Below are positions 1-45,536 of a stretch of 45,536 bases of DNA, in pieces (within the stretch, counting starts at the first letter, position 1; each line of letters opens with the position of its first letter). The stretch comes from an uncultured Alphaproteobacteria bacterium. GTDB lineage: Bacteria > Pseudomonadota > Alphaproteobacteria > Rhodobacterales > Rhodobacteraceae. The notes below the pieces were generated by a model, which had not been told where the DNA came from, ran no database searches, and saw only the letters and a program-made list of their open reading frames with translations. The DNA lies in contig CACFNV010000007.1 of assembly GCA_902567635.1 (NCBI GenBank), positions 1-45,536 on the forward strand, given 5' to 3'. The position numbers were made by a program, and so were the translations under genes.

Positions 1-116
1 GACCATCCGAAGAACCAGGGTTTAGGCTGAATAGGACAGAAACTAAAGGTAGAAACATTCAATACTCAATGTCTCCTTATTCTAATGATAAACCGCAAGG
101 TTCCCGCTACAAATAA
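1..116 (+). CDS. cbbS: RuBisCO small subunit, C-terminal end (partial)
   Basis: Only the tail is in the window. The frame starting at base 3 reads PSEEPGFRLNRTE and ends in GSRYK before the TAA at 114-116. The PGFRL-R-E pattern followed by a beta-strand-forming tail ending GSRY/GQRY is that of the extended C-terminus of red-type (form IC/ID) small subunits. The small subunit caps the L8S8 CO2-fixing enzyme. The identification rests on 37 residues plus the immediate neighbour cbbX, which works on red-type RuBisCO and commonly follows cbbLS; cbbL should lie upstream. The link to cbbX is strong support. The start and the bulk of the gene are outside the window. Confidence 0.85.
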   Translation, partial: PSEEPGFRLNRTETKGRNIQYSMSPYSNDKPQGSRYK

Positions 117-138
117 TCTGGTATGAATTCGAGACAAA

Positions 139-1056
139 ATGGACAAAGAATTGAAAGAAAAAGAGGCTGCTGGTAAAGTAGCCTCTGTAGATTTAAAAGA
201 AGAGTTTGAGAGTAGCGGTGTAGATCAAATTCTATCTGAACTAGATAACACACTTATTGGGCTTGAACCTGTTAAAACAAGAATAAGGGAAACTGCTTCA
301 CTACTTTTAGTTGATAAGGCCAGAGAAAAAATGGGCCTTATGACTGAGTCTCCAACTTTGCACATGAGCTTTTCAGGCAATCCTGGAACTGGAAAAACAA
401 CGGTTGCTTTAAAAATAGCTGACCTACTATTTAGGCTTGGATATGTAAGAAAAGGGCACTTAGTTACCGTCACGCGAGACGACTTAGTTGGGCAATACAT
501 AGGTCATACGGCTCCGAAAACTAAGGAAGTTTTAAAAAAAGCTATGGGTGGTGTCTTATTTATTGATGAAGCATATTATCTTTATAGACCAGAAAACGAA
601 AGAGATTATGGACAAGAAGCGATAGAGATTCTTCTACAAGTAATGGAAAATAATAGGGATGACTTGGTTGTAGTATTAGCTGGATACAAAGATAGAATGG
701 ACAAGTTTTTTGAAAGCAATCCTGGCTTTAGGTCTCGTATAGCTCATCATATTAACTTCCCTGATTATTCCAATGATGAGCTGCTTGAAATTGGTGAGGT
801 GATGATCTCGGATATGAATTATAAGCTAAATGAAAAAAGTAGAGCAGCTTTTGCGGAGTACATCACATTACGAAGAAAACAACCTCATTTTTCTAATGCA
901 CGTTCAATCCGAAATGCAATAGATAGAATAAGGCTACGTCAAGCAAATAGGGTTTTTAAGACCTCAAAAGGACCAATCAACTCTGATGTCCTAAGTATCA
1001 TAGAAGAAGTCGATGTAAGGCAAAGCAGGGTTTTTTCAGGAGGTATAGACAGTTAA
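139..1056 (+). CDS. cbbX: CbbX, red-type RuBisCO activase (AAA+)
   Basis: This hexameric AAA+ ATPase pulls on the large-subunit tail of red-type RuBisCO to release inhibitory sugar phosphates. The 305-residue length is normal. Visible: Walker [10 protein letters not shown] (80-88), the pore-loop segment GQYIGHT (118-124) whose Tyr is essential in the Rhodobacter enzyme, Walker B VLFIDE (139-144) and the arginine-finger segment GFRSRI. It begins 22 bp after the cbbS stop, so it is co-transcribed with RuBisCO. The ATG at 139 has only a weak Shine-Dalgarno sequence (gaga), as expected for a coupled downstream gene. In this family RuBP binding stimulates activity. Assignment is firm because domain order and context agree. 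Confidence 0.95.
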
Positions 1057-1066
1057 GAAGGGGATG

Positions 1067-1795
1067 TTACTCCTCGTAGGGATCAAAAGCATCCATTTCA
1101 AAATCGTCAACATCAAATTTTTTCCTTGTTTGAAAGAATATATTTCTTGACGCTAAATAACTATCAGCTGACTCGTATAGGGTACTGTCTATCACGGCCC
1201 CATATTCATAACGTTTTTGGAATAGATTTGTAGCCTCTAATCCGACTAAAGCGACACTATCTATCCCAGTTGTAATAACTTTGGCTGGATTTAAAGAATA
1301 GTCAGCTATTAGGCCAAAAGTACTACGCCCCGAGTTCGGTCCAAAGAGAGGTAATTCTATATAAGGTCCTGAAGCAATAGAAAAGGAGGAAAAGGTCTGG
1401 TCAAATCCAGTAGGCTTTGGATAAATTTCCCACAAACTAGCAACATCGATAAGTCCAGCTAAGCCAATAGTAGAGTTTATTAAAAAACGACTAACATCTG
1501 TTCCTGCTTCTAGGAAACTACGTTGCAAAATATGATTAATAAATCTCTTTGGCTCACTTAAATTATTTCTAAAGTTTTTTAATGGTATTCTAACAAAAGC
1601 AGGAATATATTCCCCATAAACATACGAAGTCGGTCTTATCGCACTCTTATCAATAGCTTTATTAAAGATATGAGTATTCCTATTTATATTTTCGAATGGA
1701 TCATAGGGCTGAAATTCTTGCTCCACTTGAGAATACAAAGCCGAAGACAAAAAATAAAAAACAAATAAAAATACAGTCATTTGCTTAAATTTCAT
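1067..1795 (-). CDS. mlaA: MlaA (VacJ) family outer-membrane lipid-asymmetry protein
   Basis: MlaA removes mislocalised phospholipids from the outer leaflet of the outer membrane and hands them to the Mla pathway. The 242 residues start with a signal peptide (hydrophobic 6-20, probable cleavage after S22), then the family hallmarks YDPFENINR, FLINSTIGLAGLID and LPLFGPNSGRSTFG. There is no cysteine at the cleavage site, so unlike E. coli MlaA it is probably a soluble or helix-anchored secreted protein and not a lipoprotein. GGAG about 10 nt before the ATG supports the start. It is convergent with cbbX (10 bp gap). No mlaBCDEF genes are nearby. An acidic tail (DVDDFEMDAFDPYEE) closes the protein. 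Confidence 0.92.
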   Translation of the reverse strand: MKFKQMTVFLFVFYFLSSALYSQVEQEFQPYDPFENINRNTHIFNKAIDKSAIRPTSYVYGEYIPAFVRIPLKNFRNNLSEPKRFINHILQRSFLEAGTDVSRFLINSTIGLAGLIDVASLWEIYPKPTGFDQTFSSFSIASGPYIELPLFGPNSGRSTFGLIADYSLNPAKVITTGIDSVALVGLEATNLFQKRYEYGAVIDSTLYESADSYLASRNIFFQTRKKFDVDDFEMDAFDPYEE

Positions 1796-1924
1796 AAGAA
1801 GTAAACTCCATTCTGTAAAGTAACTATGCGTTGATTATATAGAAAATGATTTAAATAAATCAAATCATAAGTTATGTATTAACTGAAATTTAATTTAAAA
1901 TTCATTATTACATAATCTATTCAT

Positions 1925-3295
1925 ATGGCTAAAGATTTAATTTTATATAATTCTCTTTCCAGAAGAAAAGAAATATTTAAACCTATTCAAGAACAGGACC
2001 TTCGATTATATGTTTGTGGGCCAACTGTATACGATAGAGCCCATATTGGAAACGCGCGACCAGTTCTTGTATTTGATTTATTATATAGATTATTAAGGAA
2101 TATTTATGGGAAGGATAACGTTACCTATGTTCGAAACTTTACAGATGTTGACGATAAGATAAATAATAGGGCCAGGGAAAAAAAAGTAACCATAAATGAA
2201 ATTACCGAGGAGACGATTAAATGGTTCCATGAAGACATGGATCAGTTAGGAGCTCTTAGGCCAACAAGTGAACCTAGAGCAACACAATATATCTCTCAAA
2301 TGATCACTATGATAGTCGAACTGATATCTAAATCGTATGCATACCCCACTAACGATGGCCATGTTTTTTTTTCTGTAGAAAAATTTGACGATTATGGAAA
2401 ACTTTCCAACAAAGATTTAGACGAACTGTTAACGGGATCAAGGATAGAGAATCAAGAAAGCAAAAACAATCCACTAGATTTTGTTTTATGGAAGCCGTCT
2501 TCTTCTCAAGAGCCTGGTTGGGATAGTCCATGGGGCATTGGTAGACCAGGATGGCATATAGAATGCTCCGCCATGAGTAGGGACTTGTTAGGGGAACATT
2601 TTGATATTCATGGGGGAGGCATAGACTTGATATTCCCGCACCATGAAAATGAAATAGCTCAAAGCGTTTGTGCCAGTACAAGTAGGAGCTTTGCGAATTT
2701 CTGGGTCCATAACGGCTATCTAATGTTAGAAGATGAGAAGATGTCAAAATCTTTAAATAATTTTATTACTGTTAAAGAATTAATTGAAAATGATTTTTCA
2801 GGGCAAGCTATCAGATATGTTATGTTTTCAACTCACTATAGACAACCTATCAACTGGACATATAAAAGGCTAAGAGAGGCTGAAAAAATTTTAGAGAAGT
2901 GGAGTTCTCTTAAGATTTCGGACAACAGCTTTGATGACATACCTCAACCTGTTTTTAGTGCGCTACTTGATGATTTGAATTCGCCTTTAGCCATATCTGA
3001 GATACATAAGATGTTCAATTCTGGAAATTTAATAGACGCGAATGCTAGCTCTAGGTTTTTTGGCTTTTATTTGAATTATAAGGAAGAAGAGAGAAGTGTT
3101 GGACCACAACTTGAAGAGAAAATAGCTAATCTTATAGAAAAACGGAAAGAAGCTAGAATAAAAAAAGACTTTGCCACCGCTGATAAAATCAGAGAGAGTT
3201 TATTATTAGCTGGTATAGCGCTAAACGATAAGGAAAACAAAACTTCTTGGAAAATAAAGGGAAATTTTATTAAGGAAAAATTAGAAAGATTATGA
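1925..3295 (+). CDS. cysS: Cysteinyl-tRNA synthetase
   Basis: Charges tRNA-Cys with cysteine in the cytoplasm (class Ia). The 456-residue protein is full length. It has the HIGN signature (40-43), the KMSKS loop (272-276) and the expected zinc ligands C31, C214, H239 and E243, matching C28/C209/H234/E238 of the E. coli enzyme. It is first of a five-gene plus-strand operon and overlaps cimA by ATGA. There is no recognisable Shine-Dalgarno sequence before the ATG; a CATAAT box at 1911-1916 would place transcription initiation within a few bases of the ATG, so the message could be leaderless (inference). Confidence 0.97.
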   Translation: MAKDLILYNSLSRRKEIFKPIQEQDLRLYVCGPTVYDRAHIGNARPVLVFDLLYRLLRNIYGKDNVTYVRNFTDVDDKINNRAREKKVTINEITEETIKWFHEDMDQLGALRPTSEPRATQYISQMITMIVELISKSYAYPTNDGHVFFSVEKFDDYGKLSNKDLDELLTGSRIENQESKNNPLDFVLWKPSSSQEPGWDSPWGIGRPGWHIECSAMSRDLLGEHFDIHGGGIDLIFPHHENEIAQSVCASTSRSFANFWVHNGYLMLEDEKMSKSLNNFITVKELIENDFSGQAIRYVMFSTHYRQPINWTYKRLREAEKILEKWSSLKISDNSFDDIPQPVFSALLDDLNSPLAISEIHKMFNSGNLIDANASSRFFGFYLNYKEEERSVGPQLEEKIANLIEKRKEARIKKDFATADKIRESLLLAGIALNDKENKTSWKIKGNFIKEKLERL

Positions 3296-4920
3296 CCTCT
3301 ACAGAAAGACTATACATATACGATACGACACTAAGGGATGGACAGCAAACTCAGGGTGTAACGTTTTCTCTTGAAGATAAAAACAGAATTTCTAATCTGT
3401 TGGATAATCTTGGGGTAGATTACATAGAAGGAGGTTGGCCAGGAGCAAACCCAACCGATAGTGATTTTTTTGATCAGAAAAACTCTTTGATAAATGCAAA
3501 ACTCGTGGCTTTTGGTATGACAAAACGGTTTGGTAGGTCTGCTGAAAATGATGAAGTTTTATCAGAAATTGTTAATTCCAGAACCAGTGTGGTTTGTTTG
3601 GTAGGAAAATCTCATGAGTTTCATGTAAAGCAAGCACTAGGTATTTCACTTGAGGAGAATATGGAACTTATAGTCTCTTCGATAGGTTATCTAAAATCAT
3701 TGGGGAAGGAAGTTCACTTTGATGCTGAGCATTTTTTTGATGGCTTTTTGTCTGATCCTCAATACTCCACCAGAATAGTTCAAGAAGCATTAAAAGCTGG
3801 CGCTAAATGGGTAATTTTATGTGATACAAACGGGGGGTGTATGCCCGACCAGATTTATTCTACAGTTCAAGAACTATCTAAAGCAGGAGTAGACACAAAT
3901 AAGCTAGGCATTCATGCTCATAATGATACCGAGAATGCAGTTGCTAACACATTAGCTGCAGTCAGTGCAGGAGTAAGACAGATACAAGGAACACTGAATG
4001 GGCTTGGTGAAAGATGTGGTAATGCGAACCTGATATCAATTATTCCAACACTACTTTTAAAAAAACCCTTTGCTGATAAATTTCACACAGGGATAACTAT
4101 AGCCAATCTAAAAGAGTTAACCAGAGCATCACGCTTAATGGACGACGTATTAAATAGAGTTCCAAACAGATTTGCGCCTTATGTGGGAAGCTCTGCTTTT
4201 GCCCACAAAGCTGGTTTACATGCAAGCGCAATATTAAAAAATACGGATACCTATGAACATATATCCCCAGATATAGTAGGAAACGAAAGAATTATACCTG
4301 TCTCTAACCAGGCTGGACAATCTAATCTAAGAGAAAGGCTTCTTCAGGCAGGCATAGAGGTATCAAAAGACGACACTAGATTATCTGAGCTATTAAAACA
4401 AATTAAAGAAAAAGAGAATCAGGGATTCTCATTTGATTCAGCCTCAGCATCTTTCGAGATATTTGCTAGAAAAATTTTAAATCAGATGCCAAGTTTTTTT
4501 GAGGTTAAGCGGTATAGGGTTACCACAGAACGTCGAATTGATGCCTTAGGAAATATGAACACATTGTCTGAGGCAGTCGTAGTAGTAAAGATTGGAGAAA
4601 ATGAAACGCTTTCTGTTTCGGAAAGCATGGATGAACGTTTGAACGATTTGGGTCCGGTCAACGCCCTTGCAAAAGCAATAGGAAAAGACCTAGGGAAATA
4701 TCAAGATATCATTAAGGATCTAAAGCTCGTTGATTTCAAAGTAAGGATAACCTCGGGAGGAACCTCCGCAGTGACCAGAGTTCTAATTGACAGCGAAGAT
4801 TCAAAAGGTCTCAGGTGGTCAACTGTGGGTGTTTCAGCAAATATTCTTGATGCAAGCTTTCAAGCACTTTTGGATTCTATCAATTGGAAATTAATTAATG
4901 CGGGAGCTACTCCAAATTGA
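3292..4920 (+). CDS. cimA: (R)-citramalate synthase
   Basis: Condenses pyruvate with acetyl-CoA to citramalate, the first step of the threonine-independent route to 2-oxobutyrate and isoleucine. The 542 residues comprise a DRE-TIM metallolyase barrel with the catalytic DTTLRDGQQ (11-19), the GGWPG segment typical of this branch instead of 2-isopropylmalate synthase, and the metal-binding HAHND (208-212), then a linker and a LeuA-type allosteric dimer domain from about residue 400. The start overlaps the cysS stop (ATGA). Isoleucine is the expected feedback ligand of the C-terminal domain. Homocitrate or isopropylmalate synthase is less likely given the N-terminal motifs. Its product feeds IlvBH, encoded at 32441-34792. 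Confidence 0.92.
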   Translation: MTSTERLYIYDTTLRDGQQTQGVTFSLEDKNRISNLLDNLGVDYIEGGWPGANPTDSDFFDQKNSLINAKLVAFGMTKRFGRSAENDEVLSEIVNSRTSVVCLVGKSHEFHVKQALGISLEENMELIVSSIGYLKSLGKEVHFDAEHFFDGFLSDPQYSTRIVQEALKAGAKWVILCDTNGGCMPDQIYSTVQELSKAGVDTNKLGIHAHNDTENAVANTLAAVSAGVRQIQGTLNGLGERCGNANLISIIPTLLLKKPFADKFHTGITIANLKELTRASRLMDDVLNRVPNRFAPYVGSSAFAHKAGLHASAILKNTDTYEHISPDIVGNERIIPVSNQAGQSNLRERLLQAGIEVSKDDTRLSELLKQIKEKENQGFSFDSASASFEIFARKILNQMPSFFEVKRYRVTTERRIDALGNMNTLSEAVVVVKIGENETLSVSESMDERLNDLGPVNALAKAIGKDLGKYQDIIKDLKLVDFKVRITSGGTSAVTRVLIDSEDSKGLRWSTVGVSANILDASFQALLDSINWKLINAGATPN

Positions 4921-5762
4921 AAAACCTTATATGGTTGAAGACTTTAAAAAAATTTGACGCAGAAAGATACATTCCAATGGCAAGAATTGAGGAGAGCGTT
5001 TTAGAAAAAGTTGCCGCCTTGTATGTCTTAAATCTAGAATTAGCAAATATACCCTGGAAAACGGCAGATAAGAATATTGCAATGTTGAAACTAAAATGGT
5101 GGGAGGAATGTATAGATACCATTGAGTTAGATCTTAGATATAAGGCACACCCATTTCTAAAAGTTTTAGCAGAAATGGTAAAAGAAAAAAAATTAGAAAA
5201 AAATGATCTTAAAAAGCTTGTTAATGCCAGATACACAAATGCTTGCAACGAACCATTTTTATCGGTTGATCAGCAAACTGATTATATAGAACAAACTGCT
5301 GTGAATTTAACTTTTATGGCTTTGAATTGCTTTTCTTCAGATGAGGAAGTCGGAGATAAGTATAGAATTGCTAAATATTTTGGAATGCCTTTCGGTACGG
5401 CTAGGTTGCTGCTAGGGATACGTGCTTTAGCTGAAAGAGGTCTATATTCCTTATTTTTGGAAAAAAAAACTGACTACGACGATCTCTTTTCACTTAAGAT
5501 AAATGACAATATAAGAAAAAGAATCAGGGCAGAGGCAGATATGGCTCTTAAATTTCTTAAGATAGGAATAGAAGAAACTTACAAATTTCGAAAGAGAGAA
5601 ATTTTTTCAGTTTTGAAACCGGGACTTGGCTATATTCCACTTCTTATATCAATTCGTAAAAGCCCAGATATTGTTTTTCAGAAGAAGATTAACCTCAATC
5701 TTTATGATAAAATTATAAATCAAATAATTTTTTTTCTGCAAAATATTAATAATGATCGATAA
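4917..5762 (+). CDS. Squalene/phytoene synthase-fold protein, NDUFAF6-like
   Basis: The 281-residue all-helical protein has the squalene/phytoene synthase fold signatures DAERY, AALYVLNLEL, LKWWEECID and FGMPFGTARLL. The two aspartate-rich DxxxD prenyl-diphosphate/Mg sites of true synthases are not present, which matches the alphaproteobacterial proteins related to mitochondrial NDUFAF6, a complex I assembly factor. A catalytic carotenoid role is therefore unlikely; a respiratory-assembly role is inference. The start is TTG at 4917 within TTGA, overlapping the cimA stop, with GGGAG about 10 nt upstream; the next in-frame ATG (4977) would remove conserved residues. It overlaps the following gene by 11 bp. 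Confidence 0.75.
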   Translation: MKNLIWLKTLKKFDAERYIPMARIEESVLEKVAALYVLNLELANIPWKTADKNIAMLKLKWWEECIDTIELDLRYKAHPFLKVLAEMVKEKKLEKNDLKKLVNARYTNACNEPFLSVDQQTDYIEQTAVNLTFMALNCFSSDEEVGDKYRIAKYFGMPFGTARLLLGIRALAERGLYSLFLEKKTDYDDLFSLKINDNIRKRIRAEADMALKFLKIGIEETYKFRKREIFSVLKPGLGYIPLLISIRKSPDIVFQKKINLNLYDKIINQIIFFLQNINNDR

Positions 5763-6369
5763 AAAACTTATAAAGAATAGCCTTAAGAAAATTTATGCTA
5801 TTGAAAAAAGATTTGAGGTAATTGAAGAGAGGGCAGGGTTGCCAGATTTTTTGCCAAGGGAGCAAGGGTATAAAGCGCTTCAAAAAACTATAGTTGGTCA
5901 ACAACTATCAATAGCTTCAGCATCCGCAATATGGAATAGATTTTTGGAGAGTGGGTTTAATGAAGGCTATAATTTGAGATCAGCAAAAGATATTGAATTA
6001 AGGGCTATAGGATTGTCTAGACAAAAAATCCACTATCTAAAAAGCTTGGCGGATAGTGATATTAAATATGAAAAGTTGGATAAATTTAGTAATGAAAATA
6101 TTATTAACTTACTGACTTCAATAAAAGGAATAGGACAGTGGACTGCTGAAATTTATCTTATCTTTAGTTTGAAGAGAGAGGATGTTTTTCCTGCTGGTGA
6201 CCTTGCGTTGCAAGAAGCAACGCGACTTTTACTTCAACTTAATACTAGACCAACTGAAAAAGAAATGAGAAACTTGTCTGAACAATGGAAACCTTTTAGG
6301 TCCATATGTGCGCTACTTTTGTGGCATTTTTATAAACATTATAAATCTCGGGAGTCAACGTTATGGTAG
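5752..6369 (+). CDS. DNA-3-methyladenine glycosylase II (AlkA-like, HhH-GPD)
   Basis: Excises alkylated purines in base-excision repair. The 205 residues hold only the HhH-GPD core. The helix-hairpin-helix LTSIKGIGQWTAEIYL is followed by the segment FPAGDLALQ with the catalytic aspartate D150. KTIVGQQLS near residue 45 is the usual start of the core. The N-terminal TBP-like domain of E. coli AlkA is absent, as in the shorter bacterial and yeast Mag1-type enzymes, so the exact substrate range is open. It sits inside the cysS-cimA operon with overlaps on both sides (11 bp and 7 bp). Confidence 0.88.
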   Translation: MIDKKLIKNSLKKIYAIEKRFEVIEERAGLPDFLPREQGYKALQKTIVGQQLSIASASAIWNRFLESGFNEGYNLRSAKDIELRAIGLSRQKIHYLKSLADSDIKYEKLDKFSNENIINLLTSIKGIGQWTAEIYLIFSLKREDVFPAGDLALQEATRLLLQLNTRPTEKEMRNLSEQWKPFRSICALLLWHFYKHYKSRESTLW

Positions 6370-7025
6370 AAAAATTGGAGGTAACGGAGAAAATGCCGAC
6401 TTCTGGTAAGGTCAGAAAAATTGTAATTTTTCTTCATGGTTATGGAGCTGATGGAGCTGATTTAATATCTCTTTCTGATCCTTTAAGCCAACAATTACCA
6501 GACTGTTTCTTTTCCGCTCCTAATGCTCCCAGGAAATGTGGAGCTTCCCCTTTTGGGTTCGAGTGGTTCCCAATTCCAGAAGTTGATGGATCGACGGTTC
6601 CGGTAATGATGAAAGCTTTGGCAGACTCAGAAAAGCTCGTGAATAATCTAATTTATGAATACCTTGGAAAATTTAGTTTGAGTTTTGAAGATATAGCTCT
6701 AGTGGGATTCAGTCAGGGCACTATGATCTCGCTTAATATTGGTTTAAGGCATAGAAATATTTTAGGAGGGATAGTAGGATTTTCTGGGCGACTGTTAATG
6801 CCAGACGTTTTGAAAAAAGAGAGGAAAGATAAATATCCTCCGGTAATTCTTGTTCATGGGGATGCAGACGAGGTAGTTCCGGTATCTTTTCTGAACGAAG
6901 CTGAGAAAACTTTAAAAGATCTTGGTGTAAGTTTCTCCTCTCATATTAGCAAAAATGTAGGCCATGGCATAGCGCCAGATGGTCTTGAAAAGGCAATGAC
7001 CTTTTTACGAAAAGTTTTAACGTAA
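6363..7025 (+). CDS. Phospholipase/carboxylesterase family alpha/beta hydrolase
   Basis: A 220-residue cytosolic serine esterase of the acyl-protein-thioesterase/YpfH type. The nucleophile elbow is GFSQG with S117; the triad is completed by D169 in HGDADEVVP and H201 in GHGIAPDG. The oxyanion segment FLHGYGADG is at about residues 23-31. There is no signal peptide. Family members hydrolyse short-chain esters or lysophospholipids; the physiological substrate cannot be told from sequence. It is last in the cysS operon, starting 7 bp before the glycosylase stop. The next 94 bp are AT-rich, without a clear terminator. Confidence 0.87.
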   Translation: MVEKLEVTEKMPTSGKVRKIVIFLHGYGADGADLISLSDPLSQQLPDCFFSAPNAPRKCGASPFGFEWFPIPEVDGSTVPVMMKALADSEKLVNNLIYEYLGKFSLSFEDIALVGFSQGTMISLNIGLRHRNILGGIVGFSGRLLMPDVLKKERKDKYPPVILVHGDADEVVPVSFLNEAEKTLKDLGVSFSSHISKNVGHGIAPDGLEKAMTFLRKVLT

Positions 7026-7119
7026 TACCTTTCTGAATTTTAAAAAAATCCAATATTGTTGAAATTTTAATTCTTTTTTATAAAATATAATTAATGATGG
7101 GGCTTTATAAAAATTTTTT

Positions 7120-7707
7120 ATGTTAGATAGTCTAGGTGAAATATCAACAGATTGTTCAAATAAGGCCCACAACTGGCCTGCATTGATCTTAAATGCTGAT
7201 TATAGACCTTTATCTTATTTTCCATTATCTCTCTGGTCCTGGCAAGATGCTATAAAGGCAGTTTATTTAGATAGGGTAGATGTTGTAGCTGAGTATAAAG
7301 AGGTGGTGCGCTCGGCAAGTTTGATACTGCCTATACCCTCTGTAATAGTTCTTAAGTCCTTTATTAAGCCTTCCAGGAGGGTTCCTTTTTCTAGATTCAA
7401 TTTATTTTTGAGGGATGAATTTAAATGCCAGTATTGTGGAAAAGAGAGTAATAACTTGACCTTTGATCACGTGATTCCAAAATGTAAGGGAGGAAAAACT
7501 AAATGGGAAAATGTGGTAGCTGCTTGTAATATATGTAATTTAAAGAAAGCAGCAAACTCTGCGGGTCAGGTAGGGTTGAAATTAGCTGCTCTGCCTTCAA
7601 AACCTTCACCTGAGATATTGCTCAACAAAGGGAAAAAATTTCCTCCAAGGAATCTCCATGCAACTTGGAGGGATTTTCTTTATTGGGACGTAGAGTGTGA
7701 GGAATAA
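7120..7707 (+). CDS. HNH endonuclease family protein
   Basis: The 195-residue protein has a zinc-stabilised HNH module: CQYCG (C103, C106), the HNH core TFDHVIP (D116, H117), WENVVAACNICN (N131, C136, C139). The first 90 residues (ALILNADYRPL, LWSWQDAIKAVYLDRV) form a conserved extension of a housekeeping-like HNH family widespread in alphaproteobacteria whose role is not established. No intron, toxin, or restriction partner is adjacent, so it need not be a mobile element. Its last 28 bp overlap the end of dsbB on the other strand. The upstream Shine-Dalgarno sequence is poor. Confidence 0.85.
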   Translation: MLDSLGEISTDCSNKAHNWPALILNADYRPLSYFPLSLWSWQDAIKAVYLDRVDVVAEYKEVVRSASLILPIPSVIVLKSFIKPSRRVPFSRFNLFLRDEFKCQYCGKESNNLTFDHVIPKCKGGKTKWENVVAACNICNLKKAANSAGQVGLKLAALPSKPSPEILLNKGKKFPPRNLHATWRDFLYWDVECEE

Positions 7708-8189
7708 GGTTTAATCAGCTGTCTTAGAGAGAACGTCCAACAAAATAAAAGTATCATAGATAGGATTAAATTCCAGGATGCCATAGATAAATTCAAGAAA
7801 GACCAGCTTACTGCATTACAACTTATCATTGGCTTAGATAAAATTTCATTTAATAGTACCTCAGGACTTTTATCAAAGTTATTCGAGAGATCGTAAGGAG
7901 AACAAGATTCTGGTCCGACAAAAATATTATTCTCTACTCCAACATGATAGAATGCGAGAATAACGCTTATGCCAATCAATAGAATATTTAAAGCATAAAT
8001 AGTTGAGATTTTTTTCTTCCAGATAAAAATAATCAGACAAAGAACAACAATAAAAACGTGAGGATATCTCTGTTGTATACAAAGAGTGCAGGGTTGATAT
8101 CCATAAACGTATTCGGAAACTAAAGCAAATATAAGCATTGCTAATGATGCTCCGCCCAAAAATGCATAGTTTAAAAAATGGATTTTCAA
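7680..8189 (-). CDS. dsbB: DsbB family disulfide bond formation protein
   Basis: Inner-membrane quinone-linked oxidase that re-oxidises periplasmic DsbA. The 169 residues have four predicted membrane helices, the first periplasmic cysteine pair C34-T-L-C37 after helix 1 and a second pair C96 and C124 in the longer second periplasmic loop, as the electron-relay mechanism requires. The start is TTG at 8189, in a TTGA junction with the stop of the upstream membrane gene, indicating translational coupling; no in-frame ATG lies before helix 1. No dsbA is in the window. The 3' end overlaps the HNH gene by 28 bp. Confidence 0.9.
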   Translation of the reverse strand: MKIHFLNYAFLGGASLAMLIFALVSEYVYGYQPCTLCIQQRYPHVFIVVLCLIIFIWKKKISTIYALNILLIGISVILAFYHVGVENNIFVGPESCSPYDLSNNFDKSPEVLLNEILSKPMISCNAVSWSFLNLSMASWNLILSMILLFCWTFSLRQLIKPYSSHSTSQ

Positions 8190-8776
8190 ATTTTTCCTAA
8201 TAAGTAAAAAATTATAATCATGACGATTATAAAAAAAAGAACAATAGTTCCTAATCTTTTTTCAATAAACTTTTTAGCCCAATTGCCAGAATAATATACC
8301 AATAAACCAACTAAGAAAAACCTTAACCCTCGAGACAAAATTGAGAAAATGCAAAAATAGAGAAAGTTCATTCCACTTATCCCAGAAAGCAAGGTTACCA
8401 ATTTGTATGGGATTGGTGAAACGCCTGCTACGAACACAGCCAAAGAACCATTTGTATTATATAGCGCTTTAAAATCATTCACATGAGTATTTAAGGCGAG
8501 GTGTTCGGTTATATGAATCCCAATCTCCTCCCAAAAAACAAAACCAATATAGTAACCAGTAATACCTCCTAAAATCGAGAATATAGTGCACAAGGAGATA
8601 TAGATAAGGAAGCTATTCCTATTAACCAAAATCAGAGCAATTAAAAATGGGTCAGGGGGAATAGGAAATACAAATGCCTCAGTATAAGACCAAAGGCAAA
8701 GAATTATCAGTGAGAACCGGCTTTTGAGAGCTTTTTCTACTGTTTTACTTGTGTTTCTTGATTTTAAAAATTTCAT
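8186..8776 (-). CDS. YqaA-like DedA/SNARE-associated membrane protein
   Basis: The 196-residue integral membrane protein has about five hydrophobic segments and the DedA/VTT features: FPIPPDPFLIALILVN after helix 1, GGITGYYIGF, and the re-entrant segment VFVAGVSPIPYKLVTLLSG with G-x-x-P-x-P-Y. The YqaA subfamily is a small branch of DedA proteins, which are linked to undecaprenyl-phosphate or phospholipid flipping and membrane energetics; the particular role is unknown. It is the first gene of a two-gene minus-strand unit with dsbB (4 bp overlap). I infer membrane homeostasis only from the family. Confidence 0.82.
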   Translation of the reverse strand: MKFLKSRNTSKTVEKALKSRFSLIILCLWSYTEAFVFPIPPDPFLIALILVNRNSFLIYISLCTIFSILGGITGYYIGFVFWEEIGIHITEHLALNTHVNDFKALYNTNGSLAVFVAGVSPIPYKLVTLLSGISGMNFLYFCIFSILSRGLRFFLVGLLVYYSGNWAKKFIEKRLGTIVLFFIIVMIIIFYLLGKI

Positions 8777-8796
8777 TTATTTTATATAACTTACTA

Positions 8797-8825
8797 TTGA
8801 CTTTTTAATTGGTAAGAAGCGTAAT
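8797..8825 (+). promoter_or_regulatory. Candidate promoter of tRNA-Leu(CAA)
   Basis: TTGACT (8797-8802) and CGTAAT (8820-8825) are separated by 17 bp; initiation would fall near 8832, about 22 nt before the tRNA. Match to the housekeeping consensus is 5/6 and 4/6. Prediction by eye. Confidence 0.45.
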
Positions 8826-8853
8826 GCAAGTAGAAAGATTGTTCTGATATTAA

Positions 8854-8939
8854 GCCCAAGTGGCGGAATGGTAGACGCAGCGGACTCAAAATCCGCCGGT
8901 AGTGATATCGTGAGAGTTCGAGTCTCTCCTTGGGCACCA
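8854..8939 (+). tRNA. tRNA-Leu, anticodon CAA
   Basis: An 86-nt class II tRNA. The acceptor GCCCAAG pairs with CTTGGGC, followed by ACCA encoded at 8936-8939. The anticodon stem is GCGGA/TCCGC with loop CTCAAAA, giving anticodon CAA (reads UUG). There is a long variable arm as expected for leucine, and the T arm is GAGAG-TTCGAGT-CTCTC. The CCA end is genomically encoded. Confidence 0.97.
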
Positions 8940-9016
8940 TTGCAAGCTAAAAAATTTATTTTTTGAGTTCTACCAACAACCTTTGAAGGGAATCTTACAA
9001 AGATTTGATTGATTTA

Positions 9017-9925
9017 ATGCAGATAGATAAGTGTTCCATAGCTTTTATTGGTTTAGGAGAAGCAGCATCAGCAATTATTTCTGGCTTTGGAAGTAAAAGA
9101 AATAAGCAGGTACAAGCCTTTGACATTAAATTGCAATCAAACGATACACGAGAAGAGATAATTTCCAGGGGAAGAATGCTAAATATCTGCATTAAGTTAT
9201 CTTTAGATGAATTGATAAAAGAAGCAGATATTATTTTTTCTACAGTTACTGCTGATCAGGCTTTCGCGGTGGCCAAAGACGCATCTTCATACGTAAAAAA
9301 AGGCGCTTATTTTTTTGATCTTAATTCGTGTGCACCCTCTTCAAAACAGAAGGCTTGTAAAAGCATTCATACTAGTGGTGGGTGTTATGTAGACGTTGCG
9401 GTTATGACGCCTGTTTATCCTAAAAAAAACCTTGTTCCTCTTTTAATCTCAGGGGGTAACATGCCGCAAGCAAGCTTAATTTTAGAAAAAATTCCAATGA
9501 ATGCTAGGGTTATTGACGGACCCGTTGGTCGTGCGTCATCTATAAAGATGGTTCGTTCCATAATGGTTAAAGGATTAGAGGCATTAACTGCAGAGTGTGC
9601 TCTGGCAGCAGTTGAAGCGGATGTGTTAGAAGAAGTTTTTACTTCACTATCTGAGGGACACCCCCACTTTGATATTCTCACTCATTCAATTTACAATTTT
9701 GAGAGAAGTCTTGTTCATGGAAAGCGTCGAGCAGAAGAACTGAAAGAGGTATCAAAAATGCTTGAAGACTTGAAACTTATAAACCAAATGTCAAAGGCAA
9801 CATCCGTTTGGCAAGAAAAAATGGGCTCATTGGAATCGAAGATTTCTTATTCGGAAATAAAAGAGAGGTTTTATGCTTTTGCCAAACAGGTATCCAAAGA
9901 GCTCAGAGGCACAATAGATAAATAA
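9017..9925 (+). CDS. NAD(P)-dependent dehydrogenase with DUF1932 C-terminal domain
   Basis: A beta-hydroxyacid-dehydrogenase-like protein. The Rossmann fold has the loop IGLGEAA (11-17), an NAD-binding domain to about residue 165, then a helical DUF1932 domain (SSIKMVRSIMVKGLEAL onward). DUF1932 proteins resemble 3-hydroxyisobutyrate and 6-phosphogluconate dehydrogenases, but the substrate is unknown. It stands 95 bp before ligA in the same direction, so a link to aromatic catabolism is likely but unproven; none of the standard protocatechuate 4,5-cleavage steps needs it. I chose the ATG at 9017 (302 aa). A TTG at 9005 in frame adds four residues and sits 14 nt after GAAGGG, so it is a real alternative. 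Confidence 0.8.
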   Translation: MQIDKCSIAFIGLGEAASAIISGFGSKRNKQVQAFDIKLQSNDTREEIISRGRMLNICIKLSLDELIKEADIIFSTVTADQAFAVAKDASSYVKKGAYFFDLNSCAPSSKQKACKSIHTSGGCYVDVAVMTPVYPKKNLVPLLISGGNMPQASLILEKIPMNARVIDGPVGRASSIKMVRSIMVKGLEALTAECALAAVEADVLEEVFTSLSEGHPHFDILTHSIYNFERSLVHGKRRAEELKEVSKMLEDLKLINQMSKATSVWQEKMGSLESKISYSEIKERFYAFAKQVSKELRGTIDK

Positions 9926-9954
9926 TAATTATTACTGACGAGATATCTTTAATT

Positions 9955-9983
9955 TTGTTTTTAAAAATATTTTTTTTTATTAT
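9955..9983 (+). promoter_or_regulatory. Candidate promoter of the lig operon
   Basis: In the 95-bp AT-rich gap before ligA, TTGTTT (9955-9960) and TATTAT (9978-9983) are 17 bp apart. The -10 matches 5/6, the -35 only 3/6. Long A/T runs around it raise the chance of a random match. No clear operator dyad was seen here. Confidence 0.3.
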
Positions 9984-10020
9984 TATTAAAACTTATAGTT
10001 AAGAGGAGTGTTCTATCTAG

Positions 10021-10413
10021 ATGACCAAGAAAGAGTATGATAATATTCCGGGTACAATTGTATTCGACGCAGACAGATCAAGAGAGGGGTATCATTTAAA
10101 TCAATTTTGTATCTCACTTAGACTAAAGAAAAATAGAGACGCTTTTAATGAAAATGAAGAGGTATATCTTGACTCCTATCCTATGTCTAGTCAGCAGCGT
10201 GAAGCTGTTTTGTTAAGGGACTGGAATCTTCTTTTGGAGTTGGGAGGAAATATCTATTACACCTCTAAACTAGCTGCTAATGATGGAATTAATTTCCAAA
10301 ACCTTGCTGGTCGAATGACTGGTATGGGAGTGGATTCTTATCGAGAGATGATGATCAAAGGCGGACGTTCAATAGAGGGTAATAGAGATAAGTCTGAGTG
10401 GGGAGAAGATTAA
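10021..10413 (+). CDS. ligA: Protocatechuate 4,5-dioxygenase alpha subunit
   Basis: Small subunit of the extradiol dioxygenase that opens protocatechuate between C4 and C5 to give 4-carboxy-2-hydroxymuconate-6-semialdehyde. The 130 residues contain the LigA-family segments IPGTIVFD, LNQFCISL, LLRDWN, ELGGNIYY and GRMTGMGVDSYREMM. It lacks metal ligands; the alpha subunit covers the active site of the beta subunit. A good Shine-Dalgarno sequence (AGAGGAG) precedes the ATG. It shares TAATG with ligB. Gallate dioxygenases are single-chain fusions, so a separate alpha subunit favours protocatechuate over gallate. Confidence 0.95.
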   Translation: MTKKEYDNIPGTIVFDADRSREGYHLNQFCISLRLKKNRDAFNENEEVYLDSYPMSSQQREAVLLRDWNLLLELGGNIYYTSKLAANDGINFQNLAGRMTGMGVDSYREMMIKGGRSIEGNRDKSEWGED

Positions 10414-11261
10414 TGGCAAAAATAATGGCTGGAGTAGGGTGTTCACATGTGCCAGCAATTGGTGTTGCGATGGATACCGGTATAACTAATGATGACTATT
10501 GGAAACCAATTTTCGATGGATTTAATAGATCTAGGGAATGGATGAAAAAACAAAATCCCGATGTTATTTTTCTTGTTTACAATGATCATTGCACGGCCTT
10601 CGATGCGAGATGCATTCCTACTTTTGCACTAGGGTGTGGTGCTGAATTCCATCCAGCGGATGAAGGCTGGGGACCGAGGCCTGTCCCAGCAGTGAAAAAC
10701 CATCAAAAGATGGCAAGTCATATAGCGCAGTCTTTAGTTCTGAATGAATTTGACATTACAATAATGAACGAAATGGAAGTTGATCATGGTCTTACTGTAC
10801 CTCTATCGGTAATGTTTGGAAATATTAAGCAAAATGAAGAGTGGCCTGCGCTGGTGATTCCTCTTTGTGTAAACGTGGTACAATATCCTGCGCCTACTGG
10901 AAATAGATGCTATAATTTGGGTAAAGCTATACGAAGTGCTATTGAAAGTTATGAAGAAGATTTAAAAGTTGTTATCTTTGGGACAGGGGGCATGAGCCAT
11001 CAGTTACAATATAAAAGAGCTGGACTTATTAATTCTGAATGGGACAAACGTTTTCTAGATCTAATGACAGAGGACCCTATTGCTGCTAGCCAAATCACAC
11101 ATCTTGAGTATTTGAGGGAAACCGGTAGTGAGGGGATTGAAATGGTTATGTGGTTAATTATGAGAGGTGCTTTAAACGAAAATGTAACTGAAGTTCATCG
11201 CCACTATCATGTCCCTGCTTCAAATACGGCGGTTGGGCATATAATTCTAGAAAATAATTGA
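10413..11261 (+). CDS. ligB: Protocatechuate 4,5-dioxygenase beta subunit
   Basis: Catalytic subunit of LigAB (class III extradiol dioxygenase, Fe(II)). The 282 residues closely follow the Sphingobium LigB pattern: GCSHVPA with H12, LVYNDHCTAFD with H59, PADEGWGPRPVP, VDHGLTVPLS, GTGGMSHQLQ, and GSEGIEMVMWLIMRGA holding the third iron ligand, a glutamate at 240 or 243. H12, H59 and this Glu correspond to the 2-His-1-carboxylate triad of the known enzyme. The start is the ATG at 10413 that overlaps the ligA stop; the GTG five codons upstream would lie in ligA and adds nothing conserved. Confidence 0.95.
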   Translation: MAKIMAGVGCSHVPAIGVAMDTGITNDDYWKPIFDGFNRSREWMKKQNPDVIFLVYNDHCTAFDARCIPTFALGCGAEFHPADEGWGPRPVPAVKNHQKMASHIAQSLVLNEFDITIMNEMEVDHGLTVPLSVMFGNIKQNEEWPALVIPLCVNVVQYPAPTGNRCYNLGKAIRSAIESYEEDLKVVIFGTGGMSHQLQYKRAGLINSEWDKRFLDLMTEDPIAASQITHLEYLRETGSEGIEMVMWLIMRGALNENVTEVHRHYHVPASNTAVGHIILENN

Positions 11262-11274
11262 TAAGGATTAATAA

Positions 11275-12225
11275 ATGAAAATTTGTGTTGCGGGTGCATA
11301 TGGTGCGTTTGGATTAAAGCATTTGGATGCTTTAAATAATATTGAGAACATAGAAGTAGTATCAGTGATGGGCCCGAATAAGGCTAAAATAGAAGCTTTA
11401 GCCAATGAACGGCGGATTAGGCATTTTAGTGACAACTTAGAGGAATGTATTTCCTTGCAAAATGTTGACGCAGTTATTCTTTCAACTCCCACTCAGATGC
11501 ATGCAGATCAAGCAATTACGTGTATGAATGCAGGCAAACATGTTCTGGTAGAAATTCCTATGGCTGATACCTTAGCTGACAGCAATCGTATCGTTAGTAA
11601 AAAAAGAGAAAGTGGCCTCGTCTGCATGGCAGGTCATGTAAGGAGATTTAATCCTTCACACCAATGGATAAATAACAAAATTAAATCGGGTGAACTTAAA
11701 ATTCAACAAATGGATGCCCAAACGTACTTCTTTCGCAGAACAAATACGAATGCAAAGGGTGAGCCGAGGTCTTGGACAGACCATTTACTTTGGCACCATG
11801 CATGTCATACTGTTGATCTGTTCCAGTATCAGACACAAAGTAAAGTGGTAAAAGCATTTGGCCTACAAGGTCCTTTAAATCCAGATCTTGGAATAGCTAT
11901 GGATATGTCCATTGGATTGAAAACTGAAGACGAAGCCTTATGTACACTTTCTCTTAGTTTTAACAACAATGGTCCCTTAGGCACTTTTTTCCGTTATATT
12001 TGTGATAATGGAACTTATTTAGCAAGATATGATGACCTTTATGATGGAAACAATAACCAGATCGATTTAAAAGGAGTAGCTGTCTCAAACAACGGGATCG
12101 AGTTAATCGATCGTGAATTTATTTCTGCTATAAGAGAAAATCGGCCACCAAACGCCTGTGTTACAGATGCTATTTCAGCGATGGAAACACTAGACAGAAT
12201 AGAGAGAGATTTACATAGTGACTGA
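11275..12225 (+). CDS. ligC: 4-carboxy-2-hydroxymuconate-6-semialdehyde dehydrogenase
   Basis: Oxidises the cyclic hemiacetal of CHMS to 2-pyrone-4,6-dicarboxylate with NAD(P). The 316-residue Gfo/Idh/MocA protein has an N-terminal Rossmann domain and the LigC-like segments STPTQMHADQAI, RRFNPSHQWI, KGEPRSWTDHLLWHHA, FNNNGPLGTFFRYICDNG. The sugar-dehydrogenase EKP motif is EIP (93-95), which I recall also in Sphingobium LigC. The nucleotide loop is GAYGAFG (7-13), one residue longer than the GAGAFG I recall for LigC. GGATTAATAA before the ATG gives a modest Shine-Dalgarno sequence. It lies 13 bp after ligB, exactly where this step is expected. Confidence 0.92.
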   Translation: MKICVAGAYGAFGLKHLDALNNIENIEVVSVMGPNKAKIEALANERRIRHFSDNLEECISLQNVDAVILSTPTQMHADQAITCMNAGKHVLVEIPMADTLADSNRIVSKKRESGLVCMAGHVRRFNPSHQWINNKIKSGELKIQQMDAQTYFFRRTNTNAKGEPRSWTDHLLWHHACHTVDLFQYQTQSKVVKAFGLQGPLNPDLGIAMDMSIGLKTEDEALCTLSLSFNNNGPLGTFFRYICDNGTYLARYDDLYDGNNNQIDLKGVAVSNNGIELIDREFISAIRENRPPNACVTDAISAMETLDRIERDLHSD

Positions 12226-12952
12226 AAATAAAACGGCTTTGATACTATCAGCACATGCTGCAGATTTTGTTTGGCGTTGCGGAGGAGCCATCGCGCTTCA
12301 TCAAAAGCTTGGATACAAGGTTACCATTGCCTGTATGTCATATGGTGAGCGAGGCGAGAGTGCTAAGCTTTGGAAACAAAGTGGAATAACATTGGAAAAG
12401 GTAAAAGCTAACAGAAAGAGTGAAGCAGAAAAGGCAGCCAAGGCTTTAAATGCTCACGATATTAAGTTTTTTGATCTTGGTGATTATCCCTTAGAAATTG
12501 ATATAGAAGCTAAGTTTGAAATAGTAGACCTTATTCGAAAAATTCAACCGAATTTCATGATGAGTCACTCTAAATATGACCAGTATAATACTGATCACAT
12601 GTTGATGACCAAGGTAGCAATAGAGACCCGTATGATTGCCCAAGCCTGGGGGCATAATCCAGGTGAAAAAATACTTGGGTCTCCACAACTATATCTTTTT
12701 GAACCTCATCAAACAGAGCAAATGGGATGGAAGCCTGATGTATTCTTAGATATTACTGAAGTCTGGGATAATAAACGAAAAGCTATTGAGTGTATGGAAG
12801 GCCAGCATCACTTGTGGAATTACTACACTAATTTAGCAGAAAATAGAGCAAATCATTTTCGTCGCAATTCTGGTGGAATGGCTGGTGGTCGAATTGCAAA
12901 ATACGCAGAAGCTTTTGAAACAGTTTACCCAATTTGTAAGGATGAGCTTTAA
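12218..12952 (+). CDS. galB: 4-oxalomesaconate hydratase, GalB type (PIG-L fold)
   Basis: Hydrates the enol tautomer of 4-oxalomesaconate to 4-carboxy-4-hydroxy-2-oxoadipate. The 244 residues carry the PIG-L/LmbE zinc motif as SAHAAD (H13, D16), [27 protein letters not shown] (H127) and [14 protein letters not shown], the pattern of Pseudomonas putida GalB. This enzyme is unrelated to LigJ, the amidohydrolase-type hydratase of Sphingobium, so the cluster uses the gallate-pathway solution. The start is GTG at 12218, overlapping the ligC stop by 8 bp; its stop overlaps the next start as TAATG. A simple GlcNAc deacetylase is unlikely given the context. Confidence 0.9.
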
Positions 12953-13626
12953 TGAGTGGAGTAGTTTTACAAAATTTTGAGCGCGCCCAAAAAGAAGTTA
13001 TTGATGGCTTGCAATCGTGTGGAGTATCTACTGTTCATGAAGCTCAAGGAAGAAAAGGTTTGTTAGCAAGCTATATATCGCCAGTTATTACCGGTCAAAG
13101 AATTGCAGGATCCGCTATAACGATATTAGCCGCACCAGCGGATAATTGGATGGTTCATGTCGCTATAGAACAAATAAAACCGGGCGATATTATGATACTA
13201 GGAACTACGTCTCCCTCAGATGCAGGATATTTTGGGGAATTGCTTGCTACGTCTGCAATTGCGAGAGGTTGTAGGGGTTTTGTAATTGATGGCGGATGTC
13301 GAGATATTGCAGACTTAAGGAAAATTAATTTCCCAGTCTGGTGTAAGGCCCATAATGCACAGGGTACCGTTAAAGAGGTTGTTGGGTCAGTAAATATTCC
13401 TATTGTTTGTGCTGGAGCTTCTGTTAATGCAGGTGACATAATAGTAGCAGATGACGATGGAGTGTGTATTGTAAAGAGAGAAGAAGCTAAAACAGTTCTC
13501 GGTCTAGCACAAGAGAGAGAAAAGTTGGAGGATGAAAAGCGACACAAGCTGGCTTCAGGTGAGCTCGGACTAGACATTTACAATATGCGAGAAAAGTTAA
13601 AGAAATATGGTTTAAAATATGTCTGA
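12952..13626 (+). CDS. ligK: 4-carboxy-4-hydroxy-2-oxoadipate aldolase (HMG/CHA aldolase)
   Basis: Cleaves CHA to pyruvate and oxaloacetate and usually also decarboxylates oxaloacetate. The 224-residue RraA-like protein has the class II pyruvate-aldolase signatures: [28 protein letters not shown] with R117 and D118 (equivalent to R123/D124 of the P. putida enzyme), and [12 protein letters not shown]. RraA itself lacks a sensible context here, and aldolases of this type normally sit in lig/gal/pmd clusters. It starts inside the galB stop (TAATG) and overlaps the next gene by 8 bp. Also called GalC. Confidence 0.92.
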
Positions 13627-14701
13627 GGGTATCCCTGCGATGTGGATGAGAGGAGGTACGTCAAAGGGCTTGTATTTCTTAAAGGAAGATATTCCAGCTA
13701 ATAAAGCTAAAAGAGAACAGTTTCTACTTTCTGTTTTTGGGTCCCCAGATAAATTACAAATAAATGGTGTCGGAGGAGGAAGCCCCTTAACATCAAAGGT
13801 TGCCATTGTATCAAAATCAAGACGGCCAAATATTGATGTTGATTACTTGTTCCTTCAGGTGGCTGTTGATGACTATGCGGTATCTTCAGCTCAAAATTGT
13901 GGAAACATTCTTGCAGGGATAGCACCTTTCGCAATAGAAAGAGGATTGTTAAGACCAGAAAAAGAAAAGCAAAAGACATCGGTAAGAATTTTTATGGAAA
14001 ATTCAAGAAAAGTCGCTATTGCAACGGTCGAAACACCAGAAAGTAAAATAACTTACACCGGACACACCTACATAGATGGTGTTACTTTCCCAAGTGCACC
14101 TATCTCATTAGAGTTTCTTGATATAGAAGGGTCTCTTTGTGGTAAATTGCTTCCTAGTGGTAATCCAAAAGATGAGGTGGATGGTTACTCCGTGACAATG
14201 ATTGATAATGGTATGCCCTGCGTAATTATTGAAGCAGGCCAATTGGGTCTTGAAGGTAATGAAAATTTAGAAGAGCTAGAAAAAAACTGTGCCTTGAGAG
14301 AAAGTCTCGAGCGTCTAAGATTGAAGTGTGGAAAAATAATGAAACTTGGTAATGTAAAAGAGAAAACGGTTCCCAAAATGACAATTGTTAGTAAGCCTTT
14401 ATCCAATGGCATGATAAATACGCGAACTTTTATTCCCCACAAATGCCACCATTCGATTGGTGTCTTCGGGGCAATATCTGTTGCAACGGCCTGTTTAATA
14501 GAAGATACACCAGCAAATAAATTATCATTAATACCTAGTGGGGAAAAAAAATTATGTGCTATAGAACATCCATCAGGAAAAATGGAAGTTTTAGCGGAGT
14601 TGAGAAATAATAAAATAATATCGACAGCTATTTTGAGAACAGCCCGAAAGCTTTTTGATGGAGTTGTATTTTCTAATAATGATGGATTAAAGGCTAGCTG
14701 A
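13619..14701 (+). CDS. galD: 4-oxalomesaconate tautomerase/isomerase (PrpF family, GalD- or LigU-like)
   Basis: A 360-residue PrpF-type protein made of two diaminopimelate-epimerase-like halves. Visible are WMRGGTSKG at the N-terminus, [12 protein letters not shown], the catalytic-type NCGN with C94, and [13 protein letters not shown] near residue 285. In Pseudomonas GalD tautomerises keto-oxalomesaconate to the enol used by GalB; in Sphingobium the related LigU moves the double bond for LigJ. Because the hydratase beside it is GalB-like, I favour the GalD reaction; sequence alone does not settle it. Methylaconitate isomerase (PrpF proper) is unlikely without propionate genes. Confidence 0.85.
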
Positions 14702-14705
14702 AATC

Positions 14706-15581
14706 ATGGATCCAGATTGGTTGCCGTTCCACCCTAACCCACGAAAGCCAAAGTTCAAAGTGCCATGTGGTGCCGTTGATGCTCATTGCCACGTTTTTGG
14801 CCCGGCTGCTAAATTCCCATTCGCTCCACAGCGAAAATATACACCCTGTGATGCTTCAAAAGAGCAATTATTTGAAATCAGAGATTTTTTAGGATTTGAA
14901 CGAAGTGTGATAGTTCAGGCAACATGTCATGGTAATAACAATGATGCTCTGGAAAATGCCTTAATGCATTCGAAGGGCATGGCAAGAGGTGTTGTTTCAG
15001 TTGGACCGGAAATTGATAATAAAACGTTAAAACGTTTAAATAGTGCAGGCGTTCGTGGGGTACGATTTAACTTTGTGAAGAGACTGGTAGACGATACACC
15101 AAAAGATATCTTTGAAAATATATCTAAGATGATTGCTGAATATGGTTGGCACATTGTTGTGTATGTCGAGTCTCATGAACTAGAGGAATTAGTCCCATTT
15201 CTAAAACGACTTCCTACGAGTATAGTTTTTGATCATATGGCGCGTCCTGATGTCAGCAAAGGTATTAATAGCAAAGAATTTAGTTTTTTTATGAAACTAA
15301 TGGAAAATGAAAAGTTTTGGTGCAAAACAACTTGTCCTGAAAGGCTTTCTAAAGTTGGACCGGAAGAAAGCTATTCCGATGTTTTACCATTTATGGAAAA
15401 ACTTGTAGAAAACTTTCCAGACAGGGTTTTGTGGGGTACGGATTGGCCTCATCCTAATATGAAGTCCCACATGCCTGATGATGGCCAGCTAGTTGACATT
15501 ATAGAACTTTTCGCAAAAAAAGAGGAGACACAAAAGAAACTTCTTGTTGATAATCCATCAAATCTATATTGGATTGATTGA
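14706..15581 (+). CDS. ligI: 2-pyrone-4,6-dicarboxylate lactonase
   Basis: Amidohydrolase-superfamily enzyme that opens the pyrone ring of PDC to 4-oxalomesaconate. The 291 residues start with VDAHCHVFGP (H27, H29), followed by PQRKYTPCDA, RGVRFNFV, VFDHMARPD, and LWGTDWPHPN with the catalytic aspartate D246 (D248 in the characterised LigI). LigI is unusual in its superfamily for working without a bound metal. It begins 4 bp after galD and closes the operon. The pathway order in the chromosome is not the reaction order, but all steps are present once. Confidence 0.94.
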   Translation: MDPDWLPFHPNPRKPKFKVPCGAVDAHCHVFGPAAKFPFAPQRKYTPCDASKEQLFEIRDFLGFERSVIVQATCHGNNNDALENALMHSKGMARGVVSVGPEIDNKTLKRLNSAGVRGVRFNFVKRLVDDTPKDIFENISKMIAEYGWHIVVYVESHELEELVPFLKRLPTSIVFDHMARPDVSKGINSKEFSFFMKLMENEKFWCKTTCPERLSKVGPEESYSDVLPFMEKLVENFPDRVLWGTDWPHPNMKSHMPDDGQLVDIIELFAKKEETQKKLLVDNPSNLYWID

Positions 15582-15701
15582 TGGGGGTGGGTCTTTTCCT
15601 AAACTCTGCTTTGACAACCATTATGCTAACGAAGGCAACCAAGAACAATTCCTGGATAAGAAATAAAGTTAAATTATGGAGATCTGCTAATTTCAGTATA
15701 G

Positions 15702-15730
15702 TTGACGGACAGCAAATTTAGTTTTAAAAT
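15702..15730 (+). promoter_or_regulatory. Candidate promoter of the thiolase gene
   Basis: TTGACG (15702-15707) and TAAAAT (15725-15730), 17 bp apart, each match the housekeeping consensus 5/6. Initiation near 15737 gives a leader of about 23 nt before the ATG at 15760. This is the best promoter-like pair in the window and suggests the thiolase is not only read through from ligI. Confidence 0.55.
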
Positions 15731-15759
15731 TGTACTAATTGTATATTTAGGAGTTGGCA

Positions 15760-16959
15760 ATGACAAGTTCCATTAGAAAAAATAAAGTTGTAGTCGCAGG
15801 GGTAGGGATGGTTCCATTTGCGAAACCAGGAGCCTCAGAAACATATGATGTTATGGGAGCTAAAGCTACAAAAATGGCCTTGAACGATTGTGGACTAAAT
15901 TATAATATGGTTAAACAGGCCTATGTTGGATATGTTTTCGGAGATTCTACTTCTGGCCAGAGAGCCCTTTATCATTTGGGTATGAGTGGCATCCCAATAA
16001 TTAACGTTAATAACAATTGCTCTACTGGATCAACTGCTTTATATCTTGCTCGACAAGCAATTGAAACCGGTGTAACTGACTGTGTTCTTGCTTTAGGTTT
16101 TGAACAAATGCGACCTGGTGCACTCGGAGATATATATACTGACAGACCAAGCCCTTTTGGGGAGTTTGACAAAAGCTGCCAAAATTTGGTTGGTAATTCA
16201 GATATTCCTCTTGCCTTAAGATATTTTGGAGGAGCTGGTAAATCGCATATGGAGAAATATGGAACTGATATGCATGACTTTGCAAAAATAAGAGCAAAAG
16301 CTAGTAGGCATGCTTCTAAAAATCCTCTTGCCCTTTTTAGGAAAGAGTTAAGTGAAAACGAAGTATTGGAGTCTCCTGTAATGTGGCCGGGTGTAATGAC
16401 AAGATTGATGGCCTGCCCTCCAACTTGTGGGGGAGCGGCAGCGATTTTAGTTTCAGAAGATTTTGCCAAGAAAAATAATGTAGATTTAAACGTTAAAATT
16501 ATTTCGCAATCTATGACAACTGATTACGAATCTACCTTTGCTGAGAATGATATGATGCAGCTTGTTGGGTATGACATGTCTAAGGAAGCGGCAAGAAACG
16601 TATGCGAGGATTCAGCTATTGATGTCAAGGACATAGATGTTGTGGAACTGCACGATTGCTTCGCGCAAAACGAATTAATCACTTATGAAGCCTTGGGGTT
16701 ATGCGAAGAAGGAGAGGCAAAAAAATTTATCAGGGATGGAGATAATACCTATGGAGGAAAATTTGTTACTAATCCATCAGGTGGGTTATTATCAAAGGGT
16801 CACCCTCTAGGTGCTACAGGGCTTGCTCAATGCTTCGAATTAACGCAGCAATTAAGAGGTAATGCCGGAGAAAGACAAGTTGACGGTGCTAGAACAGCAC
16901 TTCAGCATAACCTAGGCCTAGGTGGAGCATGCGTAGCTACAATATATCAGTCCTACTAG
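15760..16959 (+). CDS. SCP-x type thiolase (lipid-transfer protein family)
   Basis: The 399-residue thiolase-fold protein has the nucleophile in NNNCSTGST (C87), the HDCFA segment (298-302) typical of SCP-x thiolases in place of the usual NEAFA, and GHPLGATG with H348. Family members act on branched or steroid side-chain acyl-CoAs or on propionyl-CoA synthase-like steps; the substrate here is unknown. I chose the ATG at 15760 because AGGAG (15749-15753) lies 6 nt upstream; the TTG two codons earlier overlaps that spacing. The fused SCP2 sterol-carrier domain of animal SCP-x is absent. It is convergent with htpG, 12 bp apart. Confidence 0.88.
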   Translation: MTSSIRKNKVVVAGVGMVPFAKPGASETYDVMGAKATKMALNDCGLNYNMVKQAYVGYVFGDSTSGQRALYHLGMSGIPIINVNNNCSTGSTALYLARQAIETGVTDCVLALGFEQMRPGALGDIYTDRPSPFGEFDKSCQNLVGNSDIPLALRYFGGAGKSHMEKYGTDMHDFAKIRAKASRHASKNPLALFRKELSENEVLESPVMWPGVMTRLMACPPTCGGAAAILVSEDFAKKNNVDLNVKIISQSMTTDYESTFAENDMMQLVGYDMSKEAARNVCEDSAIDVKDIDVVELHDCFAQNELITYEALGLCEEGEAKKFIRDGDNTYGGKFVTNPSGGLLSKGHPLGATGLAQCFELTQQLRGNAGERQVDGARTALQHNLGLGGACVATIYQSY

Positions 16960-16971
16960 TTAAGCTTTAAA

Positions 16972-18828
16972 TTATTTCAGAGCAAGTCCCATAAACTTCG
17001 AGAGTCTTTTGTTGAATAGTGAGATATCAAGAGGTAACTCTCCCTCAACCATCTTTGCCTGATCAAACAAGAGATACGCAGCATCCTTTAAAGCATCATC
17101 TTCTTTATCTTTAATATCATTTAACTTTTTGATGATGTCGTGATCAGGATTTATTTCAAGAATTCTTGGCATACCTTTAAAATCTTTATTTTGAATTTTC
17201 ATTATTCGTTCCATTTGAACATCCATACCTGAATCTGGTGCAACTAGGCAACACGGGCTATCTACGAGTTTACTAGAAGTTTTGACATCTTGTACATTTT
17301 CACCAAGAATATCTTTTATCTTCTTAACAAGTCCATCTATTACGATATTATCTTTCTTTTCTTTTTTCTTTTTTTCATCTGAGAAAGCGGATAGGTCTAT
17401 ATCTCCCTTCGTGATAGAAGTGAATTTCTTTCCTTGAAACTCTCCTGCCATTGATAGCCAAAAAGTATCTATTGGGTCAGTAAAAAATAGGACATCGAGT
17501 TTCTTCTTCTTGAAAACTTCTAAATGAGGGCTCCCCTCCGCCATTTCTTTGTTCTCTGATGCTATATAAAAGATTTCTTTTTGTTCTGGATTCATTCCCT
17601 CTGCGTATTCTGCGAGAAAAACATCATTATTTTGTTTCATAGAATGGAATTTGGATATTTCCAAGATTTCGTTTTTTAGATCAAAATCTTCGTATATGCC
17701 TTCTTTCATGACGATACCAAATTCTTTCCAAAATGCGTTATATTTTTCGGTATCCTTGTCTTTCATCTTTTTAAGTTCGTTAAGCACTCGTTTTTTAAGA
17801 GCCTTCGATATTTTATTTAGTGCACTATTATGCTGTAGCATTTCACGGCTTACATTAAGGTCTACATCGGATGTATCAACTACACCTTTAACAAACCTTA
17901 ACCACCTAGGTAAAATATCTTCTGAATCATCACTTATTAAAACTCTGTTGGAATAAAGTTTAATTTTTGATTTTACATCCATTTGAAACAAATCAAACGG
18001 TCTGGAGTCTGGAATAAATAATAGATTTGTATAGCTCAGTGTACCTTCAACCTTGTTATGTAGAGTTAATAATGGCTTATTGAAACCAGCGCCAATTTGT
18101 TTATAAAATTCTTCATACTGCTCACTCGATATATCCTTTTTTTCTCTAGTCCAAATAGCGGATGCTTTATTAAGAATCTCTGGGTCTTTCCCATCATCTA
18201 AGTAATTGACGGCATACATAAGGTGATCAGAATACTTTCGTGTGATAAACCCAATTCTTTCCTTATCAAGATATTCTTTTTCACTTTTTTTTATGTGTAG
18301 TACTATCTCCGTTCCTGGCTCAGATTTATCTGCCTTTCCAATCTCGTAACCTGATACTCCATCCGAAATCCACTTATTAGCTTTTGTTCCTCCAACCTTC
18401 TTGCTAGTGACTTCAACTTTTTCAGAGACCATAAATGCTGAGTAGAAACCAACTCCAAATTGTCCGATAAGGTTAACTTCCTTACTCTTTTTGTCTTTTT
18501 TGGTGGTTTTCTCCAATTCCGCTAAAAATTCTGTAGTTCCTGACTTAGCTATTGTACCAAGAGCTTGCTCTAAATCTTCTTGGTCCATACCAATGCCATT
18601 GTCATTTATTGTTAGGGTATGGTTTTTTTTGTCAGTACTTATTTCAATTTTCAGTTCATCAGTGCCGATTTTATCATGTTTGCTAGTTAATGATAGGAAC
18701 CGCCTCTTATCTAAAGCATCGCTACTATTTGAAATTAGTTCTCTTAAAAATATTTCTTTTTCAGAATATAATGAGTTAATAACAATATTCAGAACTCTAC
18801 CGGTATCTGCTTCAAAGGCTTTCTTCAT
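16972..18828 (-). CDS. htpG: HtpG, bacterial Hsp90 chaperone
   Basis: ATP-dependent dimeric chaperone of the cytosol. The 618 residues have the GHKL nucleotide fold at the N-terminus: IFLRELISNSSDALDK with E30 and N34, DNGIGM (76-81) and the lid GQFGVGFYS (122-130); then the middle domain with RGVVD-like VKGVVDTSDVDLNVSRE and a C-terminal dimerisation domain. The length is normal. AAGGAA stands a few bases before the ATG. A sigma70-like promoter is seen upstream; no sigma32-type sequence was recognised, though a heat-shock control is usual for the family. Confidence 0.97.
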   Translation of the reverse strand: MKKAFEADTGRVLNIVINSLYSEKEIFLRELISNSSDALDKRRFLSLTSKHDKIGTDELKIEISTDKKNHTLTINDNGIGMDQEDLEQALGTIAKSGTTEFLAELEKTTKKDKKSKEVNLIGQFGVGFYSAFMVSEKVEVTSKKVGGTKANKWISDGVSGYEIGKADKSEPGTEIVLHIKKSEKEYLDKERIGFITRKYSDHLMYAVNYLDDGKDPEILNKASAIWTREKKDISSEQYEEFYKQIGAGFNKPLLTLHNKVEGTLSYTNLLFIPDSRPFDLFQMDVKSKIKLYSNRVLISDDSEDILPRWLRFVKGVVDTSDVDLNVSREMLQHNSALNKISKALKKRVLNELKKMKDKDTEKYNAFWKEFGIVMKEGIYEDFDLKNEILEISKFHSMKQNNDVFLAEYAEGMNPEQKEIFYIASENKEMAEGSPHLEVFKKKKLDVLFFTDPIDTFWLSMAGEFQGKKFTSITKGDIDLSAFSDEKKKKEKKDNIVIDGLVKKIKDILGENVQDVKTSSKLVDSPCCLVAPDSGMDVQMERIMKIQNKDFKGMPRILEINPDHDIIKKLNDIKDKEDDALKDAAYLLFDQAKMVEGELPLDISLFNKRLSKFMGLALK

Positions 18829-18863
18829 TTTTATTTCCTTGATGATGTAAAAAAGTTTTGATT

Positions 18864-18892
18864 TATGTAAGTGTTAAAGGCTCTATAGTCAA
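18864..18892 (-). promoter_or_regulatory. Candidate promoter of htpG
   Basis: On the minus strand TTGACT (18892-18887) and TACATA (18869-18864) are 17 bp apart, about 35 bp before the htpG ATG. The -35 is 5/6; the -10 is poor (3/6). It lies in the 176-bp divergent gap between htpG and aroG; nothing else was resolved in that gap. Confidence 0.35.
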
Positions 18893-19004
18893 TATGCTCG
18901 CTAGAGTTTTTTGCTAAAAAGTTTAAAGTGCGAAAGACAGTTGTTATTTTTAGGTAAAAAATGTAAGAGATTAATATAAATTATTTGAGTTTAGGAAAAT
19001 AAAT

Positions 19005-20348
19005 ATGTGGGCAAAAACTAATTGGAGAGATAAACCTAGAGTACAGATGCCTGTTTATCAAGACCAAAAGAAATTATCTTCTGTTGAAGAAACCTTAGCA
19101 AATTTTCCGCCATTGGTTTTTGCTGGTGAAGTGAGAAACTTAAAAGAAGAATTTTCAAGGGTCTCGAGAGGAGAAGCGTTCATGCTTCAAGGAGGTGACT
19201 GTGCTGAAAGTTTTTCTGAGTTTTCAGCAAATTTATTAAGAGACACCTTTAAAGTGATGTTACAAATGGCGGTTGTTTTAACATTTGCTTCCAAAAAACC
19301 TGTTTTGAAGATTGGCCGAATGGCGGGACAGTTTGCTAAGCCAAGATCCGAACCTTTTGAGGTAATAAACGGCCAAAAGCTCCCTTCATATAGAGGAGAT
19401 ATTATAAATGATATAGCTGCCGTATTAGAAAGTAGAGATCCGGATCCTGAGAGAATGTTACAAGCATATACGCAATCAGCTGCATCTGTTAATCTCTTGA
19501 GGGCATTTTCTCAAGGAGGGTTCGCTGACATTAGGCAGGTGCATTCGTGGACTCTCGAAAGCACTAGGGGAGGTACAAGATATAAGCAATTTTCCAACTT
19601 AGCAGAAAAGATTTCGGAGGCTTTGGAGTTTATGGAAGCTGCAGGGGTATCATCAAATAATACACAATCTTTAAAAAAAGTTGACTTTTATACCAGCCAC
19701 GAGGCACTACTACTTGAATATGAAGAGGCATTATGCCGTATCGATAGCTTAACAGGAAAGCCAGTAGCAGGTTCTGGTCATATGTTGTGGGTTGGTGATA
19801 GAACACGAGATCCTGAAGGGGCTCATGTAGAGTTCTGTAGAGGTGTAGAAAATCCAATTGGGATAAAGTGTGGACCGACTCTTGAAAAAGAGCAACTTCT
19901 GAAATTGGTGGACAAACTTAATCCGACTAATGAGGAAGGTAGATTGATTTTAATTTCTAGATACGGATCTGAAAAAGTTTCTGAACATTTGCCTAAGCTG
20001 ATACGGATTGTGAAATCAGAAGGCTTAAACGTGGTTTGGTGCTGTGATCCTATGCATGGAAATACAATAAAATCTAAAAATGGCTTTAAAACTCGGCCCT
20101 TTGGAAAGGTACTTTCAGAGGTCAAGAGTTTTTTTGCAATACATAAAACAGAGGACACTTATCCAGGAGGTGTGCATTTTGAAATGACTGGCAAGGATGT
20201 GACCGAATGTATAGGAGGTTCCCAGGAAATCCAAGAAGAGGATCTTTCTTCCCGATATCACACGGCTTGTGATCCAAGATTAAATGCTTCTCAATCTCTT
20301 GAGTTAGCATTTTTAATAGCAGAAGAGTTACAAAAATTTGAGAAGTAG
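19005..20348 (+). CDS. aroG: Class II 3-deoxy-7-phosphoheptulonate (DAHP) synthase
   Basis: Joins phosphoenolpyruvate and erythrose 4-phosphate in the first step of the shikimate pathway. The 447-residue protein is a plant/Mycobacterium-type (class II) enzyme: N-terminal WRDKPRVQMP, LQGGDCAESF with metal-ligand C66, KIGRMAGQFAKPRS, VHSWTLESTRGGTRY, WVGDRTRD, CDPMHGNT and GGVHFEMTG. No fused chorismate mutase is present. AGGA precedes the ATG. It heads a five-gene plus-strand unit (serB, gmk, carbonic-anhydrase-like, plsC) of unrelated functions. The class is certain; the allosteric behaviour cannot be read. Confidence 0.96.
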   Translation: MWAKTNWRDKPRVQMPVYQDQKKLSSVEETLANFPPLVFAGEVRNLKEEFSRVSRGEAFMLQGGDCAESFSEFSANLLRDTFKVMLQMAVVLTFASKKPVLKIGRMAGQFAKPRSEPFEVINGQKLPSYRGDIINDIAAVLESRDPDPERMLQAYTQSAASVNLLRAFSQGGFADIRQVHSWTLESTRGGTRYKQFSNLAEKISEALEFMEAAGVSSNNTQSLKKVDFYTSHEALLLEYEEALCRIDSLTGKPVAGSGHMLWVGDRTRDPEGAHVEFCRGVENPIGIKCGPTLEKEQLLKLVDKLNPTNEEGRLILISRYGSEKVSEHLPKLIRIVKSEGLNVVWCCDPMHGNTIKSKNGFKTRPFGKVLSEVKSFFAIHKTEDTYPGGVHFEMTGKDVTECIGGSQEIQEEDLSSRYHTACDPRLNASQSLELAFLIAEELQKFEK

Positions 20349-20359
20349 ATGGAGTTGTT

Positions 20360-21220
20360 ATGGTTAATTATTATATTGCAACCTCTAGTCAACCCATTTC
20401 TGATAGTTTAATTCGTTCAATCGCCGAAAATATAACTTTCAATAAATTAGTTAGGCTGGGAAAGGGTGGCATTGAACTTCAGACAAATGAAAGTCATAAC
20501 ATAAAGCTTCTTCGTAAAAAATTTTCTTCAAAATTAGATTTTAACGTAGTTACGAAATCAGACAGAAAAAAATCTTTGTTATTAGCTGATATGGATGGAA
20601 CAATTTTAAAGGAGGAGTGCATTGATCAGATAGCTTTTCTTGTGGGTAAAGGCCCGGAAGTAAAGGAAATAACTAGAAAAGCAATGTCAGAAAATCTAAG
20701 TTTTAACCTCGCTTTAAGTCAGAGGTTGCGAATACTTAAAGGGACCAGTATTGATATTCTTTACAACTGCTTAAAGTATCAAATCAATATTAGACCAGGA
20801 GCAAAAATTTTGTTTAGGACTTTCAAAAAGCTTTTAGGTAAAACAGCAATCGTTTCGGGAGGGTTCACTTTTTTTACGGAAGCTATTGGCAAAGAGATCT
20901 CGGCAGACTTTAATTACGCAAATATACTTGAGCTTGAAGAAAATAGGTTGACGGGAAATATAATTGGACCTGTATTAAATGCTGAAAGAAAAGGTCAGAT
21001 TTTAGCAAATTTGTGTAAGACGCTAAACATTGATCATAGTAAATCGCTTGCAGTGGGAGATGGTAATAATGATATTAATATGGTTTCTATGGCAGGATTG
21101 GGAGTAGCATTCCACGGAAGTGAAAAGGTTAATAAAAGAGCAAAAATTATTTTAGAGAATTCCAATTTATCAGCTATTCTTTATTTGCTTGGAATAAGAG
21201 AAGAACAATTCGTAAACTAA
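20360..21220 (+). CDS. serB: Phosphoserine phosphatase
   Basis: Releases serine from phosphoserine, the last step of serine synthesis. The 286-residue HAD-family protein has an N-terminal ACT-like region (about 1-70), then motif I DMDGT with nucleophile D77 and acid D79, the SerB-specific EECIDQIA, IVSGGFTFF, and motif III/IV AVGDGNNDINM. Most SerB proteins I recall read DMDST in motif I; the glycine here is the commoner general HAD form and should not harm catalysis. GGAG precedes the ATG by 5 nt; the gap to aroG is only 11 bp. Confidence 0.92.
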   Translation: MVNYYIATSSQPISDSLIRSIAENITFNKLVRLGKGGIELQTNESHNIKLLRKKFSSKLDFNVVTKSDRKKSLLLADMDGTILKEECIDQIAFLVGKGPEVKEITRKAMSENLSFNLALSQRLRILKGTSIDILYNCLKYQINIRPGAKILFRTFKKLLGKTAIVSGGFTFFTEAIGKEISADFNYANILELEENRLTGNIIGPVLNAERKGQILANLCKTLNIDHSKSLAVGDGNNDINMVSMAGLGVAFHGSEKVNKRAKIILENSNLSAILYLLGIREEQFVN

Positions 21221-21250
21221 AAAGATTAAATTATTAGGGAAATTTATCCA

Positions 21251-21889
21251 TTGGAACCAAAAGGTATTTTGATAATTTTGTCTTCTCCCTCAGGTGCGGG
21301 AAAAACCAGTCTTGCTCGAGCTTTGGTTAACGATAATGAAAACTTATCCTTTTCTGTTTCTGCCACTACACGCAAACCAAGGCCAGGGGAAAAAAATGGC
21401 CGTGAGTATCACTTTGTTTCCAGTGAAGCGTTTGAGATGAAAAAGAAACACAATGAATTTCTTGAATGGGCAGAGGTTTTTGGAAACCTTTACGGCACAC
21501 CTATAGCGCCAATAAATGATCTGCTTGAAGAAGGAAAGGATCTGATCTTTGATGTTGACTGGCAAGGAGGCAAACAAATACGAGAGTCTGTTCTGAAGGA
21601 GGCAGCCGTATCTATTTTTATTTTGCCACCATCGATTAAAGAGTTGAGAAGACGCTTGTTGGAGAGAGCTCAAGACTCAAGAGACACTGTAAAAGCTAGA
21701 ATGGAAAAATCTATCAGTGAAATAATGCATTGGAACGAATATAATTATGTTTTAATTAATAGAAGCTTTGAAGAAACATTAAAAACAATAAAATCAATCA
21801 TTTCTGTTGAGAAGACCAGGCTTTTTAGAAATACAGGAGTGAACGATTTTGTTACTTCTCTTAATAATGAGTTTATGGAGATAAAATAA
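21251..21889 (+). CDS. gmk: Guanylate kinase
   Basis: Phosphorylates GMP to GDP with ATP. The 212 residues show the P-loop PSGAGKTS (13-20), the GMP-binding SATTRKPRPGEKNGREYHFV and the lid region with RAQDSRDTVKARM. The start is TTG at 21251, placed 10 nt after AGGGA (21236-21240); no ATG lies in frame upstream and the next would delete the P-loop. Its TAA overlaps the next ATG by one base (TAATG). The family's usual partner rpoZ is not adjacent. Confidence 0.95.
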   Translation: MEPKGILIILSSPSGAGKTSLARALVNDNENLSFSVSATTRKPRPGEKNGREYHFVSSEAFEMKKKHNEFLEWAEVFGNLYGTPIAPINDLLEEGKDLIFDVDWQGGKQIRESVLKEAAVSIFILPPSIKELRRRLLERAQDSRDTVKARMEKSISEIMHWNEYNYVLINRSFEETLKTIKSIISVEKTRLFRNTGVNDFVTSLNNEFMEIK

Positions 21890-22428
21890 TGAATAAAGTA
21901 TTTGAATTGGAAGGCATCTGCCCCACTTTGCCAGAAAGTGGAGATTTTTGGATAGCGCCTGGAACCTTTGTTATTGGTAATGTAGTTATGGGAGAAGGTA
22001 CCTCTGTGTGGTTTGGGACGACTATTAGAGGTGATAATGAAACAGTAAACATAGGGACAGATTCTAATATTCAGGAAAATTCGGTTCTTCATACAGATCT
22101 AGGATTTCCAATAAAAATTGGAAAGAATTGCACCATAGGGCATAAAGCAATGCTTCATGGATGCATTGTTGAGAATAATAGCCTTATCGGAATGGGAGCT
22201 ACGGTTTTAAATGGTGCTCGTATAAAAGAAAATTGCTTGGTAGGAGCAAACTCTTTGGTTACAGAAGGCAAAACATTTCCGGAAAACTCTTTGATAATGG
22301 GATCACCTGCAAAAGTTGTTAGAGAGCTAACTAAAAAAGAAATTTATGGAATAACTCAATCTTCTTTGTGGTATCGTGAAAATATGAAGAGGTTCAAACA
22401 GTCCCTCAAACCTATATCGTTAGAATAA
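21889..22428 (+). CDS. Gamma-class carbonic anhydrase-like hexapeptide-repeat protein
   Basis: The 179-residue left-handed beta-helix protein keeps the three zinc histidines of the gamma class: H68 (NSVLHTD), H85 and H90 (IGHKAMLHGC), with the H85/H90 spacing of archaeal Cam. A C-terminal helix (SLWYRENMKRF) follows. The catalytic proton-shuttle loop of Cam is missing, as in CaiE/YrdA and CamH proteins, so CO2 hydration is possible but unproven. A trimeric cytosolic protein is expected. Given the RuBisCO genes a link to inorganic carbon use is tempting, but such genes are near-universal in proteobacteria. Confidence 0.87.
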   Translation: MNKVFELEGICPTLPESGDFWIAPGTFVIGNVVMGEGTSVWFGTTIRGDNETVNIGTDSNIQENSVLHTDLGFPIKIGKNCTIGHKAMLHGCIVENNSLIGMGATVLNGARIKENCLVGANSLVTEGKTFPENSLIMGSPAKVVRELTKKEIYGITQSSLWYRENMKRFKQSLKPISLE

Positions 22429-22447
22429 AAATTAAAAAAAGGAAAGA

Positions 22448-23209
22448 ATGCCGTTTAACCTTTACAAGAGATTAATTCTTTTCCTTTTTTTAACTGTCTG
22501 TTTGCTTCCAATTTATATTCCAGCTTTCTTGATCAGTAGATTAACTATCTCAAAATTGATAATGTTGTATACCAAAAAGGTTTGGTCTTTATTGGTATTA
22601 AAAATCGTCGGAATAAAATTAAAAATTTCTGGTCAACGCCAAAAATGTCTTGTTTACGTATCCAATCATGTATCCTGGATAGATATTTTAGTTTTGAACG
22701 CATTATTAGATATTGTTTTCGTTTCAAAGAATGAGGTAAAGTCTTGGCCTGGTTTGGGCATTTTAGCAATTTTAGCTAAAACTATTTTTATAGAAAGAAG
22801 ATCTCTGGGTGCACTTCAGCAAAAAAATCTATTAGAAAGATCGTTAAACAAGGGACAGAGCCTCTGTTTTTTCCCTGAAGGCACAAGTACAGATGGTTTA
22901 GATGTTAAGCCATTTAAGTCATCACTTTTTTCAATTTGTTTTCCAAAAGGTAACCAGGATTTTTTAGAGAGATCTATCCAGCCTATAACTTTAAAATATA
23001 CTTCACCATTAGAAGAAGAAGCTGGTTTTTATAGTTTTTGGAATGAAGATGATACGATTTTTAAAAATATAAAAAAAATAATAAAAAACTCTAAGTCTGG
23101 TAGTGTTGAGATAATTTTTCATGAACCTTTGTTTTTAAAAAATTTCAAAAGCAGAAAAGACTTATCTTTGGCTTGTTTCAATCTGATTAGAGAAAAATTG
23201 ATTTTATAA
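22448..23209 (+). CDS. plsC: 1-acyl-sn-glycerol-3-phosphate acyltransferase
   Basis: Adds the second acyl chain in phospholipid synthesis at the inner membrane. The 253 residues have one or two N-terminal hydrophobic segments (8-31), the acyltransferase HX4D box H74-VSWI-D79 in [10 protein letters not shown], and the FPEGTS motif (142-147). AAGGAAAGA precedes the ATG. It is the last gene of the aroG unit. Its stop codon lies in the palindrome TTATAA (23204-23209), whose other strand is the stop of eno. An ornithine-lipid acyltransferase (OlsA) role is an alternative for this family. Confidence 0.9.
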
Positions 23210-24493
23210 AATTTTATTGTTAATCGGAATATCATTCCCAATGTAATTTGATTTACCTTTTAACTCTTCTTCAATTCTTATAAGTTGATTATATTTTGCC
23301 AATCGATCAGTTCTCGAAAGTGAACCAGCTTTTATCTGGCTACAATTTGTTGCGACAGCTAAATCTGCTATGAAAGTATCTTCTGTTTCACCTGATCTGT
23401 GTGACATTACACATTGGTAACCATTATTTCTTGCGAGAGTTATTGTAGCTATGGTTTCTGTGAGCGTTCCTATTTGATTTGGCTTTATAAGAATTGCATT
23501 AGCTACTTTCTCATTAATACCTTTTTGAAGTCTTTCGACGTTTGTTACAAATAGGTCATCTCCAACAAGTTGGATTTTTTCACCAAGAGAATTAGTTAAC
23601 AAGTTCCACCCTCTCCAGTCGTCCTCAGCAAGTCCATCTTCAATCGAAAATATTGGATACTTGTCGCAAAGTTTCCGGAGTTCAAACACTTTTTCTTCAG
23701 AGGACAAAATTTTATTCTCTCCGGAAAGTATATATTTTTTGCCTTTATGGTATTCTGTTGCCGCACAATCCAATGCTAGAACAAAATCCTTCTCAGCGAC
23801 ATATCCACAAGTATTTATTGCTTTTAAAATCAGCTCTATGGCTTCTTTTGCGCTTGATATCTCAGGAGCAAAACCTCCTTCGTCTCCTACATTTGTGCTT
23901 AGACCTTTTGTATTAAGGCTTGTTTTTAGTTCATGAAAAACCTCACTTGACATTTGCACCGCTTCTTTTAAAGATGAGGCTCCAACTGGCATAATCATGA
24001 ATTCCTGAAAATCAATTGTGTTATCGGCATGCTGGCCTCCATTAAGTATATTCATTAGAGGCACAGGTAGATTAAACTTATTGCTTTGGCTCAGATAGCG
24101 GTAAAGGCTTCTGCCAGAAGATTGCGCAGCTGCTCGAGAAACAGCAAGTGATACACCCAAGGTAGCATTGCCTCCCAACTTAGACTTATTAGATGTACCA
24201 TCTAGTTCGATCATTAAGCTGTCTATTCTCTTTTGATCCATAGAATTTTCATTAATTAGACATTCTTTGATATGCGTATTGATATTTTCGACAGCTTTCA
24301 TCACACCTTTCCCTGAAAATCTTTTTCCAGAGTCTCTTATTTCTATAGCTTCGTAGCTTCCTGTCGAAGCACCAGAGGGAACGGATGCTCTACCAAAAGA
24401 GCCATTCTGCAGTATGACATCTACTTCAACAGTAGGATTGCCTCTACTATCAATAATTTCACGACCAATTATTTCTTTTATGTTATTTTTCAT
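23204..24493 (-). CDS. eno: Enolase
   Basis: Interconverts 2-phosphoglycerate and phosphoenolpyruvate. The 429-residue enzyme has [19 protein letters not shown] at the N-terminus, [22 protein letters not shown], the metal-binding [23 protein letters not shown] and the signature [16 protein letters not shown] chose the ATG at 24493, which overlaps the fur-like gene by 11 bp; an ATG four codons upstream (24505) is possible since AAGGA directly abuts the chosen ATG. Its place behind mazG and a fur-type gene, and not beside pyrG or kdsA, is unusual. Confidence 0.95.
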
Positions 24494-24896
24494 TCCTTTT
24501 CCCATACAACTCAAGTTTATGGCCAACTAAATCAAAGCCTAGTCTTTCAGCAATCTTATTTTGAATTTTTTCAATTTCATTATCCACGAACTCTATAACT
24601 TCACCGGAGTCTATATCAATTAAATGATCGTGGTGCTCTCTTACCGCATCTTCAAACCGCGATTTCCCATCATTAAATTCAAGTCTTGATAATATTCCTG
24701 TGTCTTGTAGCAATCTAACTGTTCTATAGACTGTGGCTATCGAAACCTTATTATCAATTGCGTTTGCCCGCTTGAATAATTCTTCAACATCTGGGTGATC
24801 GTTGGATTTTTGGAGTACTTCTATGATCAGTTTTCTTTGGCCAGTAATCCTGATCCCAGCTTTTTTACACCTTTCTTCTATAGTTATATTATTCAT
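24483..24896 (-). CDS. fur: Fur-family metal-dependent transcriptional regulator (Fur/Mur type)
   Basis: The 137-residue protein has a winged-helix domain ([24 protein letters not shown]) and a dimerisation/metal domain with H34, REHHDHLI (H88, H89, H91), GEVIEF and H126. The HHDHLI motif and ending LELYG are those of alphaproteobacterial Fur/Mur, not of Irr, which I recall as having an HHH motif. No CxxC structural zinc pair is present. In this class the sensor may respond to manganese and not iron; sequence does not decide. It lies between mazG (8 bp overlap) and eno (11 bp overlap), so it is produced with housekeeping genes. Confidence 0.87.
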
Positions 24897-25737
24897 TTTT
24901 TTTACCTTGCTCTCTCTTTACCAAATTCCAAATTTCATCTAATTTCTTGCTATCTAATTCAGTTTTGGTTAAATTTTCTTTTTTTATTTGAGTGAGAGCA
25001 GAATTAATCCTAACCGCAAATTTATCTATAGAAAGTCTAAGCGCTTTTTCGGGGTCTAAACTCAATTTACGTGTCAGGTTTGCTAAACTGAAAAAGACAT
25101 CCCCTATCTCTTCTTCAATACTCCTAGAGTCTTTTGTATTAAGTGCCTCCTTTAACTCAATTATTTCTTCATGAATTTTATCTAAGGCATTTTCTATCCT
25201 TGGAAAGTCATATTCAAGTTCTGAGGCTCGCTGTTGCATCTTGGTAGCTCTTAAGAGAGCAGGCAAATTATTAGGGATATCAACAAATAAATCATCCTTG
25301 TTACAGAATGAATCGTTATCTCTTTCAATTTTCTTCAATTTCTCCCAGTTTTTTTTAATCTCTTTAGAAGATAATTTTGATTGACTATTCCCCATTTTAT
25401 CAAACACATGTGGATGTCTGAAAATCATTTTATCACATACTGCTTGAATTACGTCATCAAAAGAAAACGTATTATTTTTTTCACCTAAATTACAATGAAA
25501 TATCACTTGAAAAAGAATATCTCCAAGCTCCTTTTTTATAGAGTTTGTGTCCTCTTTAAGAATTGCGTCTTCCAGTTCATATGCTTCTTCAATACAATAG
25601 TGGGCAATGCTTTTATGATCTTGCGAAACATCCCAAGGACATCCGATTTTTGGGTCTATTAGAACCCTTATGAGAGCTAGAAGTCTTTCAATCCCAATAT
25701 CTTTATCATAAATTTTTGTCGTAATTTCTGAAGTCAT
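24889..25737 (-). CDS. mazG: Nucleoside triphosphate pyrophosphohydrolase MazG
   Basis: House-cleaning enzyme hydrolysing (non-canonical) NTPs to NMP and PPi. The 282 residues hold two MazG domains. The first has the metal-binding EEAYE (50-54) and KELGD (E70, D73) behind the signature GCPWD; the second has HEEIIELKEAL and EEEIGDVFFSLANL. The KNWEKLKKIER segment typical of full-length MazG lies between them. The mazEF toxin genes are not present. It is 31 bp downstream of gpt and overlaps the fur-like start by 8 bp. Confidence 0.94.
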   Translation of the reverse strand: MTSEITTKIYDKDIGIERLLALIRVLIDPKIGCPWDVSQDHKSIAHYCIEEAYELEDAILKEDTNSIKKELGDILFQVIFHCNLGEKNNTFSFDDVIQAVCDKMIFRHPHVFDKMGNSQSKLSSKEIKKNWEKLKKIERDNDSFCNKDDLFVDIPNNLPALLRATKMQQRASELEYDFPRIENALDKIHEEIIELKEALNTKDSRSIEEEIGDVFFSLANLTRKLSLDPEKALRLSIDKFAVRINSALTQIKKENLTKTELDSKKLDEIWNLVKREQGKKNE

Positions 25738-25768
25738 TATCTTTCATCTTTTAAAAAAAAGAGGTTTT

Positions 25769-26269
25769 CTAGCCTTCTCCTTTGAAGGGCGCCACGTATT
25801 GTAAGGCCATATCCCAAGGAAAAAATATCCATGTATCTTGGCTTACTTCTGTGATGAAGGTATCTATTACCTCTTTGCCCTTGGGTTTTGCATAAACGGC
25901 AGCATAATGAGCTTTAGGATAATGTTTTCTGATGGTATGAAAAGTCTTTCCAGTATCCACCAAATCATCAATAATTAAAATGTTCTCTCCGTTTCCCAAA
26001 TAACTTTCATTTGGGAATTTAAGAATAGTTGCATCACTTTGTACTTGATGGTCGTATGACTTTACGCTTATTGTCTCAACGACTCTTATATCCAATTCTC
26101 TTGCCACGATCATACTTGGAACCATACCTCCTCTCGTTACGGCGACGACAGTTTCCCAAGTACCAGAATTGGGAACGATATTTTCAAGTCTCCAAGCTAA
26201 AGCTCTTGAATCACGATGTAGTTGTTCCCAAGAAATATGAAAGCCTTTTTCATGAGGTAACTTCTCCAT
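25769..26269 (-). CDS. gpt: Xanthine(-guanine) phosphoribosyltransferase
   Basis: Salvages xanthine and guanine to XMP and GMP using PRPP. The 166-residue type I phosphoribosyltransferase has R46-G-G in [10 protein letters not shown], the PRPP-binding loop [12 protein letters not shown] (99-110) and the GPT-like ending [16 protein letters not shown]. It starts 6 bp after fabI stops and belongs to the same minus-strand unit. Gpt versus a hypoxanthine enzyme is decided by the XGPRT-like C-terminal segment around WIFFPW. Confidence 0.93.
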
Positions 26270-26275
26270 TGGATA

Positions 26276-27091
26276 TTATCCTTTTCTTCCTGTAACTACG
26301 TCTATGTCGGGGGCATCCTCTGCCTTCATTCCTACTATGTTATAACCGGCATCAACGTGCAAATTCTCGCCTGTAATCCCTGAAGAAAGGTCAGATAAAA
26401 TAAACATTGCAGCATTTCCAACCTCTGTTTGGGTTACATTTCGTCGCAAAGGTGAGTTTAACTCATTCCATTTCATAATATATCTAAAGTCCCCGATACC
26501 TGAAGCCGCTAGGGTTTTTACTGTTCCTGCGGAAATAGCATTAACCCTAATGTTTTTTTTGCCCAAATCCATTGCCATATATCTCACTGAAGCTTCAAGA
26601 GCAGCTTTTGCCACCCCCATAACATTGTAGTGAGGTAAAACTTTTTCGGATCCGTAATATGTAAGTGTTAATACAGAACCTCCATTAGTCATCAACTTTT
26701 CTGCTTCTTGAGTAACGGCAGTAAATGAATAAACAGAAATATCCATGGTAGTTAGAAAATTATCTTTTGAGGTATCAAGGTATCTGCCCCTCAATTCACC
26801 TTTATCAGAAAATCCAATTGCGTGGACGATAAAGTCAAGAGAGTTCCAGCTCTCCTTTAATTCTGCAAAAGCTTTTTTTATTGAAGTGCTTTTTGATACA
26901 TCACACTCTAAAATAATATTTGATCCCACAGTCTCCCCTAGTGGTTTAACTCTTTTTTTTAGAGCTTCTCCTTGATATGTGAAAGCTAATTGAGCCCCTT
27001 GCTGTTTGCAAGCTTGAGCTATACCCCATGCTATAGATCTATCGTTTGCAACACCCATAATCAGTCCCTTTTTACCTGACATCAATGCCAT
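26276..27091 (-). CDS. fabI: Enoyl-[acyl-carrier-protein] reductase (NADH), FabI
   Basis: Last reductive step of type II fatty-acid elongation. The 271-residue SDR protein has the FabI-type nucleotide segment GVANDRSIAWGIA, CDVS, the catalytic pair Y155 and K162 in YNVMGVAK (with Y145/Y146 just before), and G93 in HAIGFSD, the position where changes give triclosan resistance in E. coli, here in the sensitive-type form. The ending DAGYNIVGM is usual. It is the first gene of the fabI-gpt-mazG-fur-eno unit; the 103-bp gap to pdxH must hold divergent promoters. Confidence 0.95.
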   Translation of the reverse strand: MALMSGKKGLIMGVANDRSIAWGIAQACKQQGAQLAFTYQGEALKKRVKPLGETVGSNIILECDVSKSTSIKKAFAELKESWNSLDFIVHAIGFSDKGELRGRYLDTSKDNFLTTMDISVYSFTAVTQEAEKLMTNGGSVLTLTYYGSEKVLPHYNVMGVAKAALEASVRYMAMDLGKKNIRVNAISAGTVKTLAASGIGDFRYIMKWNELNSPLRRNVTQTEVGNAAMFILSDLSSGITGENLHVDAGYNIVGMKAEDAPDIDVVTGRKG

Positions 27092-27194
27092 TTACTCAAC
27101 TCCTTTTAATTCTAATAATATTTACTATAATATCCAAATATAGACTTCTTTTAAATAAAACTATATTTCTAATTACATTTAATTAGGGAATATC

Positions 27195-27806
27195 ATGGAT
27201 AATAATTTTGATAAAGAACTGTTTTCGGGAGATAGCCCCTTTGATATTTTTAAAAGATGGCTTGCTGACGCTAAGAAGAAAGAGATATCTGATCCCGAAG
27301 CAATGGCATTGGCTTCTGTAGATGAAAATGGTATGCCAAATGTCAGGATAGTACTTTTAAGGATTATTGATAAAGAAAGTTTTGTGTTCTTTACAAATTA
27401 CTCTTCAAACAAGGGTACCGAATTGCTGAATTCAAAAAAAGTAGCATTTAATATACACTGGAAAACACTTAAAAGACAAGTAAGAGTTAGAGGTTTGATT
27501 GAAAAAGAAAACGGCTCGCTTGCCGATAATTATTATAATGGTCGACCAGAAGGGTCAAAAATAGGAGCATGGGCATCAAGGCAAAGTAGAGTTTTGGAAA
27601 GCAGACAAGAGCTTCTGGATCGTTGGAAGAAATTTAAAGATCGATTTCAGAATGAAATTCCGAGACCGGATTTTTGGGGGGGGTTTCGTATTAAACCTAC
27701 AGAATTTGAATTTTGGGCAGAGGGGCAATATCGATTGCATGACAGATTTCTATGGAAAAAGTCTAAAAATCAAAGTGATTGGGAATCCATGAGACTAAAT
27801 CCATAA
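27195..27806 (+). CDS. pdxH: Pyridoxamine/pyridoxine 5'-phosphate oxidase
   Basis: FMN enzyme making pyridoxal 5'-phosphate. The 203 residues follow the PdxH pattern: PEAMALASVDENGMPNVRIV, VFFTNYSSNKG, RQVRVRG, IGAWASRQS, and the C-terminal PXPDFWGGFRI-like segment, EFEFWAEG, LHDRF and the final RLNP in the position of RLAP. An AGGGA sequence (27184-27188) about 6 nt before the ATG supports the start. It is transcribed away from fabI. Confidence 0.96.
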   Translation: MDNNFDKELFSGDSPFDIFKRWLADAKKKEISDPEAMALASVDENGMPNVRIVLLRIIDKESFVFFTNYSSNKGTELLNSKKVAFNIHWKTLKRQVRVRGLIEKENGSLADNYYNGRPEGSKIGAWASRQSRVLESRQELLDRWKKFKDRFQNEIPRPDFWGGFRIKPTEFEFWAEGQYRLHDRFLWKKSKNQSDWESMRLNP

Positions 27807-27840
27807 TTCTTTACTGTCTTTTCTTCAAAATGGTGATACA

Positions 27841-27854
27841 ATTTGCAAGCAAAT
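27841..27854. promoter_or_regulatory. Dyad ATTTGC-AA-GCAAAT before the cold-shock gene
   Basis: Two 6-bp arms around an AA centre, 26 bp before the TTG start and touching a TACAAT box (27837-27842). It could be an operator or a 5'-UTR element; the 2-nt loop argues against a simple hairpin. No matching -35 was found. Confidence 0.3.
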
Positions 27855-27879
27855 ATGAAGAGCTTTTAGGAGTTTTGGT

Positions 27880-28380
27880 TTGAGTTCTAATCTTAAAGGT
27901 CGAGTAAAGTGGTTTGACTCCTCTAAAGGTTTCGGTTTTCTATTAGTTGATGATGATAAAGGAGATGTTCTGCTCCACGCTAACGTTTTACGGAATTTTG
28001 GTAGAGGTTCAGTTGTCGAAGGAACCGTGGTTGAATTTGAGGCGCAGGAAACTGATAAGGGTAGGCAAGTCTCGATTATTCACAATCTAGAGACCCCTGC
28101 AGATATAGTTGACACAATTGAGGAAGGCGAAGAATTTGGAATACCTGATGTTTCTGGAAAAGAAATGGTTCCAGCAAGGGTAAAATGGTTTGATAAAGCT
28201 AAAGGGTTCGGTTTTGCAAACGTTTTTAAATCACAAGAAGATATATTTCTTCATATGGAAGTTCTTAGACATTTTGGATTTTCTGATCTTCAGCCTGGAG
28301 AGGCAATTGTTCTACAGGTAGTTGACGGGCCTAGAGGTAAGATGGCTGGATCAATATATGCATGGGATAATATTTCTTGA
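27880..28380 (+). CDS. Twin cold-shock-domain protein
   Basis: The 166 residues contain two OB-fold cold-shock domains, about 4-70 and 98-162, each with RNA-binding motifs: RNP1 KGFGF (16-20, 108-112) and RNP2 DVLLH (29-33) and DIFLH (121-125). An acidic linker (72-95) joins them. Tandem CSD proteins are typical of alphaproteobacteria and act as single-stranded nucleic-acid chaperones. The start is TTG at 27880, 7 nt after AGGAG (27868-27872). A near-palindrome ATTTGC-AA-GCAAAT (27841-27854) lies just upstream, overlapping a TACAAT -10-like box (27837-27842). Confidence 0.9.
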   Translation: MSSNLKGRVKWFDSSKGFGFLLVDDDKGDVLLHANVLRNFGRGSVVEGTVVEFEAQETDKGRQVSIIHNLETPADIVDTIEEGEEFGIPDVSGKEMVPARVKWFDKAKGFGFANVFKSQEDIFLHMEVLRHFGFSDLQPGEAIVLQVVDGPRGKMAGSIYAWDNIS

Positions 28381-28462
28381 TAAAAGTATCTATTTATTGT
28401 CCAAAACAATTAAGTGAAAATTTTTGTGGGTTGTTGTAGTCTAGGCAGGATTTGATGATTCG

Positions 28463-28539
28463 CGGGGCGTGGCGCAGCCTGGTAGCGCGACGGTTTTGGG
28501 TACCGTAGGTCGTGAGTTCGAATCTCGCCGCCCCGACCA
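28463..28539 (+). tRNA. tRNA-Pro, anticodon UGG
   Basis: A 77-nt tRNA. The acceptor CGGGGCG pairs with CGCCCCG, with ACCA encoded at 28536-28539. The anticodon stem ACGGT/ACCGT encloses TTTGGGT, giving anticodon TGG. T arm GTGAG-TTCGAAT-CTCGC is present. The C1-G72 pair is the proline identity feature. Confidence 0.97.
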
Positions 28540-28626
28540 TAATTTTGATTCGCAAAAGATTATTAATTTCACATAAAATGTTACGATATTTCTTATCAAG
28601 GCAAAAAAATCTAGGAGTTATAGAGT

Positions 28627-28669
28627 GTCAACAAAAAAAAAAAGTTTTTTTTGAATTTTTTTTGTTGAC
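28627..28669. repeat. Perfect 14-bp inverted repeat upstream of nrdJ
   Basis: Arms at 28627-28640 (GTCAAC plus eight A) and 28656-28669 (eight T plus GTTGAC) are perfect complements around a 15-nt spacer that itself contains a second T8 run. It lies 87 bp after tRNA-Pro and 155 bp before nrdJ. The GC-poor stem is not a standard terminator. The rest of the 285-bp gap (28540-28824) shows no gene and no convincing promoter or riboswitch. Confidence 0.6.
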
Positions 28670-28824
28670 CAGAACTATATTTTTAGCGCAAGTTGTATGT
28701 AAGATAACTTCAACATCAAGATGTAGTAGCTCGAATTAATCTGCCAGGGGGTGTATTTTGAGGTCTTGAAACTGTTGAAAGTTGCTTCGATAATATGATT
28801 CTGGTGCAAAACGGGGACGAGTAG

Positions 28825-31800
28825 ATGAAATTTGAGCGTAAATATACTAAAGAGGGGGAGGACATATATGAGAATATGGCCTTCAAAAAAACAAATTCTG
28901 AGATAAGGAATCCAGACGGTACTGTTGTTTTCAAACTTGAAAACATCGAGGTTCCTGAAAGTTGGAGCCAAGTAGCTGCTGACGTTTTAGCACAAAAGTA
29001 TTTTAGAAAAGCAGGAATTCCAACTTGCTTAAAGAAAATTAAAGAAAATCAAGTCCCCGATTTTCTGCAACCCAGCAAAGAGGATAGCCTAGCTCTCTCA
29101 CAAGTTGAAAAGGGGAAAAAATATGTCGGCGAAACATCAGCAAAGCAGGTGTTTAATAGGCTAGTAGGCACCTGGGCTTACTGGGGTTGGAAAGGAAACT
29201 ACTTTGATAGTGAAAGAGATGCTGAAATATATTTTGACGAAATGCGTTTTATATTATCAAATCAAATGGGAGCTCCGAACTCACCTCAATGGTTTAACAC
29301 TGGTTTACACTGGGCTTATGGCGTAGATGGGCCAAGCCAAGGGCATTTTTATGTTGATTACAAAACTGGGAAACTTGTAGCCTCAGACTCTGCATATGAA
29401 CATCCTCAACCGCATGCTTGTTTTATACAATCCATAAATGATGACCTGGTTAATGATGGGGGAATAATGGATCTATGGAAAAGAGAGGCCAGATTATTTA
29501 AATATGGATCAGGTACGGGAACAAATTTTTCTTTACTAAGAGGTCAATCTGAAGAGCTTACTGGTGGAGGAAGGTCCTCTGGGCTAATGTCTTTCTTGAA
29601 AATAGGAGATCGCTCAGCGGGAGCAATAAAATCGGGAGGGACCACAAGAAGAGCAGCTAAAATGGTTATCTGTGATGTCGATCATCCCGACATCGAAGAA
29701 TTTATTAACTGGAAAGTGATAGAAGAACAGAAAGTTGCTGCCTTAGTGGCAGGATCGAAATTACATGAAAAAATGCTAAACAAGATTTTTTCAGCAGTAG
29801 AAAATGGTACTGGAAAAATAGATGAAAACACTAATCCAAGGCTTAATAATTCTCTTCACATGGCGATAAAAGATGCTAGAGAGGTCATGATACCTGATTC
29901 TTACATAAATAGAATATTGGAGTATGCTAAGCAGGGTTACAAAGAAATAAACTTTCCTACATATGACACCGACTGGGACTCAGAGGCTTACTTGACAGTA
30001 TCAGGTCAAAACTCAAACAACTCTGTTAGAGTAACAGACAGATTCTTGGAAGCAGTTAAAAACAACGAAGATTGGGAATTGCTAAAAAGAACTGATGGAA
30101 AGACTTTTAAGAGAATTAAAGCGAGAGAACTATGGGATCAAATATCTCATGCTGCCTGGTCTTGTGCTGACCCCGGTATACAATTCCATGATACCATAAA
30201 CGCTTGGCACACATGTCCAGAAGGAGGAGAGATTAGAGCATCGAACCCTTGCTCAGAATATATGTTTTTGGATGACACAGCATGTAACTTGGCATCAATA
30301 AACTTACTTAAATATCTTAAACAAGGAGAATTTGACAGCAGTGGTTTTGTCCACTCTGTAGATTTGTGGACGCTGACCTTAGAGATTTCTGTTATGATGG
30401 CGCAATTTCCAAGTAAAGAAATTGCGATAGGATCTTATGACTATAGAACACTTGGTTTAGGATATGCAAATCTTGGAGGCCTATTAATGAATATGGGTCT
30501 TTCCTACGACAGTGATAAAGGAAGAGCTCTTTGCGGAGCAATAACAGCAATAATGACAGGTGCTTCATATAAAACATCAGCTCGTTTAGCCTCAGAACAG
30601 GGAGCTTTCAAGCAATACAGAAGAAATAGAAAGCATATGTTACGTGTAATTGAGAACCATAAAATAGCAGCAGAAGGTAAAACTACAGGCTTCAACTCAA
30701 TTAACGTAAAGCCCGTACCTCTGGACGTAAGAAATTGTCCAGACCAAAAGCTAGTGTCTATAGCAAAAAATATTTGGTCGGACGCTTTAGAGCTGGGAAA
30801 AAAGAATGGTTTTCGTAATGCACAAGTCACCGTAATAGCTCCAACTGGAACCATTGGATTAATAATGGACTGTGATACAACTGGTATAGAGCCAGATTTT
30901 GCATTAGTAAAATTTAAAAAATTGGCTGGAGGCGGATATTTTAAAATAATAAATCAGTCGGTTCCAATGGGGCTTGATGTATTGGGTTATAACAAGCAGC
31001 AAAAAGCAAAGATCATTCAATATGCGGTGGGTAATGGAACTTTAAAAGGTTGTCCCCACATAAATTCTACATCCCTTTTAGGACATGGATTCTCAAGGAA
31101 AGAGATAGAAAAAATAGAAGAAGCCTTACCCACAGCATTTGATATAAAATTTGTCTTCAATCAGTGGACACTTGGGCAAGAATTTTGCCAAGAAACATTG
31201 GGAATTCCAACAGAAAAATTAAACGATCCTGGTTTTAATCTGCTTGAACATTTAGGTTTTAACAGAGCTGAGATAGCAGAGGCAAATGATTTTGTGTGTG
31301 GAACCATGACTTTGGAAGGAGCCCCTCAACTAAAGGACACAGACCTTCCTGTTTTTGATTGTGCAAATCCTTGCGGAAAAAAAGGAAAAAGATTTTTATC
31401 GGTTGAGAGTCACATATATATGATGGCTTCAGCTCAATCATTTATTTCTGGTGCAATATCCAAAACAATAAATATGCCTGGATCAGCTACCATAGAAGAG
31501 TGTAAATCTGCATACGAGCTCAGTTGGTCTTTAGGGGTAAAAGCTAACGCTTTATATAGAGATGGATCTAAGCTTTCTCAACCACTGTCCTCTGCTTTAA
31601 TAGAGGATGAAGATGACGAGTTAAATGCTGATACATCTGTCGACTCAATCCGGGAGAAGATTATAGAGAAAGTAGTTTTTAAGGAGATTGCAAAAGCGAG
31701 ATTGAAATTACCTGAAAGGCGTAAAGGTTATACGCAAAAGGCAGTGGTAGGAGGCCATAAAGTTTATCTTAGAACTGGAGAGTACTCTGATGGAAATCTT

Positions 31801-32427
31801 GGTGAAATTTTTATTGATATGCATAAAGAAGGTGCAGCTTTCAGAGCTATGATGAATAACTTTGCTATCGCTGTTTCTGTTGGTCTCCAATATGGAGTTC
31901 CGTTGGATGAATTTGTTGAGGCCTTCACATTTACTCGATTCGAACCCGCTGGTCTAGTACAAGGTAATGATTCAATTAGGAATGCAACGTCTATTCTTGA
32001 TTATATATTTAGAGAACTAGCTATATCTTATCTTGATAGAAGTGATTTAGCGCATTCCATACCGGAAGATAATTTAGACACATTAGGAGGCAAAGTAGAA
32101 TCAGGTGAATATGTAACCGAAGATAAGAGCGATAAATCCCAGAAATCACTAAAAATGATAAGAGAAATTTCTAGTTCAGGTTACTTAAGAAAGCGTTTTC
32201 CTAACGATATAAATGAAACTGGAAACGTAAATACTCTAGAGCCAACTAGAGGAAAACAAGAGGTTGAAGACACGATAGCAGATTCTGGAGCCGTCAATCA
32301 GCGAGCAAAAGCAAAAATGCAAGGATTTGAAGGTGACTCCTGTAATGAATGTGGTAATTTTACCCTGGTTCGGAATGGAACTTGCCTCAAATGCAATACT
32401 TGTGGAAGCACTTCAGGGTGCAGTTAG
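28825..32427 (+). CDS. nrdJ: Vitamin B12-dependent (class II) ribonucleoside-diphosphate reductase
   Basis: Makes deoxyribonucleotides using adenosylcobalamin to generate the thiyl radical. The 1200 residues are contiguous, without intein: an N-terminal domain, the alpha/beta barrel with N474-P-C476-S-E478 (catalytic NxCxE motif), [16 protein letters not shown], and a C-terminal zinc-ribbon-like tail with CNECG and CNTCG, followed by a terminal CS. No nrdAB or nrdD is in the window. The ATG at 28825 has a modest GGGGACGAG upstream. It implies a need for cobalamin, made or imported. Convergent with ilvH, 13 bp apart. Confidence 0.96.
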
Positions 32428-32440
32428 ATAGATCGTCAGC

Positions 32441-33007
32441 TTAACTTGAATTATGGCCTCTCAATAAAGCCACAATACCTGTTCGTGCCATCTCGAGAAG
32501 GCCTAGTGGCTCCATTAATTCAGCAAAAGCGTCAATTTTCTCGGAGTTGCCTGTTAGCTCAAAAGTAAAACTCTTTAATGTACTGTCTACTACTTTTGCT
32601 CTAAACACGTCTGCAAGCCTCAGTGCCTCAACTCTTTGATTACCCGTTCCATTAACTTTGAAGATGGCTAACTCTCTTTGAACAGCCTTACCTTTTAATG
32701 TCAGATCAATTACTTCGTGAACAGGAACCATCCTATTTAGCTGAGCTTTTATTTGATTTATTACTTTTGGTGTGCCTGATGTAACAATTGTTATCCTTGA
32801 GCGATGTCCCGAGTGATCGATTTCAGCAACGGTTAAACTATCAATATTATATCCTCTACCTGAAAACAAACCTATTACCCGAGCTAGAACTCCTGACTCA
32901 TTATCTACTATTATCGATAATGTATGAGCTGCTTCATAATCTATGTTTGGGTCTCTTAAGTTATAAGCACTTTGACGGTTAACACCTTTCTTTAGATTAA
33001 GAGACAT
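32441..33007 (-). CDS. ilvH: Acetolactate synthase small (regulatory) subunit
   Basis: Regulatory subunit that raises activity and confers valine sensitivity on IlvB. The protein has an N-terminal ACT domain (HTLSIIVDNESGVLARVIGLFSGRG-type segment, about 32-105) and a C-terminal ACT-like domain ending in MARTGIVALLRG. I chose the ATG at 33007 (188 aa) because GGAG stands 6 nt upstream; an ATG at 33019 four codons earlier is in frame but poorly preceded. It follows ilvB by about 21 bp. Confidence 0.94.
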   Translation of the reverse strand: MSLNLKKGVNRQSAYNLRDPNIDYEAAHTLSIIVDNESGVLARVIGLFSGRGYNIDSLTVAEIDHSGHRSRITIVTSGTPKVINQIKAQLNRMVPVHEVIDLTLKGKAVQRELAIFKVNGTGNQRVEALRLADVFRAKVVDSTLKSFTFELTGNSEKIDAFAELMEPLGLLEMARTGIVALLRGHNSS

Positions 33008-33028
33008 CTTTTTCTCCATTCATTCTTT

Positions 33029-34792
33029 TCAAACCAGTACCGCTCCTTGATCGGAAATATTATCCGACTGTGTCTTTTCACCTAAAATCATTTCGTTATG
33101 CGCTTTGCCGGATGGGATCATTGGAAAGCAGTTTTCATGCTTTTCTACAAGGCAATCAAAAATTACTGGGCCAGGATAATCTAGCATTGCCTTTATCGCG
33201 TCATCCAGTTTGGCAGGGTCTTCACATCTTATACCCTTAATACCATAAGCTTCAGCAAGTTTTTCAAAATCCGGTAATGCATCAGACCAGCTATGAGAGT
33301 ATCTTTCACCGTGTAACAATTCTTGCCATTGTCTTACCATACCAAGTCTTTCGTTATTCAATATAAATTGTTTTACTGGTAGTCTATATTGTACAGCAGT
33401 TCCCAATTCTTGCATGTTCATAAGCCAACTCGCTTCGCCGGCTACATTTATAACCAATGACTTAGGGTGAGCGACCTGAATTCCAATAGAGGCTGGAAAG
33501 CCGTATCCCATAGTTCCCAATCCACCAGAAGTCATCCATCTATTTGGTTCTTCAAAACCCATAAATTGCGCAGCCCACATTTGATGTTGACCAACTTCCG
33601 TAGATATATATCTGTTGTGACCCCGGGTATGCTCTTCAAGCTTTTGAAGAGCATACTGTGGTTTGATGACACTAGAAGAATTGGTGTATTTCAATGATTT
33701 TACATTTTTCCATTCACCTATTTCTTTCCACCATTGACCCAGTTTTTGAGTACTCACTTTTGAGCCTCGCTTTTCCCAAGCGGCTATTAATTCTTCCAAT
33801 ATGATTGACACATCACCAATCAACGGAACATCAACCGTAACATTTTTATTTATGGACGAGGGATCTATATCAATATGGACTTTAAAAGAAGATGGACTGA
33901 AAGCGTCTATCCTTCCAGTAATTCTGTCGTCAAATCTTGCCCCCACACATAACATAAAATCACAGTCATGCATTGACATGTTTGCCTCATAAGTCCCATG
34001 CATCCCGAGCATTCCAAGCCAGTTGTTACCCGATGCTGGGTAACTACCTAATCCCATCAAAGTGGATGTTATTGGGAAGTTTGTTTTGGATACTAATTTC
34101 CTCAATAAATTTACAGCCTTCTCTCCAGAATTTATTACACCGCCTCCGCTGTAGATTATAGGCTTAGAAGCTTTTTCCAGTCTTTGTACAGTTTCAACTA
34201 AAAGATTTGGGTCTATGGATAATTCAGATTTGAAAAAGTCGGTGCTAACTTTTTTCTTCTTGGTGTAGCAACCAGAGGCAAATTGAACATCCTTAGGAAT
34301 ATCTACCAATACAGGCCCTGGTCTTCCTGTCTTTGCTACATGAAAGGCTTTATGAATAGTTTCAGCAAGTTTATTAGTGTCTTTTACAAGCCAATTATGT
34401 TTCGTGCAGGGTCTTGTAATACCAACTGTATCGGCTTCTTGAAACGCATCGTTTCCTATCATAAAAGTTGGCACTTGCCCACTTATGACAACAATTGGCA
34501 CACTATCCATCAACGCGTCTGTTAACCCGGTAACAGAGTTAGTTGCGCCTGGACCTGACGTAACAAAAACAACACCAATTTTTCCGGTAGATCTAGCGTA
34601 TCCCTCAGCTGCATGAGTTGCGGCTTGCTCGTGCCTAACTAGTATGTGTCGTATTTTTTTTTGTTGAAAAAGCTCGTCATAAACCGGGAGTATAGCTCCA
34701 CCAGGGTAACCGAACACGGTGTCTACTCCTTGTTCTATCAGTGCCTTTATTACAATTTCTGCTCCAGTTATCTTCTCCTTAGAGGATTTCAT
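33029..34792 (-). CDS. ilvB: Acetolactate synthase large (catalytic) subunit
   Basis: ThDP/FAD enzyme condensing two pyruvates, or pyruvate with 2-oxobutyrate, in branched-chain amino-acid synthesis. The 587 residues show FGYPGGAILPVYD, the catalytic E55 in RHEQAATHAAEGYAR, GPGATNSVTG, and the C-terminal ThDP domain. The metal-binding GDG motif reads AGEAS (451-455), with Glu in place of Asp, followed by the usual NN at 479-480; I recall GEAS in Rhodobacterales relatives. LLHGERYSHSW and CFPMIPSGKAHN are also of that type. Also called ilvI. Its substrate 2-oxobutyrate can come from the CimA route. Confidence 0.96.
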   Translation of the reverse strand: MKSSKEKITGAEIVIKALIEQGVDTVFGYPGGAILPVYDELFQQKKIRHILVRHEQAATHAAEGYARSTGKIGVVFVTSGPGATNSVTGLTDALMDSVPIVVISGQVPTFMIGNDAFQEADTVGITRPCTKHNWLVKDTNKLAETIHKAFHVAKTGRPGPVLVDIPKDVQFASGCYTKKKKVSTDFFKSELSIDPNLLVETVQRLEKASKPIIYSGGGVINSGEKAVNLLRKLVSKTNFPITSTLMGLGSYPASGNNWLGMLGMHGTYEANMSMHDCDFMLCVGARFDDRITGRIDAFSPSSFKVHIDIDPSSINKNVTVDVPLIGDVSIILEELIAAWEKRGSKVSTQKLGQWWKEIGEWKNVKSLKYTNSSSVIKPQYALQKLEEHTRGHNRYISTEVGQHQMWAAQFMGFEEPNRWMTSGGLGTMGYGFPASIGIQVAHPKSLVINVAGEASWLMNMQELGTAVQYRLPVKQFILNNERLGMVRQWQELLHGERYSHSWSDALPDFEKLAEAYGIKGIRCEDPAKLDDAIKAMLDYPGPVIFDCLVEKHENCFPMIPSGKAHNEMILGEKTQSDNISDQGAVLV

Positions 34793-34964
34793 CTCTCACA
34801 TGCCTTTTTTTGTTTACCTTAAGACTATAACAATAAGGTATATAACCAATTTTTTAAAGACTTATTTAAAACCGCCTCTAATAGTGATTTTTGAGTTTCT
34901 TATTTAGAACAATCACCTAAATTAGTATTCCGGATTTTTATGTTATCAAAGGATTAAAAGTAGC

Positions 34965-35009
34965 TTGAAATTTATACTTATATATTATATTAATGGGGTT
35001 TGTTTAAAC
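34965..35009 (+). promoter_or_regulatory. Candidate promoter and palindrome before dctP
   Basis: TTGAAA (34965-34970) and TATTAA (34988-34993), 17 bp apart, precede the 10-bp palindrome TGTTTAAACA at 35000-35009, a plausible operator near the start site. The remaining part of the 273-bp divergent gap with ilvB also has an ACCTTA/TAAGGT inverted repeat (34816-34839), but no leader-peptide ORF was found. Confidence 0.35.
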
Positions 35010-35065
35010 ATGTACAAAATGTATCTAGTATATTGAAAAATAAATAACCAAATTTTGGAGGAAAT

Positions 35066-36160
35066 ATGAAACGTCGTGATTTTATAACAAAAGCGGGCTT
35101 GGGCACAGCTGCAGTAGCAGGGGCTACGTTAGCGGCACCAGCGATCGCTCAAGAGAGAAAAGTATTGACATGCGTGTCGAGTTGGCCAAGGGACTTCCCT
35201 GGATTAGGAGTGTCCTCTCAGCGTCTAATGGAAAGAATTACACAAATTTCAGAAGGCAGACTAACAATGGAATATTTCGCAGCTGGCGAAAAGGTTGGTG
35301 GTCTTGATGTTTTTGAAGAAGTTGCTTCAGGTAACTCCTCATGCTACATCTCTGCCGATTATTATTTCACAGGAAAGCATCCAGGGCTAGCTTATTGGAC
35401 ATCGGTACCATTTGGAATGACGTGTGCTGAATGGTGTGCTTGGGTAAAGTTTGGAGGAGGTCAAGCTCTTTGGGATGAAGTCTCTGGAGAGTTCGGATTG
35501 AAGGCTATAACTTGCGGATCAACAGGTACGCAGGCCGGAGGCTGGTTTAACAAAGAAATTAACAGCGCTGACGACTTGAAAGGTTTAAAAATGCGTATCC
35601 CAGGGTTGGGTGGAACTGTTATCTCTAAACTTGGAGGTACTACAGTTACTCTTCCTGGAGGCCAGATTTACGAAAACCTTGTTTCAGGTTCTATCGATGC
35701 TACTGAATGGGTTGGACCATACAACGACTATTTCATGAAGTTTTATGAAGCAGCAAAGTACTATTACACAGGTGGAATGCATGAGCCTGGTGGAGGACTT
35801 TCGTTTGCATTTAATGCTAGCTTGTGGGGTAGCTTAAGTGAGTGGGAAAAAGCTGTTCTTACTACTTGTGCTTATGAAGAGCAAGCTGCGCAATACGAAG
35901 AAGCTATGGCAAAGAACGGTGAGTACCTAGCAAAACTTGTTAATGAGCATGGCGTAAAGGTCAGAGCTTTTAGCGATGAAGTTTGGGAGTCTTTTGGAGA
36001 AGCTTCAGCAGAAGTCTTCGAGGAAGTTAGAGATCATAGTCCTTTAGCTAAAAAGATAGATGATGCATTTCAGAAAGCCCTGAGAGAAATTGGTGGGTGT
36101 AAAGCCCAGTTCGAAGATACATTCGTGAGTCAAAGAAACAGAGTTCTAGGTCTAACTTAG
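35066..36160 (+). CDS. dctP: TRAP transporter substrate-binding protein (TakP-like DctP family)
   Basis: Periplasmic receptor of a Na+-driven TRAP importer. The 364 residues start with a Tat-like signal (RRDF at 3-6, AIA at 26-28, cleavage expected after A28). The mature part shows the TakP-type pattern: LRIP-like LKMRIPGLGG, whose Arg grips the substrate carboxylate, LPGGQIYENLVSGSIDATEWVGPYND, and YYYTGGMHEPG. This subfamily is known for 2-oxo-acid binding (TakP) and is often annotated mannitol/chloroaromatic; the ligand here is unproven. GGAGG sits at 35058-35062. It heads dctPQM and is divergent from ilvBH. Confidence 0.93.
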   Translation: MKRRDFITKAGLGTAAVAGATLAAPAIAQERKVLTCVSSWPRDFPGLGVSSQRLMERITQISEGRLTMEYFAAGEKVGGLDVFEEVASGNSSCYISADYYFTGKHPGLAYWTSVPFGMTCAEWCAWVKFGGGQALWDEVSGEFGLKAITCGSTGTQAGGWFNKEINSADDLKGLKMRIPGLGGTVISKLGGTTVTLPGGQIYENLVSGSIDATEWVGPYNDYFMKFYEAAKYYYTGGMHEPGGGLSFAFNASLWGSLSEWEKAVLTTCAYEEQAAQYEEAMAKNGEYLAKLVNEHGVKVRAFSDEVWESFGEASAEVFEEVRDHSPLAKKIDDAFQKALREIGGCKAQFEDTFVSQRNRVLGLT

Positions 36161-36176
36161 TCTTAAATCAAATTTG

Positions 36177-36204
36177 AGCGGGGTTCTTTATTTAGGATCC
36201 CGCT
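36177..36204 (+). terminator. Hairpin between dctP and dctQ (attenuator or mRNA stabiliser)
   Basis: AGCGGGGTTC (36177-36186) pairs with GGATCCCGCT (36195-36204): ten pairs, two of them G-U, around an 8-nt loop. Only a short T run follows, so it probably works as a partial terminator or 3'-end stabiliser that yields more dctP message than dctQM, a common arrangement for transporters with an abundant binding protein. Confidence 0.6.
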
Positions 36205-36226
36205 TTAATCAGAAATTGGAATTTAG

Positions 36227-37219
36227 ATGGTTGCTTCTGAGGAAGAAAAAACCTTTTCGGACGGACATAGTATGTGGGCCAGAGCACTCGGTTGGTGTTC
36301 CATCGGTCTGTTGGTAGCTTTTCTTATAAATAATATATTAGTAGTCGGGTTTGGATTTAAGGAAGTAGAAACAATAACTACCGGTGTTAATGGACAGAAT
36401 CTTTCACAAGTAATGATATATCTGATATTTTTGTTTGGTGGGGTGTATTATGCGTCTCAAAATAAGCAAAATGGATTTAGAATAGAGGCAAAAAAGCTTC
36501 ATTTGTTTAATGTATATTTTTTGAGAGCATGCTTCTTCTCTGTTTTTCTAGTGGGGTTAGCAGACTTTACGTTAGCTTTTTGCAGGGCGATAGGGTTGTT
36601 AGAAATTTTTATGGAGGATCCGTGGGTAAAGGCACTCGGCAGGGGTAATTTTGTCGGACCCTGGATACATGTTCCGATAATTGTAATTAGTTTTGTTATA
36701 GCATTTTTTTCAAGAACACTGGGTTTTACTTGGTTGGCCGTATTGATAGTGTTTGCAGAGTTATTTATTGTTATTTCAAGATATGTATTTTCATATGAAC
36801 AGTCTTTTATGGCTGATCTGGTAAGATATTGGTATGCAGCACTTTTTCTTTTTGCGTCTGCCTATACTCTTTTTGAGGAGGGCCATGTTCGAGTAGACGT
36901 CATTTACGCTGGTTTGAGCGATAGAGCCAAAGCATTAGTAAATGCGTGGGGTTCTTACCTGCTAGGCGTTATCACTGCTGCAACAATTGTGATAATAGGT
37001 TTTAATGGAAAGACCTCTGTGATTAACTCTCCCGTCCTTGTTTTTGAGATAACCAATCAAGGAATAATGGGTATGTTTATAAAATATCAGATGGCGCTTT
37101 TTCTGGGCATTTTCGGGGTGACAATGCTTATTCAATTCGTAAGTCAATTTTTTGAAAGCTTGGCCGACCTTAAAGGAGAGCCAGGTAAAAGAGACACAGC
37201 AATAGAGATGGCTCACTAG
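36227..37219 (+). CDS. dctQ: TRAP transporter small permease (DctQ), long form
   Basis: The 330-residue integral membrane protein is much longer than the 160-200 residues of ordinary DctQ. The C-terminal half from about residue 165 is the true DctQ domain: ISRYVFSYEQSF, YWYAALFLFASAYTL and EEGHVRVDVIY. The first half adds roughly four membrane segments (about 22-44, 60-77, 95-118, 145-163) of no recognised family. Long DctQ proteins accompany TakP-type receptors in several alphaproteobacteria, so the extension is probably functional. It is 66 bp after dctP and 9 bp before dctM. Confidence 0.9.
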   Translation: MVASEEEKTFSDGHSMWARALGWCSIGLLVAFLINNILVVGFGFKEVETITTGVNGQNLSQVMIYLIFLFGGVYYASQNKQNGFRIEAKKLHLFNVYFLRACFFSVFLVGLADFTLAFCRAIGLLEIFMEDPWVKALGRGNFVGPWIHVPIIVISFVIAFFSRTLGFTWLAVLIVFAELFIVISRYVFSYEQSFMADLVRYWYAALFLFASAYTLFEEGHVRVDVIYAGLSDRAKALVNAWGSYLLGVITAATIVIIGFNGKTSVINSPVLVFEITNQGIMGMFIKYQMALFLGIFGVTMLIQFVSQFFESLADLKGEPGKRDTAIEMAH

Positions 37220-37228
37220 AGGGTGTAA

Positions 37229-39889
37229 ATGGAATTATTTTTCTTAGCAGTTTTAGTCTTCATAATGGCCTTTGCTTTGGGTTCTGGATATCCTGTGGCC
37301 TTCGCGCTTCCTGGTGCCGCTATATTGTCTATAATCCTTGCCGCAGCCACAGGTTTTATCCTTGAAGGCCAACCTGAGGCGTATTTTCATAGCGGTGGTC
37401 CATACAAATGGTTATCCTCTGGAGTAACAAATCTCCGCAGCGTTTATTGGGATGTTGAGAGAGATACTCTCATAGCTATACCCTTATTTATTTTCATGGG
37501 TATAATGTTGCAAAAATCCAAAATTGCAGAAGATTTACTTATTACAATGGCTAACCTTTTTGGACCCGTTCCAGGAGGATTGGGCATTTCAGTCGTATTT
37601 GTAGGGGCGCTTCTTGCAGCCACTACTGGAATAGTGGGTGCAACAGTTGTTGCTATGGGTTTAATTTCATTACCTGTAATGTTGAGAGCCAAATACTCTC
37701 CTGCTCTTGCTACCGGCACAATTGCGGCGTCTGGTACATTGGGACAAATAATACCACCCTCCATAGTATTGATAATATTGGCAGACCAATTAGGATCTGC
37801 AGCCGATCAGGCAAGTGCCTTAAGAAAGTCGTTGCATAAGGATTCAACTGGTGAATTGTCTATGCCTTCAGTTTTGGATGTTATGTCGACAAGTGCAGGT
37901 GAAATGTTTCTTGGGGCATTCGTTCCAGGATTAGTTTTAGTTCTTCTATACATGGTATTCATTCTTATTCTTGCGCTTTTTGTGCCAAAATTGGCGCCCT
38001 CTGTTCCCTATGAAGGCAAAATGGATGGAGCATTCTGGCTAAGGGTAGGGTTTATTTTAATTCCACCCTTGACATTAATTTTTATAGTTTTGGGTTCTAT
38101 AATATCTGGGATAGCAACAGTTAATCAGGCTGGTGCCATTGGGGCTGCTGGGGCACTAGTAATGGCAGGTTATAGATTATATCCCAAGCAAGACATATCA
38201 GCCTATTGGCCTGCAATAATCTTGTTGACATCAATTATTACATTGGCCTTTGCTCTAACTAACTATGACATGAATATTCAATTGATCCAAGACACCAGAG
38301 ATTTGACAGGAATTCTTATTGGCTTATTTGGATCAGCGCTTTTTATTGTTGCATTAGTCTGGAGCGCTATCCGGCTATACAAGATACAAGATACATTAAA
38401 TGACGTAATGTTAGAAACCGCAAAAACTACGTCACTAGTGTTTATCATTCTTTTGGGGGCGGCCGTTCTTACTTCAGCTTTCAGAGCATTTGGCGGTGAG
38501 GATCTTGTAAGAGAGTTTCTAAACTCATTGCCTGGCGGTTTTTGGTCAAAATTTGTAATTGTTATGGCTGTCATTTTTATATTGGGCTTTTTCTTAGATT
38601 TCATTGAGATTGCAGTTGTGGTAGTTCCCATAGTTGCACCCATACTTCTTGCAGACCCTTCAGCGAACATTACTGCTGTTTGGCTCGGAGTAATGATAGG
38701 TCTTAATATTCAGACATCCTTTTTAACACCTCCTTTTGGCTTTGCGCTATTTTACCTTAGGGGAGTTGCACCCGCTATAGTCAAGACGATACAAATGTAT
38801 AAAGGAGTAGTTCCCTTTATTTGCCTACAATTGGTAGCCTTAGGAATTGTAGGTTACTACCCAGCCTTGGTGAATTATTTGCCTAACAGAGCCAGTTATT
38901 TGTCTGATAATTCGCCTCCACCAAAAAACCCTAAGCTACAATATTGTTTGGACAAATACGTATCAACCAAGTTGTACGATGGAAGTGATTTAGTACAGGC
39001 ATCTATACAAAAAGCGAGTCTTCTTGATTTATCAAGTTTGCCTAAGAAACATCAAAAGGAGTTAAAAACAGCTTTTAGTAATGCATCCGCAGCAATAGAA
39101 AATTTGAGCGCTGCATTAGATCAGGAGACCTTAAAAGAACAAGAGGCTATAGTTTATAGGCCAATTTTAAGAAAAGTAAGACGTCTTGAAAGTCAAATAC
39201 GGACATATGAGAAAGAAATTAAATCAATCAATGGAGAGATCCAAATAGAGAAAAAGATGTCTAACGAACAGGAAGTAGAAAATCTAGAAGAGCTCAAGAG
39301 TGAAATAGCTCTTGAAGTTGCAGAACTGAAAGAAAAAATACCAAGCAATTGGGAAACCACTTACAGCAATTTTAGTGAGATCGTAAAGAAAGAAGTTAAA
39401 TTAAGACAGACATATAGGAGGAATGGGGACCAAGCCTTTGAAACTGTCAATGAACTTTTGTTAGTTTTTCAGGATAGCGAAAAGATAACAGAGCTGAATA
39501 AGAGATTTAACACAGTTTTTGCCGAATTGAATTTGGAAAACAAGGACGAAAGTATAAAGATACTGAAAAGCTTTTCTAAAGAGGTGAGCTCAGTAAATGG
39601 AACTGGAAGATTTAAGAGTAGTATATCAAAGATTGCTAGAGAAATTAAGAAGAAGAACCCAAAGAAAGACAAAATTGCAAAAAATATCGAAAATGCTGCT
39701 AAAGAAATTAGCTATCTGGATCAATGGGTTTCCGTATCAAAAAAATCGCTACAGGCCCCCCTTCTCCAATTTAAAGAGGGTATAAGCAGAAATATAGGAG
39801 TCAGGTCGACGGAAAAATTTGAAAGAGAAACCGCCTTATATATTGCCGCATGTGATGCAGACCACAGGGATATGTCTTTAAGTTTTTGA
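37229..39889 (+). CDS. dctM: TRAP transporter large permease (DctM) with a long C-terminal coiled-coil extension
   Basis: The membrane part (about 1-548) is the DctM Na+/substrate symporter: IPLFIFMGIMLQKS, TTGIVGATVVAMGLISLP, GTIAASGTLGQIIPPSI, FLDFIEIAVVVVPI, TSFLTPPFGFALFY. It carries the extra segment after GQIIPPS (about 185-230) and extra helices seen in TakM-type permeases. From about residue 549 to 886 a hydrophilic, charged, mostly helical region follows, with likely coiled coil at about 645-705 and further helices to the end; it resembles nothing I recognise. Usual DctM proteins are about 430 residues and TakM-like ones about 550-600. GAGGGTG precedes the ATG. The last base is 3 bp from the convergent bpt stop. 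Confidence 0.9.
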   Translation: MELFFLAVLVFIMAFALGSGYPVAFALPGAAILSIILAAATGFILEGQPEAYFHSGGPYKWLSSGVTNLRSVYWDVERDTLIAIPLFIFMGIMLQKSKIAEDLLITMANLFGPVPGGLGISVVFVGALLAATTGIVGATVVAMGLISLPVMLRAKYSPALATGTIAASGTLGQIIPPSIVLIILADQLGSAADQASALRKSLHKDSTGELSMPSVLDVMSTSAGEMFLGAFVPGLVLVLLYMVFILILALFVPKLAPSVPYEGKMDGAFWLRVGFILIPPLTLIFIVLGSIISGIATVNQAGAIGAAGALVMAGYRLYPKQDISAYWPAIILLTSIITLAFALTNYDMNIQLIQDTRDLTGILIGLFGSALFIVALVWSAIRLYKIQDTLNDVMLETAKTTSLVFIILLGAAVLTSAFRAFGGEDLVREFLNSLPGGFWSKFVIVMAVIFILGFFLDFIEIAVVVVPIVAPILLADPSANITAVWLGVMIGLNIQTSFLTPPFGFALFYLRGVAPAIVKTIQMYKGVVPFICLQLVALGIVGYYPALVNYLPNRASYLSDNSPPPKNPKLQYCLDKYVSTKLYDGSDLVQASIQKASLLDLSSLPKKHQKELKTAFSNASAAIENLSAALDQETLKEQEAIVYRPILRKVRRLESQIRTYEKEIKSINGEIQIEKKMSNEQEVENLEELKSEIALEVAELKEKIPSNWETTYSNFSEIVKKEVKLRQTYRRNGDQAFETVNELLLVFQDSEKITELNKRFNTVFAELNLENKDESIKILKSFSKEVSSVNGTGRFKSSISKIAREIKKKNPKKDKIAKNIENAAKEISYLDQWVSVSKKSLQAPLLQFKEGISRNIGVRSTEKFERETALYIAACDADHRDMSLSF

Positions 39890-39892
39890 CAG

Positions 39893-40699
39893 CTATTCTT
39901 CAGGTAGATAAATTGGATCGGGAACTATCTGACTTTTAAAGCACTTTTTGTCGGCCGATTGTTCCAAATTTAAATTCTTTGTTGATTTCCAAATGTTATC
40001 CTTGAATACTTCCAAAGGCTTATATTCTTTTTTATAATCCATCTTTGGACTGCCTGCCACCCAGTAACCTAAGTATACATATTCAAGTTTTAATTCCCTA
40101 GCTAGTTCAATCTGATCCAATATCATATATTTTCCTAAGCTTCTTTTTTCTGTTCCAGGTTCGAAGATTGAATAAACCATAGAAATGCCATCATCTAAAA
40201 TATCAATAAGGGAAAGGCTTAGAAGCTTTTTCCCATTCTCATTCGGTTGGTAATATTCCACGACTTTTGAGTTAACATTAGTTTCCTCAATCATCGCTGA
40301 GAAATCGTCGCAATCCATTTCAGACATTCCACCATTTGCATGTCTTGCCTTTATATATTTCTTAAACAGTAAAAACTGCTCATCAGATGCTAAAGGTTCT
40401 TTAACTGTCCTACTTAAATCAATGTTAGTCTTGATGGTTCGTTTCTGAGATTTTGACAGAAAAAAATCGGATACAGGGATTCTTGCAGAGAGACATGCGC
40501 AACAACTTGAACAAGATGGACGGTACAAGACATTCTGAGATCTTCTAAATCCTTGTTTTGAAAGAGAATTATTAAGTTTCTCCGAATTGCTTCCATATAG
40601 AGCTGTAAAGAGCTTTCTTTCCATTTGGTTCTCTAGGTAAGGGCACTCCTGTGGAGCGGTTACGTAGAACTGAGGGTTTCTTGAAATTACATGGCGCAT
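39893..40699 (-). CDS. bpt: Aspartate/glutamate leucyltransferase (Bpt)
   Basis: Transfers leucine from Leu-tRNA to N-terminal Asp or Glu, marking proteins for the ClpS/ClpAP N-degron pathway. The 268 residues show ATE-family features: [15 protein letters not shown] at the N-terminus, the cysteine-rich [17 protein letters not shown] (59-75), [33 protein letters not shown] and [15 protein letters not shown]. Prokaryotic members are leucyl- and not arginyl-transferases. It lies 28 bp after metA, in the same direction. Confidence 0.93.
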
Positions 40700-40727
40700 T
40701 ACTGCTAGGATAACCCCAATTAAGACC

Positions 40728-41648
40728 TTATTTCAAGCCAATCTTTTCAATATTAAAAGGTGTACCTTGATAAATCTGGTTTATCCAATTTCCATAAAGA
40801 AGATGTGCATGACTTCGCCACCTATTACTAGGGACAAGATTAGGGTTATCATTCGGAAAATAGTCCTTTGGAACATCAAAATTTATATTCTTCTTTTTGT
40901 CTCTAATGTACTCATCTTTAAGGGTTGTGCTATCATATTCAAGATGGTTAAGCAAAAATAGGCGGTTGTGAACCTCGTCTTGGATTAGACAAGGACCCAC
41001 CTCATCTGAGTCTAGTAAAATTTCTAAACTAGGTTGTTTTTTTATGTCTTGGTTTAAAATCTCTGTCCATCTACTCACCGGCACGATTAAGTCATCAGAG
41101 AAACCTCTCAAATAGGGTGAGTGGATCTTTTTATTTTTGTGCCTATAAAGTCCAAGAGCCTTTTCTGAAAGTTGTCTCTTTTGTATTTGATTATGGAAAA
41201 AAAGCATCGCCATTGCTCCCCAACAAACGCCAAAAACAGAATAAACAGATTTCTCTGACCAAGTTAAGATTTCTTGCATTTCAGGCCAATAGTCAACTGC
41301 TTCATAATCAAGTAATTCTATAGGGGCGCCAGTAATTATCAATCCATCAAATTTTTTTTCAGAAATATCATGAAATGTTTTATAGAAGTTTTTTAAATGT
41401 TCATTCGATGTATTTTTTGAAATGTGAGTGGACATTTTTAGAAGAGTCAATTCAATTTGGAGAGGGGTAGCTCCTATCAATCTTGCAAATTGTGTCTCCG
41501 TTTTTATTTTTTCTGGCATTAGATTGAGTAAAGCAATTTGGAGAGGTCTTATGTCTTGCTTTTCAGCAAGTTGGCTAGACATAACCATTACACCCTCGTC
41601 TTGAAGAATTTCAAAAGCGGGTAGATTTCTAGGGATCTTGATAGGCAT
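40728..41648 (-). CDS. metA: Homoserine O-acyltransferase, predicted acetyl-CoA-specific
   Basis: First committed step of methionine synthesis. The 306 residues have the MetA signatures [27 protein letters not shown], the nucleophile C142 in [10 protein letters not shown], and NHLEYD near residue 234. Residue 111 is Glu; in MetA enzymes Glu111 was shown to give acetyl-CoA use, and Gly111 (as in E. coli) succinyl-CoA use, so homoserine O-acetyltransferase is predicted even though many databases call this family succinyltransferase. It starts 2 bp after the upstream P-loop gene. No SAM riboswitch fits the 2-bp gap. Confidence 0.94.
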
Positions 41649-41650
41649 AC

Positions 41651-42445
41651 TTACTTTACTTCTTTTTCTTTTAACTTAGATCTTACGATCTCAACAAAAT
41701 CAGGACCAGTCTTGAGTTTTTTTATATCGTTGAAATTTATTCTTATCCCCCAATTTTCTCCAATTTCTTCAAAAAGTTTCTTTCTTCTAGCAACTAATGC
41801 CTTGTAACCGTATAAGATGAAATCATCAGGATCAACTTTTGTTTCATCTTTGTTAACTGACTGCAAATAATCGTTCCAAAGTTCTATCAAAAACTCCTCC
41901 CGGTAGAACATAGGCTTGGGACTTAACTTAAACCTTTGAATTAGCATTTCATGAAAATCTTTATTGGCGTCTAAGCAAATAATTAAAAAATTCTTTGAGA
42001 TTGCATTCAATATTTTATCGTTTGGATCCTTTGGGTCAACGATCTCACAGATAGAACCCGATGTGTCACATATAAAATTCTCGTAGCTGATGTTATTCAC
42101 TATTTTACAAGAGTTTAGTGTAGCAACTATCTCAGCTTCTTTATGTAACCTTTGTCTTTCTAAGTATTCGGTAAATGTAATGCCTCCTTTTTTTTTATTG
42201 CCTGGCTTACCGAGAAAAACAGATAAATTTGAGAGATTATCGATTGAAAAGCCGTCTAAAAAGCTCTTGTTATTTTCTGTAAATAGAATTTTACCAATTT
42301 CGTAGTCAACCGAATAATGTTTCCACGTTTTTAATTTTTTAAGCTGGAGAGAGATAAAAGTTTTTCCAAGTCCCGACATCCCCAATATTGCATACTGGTC
42401 TGTTTTATTATCATTCCATTTAGAAAATAAATTTTGTTTCATCAT
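41651..42445 (-). CDS. P-loop kinase-like ATPase of unknown function
   Basis: The 264-residue cytosolic protein has Walker A GMSGLGKT (22-29) and conserved segments HYSVDYEIG, SVFLGKPG, EYLERQRLHKEAE, CDTSGSICEIVDPKDPND and KPMFYREEFL. The layout (P-loop at the start, a tyrosine/aspartate-rich site after it, a DTSGS centre) resembles small-molecule kinases, but I know of no assigned function; similar proteins, usually just named ATPase, occur in alphaproteobacteria. It is wedged between DUF2244 (18 bp) and metA (2 bp). A role in methionine or heme-copper oxidase biogenesis is only guilt by position. Confidence 0.8.
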   Translation of the reverse strand: MMKQNLFSKWNDNKTDQYAILGMSGLGKTFISLQLKKLKTWKHYSVDYEIGKILFTENNKSFLDGFSIDNLSNLSVFLGKPGNKKKGGITFTEYLERQRLHKEAEIVATLNSCKIVNNISYENFICDTSGSICEIVDPKDPNDKILNAISKNFLIICLDANKDFHEMLIQRFKLSPKPMFYREEFLIELWNDYLQSVNKDETKVDPDDFILYGYKALVARRKKLFEEIGENWGIRINFNDIKKLKTGPDFVEIVRSKLKEKEVK

Positions 42446-42463
42446 TTTAGGCTACCTGGCCTG

Positions 42464-42958
42464 CTATGATAACTTTGCCTTTGCCAATGCATTTTGAATA
42501 TCATTTTTTAGGTCTACACGTTCATCTGGGCTTAGAAAAGCGCCTAACTCAATGTGGCGGCCTCTTTCTGATAAGGTAAGGTAATTTTCAACTTTATCTG
42601 AGTTGTCTTTCATTATGACTTTTGTCCAATATGGATTTCCTTCCCACGTGAGTTTTTTCTTATTTTTATCTTTATGAATTACTTCAATTTTTTTAGATGA
42701 AATCTTAATTTCCTCATAAAGTTGACCAGACTGGAAGCTCCTCCCTAAAAAAAACAAAAATAAATAGAAAGTGAGCCCAGAAAATAACGTTAATGTAATG
42801 CCTATTTCGGTACCCAAAAATGGAATTATCGGGACAACAAGCCCGGTCGCCAAAATAATAAACACAATAAGCGTCCCCTCAGTGCTCAATGACCTATTTG
42901 GCATCAGCTTCATCCAAAGAATAGTTGAGTTACTTTTGTTTCCCTGACCACTTATCAA
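42464..42958 (-). CDS. DUF2244 membrane protein
   Basis: The 164 residues begin with the family hallmark PNRSLSTEG, then two membrane helices (about 29-47 and 52-72), and a cytosolic beta-rich half containing W-E-G-NPYWTKV and GRHIELGAFLSPDER. DUF2244 genes are frequent neighbours of cytochrome-oxidase genes in alphaproteobacteria; the role is not established. The start is uncertain: TTG at 42958 keeps the strand before PNRSLS; the first ATG (42913) would make a protein of 149 residues starting three residues before that motif. It follows ctaD by 27 bp. Confidence 0.85.
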   Translation of the reverse strand: MISGQGNKSNSTILWMKLMPNRSLSTEGTLIVFIILATGLVVPIIPFLGTEIGITLTLFSGLTFYLFLFFLGRSFQSGQLYEEIKISSKKIEVIHKDKNKKKLTWEGNPYWTKVIMKDNSDKVENYLTLSERGRHIELGAFLSPDERVDLKNDIQNALAKAKLS

Positions 42959-42985
42959 TTTTTTTCATCTTGTGTTTAGTTTAAT

Positions 42986-44632
42986 CTAATGTTCTTGAGA
43001 TTTAGATTCCCACATTTCTTTTGTAGGAAGTATCTCAAATGTGTGCTCTGGTGGAGGGTTTGGTAATGTCCACTCTAAAGTGTCTGCATGTTCGCCCCAG
43101 TAAGCTTTCTCTTTGATTTTTTTACCCCAGATTAAAGTATAAAAGACAATGCCAAAGAAAAAAACAAATGACCCAAAAGATATGAAAGCTCCTATTGAGG
43201 AAATATAATTCCAAAGAGCAAACTGTTCAGGGTAATCGATGTATCTCCTAGGCATTCCTTGTCTTCCTAAAAAATGTTGAGGGAAAAAAGTGATGTTTGA
43301 CCCAATAAACATTGTCCAAAAATGCAATTTCCCTGCCCACTCAGGATACTGTCTCCCACTCATCTTTCCTATCCAATAATATATGCCTGCAAAAATACAA
43401 AATACTGCTCCGAGAGACATAACGTAGTGAAAATGTGCAACCACATAGTAGGTGTCGTGATACTGCCTATCAAGGCCAGCTTGACTAAGCACTATTCCTG
43501 TTACCCCTCCAAACGTAAATAAAAACAGAAAACCCATAGCCCATAGCATCGGGGTCTTGAACTCTATAGACCCTCCCCACATAGTGGCAATCCAAGAAAA
43601 TATCTTTATACCTGTTGGAACAGCAATAACCATAGTTGCAAGCATGAAATAGGCTTGTTGTGTCACAGACATTCCAACGGTGTACATGTGATGGGCCCAT
43701 ACCACGAAACCTAGCGCTCCAATAGCTATCATAGCATAAACCATTGGGAGATATCCAAAAATAGGTTTTTTGGAGAACGTAGCAATAACATGGCTCACAA
43801 TCCCAAAACCTGGAATAACTATCATATATACCTCAGGGTGCCCAAAAAACCAAAGAAGATGTTGATAAAGTACTGGATCACCGCCTCCCGCTGGATCAAA
43901 GAATGTTGTTCCAAAATTTCTATCTGTGAGAAGCATTGTAATAGCTCCTGCCAAAACTGGTAGCGATAGTAAAATAAGAAAAGCTGTTACTACTATCGAC
44001 CAAGGAAATAGAGGCGTCTTGTGTAAAGTCATTCCTGGGGCACGCATGTTCAAAAAAGTTGTAATCATATTTATAGCACTTAAAATGGACGACGCGCCTG
44101 ACAAGTGAATTGCAAATATTGCTAAGTCCATAGACATTCCTTGCTCACTTGTCGATAATGGAGCATACAAAACCCAACCGACACCTGATCCTAATTGGCC
44201 GTTTCCACCAGGTGCTAATAAACTGCATACGGCTAAAGAGGCTCCAGCAACATATAGCCAGTAAGACAGATTATTCATTCTTGGGAAAGCCATGTCTGGC
44301 GCTCCAATCATTAGAGGCATAAAATAATTGCCAAAGCCACCAAATAAAGCAGGTATAACGATAAAAAACATCATAAGAATACCGTGACCTGTGATTAACA
44401 CATTCCACATATGACCGTTGGGAAGCCCATCCTCTGTTGTCATATATTGAACTCCAGGTTCCATTAATTCTAATCGCATGTAAACAGTGAAAGCCACTGA
44501 GATAAAACCTAAGAGAGCCGCTGTTACTATATACAGAATTCCAATATCTTTGTGATTAGTTGACATGAACCAACGAGTAAAAAAGCTCTGGCGTTCATGA
44601 GCATGCTCTATATCTTTTGTTACATCTACCAT
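42986..44632 (-). CDS. ctaD: Cytochrome c oxidase subunit I (aa3 type)
   Basis: Catalytic heme-copper subunit of the terminal oxidase. The 548 residues have twelve helices and all ligands: H83 and H402 for the low-spin heme, H400 for the high-spin heme, H265, H314 and H315 for CuB, with Y269 cross-linkable to H265, and E267 of the D-channel in GHPEVY, marking an A1-type enzyme. The tail [12 protein letters not shown] is usual. ctaC, ctaB, ctaG and ctaE are not beside it, which is unusual; the gene is instead followed by DUF2244, a P-loop gene, metA and bpt. An inverted repeat lies 30 bp upstream. Confidence 0.97.
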
Positions 44633-44662
44633 TGTGAGGTCCCCTAAAAACTTATTAGTAAC

Positions 44663-44683
44663 TGGAATAAAAATTCTATTCCA
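44663..44683. promoter_or_regulatory. Inverted repeat in the ctaD leader
   Basis: TGGAATA (44663-44669) and TATTCCA (44677-44683) are perfect 7-bp arms with a 7-nt spacer, 30 bp before the ctaD ATG. It could be an operator for a redox or metal regulator, or an mRNA hairpin. The 125-bp gap to lipB also has TATATA-like boxes but no clear -35. Confidence 0.35.
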
Positions 44684-44757
44684 CTATATATAATCCACTA
44701 TCTTTTTTTTTTCTAGACTTAATTTAGCTACTCTTCGACGCATGTTTTTTGTCCAAA

Positions 44758-45399
44758 TTATTTAAAAATTTCGGCGTATTTTTTTTCAAATAGTTCATCT
44801 ATTTCTTTTGAACAGACTTTTCCAATAATTTTTTGAATGGAGGTTACCCCCTTGTCACGGACACCACAAGGTACAATATTCTCGAAATGTTTTAAATTAG
44901 GATTTAAATTTAAAGATAGACCATGATAGGTAACCCATTTTCTTATCCTTAAACCTATTGACGCTATCTTATGATGGAAAGAACCATCTTTATTTTTTTT
45001 TGTTTTATCTTCTACCCAGACACCAACTAAACCCCTTATCCTAAAACCCTTTATCCCAATTTCTTTCAACACTGCGATTATCCATTCTTCAACTAACCAT
45101 ACAAATCTTCTTACATCTCTTTCTTTATCTCTTAAATCAATTAACAAATAAATAATCCTCTGCCCAGGCCCATGGTAAGTTATTTGACCGCCTCTTTTTG
45201 TCACATGAGTAGGGATTTTGCTTGGCATTAAAATATCAAGTTTATTTGAGGAGGTCCCGAGGGTGTAAATATCATTATGTTCTAACACCCATATGAGCTC
45301 GGATTTTTCATTCGATATTATTTGGTTTACACGCTTGACCATAAATTCTTCGGCAACTACATAATCTACCAAATTTTCTGAAAATTTCCATTCTATCAT
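44758..45399 (-). CDS. lipB: Octanoyl-[acyl-carrier-protein]:protein octanoyltransferase
   Basis: Moves octanoate from ACP to lipoyl domains. The 213 residues have RGGQITYHGPGQ (69-80), HKIASIGLRI with the catalytic K144, and NIVPCGVRDKGVTS with the nucleophile C178. The start ATG at 45397-45399 (minus strand) directly precedes the conserved EWKFSENLVDY. The partner lipA is not in the window. It is 125 bp upstream of ctaD, so it may be in a separate unit. Confidence 0.95.
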   Translation of the reverse strand: MIEWKFSENLVDYVVAEEFMVKRVNQIISNEKSELIWVLEHNDIYTLGTSSNKLDILMPSKIPTHVTKRGGQITYHGPGQRIIYLLIDLRDKERDVRRFVWLVEEWIIAVLKEIGIKGFRIRGLVGVWVEDKTKKNKDGSFHHKIASIGLRIRKWVTYHGLSLNLNPNLKHFENIVPCGVRDKGVTSIQKIIGKVCSKEIDELFEKKYAEIFK

Positions 45400-45482
45400 T
45401 AAGGTAATTCGACATATATAATCTGTTGCGTTAAGAATATTTTTATCATAATTATATAGAGATTAGCAACTCTCTTTAAAGT

Positions 45483-45536
45483 GCGGCTGTGGCGGAATCG
45501 GTAGACGCGCAGCGTTGAGGTCGCTGTGGGGTAAAA
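45483..45536 (+). tRNA. tRNA-Leu, anticodon GAG (partial, cut by window end)
   Basis: GCGGCTG (acceptor), the D arm and the anticodon stem CAGCG/CGCTG with loop TTGAGGT are visible, giving GAG. The window ends in the variable arm. In the 83-bp gap upstream TTGCGT (45426-45431) and CATAAT (45447-45452) could be a promoter, though 15 bp apart. Confidence 0.9.

Follow-up and report, generated by a model that had tools for sequence, protein, structure and literature searches.

A TRAP transporter large permease with a long, probably periplasmic helical arm and an enlarged DctQ partner

The closest described systems to the transporter reported here are the sialic acid transporter SiaPQM, known from Photobacterium profundum, Haemophilus influenzae and Fusobacterium nucleatum, and the 2-oxo acid transporter TakPQM of Rhodobacter sphaeroides. 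The large permease of P. profundum, PpSiaM, comprises 12 segments in an N-out/C-out arrangement, in which TMs 4-6 and 10-12 make up the transport domain while the Q subunit enlarges the scaffold (PMC9971032). The C-terminus of the F. nucleatum SiaQM permease has also been placed in the periplasm, by its authors' own account without direct observation (PMC11801797). In a published model, the N-lobe of the receptor rests on the stator and the C-lobe on the elevator, with which it is able to move, and dimers of the TakP type can be accommodated, their second protomer directed upwards (PMC9352664). The Na+ and pyruvate ligands of TakP are Tyr100, Gln156, Arg177, Glu214, Trp215 and Glu240 (PMC1839085). 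The strict coupling of sodium-driven TRAP transporters to their binding proteins has been called poorly understood (PMC9971032), and the working of dimeric TakP-type receptors with DctQM has been called unclear (PMC5812351).

In this study, we examine a three-gene TRAP operon in a 45,536-nucleotide stretch of DNA (the window) from an uncultured member of the Rhodobacteraceae, contig CACFNV010000007.1. Its large permease belongs to the DctM family, but a C-terminal arm on this protein and an N-terminal extension on DctQ make it a new variant; no description of an arm on DctM was found in the titles and opening lines of abstracts of open-licence PMC papers. The anatomy of the tail and of the long DctQ is well supported by the comparisons below, and from it we infer a function of the arm in receptor docking. 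As a naturally occurring clade in which DctQ is enlarged and the arm is large, probably periplasmic and probably borne by the moving domain, these permeases provide a direct handle on both the coupling and the dimeric-receptor questions, and the arm may help to clarify the cooperation of such transporters with the binding protein.

The three genes lie on the forward strand. A receptor gene of the dctP type (35066..36160) encodes a TakP-like protein of 364 residues with a TAT-like signal (Pfam DctP, 161.3 bits). It is followed by a long form of dctQ, the small permease gene (36227..37219, 330 residues), and by an ORF that is open throughout from 37229 to 39889 and specifies the 886-residue DctM. 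The same order on one strand was present at 75 of the 80 loci that we fetched from other genomes, and at the remaining five the available sequence begins within or just upstream of DctM. The window's own genome, 58% complete, has three further DctM genes with ordinary frames of 432, 447 and 427 residues, and the 886-residue protein is therefore one special member among them. None of the eight neighbouring genes in the window was found at most of the 80 loci, the commonest being bpt (19/80) and ilvB (17/80). In the window, ilvN and ilvB (32441-34792) are divergent from the probable 2-oxo acid TRAP operon and adjoin it. A tie of the operon to branched-chain amino acid synthesis via ilvB was considered and found weak: eleven of the 17 ilvB matches fall in the window's close group (L031-L043), the others lie at L054, L062, L067, L068, L109 and L064, and that of L064 is merely 26% identical.

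The front of the protein, residues 1-548 (37229..38872), is the membrane part and matches DctM of Pfam (PF06808, 205.4 bits against a cut-off of 23.8); the DctM-type models of NCBIfam fall on this part too. The NCBIfam dctM subfamily TIGR00786 scored 248 bits, below its cut-off of 268.45, and the protein is thus not placed in that subfamily. Residues 549-886 (38873..39886) gave no match at the curated cut-offs of Pfam and NCBIfam, as the initial annotation had indicated in describing a tail without a recognised domain, and no curated family was common to the orthologues. The annotation's description of the tail as hydrophilic and charged also held: it contains 57 Lys and Arg and 51 Asp and Glu residues, giving a near-neutral charge, and every 19-residue Kyte-Doolittle window scores 0.64 or less, with no further membrane segment indicated. 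One individual match was set aside. Tail L032 scored 27.1 bits against a cut-off of 24 with the BCKD-kinase domain BCDHK_Adom3 (PF10436), but the other nine tails searched were without it at E 0.01; at E 0.1 it appeared in 9 of the 16 members of tail alignment A1 (best 4.4e-6), while other orthologues match other weak coiled-coil families. With one tail in ten reaching the cut-off, homology was rejected and the match is read as a chance helical one.

That the tail is a genuine part of the permease follows from its recurrence. The fused frame was found again in other genomes at 53-95% identity among the matches listed, and the tail is 331-342 residues long in 109 of 110 aligned tails, the exception (L071) having unread bases; this near-constant length and the recurrence of the frame argue against a chance or frameshift product. 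The recurrence extends across genera, which excludes a frameshift, a chimera or an assembly artefact. The 110 tails, which leave out the window itself (L112), are not independent, some species perhaps being repeated between the genome scans, and thinning at 90% identity leaves 93. Tail and DctM match share one reading frame at every one of the 110 loci (L031-L140), and a free-standing tail gene was seen neither there nor in a sample of 394 genomes of the family. The long frame thus stands as the annotation read it, and its relatives give no indication of a chimera of two genes. A tblastn search of plasmid records with the tail returned no match at E 1e-5.

The whole protein was searched against 61 genomes: the one it comes from, 21 others of that genus, a further 15 of the family and 24 of the class. 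In the genus, own genome included, at least 14 of 22 genomes match over residues 1-886 at 68-100% identity, and three more (G011, G020 and G013) have a partial match extending into the tail; the tail had no match in the other five among the matches listed. Outside the genus, again among the matches listed, G030, G037 and G027 match over nearly the full length at 53-59%, and in G029 the gene is split over two contigs. With a profile of 16 tails (A1), the GTDB species genomes yielded 462 confirmed stretches, a count of stretches and not of genomes, and the tail form is in this sense widespread. The best 80 of the 462, which are the loci fetched above, are mostly of the Rhodobacteraceae type but include Rhizobiaceae, Hyphomicrobiales, Minwuia, Sneathiella, Kordiimonadales and Geminicoccaceae, as well as metagenome-assembled genomes (MAGs) labelled Granulosicoccaceae and Acidiferrobacteraceae. 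Lentibacter algarum and Sedimentitalea nanhaiensis are among the carriers in culture. The tail is present in 69 of the 394 genomes of the spread family sample and in 7 of 398 genomes of a phylum-wide sample, the window's own genome counted in each. The 70 tail matches of the family sample lie in frames of 825-922 residues, apart from the split gene of G029 (502) and a piece in G132 at a contig start (93). The tail-bearing permease occurs twice in each of two genomes, G268 in the family sample and G703 in the phylum sample. L104 and L107, from MAGs labelled Roseobacter and Flavobacteriia (labels unverified), lie on contigs that agree in name, length and match; this likeness looks like contamination and makes no case for Bacteroidota.

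A tree of the DctM membrane part was built from 28 tail-bearing permeases, seven short ones and two of about 790 residues. A branch supported at 100/100 separates all 28 tail-bearing permeases from the rest; outside this clade, the long branches leave the order unsure.

The initial annotation had left it open whether the tail is cytosolic or periplasmic, and homology to PpSiaM favours the periplasm over the cytosol. Residues 76-557 of an AlphaFold2 model of the whole protein superimpose on PpSiaM (7qha_B) with Z 33.0 and rmsd 2.4 over 373 aligned residues. Since the solved homologue is N-out/C-out and the modelled chain follows the same fold through to the final helix, residues 549-886 are probably periplasmic. 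The tail directly follows that last helix, and TM10-12 belong to the moving domain; by analogy, the arm should therefore be attached to the elevator and ride on it.

The model just cited was the second of two, predicted from an alignment of 80 rows (A4), seven of them tail-less relatives, and it reached a mean pLDDT of 84.0 and a pTM of 0.77, with 10-residue blocks of the tail at 80-93 and the last block at 73. In the first AlphaFold2 model, the tail was well predicted and the membrane part poor. Both models agree on tail helices at 568-583, 588-597, 606-676, 680-702/703 and 708-748, followed by a set within 750-853 and a last helix at 866-876/877. The helix 606-676 (39044..39256) would form the outgoing strand of a hairpin, its 71 residues at 1.5 A each giving about 105 A, and helices 680-702 and 708-748 (39266..39472) would return; 750-766, 772-787, 793-807 and 813-853 (39476..39787) would make up a bundle. 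From the order, lengths and periodicity of these helices, the tail is predicted with good confidence to be a helical hairpin of about 100 A plus a helical bundle.

Periodicity was assessed on the alignment average for seven predicted tail helices with 500 permutations each. The strongest period was 3.44 residues per turn for helix 606-676 and 3.54 for helix 708-748, and in neither case was any permutation as strong. Weaker signals came from 772-787 (3/500 permutations as strong), 793-807 (4/500) and 813-853 (9/500), and those of 680-703 (56/500) and 750-766 (36/500) were unconvincing. The initial description of the tail as a coiled coil needs correction: the heptad-like periodicity is strong in helices 606-676 and 708-748, but the predicted shape is no single coiled coil and combines a long hairpin with a bundle of helices.

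Searches for a specific solved fold gave no outstanding row for the tail with either full-length model. The tail rows of the first-model search included 4dvy (Z 9.6, 80 aligned), 6bfi_A (Z 9.5, 93) and 3sfv_B (Z 9.5, 58), and the best tail rows overall had Z of 8-10, the range of common helical arrangements. Foldseek with the first model returned no match at E 0.001, and a sequence search of solved structures with the tail profile gave nothing better than E 0.045, with many coiled coils among its rows. With the second model, TRAP permeases ranked best, followed by SLC13-type and similar transporters. Several of the SLC13-type rows stop near model residue 880, which might faintly suggest that the end of the tail comes back to the surface of the membrane; we do not count this as evidence.

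Sequence conservation in the tail is modest, with a mean majority share of 0.45-0.62 per 40-residue block over 561-880, close to 0.5 in most of these blocks, and higher at both ends. The most conserved hairpin positions are Y643, P645, V650, R651, P705, W708, F715, E722, R726 and Y729-R731, those from P705 on belonging to the returning strand. They sit mid-hairpin, and the tip and much of the tail vary. Two cysteines frame the structure. Cys573 (codon 38945..38947) is cysteine in 110 of 110 tails and Cys875 (39851..39853) in 109, the gap being in L071, which ends before the second cysteine; a conserved end, HRDxSLNF, follows Cys875. Exactly two cysteines, one near each tail end, occur in 109 of the 110 tails, or 92 of 93 after thinning, and the DctM membrane part is without cysteine in 45 of the 78 rows that hold at least 540 residues of it. 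As the only two cysteines, fixed near both tail ends in the manner expected in an oxidising space, Cys573 and Cys875 are likely to form a disulfide, to judge from the alignment.

The small permease is enlarged in its turn. Pfam DctQ covers only residues 181-312 of the window protein, and residues 20-160 (36284..36706) form an N-terminal extension with four predicted extra TM helices; the mean of 76 rows has hydrophobic peaks at 24-42, 59-77, 101-119 and 142-160. In 75 complete loci, DctQ is 310-347 residues long as counted from the nearest start. Pfam gave four families on the extension, each in one of 15 members and at best E 0.0028, with none shared. When the 394 family genomes were searched with a profile of residues 20-160 (A3), 69 had the extension. 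Tail and extension occur together in 68, on one contig in 65 and on different contigs in three (G029, G160 and G178). The two exceptions are at contig ends: G132 has only a tail piece, starting at contig base 6, and G373 has only the DctQ extension, its dctQ ending at contig base 28, so that a DctM would lie beyond. The pairing of long DctM with long DctQ, raised in the initial annotation as a point to check, is thus borne out, although the single origin of the tail clade means that this co-occurrence represents fewer independent events than 68. A DctQ gene also lies alongside each of seven tail-less DctM relatives, and in these loci profile A3 gave no match to the extension at E 0.001.

We compared the distances among tail, DctQ and receptor over 63 loci; L071, L049, L108 and L107 were set aside, and removal of near copies less than 3% apart then reduced 72 rows to 63. 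Beyond what the DctM membrane part explains, tail distances correlated with those of the DctQ extension (partial r 0.50) and with those of the DctQ core (0.48); the similarity of the two values means that the link is to DctQ and not special to its extension. Tail and receptor distances gave a partial r of 0.12 given the membrane part, and of -0.17 in the full partial matrix. As judged from these sequence distances, the data favour a tail-DctQ link over a tail-receptor link, and the weak correlation counts against direct contact of tail and receptor and against simple tethering of the receptor.

The closest solved chains to the receptor are 4pet and TakP (2hzk). It has 364 residues to the 365 of TakP and scores 219 bits against it, with residues 1-341 aligned; as to the C-terminal swapped helix by which TakP-type receptors dimerise, the comparison gave this similar length and an alignment that stops at 341. 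Counted on this alignment, all six TakP ligands are present in the window receptor. Among 76 receptors, they are kept in 75 (Tyr), 75 (Gln), 76 (Arg), 76 (Glu), 75 (Trp) and 75 (Glu) rows, the exceptions being a gap, one Glu for Gln and two X. The retention of these residues makes a 2-oxo acid with Na+ the likely cargo. Two cysteines are common in the receptors, at residues 150 (84% of rows) and 269 (74%), perhaps as a disulfide.

These features can be combined into a proposed mechanism, and they keep plausible the role with the binding protein that the initial annotation had suggested. The large permease of a three-gene TRAP system, probably for 2-oxo acid/Na+ uptake, would have gained a periplasmic arm. 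The arm, about 100 A long, would stand beside the docked receptor and rise and fall with the elevator and the receptor C-lobe, and the four extra DctQ helices would enlarge the stator. Working against this enlarged DctQ and together with its extension, the arm could guide or lever the receptor as it docks and is released, such that docking of the receptor, perhaps a TakP-like dimer, would be coupled mechanically to the elevator step. That an elevator-mounted periplasmic arm and an enlarged DctQ stator mechanically link the two is a reading that we hold with about even confidence. Its most specific form, in which a disulfide-closed periplasmic lever on the moving domain is matched by DctQ stator helices and couples docking to the elevator stroke, is tentative.

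Other roles for the arm have to be weighed against this one. Pairing between chains is frequent among long helices with a heptad pattern, and the pattern in the long tail helices would suit an assembly device in which the periplasmic arms join at least two transporters into a cluster, each unit remaining ordinary. A dimeric HiSiaQM, mentioned in PMC11801797, would be in keeping with such pairing. Yet in the single-chain model, at high confidence, the helices that return after the long helix are similar to it in length, so that the chain could pair with itself, and DctQ, enlarged here, is held to replace the oligomer contacts of TRAP transporters (PMC9971032), which leaves clustering an unlikely account. 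Ranked after it, and doubtful, is the idea that the arm serves some other protein of the periplasm for regulation or docking, such as a sensor kinase, a cell-wall protein or an outer-membrane protein, outside the transport cycle. The conserved HRDxSLNF end could be a binding motif, and the bundle resembles the TorS sensor domain (Z 8.6, 94 aligned, rmsd 2.9), a likeness that is one among many unrelated rows with Z in the range of common arrangements; against such a partner, neither bpt, ilvB nor any other of the eight neighbours accompanies the operon at most loci.

The remaining two accounts are far less probable. Low sequence conservation at a fixed length, together with the correlation with DctQ, might be expected of structural ballast that only stabilises or folds the permease and its extended DctQ; in our judgement the conserved Y643, P645, R651, P705, W708, R726, R731 and tail end go beyond the needs of folding, and we think this account very improbable. 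Least probable of all is a cytoplasmic tail that regulates the permease from inside. The near-neutral charge leaves composition undecisive on this point, but the C-out topology of PpSiaM, whose fold the model keeps to its last helix, and a fixed cysteine pair suited to an oxidising compartment both speak for the other side of the membrane.

Among DctM proteins, the nearest contrast is with seven tail-less relatives of 500-549 residues (L022-L028), which share 36.6-46.8% identity over the membrane part and whose DctQ is without the extension. Two permeases from other genomes of the family (L029 and L030, from G036 and G035) are also long, at about 790 residues, but the additional residues are inserted within the membrane part and not at the end, in L029 between residues of about 347 and 513, and they form a separate clade of two in the membrane-part tree. 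L029 also has a bpt-like gene, as lies beside dctM in the window. The comparison with TakPQM of R. sphaeroides was made on the receptor, in which the six pyruvate/Na+ ligands are kept. With SiaPQM of P. profundum, H. influenzae and F. nucleatum, the window system has a receptor, a Q and an M subunit in common, and its DctM shares the SiaM fold (Z 33.0 with 7qha_B, 31.7 with 8thj_A and 29.4 with 8y4w_A). The two differ in both membrane subunits: SiaQ has four helices (PMC9971032), whereas the window DctQ is predicted to have about eight, and the M chain of 7qha, 427 residues with the match ending at 424, has no 338-residue tail, whereas the window DctM carries one.
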